From: Planoprotostelium fungivorum | Lineage: Eukaryota > Evosea > Variosea > Cavosteliida > Cavosteliaceae | Length of the DNA stretch: 22,033 nt | Reading direction: 5' to 3' | NCBI GenBank assembly: GCA_003024175.1 | Contig: MDYQ01000325.1 | Span: forward strand, 1-22,033 | Part shown: in pieces, positions 1 to 22,033 of the stretch | Layout of the letters: the number at the start of each line of letters is the position of its first letter | Numbering within the stretch: the stretch's first letter is position 1 | Notes under the pieces: model-generated | Told to the model about the DNA's origin: nothing | Database searches by the model: none | The model's input: the letters and a program-made list of their open reading frames with translations, nothing else | Made by a program: the position numbers and the translations under genes

Positions 1-483
1 GCAGAAATCAACTTACAGGCGAGCATCACCACAACAATGAGACAGATCAACACACTTCTCCCCAGGGCCACAGAAGCGACGAACCTCATCATTTTGATGC
101 TACAGCGCAATCTCGGCATTCCGTCGCCCCCGCAGGATCCGTCATCAGATTCTGCTCCGGTGGCTTCTCCCGCTTCATTGTCAGATGATCCTCCCATCTC
201 ACCTCTTCATTCACCTCTGGCTCAACCCTCAGCCCCAGCTGAACCTTCGCCTGTAGCCCAACCTCCGCCTGTAGCCGAACCTTCGCCTGTAGCCGCAACT
301 GTAGATGATGGTCCTCCGAGATCTGCTCCCCATAGACCACCTGTCAAGAAAACCGCTAAAGGAAAAGCGAAGGGAAAGGCAAAAGCGAGAGCGAAGCCGA
401 AATCAAAGCCTGCAGATAGTACAGACTCAGAGTTGGACACAGACGACAGCCAGCCCCAAAAAATTAGAAGAATAAACGAATAG
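1..483 (+). CDS. 3' end of a Pro-rich, Lys/Ala-tailed protein of unknown function (partial)
   Basis: The frame is open from base 1 through the TAG at 481-483, so this looks like the C-terminal ~160 residues of a gene that begins outside the window; the ATG at 37 need not be the true start. An amphipathic stretch (MRQINTLLPRATEATNLIIL) is followed by a Ser/Pro-rich linker with three near-repeats of the type PSPVAxPPPVAEPSPVA, then a strongly basic KGKAKGKAKARAKPKSK segment resembling histone H1-like or nuclear tails, and an acidic end (DSELDTDDS). No catalytic domain is visible in this part. It converges on PLPBP with 66 bp between stop codons. I do not recognise a family; a nuclear or DNA-associated role is only suggested by the basic tail. 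Confidence 0.6.
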   Translation, partial: AEINLQASITTTMRQINTLLPRATEATNLIILMLQRNLGIPSPPQDPSSDSAPVASPASLSDDPPISPLHSPLAQPSAPAEPSPVAQPPPVAEPSPVAATVDDGPPRSAPHRPPVKKTAKGKAKGKAKARAKPKSKPADSTDSELDTDDSQPQKIRRINE

Positions 484-549
484 TTACAACGTCTCTTTGT
501 TTTGGGCGCCTCGACGTCGAGGATTCCGTGCGATTGAGAAAGACTCATT

Positions 550-1601
550 TTATTTGTTGTATTCCCTCGCGCCAAAGATGGTGCTGCCCACTCGTACGTT
601 GGTGCTCCCCATTTGAACCTGCTCTCTTCAGTCGAATTCTTCATCTTCACCTCACCGCCATCTCGTAATCACTGGACATTCCCATCGAGAGATCGATGAG
701 CTCTTCTTCCATGCTCAATCCCGTCACCAGCTGTTTCCTGCAGTCCAATAGACACTGTCGTCGTTCACTTTGATATCTCCTTTGTTTCATTTTTTACCTT
801 GAAATCTGGATTCTCTGTGGTGCTGTTGGAGGCCTCCACGCTGCCGATGGTCATCAGACCGCAGAACTTGAGGTTACGCAACTCTGGATGACGTCAGGGC
901 GAGAATGATGCTGACGTGGCACCTGTTTGGATCCATTGGACCACTTCGACGCATTGACCCGGATTGATGCCTCCTTTGTCTGATGATGTGTGAGCTGATG
1001 CATTATATCATCATCATCATCTCTCACTCGTCTCTCCGCTCGTGTTGATTTGAACCATGATGTTCAAGGGCTGTGGTCCATTGTAGTGCTTGCTCAGTGT
1101 CTTGGCTAACTTCAAGCTGTCTACGCTCTCTACCATGTGTATGTTCTTCACTGGTGATTCATCAGTGTCGTCGACGTATATAATGATGAGATATTCCACC
1201 TTCCAATAGATTCTTGCATTTGTTCGATTGCAAGTGGCCGATAAAGTGCCACTTGATGTCTTGGGGTAACTGATGGACGATCGTCAACATCACTCAAAGA
1301 CATACGAATCACCTCTTTGGATTTATCGATGAGCTCTTGTACCTTCAATCGTGTGAACAGAGCGTCGATCTCGTATCACTCACGTAATTCTCACCAAAGT
1401 GTCGGTGACCAGCATCATAACATGCCTTTATGATTTCAGCCGGCTTAGTCTTGCTCACAGCCACAAGGTTGATCTGTTCCAATCATAAATGATTTCTTCT
1501 CGAATACTTACCGGTCTAGTGCTGCCCGTCTTCTGTTGAATCTGACTGATTCGCTGTTGAACACCCTTGAGTGCATCGATCACGTGACTGTACTGAGCCA
1601 T
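550..1601 (-). CDS. PLPBP: PLP homeostasis protein (PLPBP/PROSC/YggS family), 9 exons, 234 aa
   Basis: Single-domain alanine-racemase-fold protein that binds pyridoxal 5'-phosphate and buffers free PLP; no enzyme activity is known for the family. Exons on the minus strand: 1512-1601, 1384-1473, 1306-1342, 1200-1259, 1028-1150, 923-973, 798-883, 656-754, 550-618. All join in frame, with introns of 37-54 nt. Family hallmarks are present: [10 protein letters not shown] with the PLP lysine at about residue 38, [54 protein letters not shown] and [16 protein letters not shown] near the C-terminus. The length equals the usual 230-275 residues, and the ATG at 1601 gives the expected short N-terminus. 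The stop TAA lies within an AATAAA (549-554), so the 3'UTR must be very short. The gene starts 86 bp from the divergent carrier gene. The splice at 973/1028 is the least certain. Confidence 0.92.
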
Positions 1602-1687
1602 GTTTCTGTGATCAGCGATGTCACATCAGGTGCGATTTACAATGGACCAAGATGGAATATTGCGTCAGCATTTTACAAGTCCACACG
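1602..1687. promoter_or_regulatory. Shared divergent promoter between PLPBP and the 2-oxodicarboxylate carrier
   Basis: Only 86 bp separate the two start codons (1601 minus, 1688 plus). Both 5'UTRs and core promoters must fit here or overlap the coding regions. I see no clear TATA box. This is an inference from spacing. Confidence 0.55.
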
Positions 1688-2980
1688 ATGTCAACAGCCA
1701 CCGAAGTCACCGCAACGTCCGTCGCTCCCCCACCCAAAAAGCCTGCGCCCTACAAGCCCCCTTTCCTTCACACTCTCATCGCTGGAGGAATCGCAGGTCG
1801 GACATTTCCATCGAATGATATCCTCTGAAACGTGTCGAACAGGTACCACCGAGATCTTGATCATGTATCCCACTGATGTCGTCAAGACGAGAGCTCAATT
1901 GTCTACCGGAAAGAGCCAAGGCATGCTGAGCACCATGGCGTCCATGTTGAAGAATGAAGGGTGATTTTATTTCTCATCGTCAGACACTCATCGATCTAGA
2001 TTCTTTGGAATGTACAGAGGTATCATTCCTCCCATCCTGGCTGAGACGCCGAAGAGGGCCATCAAGTTCGCTGCAAACGAATTCTATCGTCCCATGTTCG
2101 CCGATAAGAATGGAACTGTCTCTCAGCTAGGAGCCATAGGGTGAGTGATTCTGATGAGAGAAGGTGTGTTCACCAGTGATGACAGAGCCGGTGTGAGTGC
2201 AGGATGCACGGAGGCATTCGTGGTCGTACCCTTTGAACTGGTCAAGATTCGTCTGCAAGATAAGAACTCGGTGAGATGATGATGATCCACAACACTCCAA
2301 TGTGATCACGTGATGACATCCGTCATCATCCGTGAAGCTGAAGAGTTGAGGGAAAAATACTCAAATTTGAATAGAAAGGATTATACTCTGGCACGTGGGA
2401 CTGTGTGACAAAGATCCTGAAGAACGAGGGACCGATGGCCTTCTCTCAAGGTAAGAGGAGAAGAGAGGCAAGACTGACAAGACCAGGTTTGGAAGCCACA
2501 CTGTGGAGACATGCACTGTGGAACGGAGGTTACTTTGGTGTCATTCAGTACGTCAGATCTCTATTGCCTAAGGCAGAGGTGAGATCATCGACACGATTCG
2601 ATCCTCGTTATGATTGATGATTGATGTGTGCAGACGAAATCGGGCGAGCTGGTCAACAATTTCACTGCAGGAGCTCTGGCTGGAACCTTTGGAACCATTC
2701 TCAACACCCCCGCTGATGTTGTGAAATCGAGAGTGCAGAATTCCAAAAAGTCAGACGGTGTCCCCAAATACAGATGGACGATTCCCTCCTTGGCTCTCAT
2801 CGCGAAAGAAGAAGGGTGAGATCATCCAATCACGTCCGCTCCATTCTGATGATAAACAGACCGAAGGCGTTATACAAGGGATTCGTTCCCAAAGTCGTTC
2901 GTCTGGGACCCGGTGGAGGTATCCTGTTGGTGGTCTATACCTACGTCATCGACTCCCTGAGGGTCATGTCGAATAAATAA
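1688..2980 (+). CDS. SLC25A21: Mitochondrial 2-oxodicarboxylate carrier (SLC25 family), 8 exons, 303 aa
   Basis: Inner-membrane antiporter of the SLC25 family; this subfamily exchanges 2-oxoadipate and 2-oxoglutarate in lysine and tryptophan breakdown. Exons: 1688-1796, 1843-1960, 2000-2140, 2198-2270, 2375-2450, 2487-2578, 2634-2815, 2860-2980. The three tandem carrier repeats each hold the PX[DE]XX[KR] signature: YPTDVVKTR (about residues 45-53), VPFELVKIR (133-141) and TPADVVKSR (228-236). RLGPGGGILLVVY near the C-terminus is typical of the ODC/SLC25A21 group, which is why I choose this substrate class over other SLC25 members. Length matches the family's ~300. An AATAAA overlaps the last codons and stop (2972-2977). 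The intron at 2271-2374 (104 nt) is the longest. The acceptor at 2197 is preferred over a nearby CAG because it alone keeps AGCTEAF in frame. Confidence 0.92.
2972..2977 (+). terminator. AATAAA poly(A) signal embedded in the carrier's last codons
   Basis: The final codons AAT AAA TAA contain an exact AATAAA. The next plus-strand gene starts 236 bp downstream. The placement implies cleavage soon after the stop codon. Confidence 0.5.
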
Positions 2981-3216
2981 GTGGACCGTTTCCGCTGCGT
3001 CCTTCCTTCTCTTCGTGCTTCTCGTGTCACTTTTTGCGATGCACCCTGAAAAACGGAGGATTTTTCGCAATCTAAAATATTTCTTTGTAGACTTAGGGGT
3101 ACGCCCAAGACCAGTTGTCGACAATTTATCCGCCCGAAGGCCCCTGGCGCATTTTCTTCACGCAACGCGCGCCAGCAACCTCAACCAAGGACATCACATT
3201 ATTACTAATATACAAC

Positions 3217-4466
3217 ATGGTGAACACAAACACACATACGATAACACTAGCATTCCTCTTACTCTCACTATCTTGCATCACCTACGCTCAGTACACGTGC
3301 AGTCCTCCCTGTGTCAACGGTGGAAAGTGAGTCAGCATCGTGATGGTGGGGTGCTGATGAGTAAAAGCTGTCTGCTGGGAAATGCCTGCAATTGCACAGC
3401 AGGATGGACGGGACCCACATGTGCTTTACCTGTCTGTGCAACTGACAGCAACGGCTTAATCTGTGGTGGAAATGGACAGTGCACTGCCCCAAGTGAGTCT
3501 CTCTGTGACCGATTGCATATCATCCCATATCACAATATTTTCAACCACAGCCTCTGACAATTAACTTCAGGCACTTGTAAATGTAACGACGGATATAGAG
3601 GTTCCGACTGTGACGAATTCTACTGCCCAAAGGGCTGTGTCAATGGGACTTGTGCCTCTGCCAACAACTGCGAATGCCAAGAAGGTTATACTGGTATCGA
3701 CTGTTCTACCCCTGTCTGTGACCCCGGCTGCCAAAACTTTGGAACCTGTATCGCACCCAACAAATGCAACTGCGACACCACCCCAGGATGGATCGGAGCT
3801 CACTGCGAGATCCCCGTGTGTAACTCCACCACTGGACTCTGCCAACATTCCACACCATGTGTCGGTGCCGGTGTCTGCAATTGCACTGGAACAGGCTGGG
3901 TGGGAACGACATGCAATTTGGACCGTAACGAGTGCCTCATGAAAAACTTCACTGCATGCGATTCTAGAACCAAGTGCAGCAACACTCAGGGCTCATGGCT
4001 GTGTTCCGCATGTCCCTCGGGTTATGTCGGTGAGTCATCCTCCATCTCTCTCCATCTCACCATCGCAGGTGATGGAAAGACTGGCTGCTACCCCTCTTGC
4101 AAATACGGCTGCATGAACGGTGGTTTCTGTTCGGGTCCCAACACTTGCAACTGCACTGGATCGGGCTACACGGGAGACCAATGCTTTGAAGATCTCGATG
4201 AGTGCACGACCGGTGGTTTCTGTGATCCTCTCGTCAGCTGCATCAACACGGTCGGATCTTACATGTGCACCGGTGCGTGCCCCAGCAATTACACAGGGAG
4301 TCCATACATGAGCGAGGGTGGCTGCCAACCCGTCTGCCTGGGTGGCTGTGCCTCCGGGCTCAAGTGTGTTTCACCCGGAAAGTGTGCGTCATCAAGCATG
4401 GGCACTCGCACGGTGGTGATGCTGGCACCCCTTTTGTTCTCTCTATTTTTACTGTTATGGATATAA
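3217..4466 (+). CDS. Secreted multi-EGF protein with probable GPI anchor, 4 exons, 363 aa
   Basis: Begins with a clear signal peptide (hydrophobic core LAFLLLSLSCITYA, then AQYTC). About eight EGF/tenascin-like modules follow, recognised by repeated CxCxxGYxGxxC ends such as CNCTAGWTGPTC, CKCNDGYRGSDC and CECQEGYTGIDC. Two are calcium-binding type: DRNEC with NTQGSWLC, and DLDEC with INTVGSYMC. The C-terminus is a small-residue site (SSSMG) followed by a hydrophobic tail ending LLFSLFLLLWI with no cytoplasmic residues, the pattern of a GPI-anchor signal. Many NxT/NxS sites (NCT, NFT, NYT) suggest glycosylation. A role in adhesion or matrix sensing is inferred. Exons: 3217-3326, 3368-3492, 3571-4029, 4069-4466. 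The acceptor at 3367 was preferred over 3361 because it gives CVNGGNC spacing. The 39-nt intron at 4030-4068 is stop-free and divisible by three, so retention would also be in frame. Confidence 0.85.
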
Positions 4467-4519
4467 ACGATGGAATCAAGTCTTTGTCATGATGTTTCTG
4501 TTTGTCTTGTTGAATTGCG

Positions 4520-4525
4520 AATAAA
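4520..4525 (+). terminator. AATAAA poly(A) signal of the EGF gene
   Basis: An exact AATAAA lies 53 bp after the stop of the EGF gene and about 100 bp before the VPS26 start. Confidence 0.5.
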
Positions 4526-4622
4526 ATGGGTAATCTTATGCGGCTCATTTTGTCCAAGATTTTGGCGGAGGTTTATCAGAGGACATCACGTTGCACGAAA
4601 GGAGGAACACTCTATCCTCGCA

Positions 4623-5994
4623 ATGGTAAGACGAGACGCTTCATCGTGGTGAAGTGGGAGTCTGATGAGGATGCAGAATTTCTTTCGTTCTGTTCTTGGT
4701 GGAGCAGCCAAGATCGATATCGCACTGAAGGATGCAGCGGAGCGACAAGTAGTCGAGATACCTACCTCTCAAGAAGGTAAAACCGAGAAGCTCCCCCTTT
4801 ACATCGAAAATGAAGCCGTCGTTGGCTCCGTTTCGATCACCATAGACAACAGCTCTAAGAAGCTGGAGCACATGGGAATCAGCGTCGCTTTAGTTGGTGT
4901 AATCAGTGAGTCACTTTCACAAACTTAACTTTATTATGAAGAGATTCAATGTCTAAATCATACAGAGATGAATGGAAACATTCACGAGTTTATGAACATC
5001 GTGAAAGACTTAGAGCCAGCGGGAATCCTGACTGAGAACAAGTCTTACGATTTCAATTTTGAGACGAACGATAGAAGTTACGAATCCTACAACGGAATCA
5101 ACGCTTTCTTGAACTACTACGTCAGAGTCAACATCTCAAGAAGCATGGCCACAAAGATCACCAAGCAGATCGAGTTCTGGCAGAGAAACTACTCCAACCC
5201 ACCAGACACGAACAGTAACATCAAGATGGAGGTACACCTTCCATCTTCTCCACCATCTTCTGGTCATATCATATCATTCAATCTCAACTCTTTAGGTCGG
5301 AATCGAAGACTGTCTTCACATCGAATTCGAGTACAACAAATCGAAATACCATCTGAAGGATGTCATCATCGGCAAGATCTATTTCCTCCTGGTACGTCTG
5401 AAGATCAAGACGATGAACATCTCCCTTCTCAAGAGAGAGACCACTGGATCAGGTGACCTTCCCTTCTCTTCTTACAACGAGTCTCACTCGATCGTGCAGG
5501 TCCAGACGTTTACAATGAGAATCGCACTCTCTCTAAATTCGAGATCATGGATGGTGCTCCTGTCAGAGGTGGGCCGTCTTTTTAAGCGATAGAAGTGAAT
5601 AGGATAAGAACATCGAAATAGAATACAGTGATAAGATAAGAGAGGATCGAAATAGTACTCTAGATATGAGAAGAGACAGAGGGTGAAAGGATACAGGAGA
5701 GGCCATACCCGTTCGACTCTTTTTGGGAGGGTTCGATCTGACACCCACATATAAGGACGTAGTCAACAAGTTCTCCGTCACTTACATCCTCAACCTTGTA
5801 CTCGTAGACGAAGACGATCGAAGGTGAGACGAGAGAGAGAGGAAGAGACTGACTGTGAAAGATATTTCAAACAGAGAGAGATCGTTCTGTGGCGCAAGGC
5901 TGACCGTGCGAAAAAGTACACTCGAATTGAAGGTGCACAGACGTACGAGGAGGGGCTTCCTACTGATGGTGGAAGATCTCCCGACGAGGAATGA
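4623..5994 (+). CDS. VPS26: Retromer subunit VPS26, 7 exons, 327 aa
   Basis: Arrestin-fold subunit of the retromer core that binds VPS35 and sorting nexins and retrieves cargo from endosomes. Conserved blocks are seen in order: [48 protein letters not shown]; then [20 protein letters not shown] with [12 protein letters not shown], the most conserved part; [52 protein letters not shown]. Exons: 4623-4625 (ATG alone), 4677-4905, 4966-5231, 5296-5452, 5500-5568, 5697-5823, 5862-5994. I prefer the ATG at 4623 spliced to 4677 because it yields [10 protein letters not shown], aligning with the family's MSFF..LFG start. ATGs at 4665 or 4671 without that intron are possible alternatives. The length equals metazoan VPS26. 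Its stop lies 24 bp from that of the convergent SH2 gene. Confidence 0.93.
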
Positions 5995-6018
5995 AGGAGA
6001 TAAAATTCATTCACTTCT

Positions 6019-9000
6019 TTACTTGTTCTTTTCCTTCTTCGACTTCTTCTCCTTTTCCCTCTCTTTCTCTCTCTCCTTCTCTCTCTCCTTGGCCAGCTTT
6101 TCCAGTTGGGCTGCAGAGGGGAGATCGTTCAGACTGTTTGAAGGGGATGCGGCGGGTGATTTTTGCTGAAGGGAGTCAGTCTAAGCTTCATCATCACGAG
6201 AGATCACCTTCAGACTCATGGTGGGTACCGTTGTGTAAGCTGTTGGTGCGGGAGGATTCGAACCACTCTTCGTCTTGGTCTTCTTCTCGGCAGATGGCAG
6301 TGTGCCGTAGTTTCCTTTTCACACCGTCAGCAGTGTCAACGGCGAAGGCTCTCACCTCCAGAGGCGGCGGCTGGTGGGGTCTGTGGGGCCAATTTCTGTA
6401 TGACCATGGCTGCCAGACCCGAAGGAAGAGTTCCATAGTTGGAGGGGGACACTTGGGGAGGGGTGCCGGGGTTTGAGTTACCCATACCCGTGGACAATGC
6501 GAGATGCTGGCCTAAGCTGGGACTGGTGGCCTGTCGTCGGTCAGAGACAACATGGTCGATTCAATTCTCACTCGGTTGAAGGAACCAGCAGAAGGGAGCT
6601 CTCCGTAGTTGGAGGGGCTGGCGGGGCTGGCGGGTTCTTTGTGTGTCTCGGAGGGACTAGTCTTCGCATTGTACAGTCCCACGCTGGGTAGTGTCCCGTA
6701 GTTTGAATTCTAAGGGAATGAGAAGAAGAAGAAGAAGATAACTCACGGGAGCCTGAGGAGAGGGAGGAGGGTAAGAGCCAGGGGGAGGATAAGAGGCCAC
6801 CGGGGTGGAAGTGGAATAGAGACCTGCCGAAGGTAGAGTTCCATAGTTGCTGTCAGCGGGGGGCCTGGGTGAGGACTGCAAGAGAGAACTGGGGAGGGTT
6901 CCGTAGTTGCTCTCGGTGGGGCCTCTGGGTGATGCCGGCTGAAAGAGTGAGTGTGAGGGAGAAGAGGAGACTCACGGGAAGAGAGAGTGTAGTGGGAAGG
7001 GCTCCATAGTTACTCTCGGCTCTGGGTGATGGCTGAGGGTTGGGTGCGGCACCGCCGAGGCCGGTGAGAGTGGTGGGCAGTGATCCATAGTTGGAGGTGG
7101 GGGCTCCACCCTGTTTCTCGTCAGCGATCGATGAGGAAAGATGACCGACCGATTGAGTCAAAGAGCTAGGTAAGGTGCCGTAGTTACTCATTCCCTGGTG
7201 GAGTTAGATCGGTGAAGAAGAAAAGACTTACTTGAGATGCAGGTGCTGCACTACCGGCGCTCAACGTGGTGGGCAAGGATCCATAGTTGGACGTGGGCTG
7301 CAAATGTTATTCAAAGAAGGAGAGATAAGGTTACCTGCTGGAGTGCAGCGGTGAGATGTGTGGGAAGCGTTCCATAGTTGGATGTGGCCTGTCAGTGTTA
7401 TGGATTGAAAGTGAGATGACACACCGGCTGAGGGGCAGCGCTCAGTTGCGTGGGTAGCGTTCCGTAGTTGGATGTAGGCTGTATGAGATGAGATGAAGGA
7501 ACGAAGGAGAGAGTCACCTGGGCTGCAGATGCAAAGAGAGCGGTGGGGAGGGTACCGTAGTTCGACTGGTACGATTAGAAGTAATACAACGAGGATTAGA
7601 GGAAAGAGAAGAGAGAGAAAGAGAAGAGAGAGAAAGAGAAGAGAGAGAAAGAGAAGAGAGAGAAAGAGAAGAGAGAGAAAGAGAAGAGAGAGAAAGAGGA
7701 GAGAAAGAGGAGAGAGAAAGAGGAGAGAAAGAGGAGAGAAAGAGGAGAAAGAGAAAGAGGAGAGAAAGAGGAGAAAGAGAAAGAGGAGAGAAAGAGGAGA
7801 GAAAGAGGAGAAAGAGAAAGAGGAGAGAAGAGAGAGAGGGTCATCACCTGTGGCATAGATACGGAGGGCTTCTCAGGAGTGGGAGGAGCCTGAGAGATGG
7901 AAGATCGATCACCGCTGGAGGCCAGACTCATGGGGAGTGATCCGTAGTTAGACACTGGAGCCGCCTGAGGAGCAGAAGAGAGATGAGTGGGCAAGGTTCC
8001 ATAATTGCTTGTGGGCGTCTGCAGCTGTGAAGAATGAGAAGAGTTGAAGGTAATAAAGACATACGGGGGGTAGAGCAGCACCAGCTTTGACAGCAGATAG
8101 ATTTCCATAGTTGGGAGGATATGAACTCTGCTGTGTGTGAGAAGATGTCTATCTGTAGATGCAGAGTAGATGTCTACAGAGAGGGGTAGATGCAGAGTAG
8201 ATGTCTACAGAGAGGGGTAGATGCAGAGTAGATATGACTCACGGGGTCAGATGTGGGAGGGGGTGGTGGGGATGGTGCAGGCCCAGCGAAAGAGTTCTTG
8301 TTTACCTATTCATCATGAGATCGATTGATCAACGGATGCAACTCACAGATCCCATGAGAGATGTGGGTAGCGTTCCATAGTTGGACGTTGTCGAAGCTGA
8401 TCAGACGTGAGAAGAGAGATACGAAGAGAGAATGGACTTACCTTCTATTGCTGCACTGGGGTCGGCGTAAGTGCTACCAGAAGATCTACAGGAGATGTCA
8501 GCCACCGAAAGGACGAGAAGGAGAAGGAACATACTGTATAGACTGAGAGATGGGAGGATAAGAAGAAGCGAGAGTGTTCGGTAGGTTCGCGTACGGTGTG
8601 TGGGAAGGAATGAAAGGCTCCTCTATCTCTTTTCCGGGAGACAGAGGTGAAGGTGGTCCGTGTACCGGTGTCGTCACCTGAGCGGCCAGAGGAGGTTGAG
8701 CCTGTTCATCGTCATCACCTCCCCTCCCTCCCTCCCTCACCTGAACCTGCTCCTCTGGAATGTCTACCGTTCCGTACGAATCACGCTGGACGCGAGCTGC
8801 AGCCGATGTGGGCATGAATCCGTTGGGGCCCATGGTCACTCCAGAGAAACTGGCGTAATTTCCGGAGCTGGGTGCGTTCATGGGCTGCTGTGGGACGGCC
8901 TGTGACGTTCAATCTACAATGGAACTATCTCTGAGAGTGAAGGTGTACGGGTGTGGAATAGTACATCTGTACTGATGGGTGATGATGTCTCACCGGAGGG

Positions 9001-10707
9001 GCATTCTCTTGTCCGGTGACGTGTCTCTGGTAGTTGGGATTCAGCTCGAAAGTCAGATTGGAGCAGGGAGTCTTCAAAATGTCCTTCAGCTCTGTCGTGA
9101 GCTCCACCAGACTCGAATAGATTCTCGGCTTTCCATCGAACTTGTAACCGTTGGGTACCGTCTCCAATAGCCCGTGCTTGACTGGAAATGTCAGTGGAAT
9201 CTACAGAGTGGGTTACCTGTCTTGTTGTTGACGTAGGATATGGCCAGACAGCCGGGTGTTGTACTGAAACGTACAAGGTAAGTGCCGTTGTCTGAATTGG
9301 CGAGCATCTCATCGGCTGTGAAGAGATGAGAGGGAGGACGATAGGACGTTCACCTTCGGCAGATGTCAGATCACCGTGGAACCAACTGAGTCGAGATAAA
9401 TCAGAGCGCAGTGTGAACTTGAGCAGGTAGTTGTAAAAGTCCACCACCTGATGAAAAAGAGTGAGTACAAAAGATGAGATGAGATGAGATGAGAAAAAGA
9501 GAATATAAGAAGAGAAGATAATACAAGATCAGAAGAGAAGAGAAAATGAGATGAAAAGAGAAGAAGACCTCATAGAGAGAAGCGAAGAGTCTTCCTCTAG
9601 CATTCCTCTGGTAAGCTTCCTCGATCTTGAAACCAGAAGGAGGAGCACATGCGATGAGGGTGTGTGTGATCTTCGGTTTCGCCTCTCCCTCGACGTAACC
9701 TACGATATCAACAGAGTCATCCACAGTCAACTCACCTATGGCAAAGGATCCCGGCTTGGACTTTGAGAAACGGATCAAGAAGGTACCGCATGGTTGCTTC
9801 TCTAACAGCTTCTCCGTCTCTGCTGAAGAGAGAAATCCGTGAAACCATTCTGCGTTCAAGATGCCCTCGACCTGTTCAAATGTTCATTCTCTTCGATGAC
9901 AATTGACTTTGTCATGTGGGAGGGTGGATGAGATGATGCCCTCACCTTCTCCAGACAGTTCTTTAGTGGACCGAAACCGTTGAGGAAATCGGAGAATCTG
10001 TACATGCTGAGGAAGCCAGTGTTGCTGTTGTCTAAGATGTATTGCAGGTGTCCCGATGATGTGGCATCTAAGGGTAGAGTCTGTTTCAAGGCGGTGATGA
10101 AACGATCCCAGCTGATGATGAAGGCCTGGAATCATTCAACGATTACCCGCCAAAGACTTGTCTCACCTGCTCAAAGTTGTTTTCCCAGAACACTCTCGCA
10201 TCGTCATCTCTGAAGCACTGAGTCAGTTTGTCCAGTTCGGATGTGTATGGAGGGCTGTCTTTCGTCTTCTTCGTTGTCACATTCTTCTTGGCACTCTTGC
10301 ATTTCGAAAGCAGCTCGATGTAAATGTCGGTGGCTTCCTTGTAGATCTGTGTGTTAATGTGGTCCAGTCTCTTCCTGACACGATTGCTGGTGAAGAAACG
10401 AAGGAATCTAAGAGATTTAATACGTCAGAATCGAAAGGAGGATAGGTTTCACTCACTTTCCGATGGTGACGAGCTCCTCTAAAAACTCAGAGTACTCGAC
10501 CATAACGATTTCCAGCTGTTTCGCTTCGTTCGTGACCGAGGGACGGAAAGCACTCTTGGTGTTCAAGTAATCTGATAGCACGGATATCATAAACTTGATA
10601 GTGGTGGTGAACTCGGCTACATCTACAGTTGCTTTCTTGGAATCCAAGATAGACAGAACCTTTTCGGCTCTCTGCTTAGCGTTCACTAATCGTTTCTTAG
10701 AGGACAT
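6019..10707 (-). CDS. Cbl-like TKB head + second SH2 domain + poly-[SG]NYGxLP tail; 25 exons, ~1081 aa
   Basis: Phosphotyrosine adaptor. Residues ~1-150 form a helical region. About 160-225 resemble the EF-hand of the Cbl tyrosine-kinase-binding domain (WDRFITALKQ, YILDNSNTGFLS, FLNGFGPLKNC). About 232-310 are SH2-1 (WFHGFLSSAE, GTFLIRFS with the phosphotyrosine-binding Arg, PGSFAIGYV as in Cbl). About 333-430 are SH2-2 (SWFHGDLTSAE, GTYLVRFSTTPG). The tail (~440-1081) is Pro/Ser/Ala-rich and holds 16 [SG]NYG[TSAE]LP motifs plus degenerate ones (YANLP, NYGNLS, SYGTV), ending in a charged KEREKEREK helix. I see no RING or kinase domain. All 25 exons join in frame: 10457-10707, 10167-10407, 9946-10125, 9736-9871, 9569-9699, 9354-9447, 9217-9315, 8994-9181, 8741-8899, 8535-8701, 8442-8485, 8347-8396, 8243-8305, 8065-8130, 7848-8024, 7518-7565, 7425-7478, 7335-7388, 7232-7297, 6976-7194, 6747-6938, 6572-6709, 6356-6530, 6208-6314, 6019-6165. 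Confidence 0.88.
7598..7840. repeat. 243-nt uninterrupted homopurine tract inside an intron
   Basis: Every base on the plus strand is A or G. The 5' half is about seven copies of a 15-mer (gagaagagagagaaa); the rest is GAGGAGAAA-type degenerate units. It lies in the 282-nt intron 7566-7847 of the SH2 gene, so in the transcript it is an extreme polypyrimidine tract in front of the acceptor. Confidence 0.95.
8156..8233. repeat. 31-bp minisatellite (2.5 copies) in an intron of the SH2 gene
   Basis: Two perfect copies of a 31-bp unit starting tagatgcagagtagatgtct (8156-8186 and 8187-8217) are followed by a 16-bp partial copy. All lie within the intron 8131-8242. No coding role is seen. Confidence 0.9.
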
Positions 10708-11250
10708 CTTGCTCCTGCAACCAAGATGATGATGATCCGAGTGCTACCCGAGTGAGACAAGGAGAATTTCCATTTGACAGATTTTCTATATCAAGCCAAC
10801 GAATATGGTTTCTCTTTCTTTGCGGAGCTCAACTGACGAACCTTCAATGCTCGTCAGGCCCTCGCTCTCTCATCCTCTCTTACCCCTATTCATCATCGAA
10901 CAGCACCATCGCCACTGCAATCAAGTGTTCCTCAATGTCTCTCATGAGATCTTCACAAACACAAGTCACCCTAGAAAAGCTGCACTCTTCAATTCGTGGA
11001 GGTATATGGCCACAGAGGGTGAGAGTGGAATGTGTGACGATATTGCAAGTAAATGCTCTCAAATATTGCGCTGCAACGTACACTGCCTCTTTAGGCGAAA
11101 ATAACTGTGAGGCGAATAGATTCGCATTCGCAGATTTCATCCCGACCGGTTGGCGGCGGAGAAGAAAGAACATCGCAGAGGTCGAGAGCATCCAGGGCCT
11201 GAACTGATCGATCGGGTGGAAGAGAGCGGCCATAGACTTTCAGATACAAT
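10708..11250. other. Intergenic region between divergent SH2 gene and Rab1
   Basis: This 543-bp stretch separates two divergent start codons and should hold both promoters. A TATA-like run (ttttctatatcaa) lies near 10783-10795. It also contains long overlapping open frames on both strands, including a 115-codon minus-strand frame at 10883-11233, but none shows a recognisable domain or splice pattern, and that frame's ATG would sit only 17 bp from the Rab1 ATG. I do not call a gene here. Confidence 0.5.
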
Positions 11251-12073
<823 letters not shown>

Positions 12074-12086
12074 CCACTCTGCCACA

Positions 12087-12099
12087 CATAAACTTTATT
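12087..12099. terminator. Back-to-back poly(A) signals between Rab1 and KICS2
   Basis: On the plus strand CATAAA (12087-12092) follows the Rab1 stop by 13 bp. On the minus strand AATAAA (12099-12094) follows the KICS2 stop by 2 bp. The two signals almost abut within the 28-bp gap between stop codons. Confidence 0.5.
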
Positions 12100-12101
12100 C
12101 G

Positions 12102-13930
12102 TCACAACTTTATGCTGTCGTACAGTTTCCCCATTCTCAACAAATGACACAGACTCCCAAACTCTCTGAAGGTTCCCTCTCCCTCCTTCTTCTTGTAGAT
12201 GGCCACCAGGTACATCAAGGCCTCCACCTTCCCCACCATGTACGTGTATTCCACCTTACGGTCGTAGAACTGCGTCGCCTCTCCGTTGTCCAACGACTCA
12301 CGGTTCTCAAAGACAATGTTGATGACGTTCGGCCAGTGCCCCAGCACCGCTTTCTGTCTCCCTTCAGTCTCATCTACGCAACCTCCCACCTTGGGCTGCG
12401 TGAACACGGCCACCCACGATTTGATGCCCCTCAGCTTGTTGTCTTCAAAGTCGTAGAGGGGAGGGTAACACTCGTACGTCACCCCTTCAAAGTGGTGGGG
12501 CAGCCTGTCGAGAAATCAGTTGTGGGACGTCTCCCCTTTTACCTTTCGGATTCGATCATGATGGACACGCTGAACGCTTCAGTTCGTGACGAGAAGGTGT
12601 CCACCCTGTGTGTGTTTATCCTCTATAACCATTGTACCTCGTTCGATGTGATGTCTATTTCATTCAATATAATGTCTATTTCATTCAATATAATGTTCAT
12701 GATGCGGATAGAACGAATTGCACACTGTTGAACGAAATTGAAATCGGATTTGGGTAGTTGGGAGACGAGCTGCCTGGGCTCTGGATTGGAGGCTTCTCCC
12801 GATGAGTCTGTGGCAGTCAAGGGAAATCTTCCTATGCCCCCCATTCCCTCCAAGAAATAGAGACTGGGTCAACGTCATTCAAACACACACACTGCGTCAC
12901 ACCTCGATTTAGATAAGACGGCGGAATAGAAGAGGTGAAGCCACTGGTAGGAGAACCTAGACGGCTGCTTCTGTTGATTTGTCCCTTGCGCTTCCTGTTT
13001 CTGGTTCACTCTCGTCCTTGACTCTCATCTCACTTGCTGTAGGGCGACCTTCCATTCGTCTAATATGCTCTTGCTCTTGTATAAATAAACCAGCGACTCT
13101 TTCATCTGTAGATTCTGAACCTGTTATCATTCATTCTTCATGGGCCTGCATCATCTCACGTTGATCTGAGCCGTGATGAGCTGGGTCAGAAGAGATATCT
13201 CCGTTCTATTCATTCATTCAACGAGAAGCATTTGATTCAACCTCACGTTAGGTGCTTCTTTGCTGTGTGAACTAAATGATGATCCGTGGAAGTAATATCG
13301 ACGGACAACTGCTCAGTTCAGTTTGTTTCGCATCTAGAGAGTTACCTTGTTTAATTCGACCAGAAAGTTTTCATAATGAGGTAACCCCTTGCCCGAATTA
13401 TTTAAATTTCGATAACTGAGAGGATGAGTCTGGTGATGGTTGGAGTGATACTCACATGAAGAACAAACTTCTTTTCGTCAGAAACCAGCTGTGGACACCG
13501 TAGATGATGTTCTCCAGATTCGCTTGCTGTTGAGCAGCTTTCAACTGTCTTGAGGCCGTTGGACTAGTCTTCGACACGGAGAACTAACATCACGATCAAT
13601 CCAACATCTGCGGAGAGCAACACCTCTATAAAATCTTTATGGGTCCAGAGGGACTTGACGACCGCCATGATCTTCCCAAAATCGGCCAGGGCATCTTGAT
13701 ACATTGATGGTGTTCGAAAATCCTGCAATCATCAGTTGAGACGATAGATGTTATCAAAATCACACCTTGATCGCTCTTTGCATTGCCGTTTCGAGCTCTA
13801 AAAACTTTTCTGTTAGCCTTTGAGGCTTATCCTGCTCATCTCGCAGAGTTCTGGCTACATTATCTAGTTTGTGAGCGACGAAACTGAAACTTTTTGTCGC
13901 TTCTTCCTTTTCCTCCTCCCAATAGATCAT
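12102..13930 (-). CDS. KICS2: KICSTOR subunit 2 homologue (C12orf66/KICS2), 11 exons, 452 aa
   Basis: KICSTOR tethers GATOR1 to lysosomes and is needed for TORC1 inhibition under nutrient starvation in animals. The C-terminal block GHWPNVINIVFENRESLDN...FYDRKVEYTY matches human KICS2 HWPNVIMI..FYDDKVQSTYF. TEISLLTQLITAQ...LYKSKSILDEW matches its LEVDVLCHLLKAQ...LHSAHTKLQTW. FSYQWLHLFYSAVLSKS and EAFSVSIMIESE also align, followed by the shared KLYDSIKL-type end. Exons: 13766-13930, 13624-13722, 13456-13583, 13346-13415, 13247-13308, 13160-13205, 13034-13120, 12903-13000, 12726-12863, 12543-12605, 12102-12504, all in frame. Length is close to the human 445. The 120-nt intron 12606-12725 holds a 21-bp tandem duplication. 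The N-terminal exons are less conserved, and the start at 13930 is simply the first ATG in the open frame. Confidence 0.85.
12654..12695. repeat. 21-bp tandem duplication in a KICS2 intron
   Basis: Two perfect copies of a 21-bp AT-rich unit (tctatttcattcaatataat plus g) sit inside the intron 12606-12725. It appears to have lengthened this intron relative to its ~40-nt neighbours. Confidence 0.85.
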
Positions 13931-14292
13931 TTGTGATTGTATGATCCGCCAGCTGGCGGATTTATCTACAACTCTCCACACACTACTCGGACATGATCAT
14001 CAAGAGAAGCCCTTCAGATAGGTCTGTGTCAAATTGAATTGGACTGTAGTATCCGATTTTTACAACTTGGTCCAGCCCACGACGAAGAGTTTGCGGTGAT
14101 GCACGCGCACGATGAATCATTCTGACCCTCCACCAGGACTTCACGAGAAGTGACGAGAAAGAGAAGACCTGTAAAAGAACACGCAAAGAGACCTACCGAA
14201 GACATTCCAATCAGCGTCATCATGTCTAACGCAGGATAGGACCGGTCTGAGAGCGGGAATATGTTCAACGATATGGTTGGATGTGGAGATGA
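13931..14292. other. Unassigned stretch upstream of KICS2
   Basis: This stretch is divergent to KICS2 and probably includes its promoter. Open fragments exist on both strands (minus 13983-14186 and 14029-14268; plus from 13993 MIIKRSPSD), but I could not join them into a gene with sensible splice sites and I recognise no domain. Confidence 0.4.
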
Positions 14293-14740
14293 TGCCGCTC
14301 CCTCCGTCGCGAGTCACCCATCGATACACAGGTAAAAATTGACGACGGTGAGAAGATTGTTCATGTGTTGACACTTCTGGTGGAAGGCAATGATGTGGTT
14401 TGTGTCGCAAGATGGCGCGATGTCGGGTATTCAGAAGAAAAGGTAAGAGCAATCCGAATAATTTTTGGCCAGAAACACAACCATTCTACATGATGATGAC
14501 AACAACTGCAGTGCCCGAATCGTTGTATGAACGATCTGGACCTGAACACAGTTTGAGTAGTTTTTCCTGTTTTCAATCACATCTCGTCTGCCCAACGATA
14601 CTATCATTGAACTAGACGAACTGTTCGTCGATCGAGACCTTAGAATCTGCAAGCAGTGTGATATGACTATTTATCATCAGAGAGCTTCATCGAGGTCTCA
14701 GGGACCAAAGGTCTCGTCTAAAACCTCCAACTCTACGTGA
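14293..14740 (+). CDS. Candidate split gene of unknown function (exon fragments)
   Basis: Two plus-strand segments look protein-like. Frame 14293-14442 reads ...KIDDGEKIVHVLTLLVEGND then VVCVARWRDVGYSEEK and ends at a good donor (AAG|gtaaga, 14443). A downstream frame reads SRLPNDTIIELDELFVDRDL then RICKQCDMTIYHQR and ends at TGA 14738-14740. The order (RW.., ELF.., C) is loosely reminiscent of a BAH domain, and CKQC could be part of a zinc knuckle, but this is weak. I could not find a splice path that joins the two in one frame, nor a convincing start, so the gene may be degraded or the model incomplete. It would be transcribed divergently from KICS2. Confidence 0.25.
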
Positions 14741-14820
14741 TGTGCAGATTTGAGTGTGAGAGATGAAGAGGGTGGGCCAGACATTATTCTCTCTTCGTGC
14801 CTCATATCACCTCTTCATCG

Positions 14821-15841
14821 TCAACTCCATTCATCAATCTGATGGCATATTGATCGTCTGCTGATGGATACACGTGGATCGGCCAGAAGCAGCAGCATTG
14901 TCCTGACGTGGCCTCGAGATGATGCCCCCTTGACGGCCGCCTGGTCTTGTGCTGATGGATCTACACGTGGATCGGCCAGAAGCAACTGCACTGTCTTGTC
15001 ATGGCCTCGAAGTGATGCTTCCTTGATGGCCTTCTGGTCTTGTGCTGATGGATCCACGCGAGGATCGGACAAGAGAAGTCTGACCATCTCATGCTTGCCG
15101 CTGAATGATGCGCTGATGATAGCCTCGTTATCTTCTGTAGACGGATCGACAAGAGGGTACATTAAGAGCAGCCTAGCTAAGTCACAATGACCCCCCGACG
15201 CTGCATTGACGATGGCCTTGTTGTCTCGTGCTGATGGATCCACACGAGGGTCGTCCAAGAGATGCATGACGAGGTCACAATTGCCCCTCGACGCTGCATT
15301 GATGATGGCTTCGTTGTCTTTTGCTGATGGATCCACGCGAGGATCGGCCATCAGTAATCGCACCATCTGATTTCCAGAATGCATCGTTGCGTTTCTGATG
15401 GCCAGGTTATTCCATGCTGATGGATCCACACGAGGATCGGCCAAGAGAAACTTGACCATTTGGTAGTCGTTACAATAGACAGCTTGTCCGATGAGATAGT
15501 TGTCGTACGTCGTTGGATCCAGCTTACCGCGAGACAAGAGGTAACGGACAGATCTCATCTTGTGCTTTGTCGCTGCCAGATAGAGGTCGTAGTCAGTCAG
15601 CCAGTCCGTGAGACCGTCCACTATAGAAGGTGAGGGGGTGTGGTAGACAAGCAGTCTCACTGAGGTCTTTCCACAACTTGCAGGTGCTGCGAAGGATGGC
15701 GAATCGTCTCCTCCTTGTGTTGTGAGAGTGGGGGCAACGAACAGTTTTCCAATTCGTAGTGCAATCCTCGACACCTTCATTCAGCACAAGTTGTAAGATG
15801 ACTCTCGTAATATCGTGACTGGAGAGGATTCCGTCCGTCAT
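14821..15841 (-). CDS. F-box-like protein with eight 31-residue ankyrin repeats, 2 exons, 326 aa
   Basis: Exon 1 (15661-15841) encodes an F-box-like start: ILSSHDITRVILQLVLNEG, then after a polar insert RRRFAILRSTCKLWKDL, fitting the LxxxI...L..vCk.W pattern; such proteins are usually SCF substrate adaptors. Exon 2 (14821-15620) encodes eight near-identical 31-residue ankyrin-type repeats with core DNEAIINAASRG...RLLLADPRVDPSA, ending SICHQIDEWS. The 40-nt intron 15621-15660 (gtgag...tatag) keeps the frame. An alternative, a 61-nt intron (gtgtcg...acaag) inside exon 1 joining to the other open frame, is also possible and would remove the F-box C-half. Ankyrin repeats of this DPRVDPSA type are, from memory, common in free-living amoebae. 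Target proteins are unknown. Confidence 0.75.
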
Positions 15842-15875
15842 CTGTTGGCGATGGAAAGAAGATGTGCGTTCGCGA
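15778..15875. repeat. Direct repeat copy A (98 bp), 5' end of the F-box/ankyrin gene
   Basis: This segment is identical to 16099-16196 except for one base (ccgtccgtc versus ccgcccgtc), that is 97 of 98. It spans the start codon region and first 21 codons of the F-box/ankyrin gene plus upstream sequence. Confidence 0.95.
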
Positions 15876-16098
15876 GATGATGCGACAATAAAATACAGGT
15901 GTAGACATACCTGTCACACGACATGGGTTCTCATCTCTCCTCTTTCCTCATAGTCTTTCCTCATAGTCTTTCCTCTCTAACCATAAGAAGACGACAAACC
16001 GAGCTTCTCCCGTTTTATTCTCTCTTCCTCTCCGTTGGAACCAACTTTAGACTCTTTGGCTGCGTCGTCACCGTGGCTTCTATTCTCAATTGGGCCCA
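15876..16098. other. Spacer between the two 98-bp repeats
   Basis: This 223-bp spacer contains a short tandem duplication (tcatagtctttcc twice, near 15948-15973) and a 64-codon plus-strand open frame (15923-16117) with no recognisable features that runs into the repeat; the frame is probably fortuitous. Confidence 0.4.
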
Positions 16099-16252
16099 CA
16101 TTCAGCACAAGTTGTAAGATGACTCTCGTAATATCGTGACTGGAGAGGATTCCGCCCGTCATCTGTTGGCGATGGAAAGAAGATGTGCGTTCGCGATCAT
16201 CGTGGTCTGCTGTGTCGGTGGCAGCATCCTCATTCTCATTCTCTGTCCCCAT
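16099..16252 (-). pseudogene. Duplicated 5' exon of the F-box/ankyrin gene (repeat copy B at 16099-16196)
   Basis: On the minus strand an ATG at 16252 opens a frame that runs MGTENENEDAATDTADHDDR, then enters the duplicated 98 bp (SSFHRQQMTGGILSSHDITR) and leaves it at LQLVLNVG to continue to a stop near 15977. No ankyrin repeats follow directly. It is either a relic of the duplication or an alternative first exon: a GT (gtgggc) sits right after LQLVLN and could splice to the intact gene downstream on the same strand. Confidence 0.5.
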
Positions 16253-16825
16253 TTATCTCCGCATCCACCGACACAGGAGGGTGAGATTGAACGTTCGATC
16301 TGCATGATATATTGACCGTATGCGGTAAGAAGTTGAACTGATGACCGTGGTGAACACCAATGGAATAGTATTCGATGAGAAGATAGCAGACAAAGGGCGT
16401 GGAGAAGTGTAGAGGGGTACGTACAAGGAGATAACGAGTGTGGCGATCAAAAGACTGCAGAACGTGGACGTTGTTGAGAGATGGACGTGCTGAAGGTGAG
16501 AGGATGTTTTCTTGTTTAGATTTCGAATACGATGTATGTTTCAAGCCAAATATGAAATGTAAACAGCGTCTGTGCTATACAGACCTCCATATGTGTTGCC
16601 TACGATCGATTTTGTGGTAGTTAAGTGCTCCTTCTGGCCAGTTTGCATGATTATGATGTTGTGATGTTGTGCACCGTGAAACAAGAGGACTCATGTGAGT
16701 GTCACGGACAGAATTGTTGGCCAATAGCCACATGAGAAGAAGTTGAGCGAGATCAAGCCATGAAATCGATCTAGACGGTCTAACGTGTGCAGACATTTTG
16801 GAAGAAGGGAAGACGGGGACCTTAC
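16253..16825. other. Unresolved region with hydrophobic open fragments
   Basis: Minus-strand fragments have membrane-like character, for example CSLLIATLVISLYVPLY near 16420-16460 and ISWLDLAQLLLMWLLANN near 16720-16770. I could not place them in one spliced frame. They may be downstream exons of the membrane gene at 16826-17071. Confidence 0.3.
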
Positions 16826-17071
16826 GGCGGAGACGGCATCACACCATTGCAAACCTGGGCTTTCCAGACCGGTATTCAGAACCGTCACATGCATGATGTC
16901 CACTGTCGCTTAGGTGAGGGGAAATAATTGGTATTCACATAAATTGGACCGGGCGCTCAGGGGATGATGTAGCGGGAAGATACTCATGAGGACGATGCCA
17001 GCCACAGCAAGGAACCAGAGGAAGAAGAAGATAGTCAGATTGAGCAGCCTAAACTGCCAAATGAGCGCCAT
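16826..17071 (-). CDS. Candidate membrane protein exons (hypothetical)
   Basis: Exon 16939-17071 starts at an ATG and reads MALIWQFRLLNLTIFFFLWF, then LAVAGIVLMSIFPLHHPLSA, a strong transmembrane segment. A 36-nt intron 16903-16938 (gtgaat...cgacag) joins in frame to 16826-16902 (DIMHVTVLNTGLESPGLQWC then DAVSA), which ends at a good donor (gtaag, 16825). The open frame extends upstream of the ATG to a possible acceptor (gttgtacag), so the gene may begin further up, where another hydrophobic minus-strand frame lies at 17300-17560. If the next acceptor is 16780, a stop follows two codons later. Function unknown; a multi-pass receptor or transporter is only a guess. Confidence 0.35.
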
Positions 17072-17137
17072 CTCAACGCATTCAAAGAGAGAAAGTATAT
17101 TCTGATACTGTACAACACAGTGGAGGATGATCTGCAC

Positions 17138-17836
17138 CGAGAATTCATTATAATATCACGTACACCTATAGATCTGTGTACGAAATTTCATGGAAAATGG
17201 ACCGCCTATAGTGGAGATCTGAATATCGTATTCCATTTTTGATACGTATTCCACTTTGAAAACGTTTTTGTTGCAAAATACGTGTTCCTTTCAACAAATG
17301 AAAACGTTGCTCGTCCACCCACTCTCAACTGCTGAGTGTGGAAACGATGTTATCCATGTGAGTGATAGTAACACGAGAGGGGAGAGATAATGAAGATAGA
17401 GCAGAGGAAGAGGAGTGACCGGAGGACTGTCATACATCTCGTCCATGGGCATGTTCCACACTCTCGTCGTACCAAAGAAGGTAAATACCACAACAACCAT
17501 ATAACGTAGCGTGATTCCACTGTATTGAATGTCCAGTAATTTACTGTCCTGGACTCTTCTGGTGCACACCTGTCTGTGTGTAACGCAAGATCTGGTGCGG
17601 AGGAGGCAGGAATGCTCATTTCGAAAACTTGTGCTAATACGCGGACATACGGGCACGTTATATGATTCTTGCGCCCTCTTGTTTAGACTTAGTAGAAGAG
17701 AGCTGAATACGAGATCTTTGTCATGGAAGGAGAGGCGATGGATGTGAAGATAAAAGGACTCTCTTGCATCGTACAACACCCTACGTGGATCGAGAGAATG
17801 AATTACACATGGTGAGATCGTAATTTCAATTGACAG
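17138..17836. other. Unassigned region upstream of the kinase fragment
   Basis: 17150-17290 is AT-rich with a short direct repeat (cgtattccattttt / cgtattccactttg) and looks intergenic. 17300-17800 contains a minus-strand frame that is open for 263 codons overall, hydrophobic in its last third (RYMVVVVFTFFG, PLLYLHYLSPLVLL), part of which may be coding. On the plus strand a fragment MDVKIKGLSCIVQH near 17740 recalls a kinase DFG region without the DFG. Confidence 0.3.
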
Positions 17837-18042
17837 TCGACTACAGAGTACAGGCACCAGAAATTGCGCGAGAGAAGCGATACAACGGCAGCGAGCACAT
17901 CTACAGTATAGGTGTGCTGCTGTGGACGATGTACACAGACAATCATCACTTGTACAACGCAGAAATAAACGACAAGGGCATCTATTTCGTGATAGAAGCC
18001 ATGATGCCCGGACACAAGAGGCAAGAGACCGAGCCTGAATGA
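17837..18042 (+). pseudogene. Fragment of a protein kinase C-lobe
   Basis: After an acceptor-like cag at 17836 the frame reads VDYRVQAPEIAREKRYNGSE, then HIYSIGVLLWTMYTD, matching kinase subdomains VIII-IX (APE motif; D.YSFGVLLWEM.T of TKL and tyrosine kinases, here with H for the conserved D). The frame stops at 18040-18042 after EAMMPGHKRQETEPE, too early for a full C-lobe. No catalytic loop (HRDLKxxN) or DFG is visible upstream. I interpret it as a remnant of a kinase gene; it could be one exon of a split pseudokinase whose other exons I failed to recognise. Confidence 0.5.
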
Positions 18043-18144
18043 GCTGAACGACAAGGTGAAGCCGCAGATCGCCTACGAGCACAGACAGCTGGATGCAGAA
18101 TGAAAGTGTATTCCTCGTCTATTTTCTAATCCCATCACGTATCT

Positions 18145-19549
18145 TCAATCCAGATAAACTTGCAGCGGTTCTGCATCCGTGACCACCCTGCACACGGGGC
18201 AAGTGTTTTTCACCGCCGAGCACTGAACGCAACTCTTGCAAAAGATGTGACCGCAGCTGAGCACGAACCTTCTCTCCTCCTCCATGCAGATCTGACACGT
18301 CATCTTCTCTAACTCCTCCTCCAACTTCTTCTCCTTGTCTCTCAGCTCCTTCTTAGCCTCTTCGCAGTCGCTCCTGCTGCTCTCGAGCTTTCTCGTGATG
18401 TCCTTCATCGCGTCTTCTTTCTCTGCAACGGTGGAGTTTAATTCGAGGATGCGACGAGAGCTTTCTCTCAGTTTGTCCTCTACGGCCCTCTGCTGCTCTT
18501 CTAACGTGGAAACCTTGGCATCTTTCTGTTGGATGACTCCTTGTGATTCTCTCTCTCTGTCTTTTGCTTCTTTCAGTTCGAGTTCGATGCGTTGCAAGAG
18601 ATCTTCGTACTGGTCGCGGGCCTTCTCTGTCTTCTCGATCACGTTTGCATGAGAGAGATCGATTGGCTTGCTCCCTTCGGCGTAAGTCAACTGAGATTGG
18701 ACTGTTATATGGGCTGCGACCTGAGGAACTTCCTCGATGATCTTCTGTCCAGCGTCTTGGTCGTAACGGACCTAGGAGATGATGAGGACAGAGGACATTG
18801 TGTGCAGTGAGGATACAAGATAAAGGAAGATGAGATGCACCTGAACGACACCCAATTTGGTGCCTTCGCTCTGAGCCTTTTTGGCTCTCGCCGCCGCTCT
18901 CCTCTGAGCCCTCGATTTCTTGTTGGCCTCTCTGATAAGCATCCGCCCTTCGTTCCACTGCTCCACGAAGAATCTCGGATTAGAATAGAGGTTGAGAGCG
19001 TCCACGTTGTTTTCCATGTAAGGATTGACTCTGCTGAAACTGGGAGGCTTTTCCGCGCGACCATACGTTTGATTGATGGAATTGGTGCGGTTATCCTTTG
19101 TGAACAGCTGGGCTCCTTCATTTGTCGCCGACGCGAAGGTCCTTCGGGGATTGCTTAATAGAACCTCGGTTGAAGATTTCACGAGCGTATCTTCCACGGT
19201 GGGCTGCAGATGCGTTATGACGTGGAAGTGTTAACCTCGCCGAGGCGCTCACTAGAAGTTGGAGTGCGTCCTGAACTCTGCCTCTCAATGTCTCGACTCT
19301 CTGATGAGTCGTTGATGCCTCTTTGACGATCTCACTGAAGATGTGACTGGCGAAGGAGCACAGAGAGGCCATATGCTCGATGCAGACCACCAGAGATCCT
19401 TGGACCGCCGCATCAGACAAGTTTGCGGGGGTGGCTGTTGCCGGATTGCCTAGGAAGATGGGTGCATCTCCCCTGCAAAGAGTATAACCTGCATACTTGA
19501 TCACGAACCTGAATACTCAGCAGTGAGCCTGCGAACCTGAAAGAGGCAT
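18145..19549 (-). CDS. SCAR/WAVE homology domain fused to a coiled coil and C3HC4 RING finger, 4 exons, 412 aa
   Basis: Residues 1-195 resemble the N-terminal WAVE homology domain that docks into the WAVE regulatory complex. The start is MPL as in WAVE1; NLSDAAVQGSLVVCIEHMAS with SFASHIFSEIVKEA and HQRVETLRGRV matches the [20 protein letters not shown] / RVNSLQERV region; RRTFASATNEGAQLF matches KAFRSSTIQDQQLF; ALNLYSNPRFFVEQWNE matches GLKFYTNPSYFFDLWKE, followed by a basic KK/RR run. Instead of the Pro-rich region and VCA Arp2/3 activator come ~130 residues of Glu/Lys-rich coiled coil and a RING: C363, C366, C377, H379, C382, C385, C395, C398 (CQIC...CGHIFCKSC...CPVC), typical of E3 ligases. 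Exons: 19537-19549 (13 nt), 19253-19488, 18841-19203, 18145-18771; every junction keeps the frame. No ATG precedes the coiled coil in exon 4, arguing for one gene. Confidence 0.8.
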
Positions 19550-20077
19550 TGAGCCGCCGTCATCGGCTGTGAGAGTCTGGTATGATTCTGATTAGGACTT
19601 GAAGATGGTATCGCCAGGGCAGGTGCCGGTTTCCACGAATTGAGAAGTGTTGTCTTCGCTAAAGTCGCCCGGAAGTCCATTTGAATGAGTTTCATCTCTT
19701 CAATGCTAGAGGAACGATCCACGAATGAAACAGTTGAACAACAAGTGAAGAGAGCATATAGATCTATTATGAAATACCAAACCGCATGTCACCTCTCGCT
19801 CGCTGCCGTCTAATGATTATGAAGATGACTCCGTACAACTTATGGAGATGCTATTGGCAGGGAGTTGATCTTCTCCTTGTTGTATACCTGAACACCGTTC
19901 TCATGGGGGCTGTCGGCCCTCCTGTTTAAGGTGGAGGGTTACCGTGGAATTCAAAATACAACTCTGACGAACGAAACCCGCATCTGCAATTTTTTGTCCT
20001 CGAGCACCTCGAGCCCCCTTTTGGGTTGGTACAAAATGAATGGCGATTCCATGTCTCCTCATCAAAGGCTGATGCAT
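19550..20077. other. Intergenic region between WAVE-RING and adenosine kinase
   Basis: This holds the adenosine kinase 3'UTR and the WAVE-RING promoter/5'UTR. A 73-codon minus frame (19501-19722) overlaps the WAVE-RING start region and is not supported as coding. I see no RNA gene or other element. Confidence 0.4.
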
Positions 20078-20082
20078 TTATT
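20077..20082 (-). terminator. AATAAA poly(A) signal overlapping the adenosine kinase stop codon
   Basis: The minus-strand sequence CAATAAATG contains the TAA stop within an exact AATAAA. Confidence 0.5.
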
Positions 20083-21456
20083 GAGAGTATGAGAACTTGT
20101 TGGTTGGGGGTAAGGTGGCGCCTGAGAGCTGAATGCACTCGGATGCACAGTAGTGCCCAGCAGCCACCGATTCGTCAGTGGTCTTTCCATCCACAAACTT
20201 GGACAGGAATCCTCCAACGAAACTGTCTCCAGCTCCGTTTGTGTCAACGATGCGCTCCACAGCGATCTTCAATGGCTGGAAGCTTGTCACTTGCCCTGTC
20301 AGCCATTCAGCAATATATCAAGCAGATTGGCAATATCAGATGCTCATCGATGCGTTGTCATCGTGGAGGAAACAAAGATGACACACCGTTGTGATATACA
20401 ATGGTCTCTTGTGCACCCTGAGTGAAGACCACCGTGCGGGTTCTCTTCTTGTTCTCTTTCTCATACTCACCCAACTTTCTGGCGATCTCTTTGAGGTCGC
20501 TCTGTGCCACGTCAACAGCCGATCGAACTCTTCTCACTCACTCCCCATCCGAGCTTCTCTCCCAAAGCAGCGGCCTCAACTTCGTTGGCAAAGATGAGGT
20601 CAGCGTACCGGATGACGGGCTCCAACTTCTCCCAGAAGAACTGAACCAAGAAAGCAGCGGAGATGTTGATGCTCAACACCTTCACGGGTCAACTCCAGTG
20701 AGATGAACGCCTCACCTTGTTGTGCTCGGCAGCCAACTGTCCCATGCTGAGAATGACGTTGGGAGAGTGGGTCAGGACGAAGCTGGTGGCGTAGAAGAAT
20801 TCTGCGCCCTTCAGAAGGCCCTGAATCTCCTCGGACTCAAAATGAGATTTGTTGTAGTGCTCGGCTGCTCCCAGGCGTGCAATCAGAGCTCTGTCCAACC
20901 ATCAAACTCCATTCGATGAAGCAACAGCCGAGTGCAGTTGGAATCGCCAAGGCTCACCTCTCACGCTCATGGACAAGAACAGCACAAGATCCAGTGGGAA
21001 CTCCCTCCTTCACATAGTAGTGCACCTGATTCGGATGAGATCAATGGTGGAGAAACGCGTACATCGACACCGTCCTTCTCGGCGGCCTCACGGAGCTTCT
21101 TTCCATTCTCATCATCACCGACTGAGCCAATGTATGCTCCTTTCTTTGGGACTCCAGTCATCCAAGAAAAAGCTCTGATCGTGTTCTGTCCGGCACCTGT
21201 ACGAATCAATTCATTGCATCGAAAGCCAGATCACCTCCTGCGATGTACTCGACTTTGTAGTCATTCTGTAATTTGGCGTAAAGTGGCTGGTGTTGATCCG
21301 CTGCGAGGATAGCCTGACCATTCTGAACACCCCATTGCTCAAAAACTTCGAGGGGAACTTGAGCGCTGACGTCCAAAAGTGGGTTACCTGAGAAACATGA
21401 CGAAAATCGAGAGGTCAAGTGTACATACAGATACCAACGAGAACAGGCTTCGACAT
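20078..21456 (-). CDS. ADK: Adenosine kinase, 8 exons, 340 aa
   Basis: PfkB/ribokinase-family enzyme that phosphorylates adenosine to AMP with ATP, keeping adenosine low and supporting purine salvage and methylation. Motifs: GNPLLDVSA near the N-terminus, VEYIAGGAGQNTIRAFSWM (substrate-binding; most homologues have S/T after AGG, here A), GSVGDDENGKKLREAA, PTGSCAVLV, FFYATSFVLTHSP, LIFANEVEAAALGEK, VVFTQGAQETIV, and the anion hole DTNGAGDSFVGGFL with the catalytic base Asp at ~292. Exons: 21435-21456 (22 nt), 21235-21387, 21063-21196, 20958-21025, 20716-20890, 20542-20679, 20387-20501, 20078-20295, all in frame. Length matches the usual 340-345. The stop overlaps an AATAAA (20077-20082). Confidence 0.95.
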
Positions 21457-21636
21457 GATGTGCTGATAGATCTTCTGTGCTCTTTCTCCTCAAATGGCTA
21501 CCGATCTACAATCGATTTCTGAAAACATTTTCACACAATCCATTTCTCTGACTCTATTTTATCTACCGAGAGGATATCCTTCTCGTTTTAAACTTTTGAG
21601 GAGACTGAGCTGCTTCACGTATCACTTGACTCATTT
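21457..21636. other. Intergenic promoter region of adenosine kinase
   Basis: This 180-bp gap between the MINDY stop and the adenosine kinase start is AT-richer than its surroundings. No specific site is recognised beyond its position. Confidence 0.4.
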
Positions 21637-22033
21637 TCATCGGTGGATCTCCTCGTGTGGAGTGAAGTGGCTGGAGAAGAACTGAGAGTTGCCGTCCACC
21701 TTCCAAAGTCAATGTCAATCACGTCGCTGAACCCACCGATAACAACTCCCAGACAACTTCCCCTTCCTTCTCGTAGCCTATGTCAGTCACCAAGCTGTAC
21801 ACTTGTCCTTGGTGCATGCATATCGTAGAGAAATGGTTGTTTCGAAATAGGACAGCCAGCTCTCCCTGTTCTCTTTAGATGTAACCTCGCCCTCTCCCAC
21901 CTCTTCCATCGTCTTCTGCAATCGCTCGATTCCATGATCTGTCAGTTGATTTGATGTCCTCGATAGAAACTCGCTCAATAATACTCCTTCTTCTCTTGTC
22001 AGTTGTCTCCCTCCTCTCTTCTGTTCTTCTTCT
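21637..22033 (-). CDS. MINDY: MINDY-family deubiquitinase, 3' end (partial)
   Basis: MINDY/FAM63 proteins are cysteine proteases that trim Lys48-linked ubiquitin chains. Only the C-terminal part of the catalytic domain lies in the window. Exon 21901-(about 21988) reads SEFLSRTSNQLTDHGIERLQ, matching the family's EFL..TATQLTYHGL. Exon 21737-21865 reads GELAVLFRNNHFSTICMHQG with the catalytic His in NNHFST, then SLVTDIGYEKEGEVVWELLS. The last exon 21637-21699 reads VDGNSQFFSSHFTPHEEIHR and stops. Introns are 35 and 37 nt. The catalytic Cys exon must lie beyond 22033; the sequence from about 21989 to the window edge is purine-rich on the minus strand and may be intron. It ends shortly after the catalytic domain, without the long C-terminal extension of human MINDY1. 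Same strand as adenosine kinase, 180 bp upstream of its ATG. Confidence 0.85.

Follow-up and report, generated by a model that had tools for sequence, protein, structure and literature searches.

The window analyzed here is the whole of contig C286 (22,033 bases) of the Planoprotostelium fungivorum assembly (36.9 Mb, 471 contigs). Its minus strand carries a gene in whose spliced frame a SCAR/WAVE N-terminal region is followed by a coiled coil and, at the C-terminus, a RING finger, with a fragment of a transporter exon just upstream of its start codon. The features are given below; C103 is the contig that holds the related SCAR gene PROFUN_12258, which encodes protein P0002.

19553 to 19705, plus strand: decayed exon fragment of an ATM1/ABCB7-type transporter, antisense to the fusion gene (85% to C103:38889-39051)
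18145 to 19549, minus strand: SCAR/WAVE-coiled coil-RING fusion gene from its ATG through the stop codon (412 codons, open once spliced)
19537 to 19549, minus strand: exon 1, MPLS plus one nucleotide (spliced frame; the paralog protein P0002 starts MPLSGYTLRRGDAP)
19489 to 19536, minus strand: intron 1, 48 nt, GT-AG (spliced frame; C103 comparison)
19253 to 19488, minus strand: exon 2, where the WAVE homology domain begins (spliced frame; WAVE1 match; paralog alignment)
19204 to 19252, minus strand: intron 2, 49 nt, GT-AG (spliced frame; C103 comparison)
18841 to 19203, minus strand: exon 3, remaining WAVE homology and meander region and a basic stretch (spliced frame; WAVE1 match)
18772 to 18840, minus strand: intron 3, 69 nt, GT-AG (spliced frame; C103 comparison)
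18145 to 18771, minus strand: exon 4, SCAR-derived part, coiled coil and RING in one open frame (spliced frame)
18640 to 18771, minus strand: portion of exon 4 that derives from SCAR, residues 205-248 with SHANV at the end (alignment to P0002 and C103 DNA)
18639 to 18640, minus strand: fusion junction within the exon (the C103 paralog is matched as far as 18641-18640)
18304 to 18639, minus strand: coiled coil, residues 249-360 (heptad register analysis; long helix in the AlphaFold model)
18190 to 18297, minus strand: C3HC4 RING, residues 363-398, followed by Arg399 (zinc-ligand spacing; Pfam; structure-sequence matches)

The in-frame four-exon gene that a sequence-only reading of this DNA had described is borne out: 412 codons run uninterrupted across three GT-AG introns, and all three splice-site pairs are also present in the C103 paralog DNA. 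The NCBI model PROFUN_15199 (P0001, 457 aa) represents the product of this gene and has the same sequence from GNPATATP onwards; our frame begins with MPLSGYTL, a start that it has in common with P0002. The same reading was wrong in stating that no internal ATG would allow the RING part to be a separate gene, since exon 4 contains in-frame ATGs at 18408, 18303 and 18285, the first of which could start an 87-residue coiled-coil/RING fragment. With these codons available the locus might yield both a truncated SCAR fragment and a short coiled coil-RING protein initiated at 18408; we consider this improbable, as the 77 codons between the fusion junction and that ATG are open and lie within a coiled coil of one register. 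A model in which the RING occupies a separate exon, reached only via a guessed intron, was rejected, because the junction sits inside exon 4.

The assignment of the N-terminus as a WAVE homology domain (WHD) is supported by comparison with solved WAVE complexes, in which residues 32-184 of the fusion match WAVE1 (3p8c_D, E 1.1e-15); the first 31 residues lie outside this match, and three distinct WAVE1 sequences are matched with E values of 1.1e-15 to 5.5e-15. The relationship to the C103 SCAR gene is far closer, with the same residue encoded at 216 of 246 aligned codons. A chance likeness to SCAR was rejected on the strength of the WAVE1 match (E about 1e-15) and of this 88% identical paralog. 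The family PF27560 is listed by the protein database for both the fusion and the C103 protein and is absent from direct Pfam scans. The AlphaFold model of the NCBI protein P0001, a poor one built on a two-sequence alignment (mean pLDDT 51.5), does not confirm the WHD.

At the DNA level, positions 18641-19552 of the window are 87.8% identical to PROFUN_12258 with introns included, and judged from this alignment the fusion is a duplicate of the C103 SCAR gene made at the DNA level, its introns copied along with its exons. The SCAR-derived sequence continues for 44 codons past the 18772-18840 intron into exon 4 and ends at SHANV; beyond this point the fusion frame passes directly into the coiled coil, whereas the C103 gene enters a proline-rich region. 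An artefactual junction, created by the assembler joining a SCAR copy to a RING gene at 18640, deserves consideration in a small 22-kb contig with dispersed repeats nearby. We nevertheless regard it as highly improbable: the SCAR part differs by about 12% in DNA from the C103 gene and is thus a copy in its own right, the reading frame continues across a junction that lies inside an exon, and the coiled coil/RING sequence has no second DNA copy among the genome matches listed.

The absence of a VCA region from the fusion, also claimed from the sequence alone, is supported. When the whole C103 protein P0002 was compared with the window by tblastn, allowing E up to 10, matches were confined to its first 253 residues, among them two further pieces at chance level (E 1.8 and 7.0), and this search thus detected no VCA remnant in the window. 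The proline-rich region is likewise absent from the spliced fusion product, and the same search found none in the window. The tail of the C103 protein matches the WAVE1 VCA (E 2.3e-5), while the post-junction part of the fusion matches RING proteins among solved structures, with no WASP/WAVE chain among the best 60 of 67 matches. The Pfam WH2 profile scores even the C103 tail below threshold (13.9 bits against a cut-off of 23.1) and was therefore set aside as evidence on VCA loss; C103, C347 and C286 are all missing from the 10 matches of the genome-wide WH2 search. Two of the contigs in that search, C298 and C303, carry WH2 matches with the same score in open frames of the same length and are possibly a duplicated stretch or two haplotypes. 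A separate canonical SCAR, for which the earlier reading had suggested searching other amoebozoan genomes, exists in this genome as PROFUN_12258, and a second SCAR gene lies on C347 (C347:1-6000; 38% identity to the fusion over 104 residues). By eye, the C347 SCAR has a WH2-like motif and a similarly acidic end. The gene is thus a SCAR duplicate with no recognisable VCA, in which the WAVE homology domain is followed by a coiled coil and a RING finger.

The C-terminal coiled coil and C3HC4 RING proposed from the sequence alone were both recovered. Residues 249-360 contain no proline and one glycine, are 54% charged, and have hydrophobic residues at 59% of the a/d positions in the best heptad register, compared with 41% in the next best. 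The two-sequence AlphaFold model renders this segment as a single long helix (pLDDT 76-88, averaged over 10 residues); the helix runs into the first RING cysteines, to P0001 residue 421, pLDDT is below 50 from 418 on, and the RING fold is not confirmed by the model. The RING has all eight zinc ligands in C3HC4 spacing and exceeds the cut-off of three Pfam models (PF13920, PF13639 and PF13445; for PF13920, E 9.8e-7 and 28.9 bits against a cut-off of 27). Its closest sequences among solved structures are RNF4, RNF125, RNF141 and the IAP RINGs. Arg399 directly follows the last zinc-ligand cysteine, forming a CPxCR end, and occupies what we take to be the linchpin position.

With RNF4, RNF125, RNF141 and E3 ligases of the PF13920 type such as IAP and MYLIP, the fusion has in common a RING near the C-terminus and the CPxCR end, and presumably a tail resembling those of IAP and MYLIP; it differs from them in having a WHD as its targeting part, and no close relative of its coiled coil/RING was found. 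At the protein level the best other match in the genome is 38% over 95 residues, in an open frame on C99 that by eye resembles an ankyrin-RING protein. A DNA search with positions 16900-18660 of the window gave at least 46 non-self matches, all within 17998-16900 and none listed in the RING part. The parent of the coiled coil/RING part was thus not found, as the best other match is 38% and no DNA copy was seen, and this part appears to be single-copy as far as the genome was searched.

The sequence on the upstream side of the gene bears on both its annotation and its expression. In C103, 1,513 bases separate the start of SCAR from an ATM1/ABCB7-type transporter exon; this stretch is missing in the window, where the 153-base remnant of that exon starts 3 bp upstream of the fusion ATG. 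A hand-joined reading of the C103 transporter matches ATM1 structures (E 7.6e-17), and a Pfam scan of the same piece returned no match. We take the C103 order to be ancestral because its transporter reads coherently across the breakpoint. The remnant has decayed: its longer exon piece has changes in 6 of 28 codons (four replacements, one in-frame deletion and one stop), the shorter one preceding it in 1 of 6, and the probable splice donor site is lost. The longer N-terminus of PROFUN_15199 was rejected as functional sequence, being mostly this exon fragment read backwards, and the extra N-terminus of the NCBI model is probably wrong. Since the parental 5' flank is missing, the parental SCAR promoter has probably been lost from the fusion gene, to judge from the C103 comparison.

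A duplicate of an intact SCAR gene that has lost its upstream region has a serious rival explanation as a non-expressed chimera: a segmental copy without function or promoter, still open and drifting towards a pseudogene. We think this rather unlikely, and evidence of several kinds has to be weighed. Only 3 bp of the C103 upstream-side sequence remain before the fusion ATG, with the decayed ATM1 fragment beyond, and on the downstream side 16900-17998 is a mosaic of dispersed repeats, all of which suits such a copy. Against it stand the preservation of every splice site and every RING ligand and the pattern of divergence from C103, in which exon indels are in-frame only (3 and 18 nt), with intron indels of 1 and 4 nt.

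Over the 246 shared codons, dN and dS between the fusion and C103 are 0.063 and 0.239 by NG86 and 0.068 and 0.188 by YN00. Omega is 0.26, with a bootstrap range of 0.15-0.42 (300 samples) whose upper bound also argues against a functionless duplicate; the count excludes one gapped codon, six codons that only the paralog has where exon 4 begins, and the final codon of the shared part. Residues differ at 30 of the 246 codons, and nucleotide differences fall 15, 16 and 38 times at codon positions one, two and three. Constraint is uneven along the frame: codons 1-83 (exons 1-2) have dN 0.022 and dS 0.314, with four amino-acid differences from the paralog, and codons 161-205 are weakly constrained (dN 0.127, dS 0.181). 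In the introns just 18 of 161 sites differ, so that the neutral rate may be below dS.

The first SCAR block has changed less than the adjoining ATM1 remnant (4 of 83 codons against 6 of 28, Fisher p 0.016; against 7 of 34, p 0.014; both post hoc and uncorrected); for the whole SCAR part (30 of 246) the corresponding p values are 0.23 against 6 of 28 and 0.18 against 7 of 34. When changes are polarised with C347 and WAVE1 as outgroups, 9 fall on the fusion and 6 on the paralog, with 15 more without polarity, a slight excess on the fusion that favours drift; of the 35 columns common to C347 and WAVE1, 21 are conserved in the fusion and likewise 21 in the paralog. The 412-codon frame was also evolved neutrally, with substitutions only and at a set divergence on the fusion branch, and 24% of the simulated frames were stop-free at a divergence of 0.03. 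At 0.06 the figure was 7%, and the SCAR part gained about 31 residue changes (21-41) on the fusion branch, comparable to the 30 observed over both branches; at 0.12, a value that tells against a functionless copy, 0.4% were stop-free and 57 changes (45-70) accrued. These comparisons suggest purifying selection on the SCAR part, with the paralog branch contributing to the signal. They also suggest function on the fusion branch, where neutral drift is compatible with the data at the divergence rate of the introns.

For the reading that we prefer, in which the gene is functional, we propose a model that we consider about evenly balanced between right and wrong: a species- or lineage-specific chimeric gene encoding a decoy for the WAVE slot with an E3 ligase tail, which would dampen the Rac-SCAR-Arp2/3 pathway. 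As shown above, a SCAR/WAVE gene was copied as DNA, introns and all; the copy has lost its proline-rich and VCA part, and exon 4 continues without a break in the frame into sequence for a coiled coil and C-terminal RING. With the WHD and meander retained, the product may take the place of SCAR on the Sra1/Nap1/Abi/HSPC300 shell, and the resulting complex would be unable to activate Arp2/3. The coiled coil/RING, acting as an E3, might then ubiquitylate the complex, the competing SCAR, or itself, and the net effect would be negative regulation of the pathway in the manner of NHSL1 with an added enzymatic tail. A more specific version, which we hold as a tentative and on balance unlikely extension, is a gene-encoded device for targeted degradation, in which a SCAR decoy with its own E3 would remove or switch off the Rac-responsive complex.

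With SCAR/WAVE proteins (PROFUN_12258 and WAVE1) the fusion has in common the WAVE homology domain, meander, basic region and intron positions, and it differs from them in having a coiled coil and RING where a recognisable proline-rich region and VCA are absent. Its WHD derives directly from a SCAR gene, which sets it apart from the NHS/NHSL1 family, whose members have C-termini of other kinds. We treat that family as a functional analogue, with a WHD and no Arp2/3-activating part. The WHD embeds WAVE in its complex (PMC10272187), and NHSL1, which has a WHD and no Arp2/3-activating role, is described as replacing WAVE in a WAVE Shell Complex and inhibiting migration persistence (PMC10272187, PMC11696792). 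By this analogy the most likely role of the fusion would be that of a VCA-less occupant of the WAVE slot bringing putative E3 activity, and such an occupant, recruiting ubiquitylation without activating Arp2/3, is plausible with NHSL1 as a half-precedent. As the meander is retained, a larger share of the WAVE contact surface may survive in the fusion than in the WHD of NHSL1. WAVE2 displaces the NHSL1 WHD and the reverse displacement does not occur (PMC10272187). NHSL3, which also has a WHD-like region, forms no WAVE Shell Complex (PMC11696792), so a WHD alone would be no guarantee of complex entry.

Among complex partners, an HSPC300-like exon was found in the genome (50% over 45 residues, E 1.2e-5), with one TGA inside the aligned stretch. 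An Abi_HHR profile search of the genome gave no match, and the control genomes were equally silent. At the position of the WAVE1 lysine that we take to be the counterpart of WAVE2 Lys45, the fusion and C103 have serine and C347 has lysine; the site is thus absent from the fusion and its parent, and the C347 SCAR could carry it. WAVE2 is a further precedent: it is ubiquitylated at Lys45 in the WHD, and loss of the VCA raises WAVE2 ubiquitylation and lowers its level (PMC5362955).

If expressed, the gene would encode an occupant of the WAVE slot derived straight from a SCAR gene, its actin-activating end swapped for a ubiquitin-ligase module. Shell complexes of the NHSL1 kind would then have a counterpart in an amoeba, the WAVE complex would be physically linked to ubiquitylation, and a young gene fusion would have produced a dominant-negative regulator. 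P. fungivorum crawls and engulfs fungi, and the degradation device, if real, would give it a means of removing or switching off its Rac-responsive complex. Since the parent gene persists at about 88% DNA identity, both origin and function are directly testable.

Other departures from the standard architecture appear in a survey of WASP-family evolution, which describes Trichomonas WAVE homologs with coiled coils (PMC3298513). The S-WASP and short WAML proteins of the same survey are WASP-family members in which all or part of the VCA is missing; they resemble the fusion in this and differ in being WASP- or IMD-based rather than WHD-based; the word RING does not occur in the text of PMC3298513. 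No report of a WAVE-RING fusion was found among the literature matches listed, which comprise titles and abstract openings with subscription journals mostly outside, and none of this fusion among the P. fungivorum matches listed. Searches of a protein collection (7996 and 1134 candidates scored) returned only the two P. fungivorum proteins, and one with 5 candidates scored returned the fusion itself only; the former were insensitive, missing WAVE1-type proteins (61 bits) too, and absence of the fusion in other species is therefore not shown by them.

The remainder of the window holds several further features. The mosaic at 16900-17998 consists of dispersed repeats common to many contigs, and partly beyond these repeats, at about 17840-18040 on the plus strand, lies what by eye is a protein-kinase-like fragment. 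On the minus strand, frames at 6600-8400 contain an NYGxLP motif 14 times, adjoining a GAGAGG-rich simple repeat seen by eye at about 7600-7840, and exons at 8914-10743 resemble, again by eye, a STAT protein with an SH2 domain. A Rab-type small GTPase gene occupies 11264-12073 (Pfam Ras, E 4.9e-35 on the frame 11594-12073).
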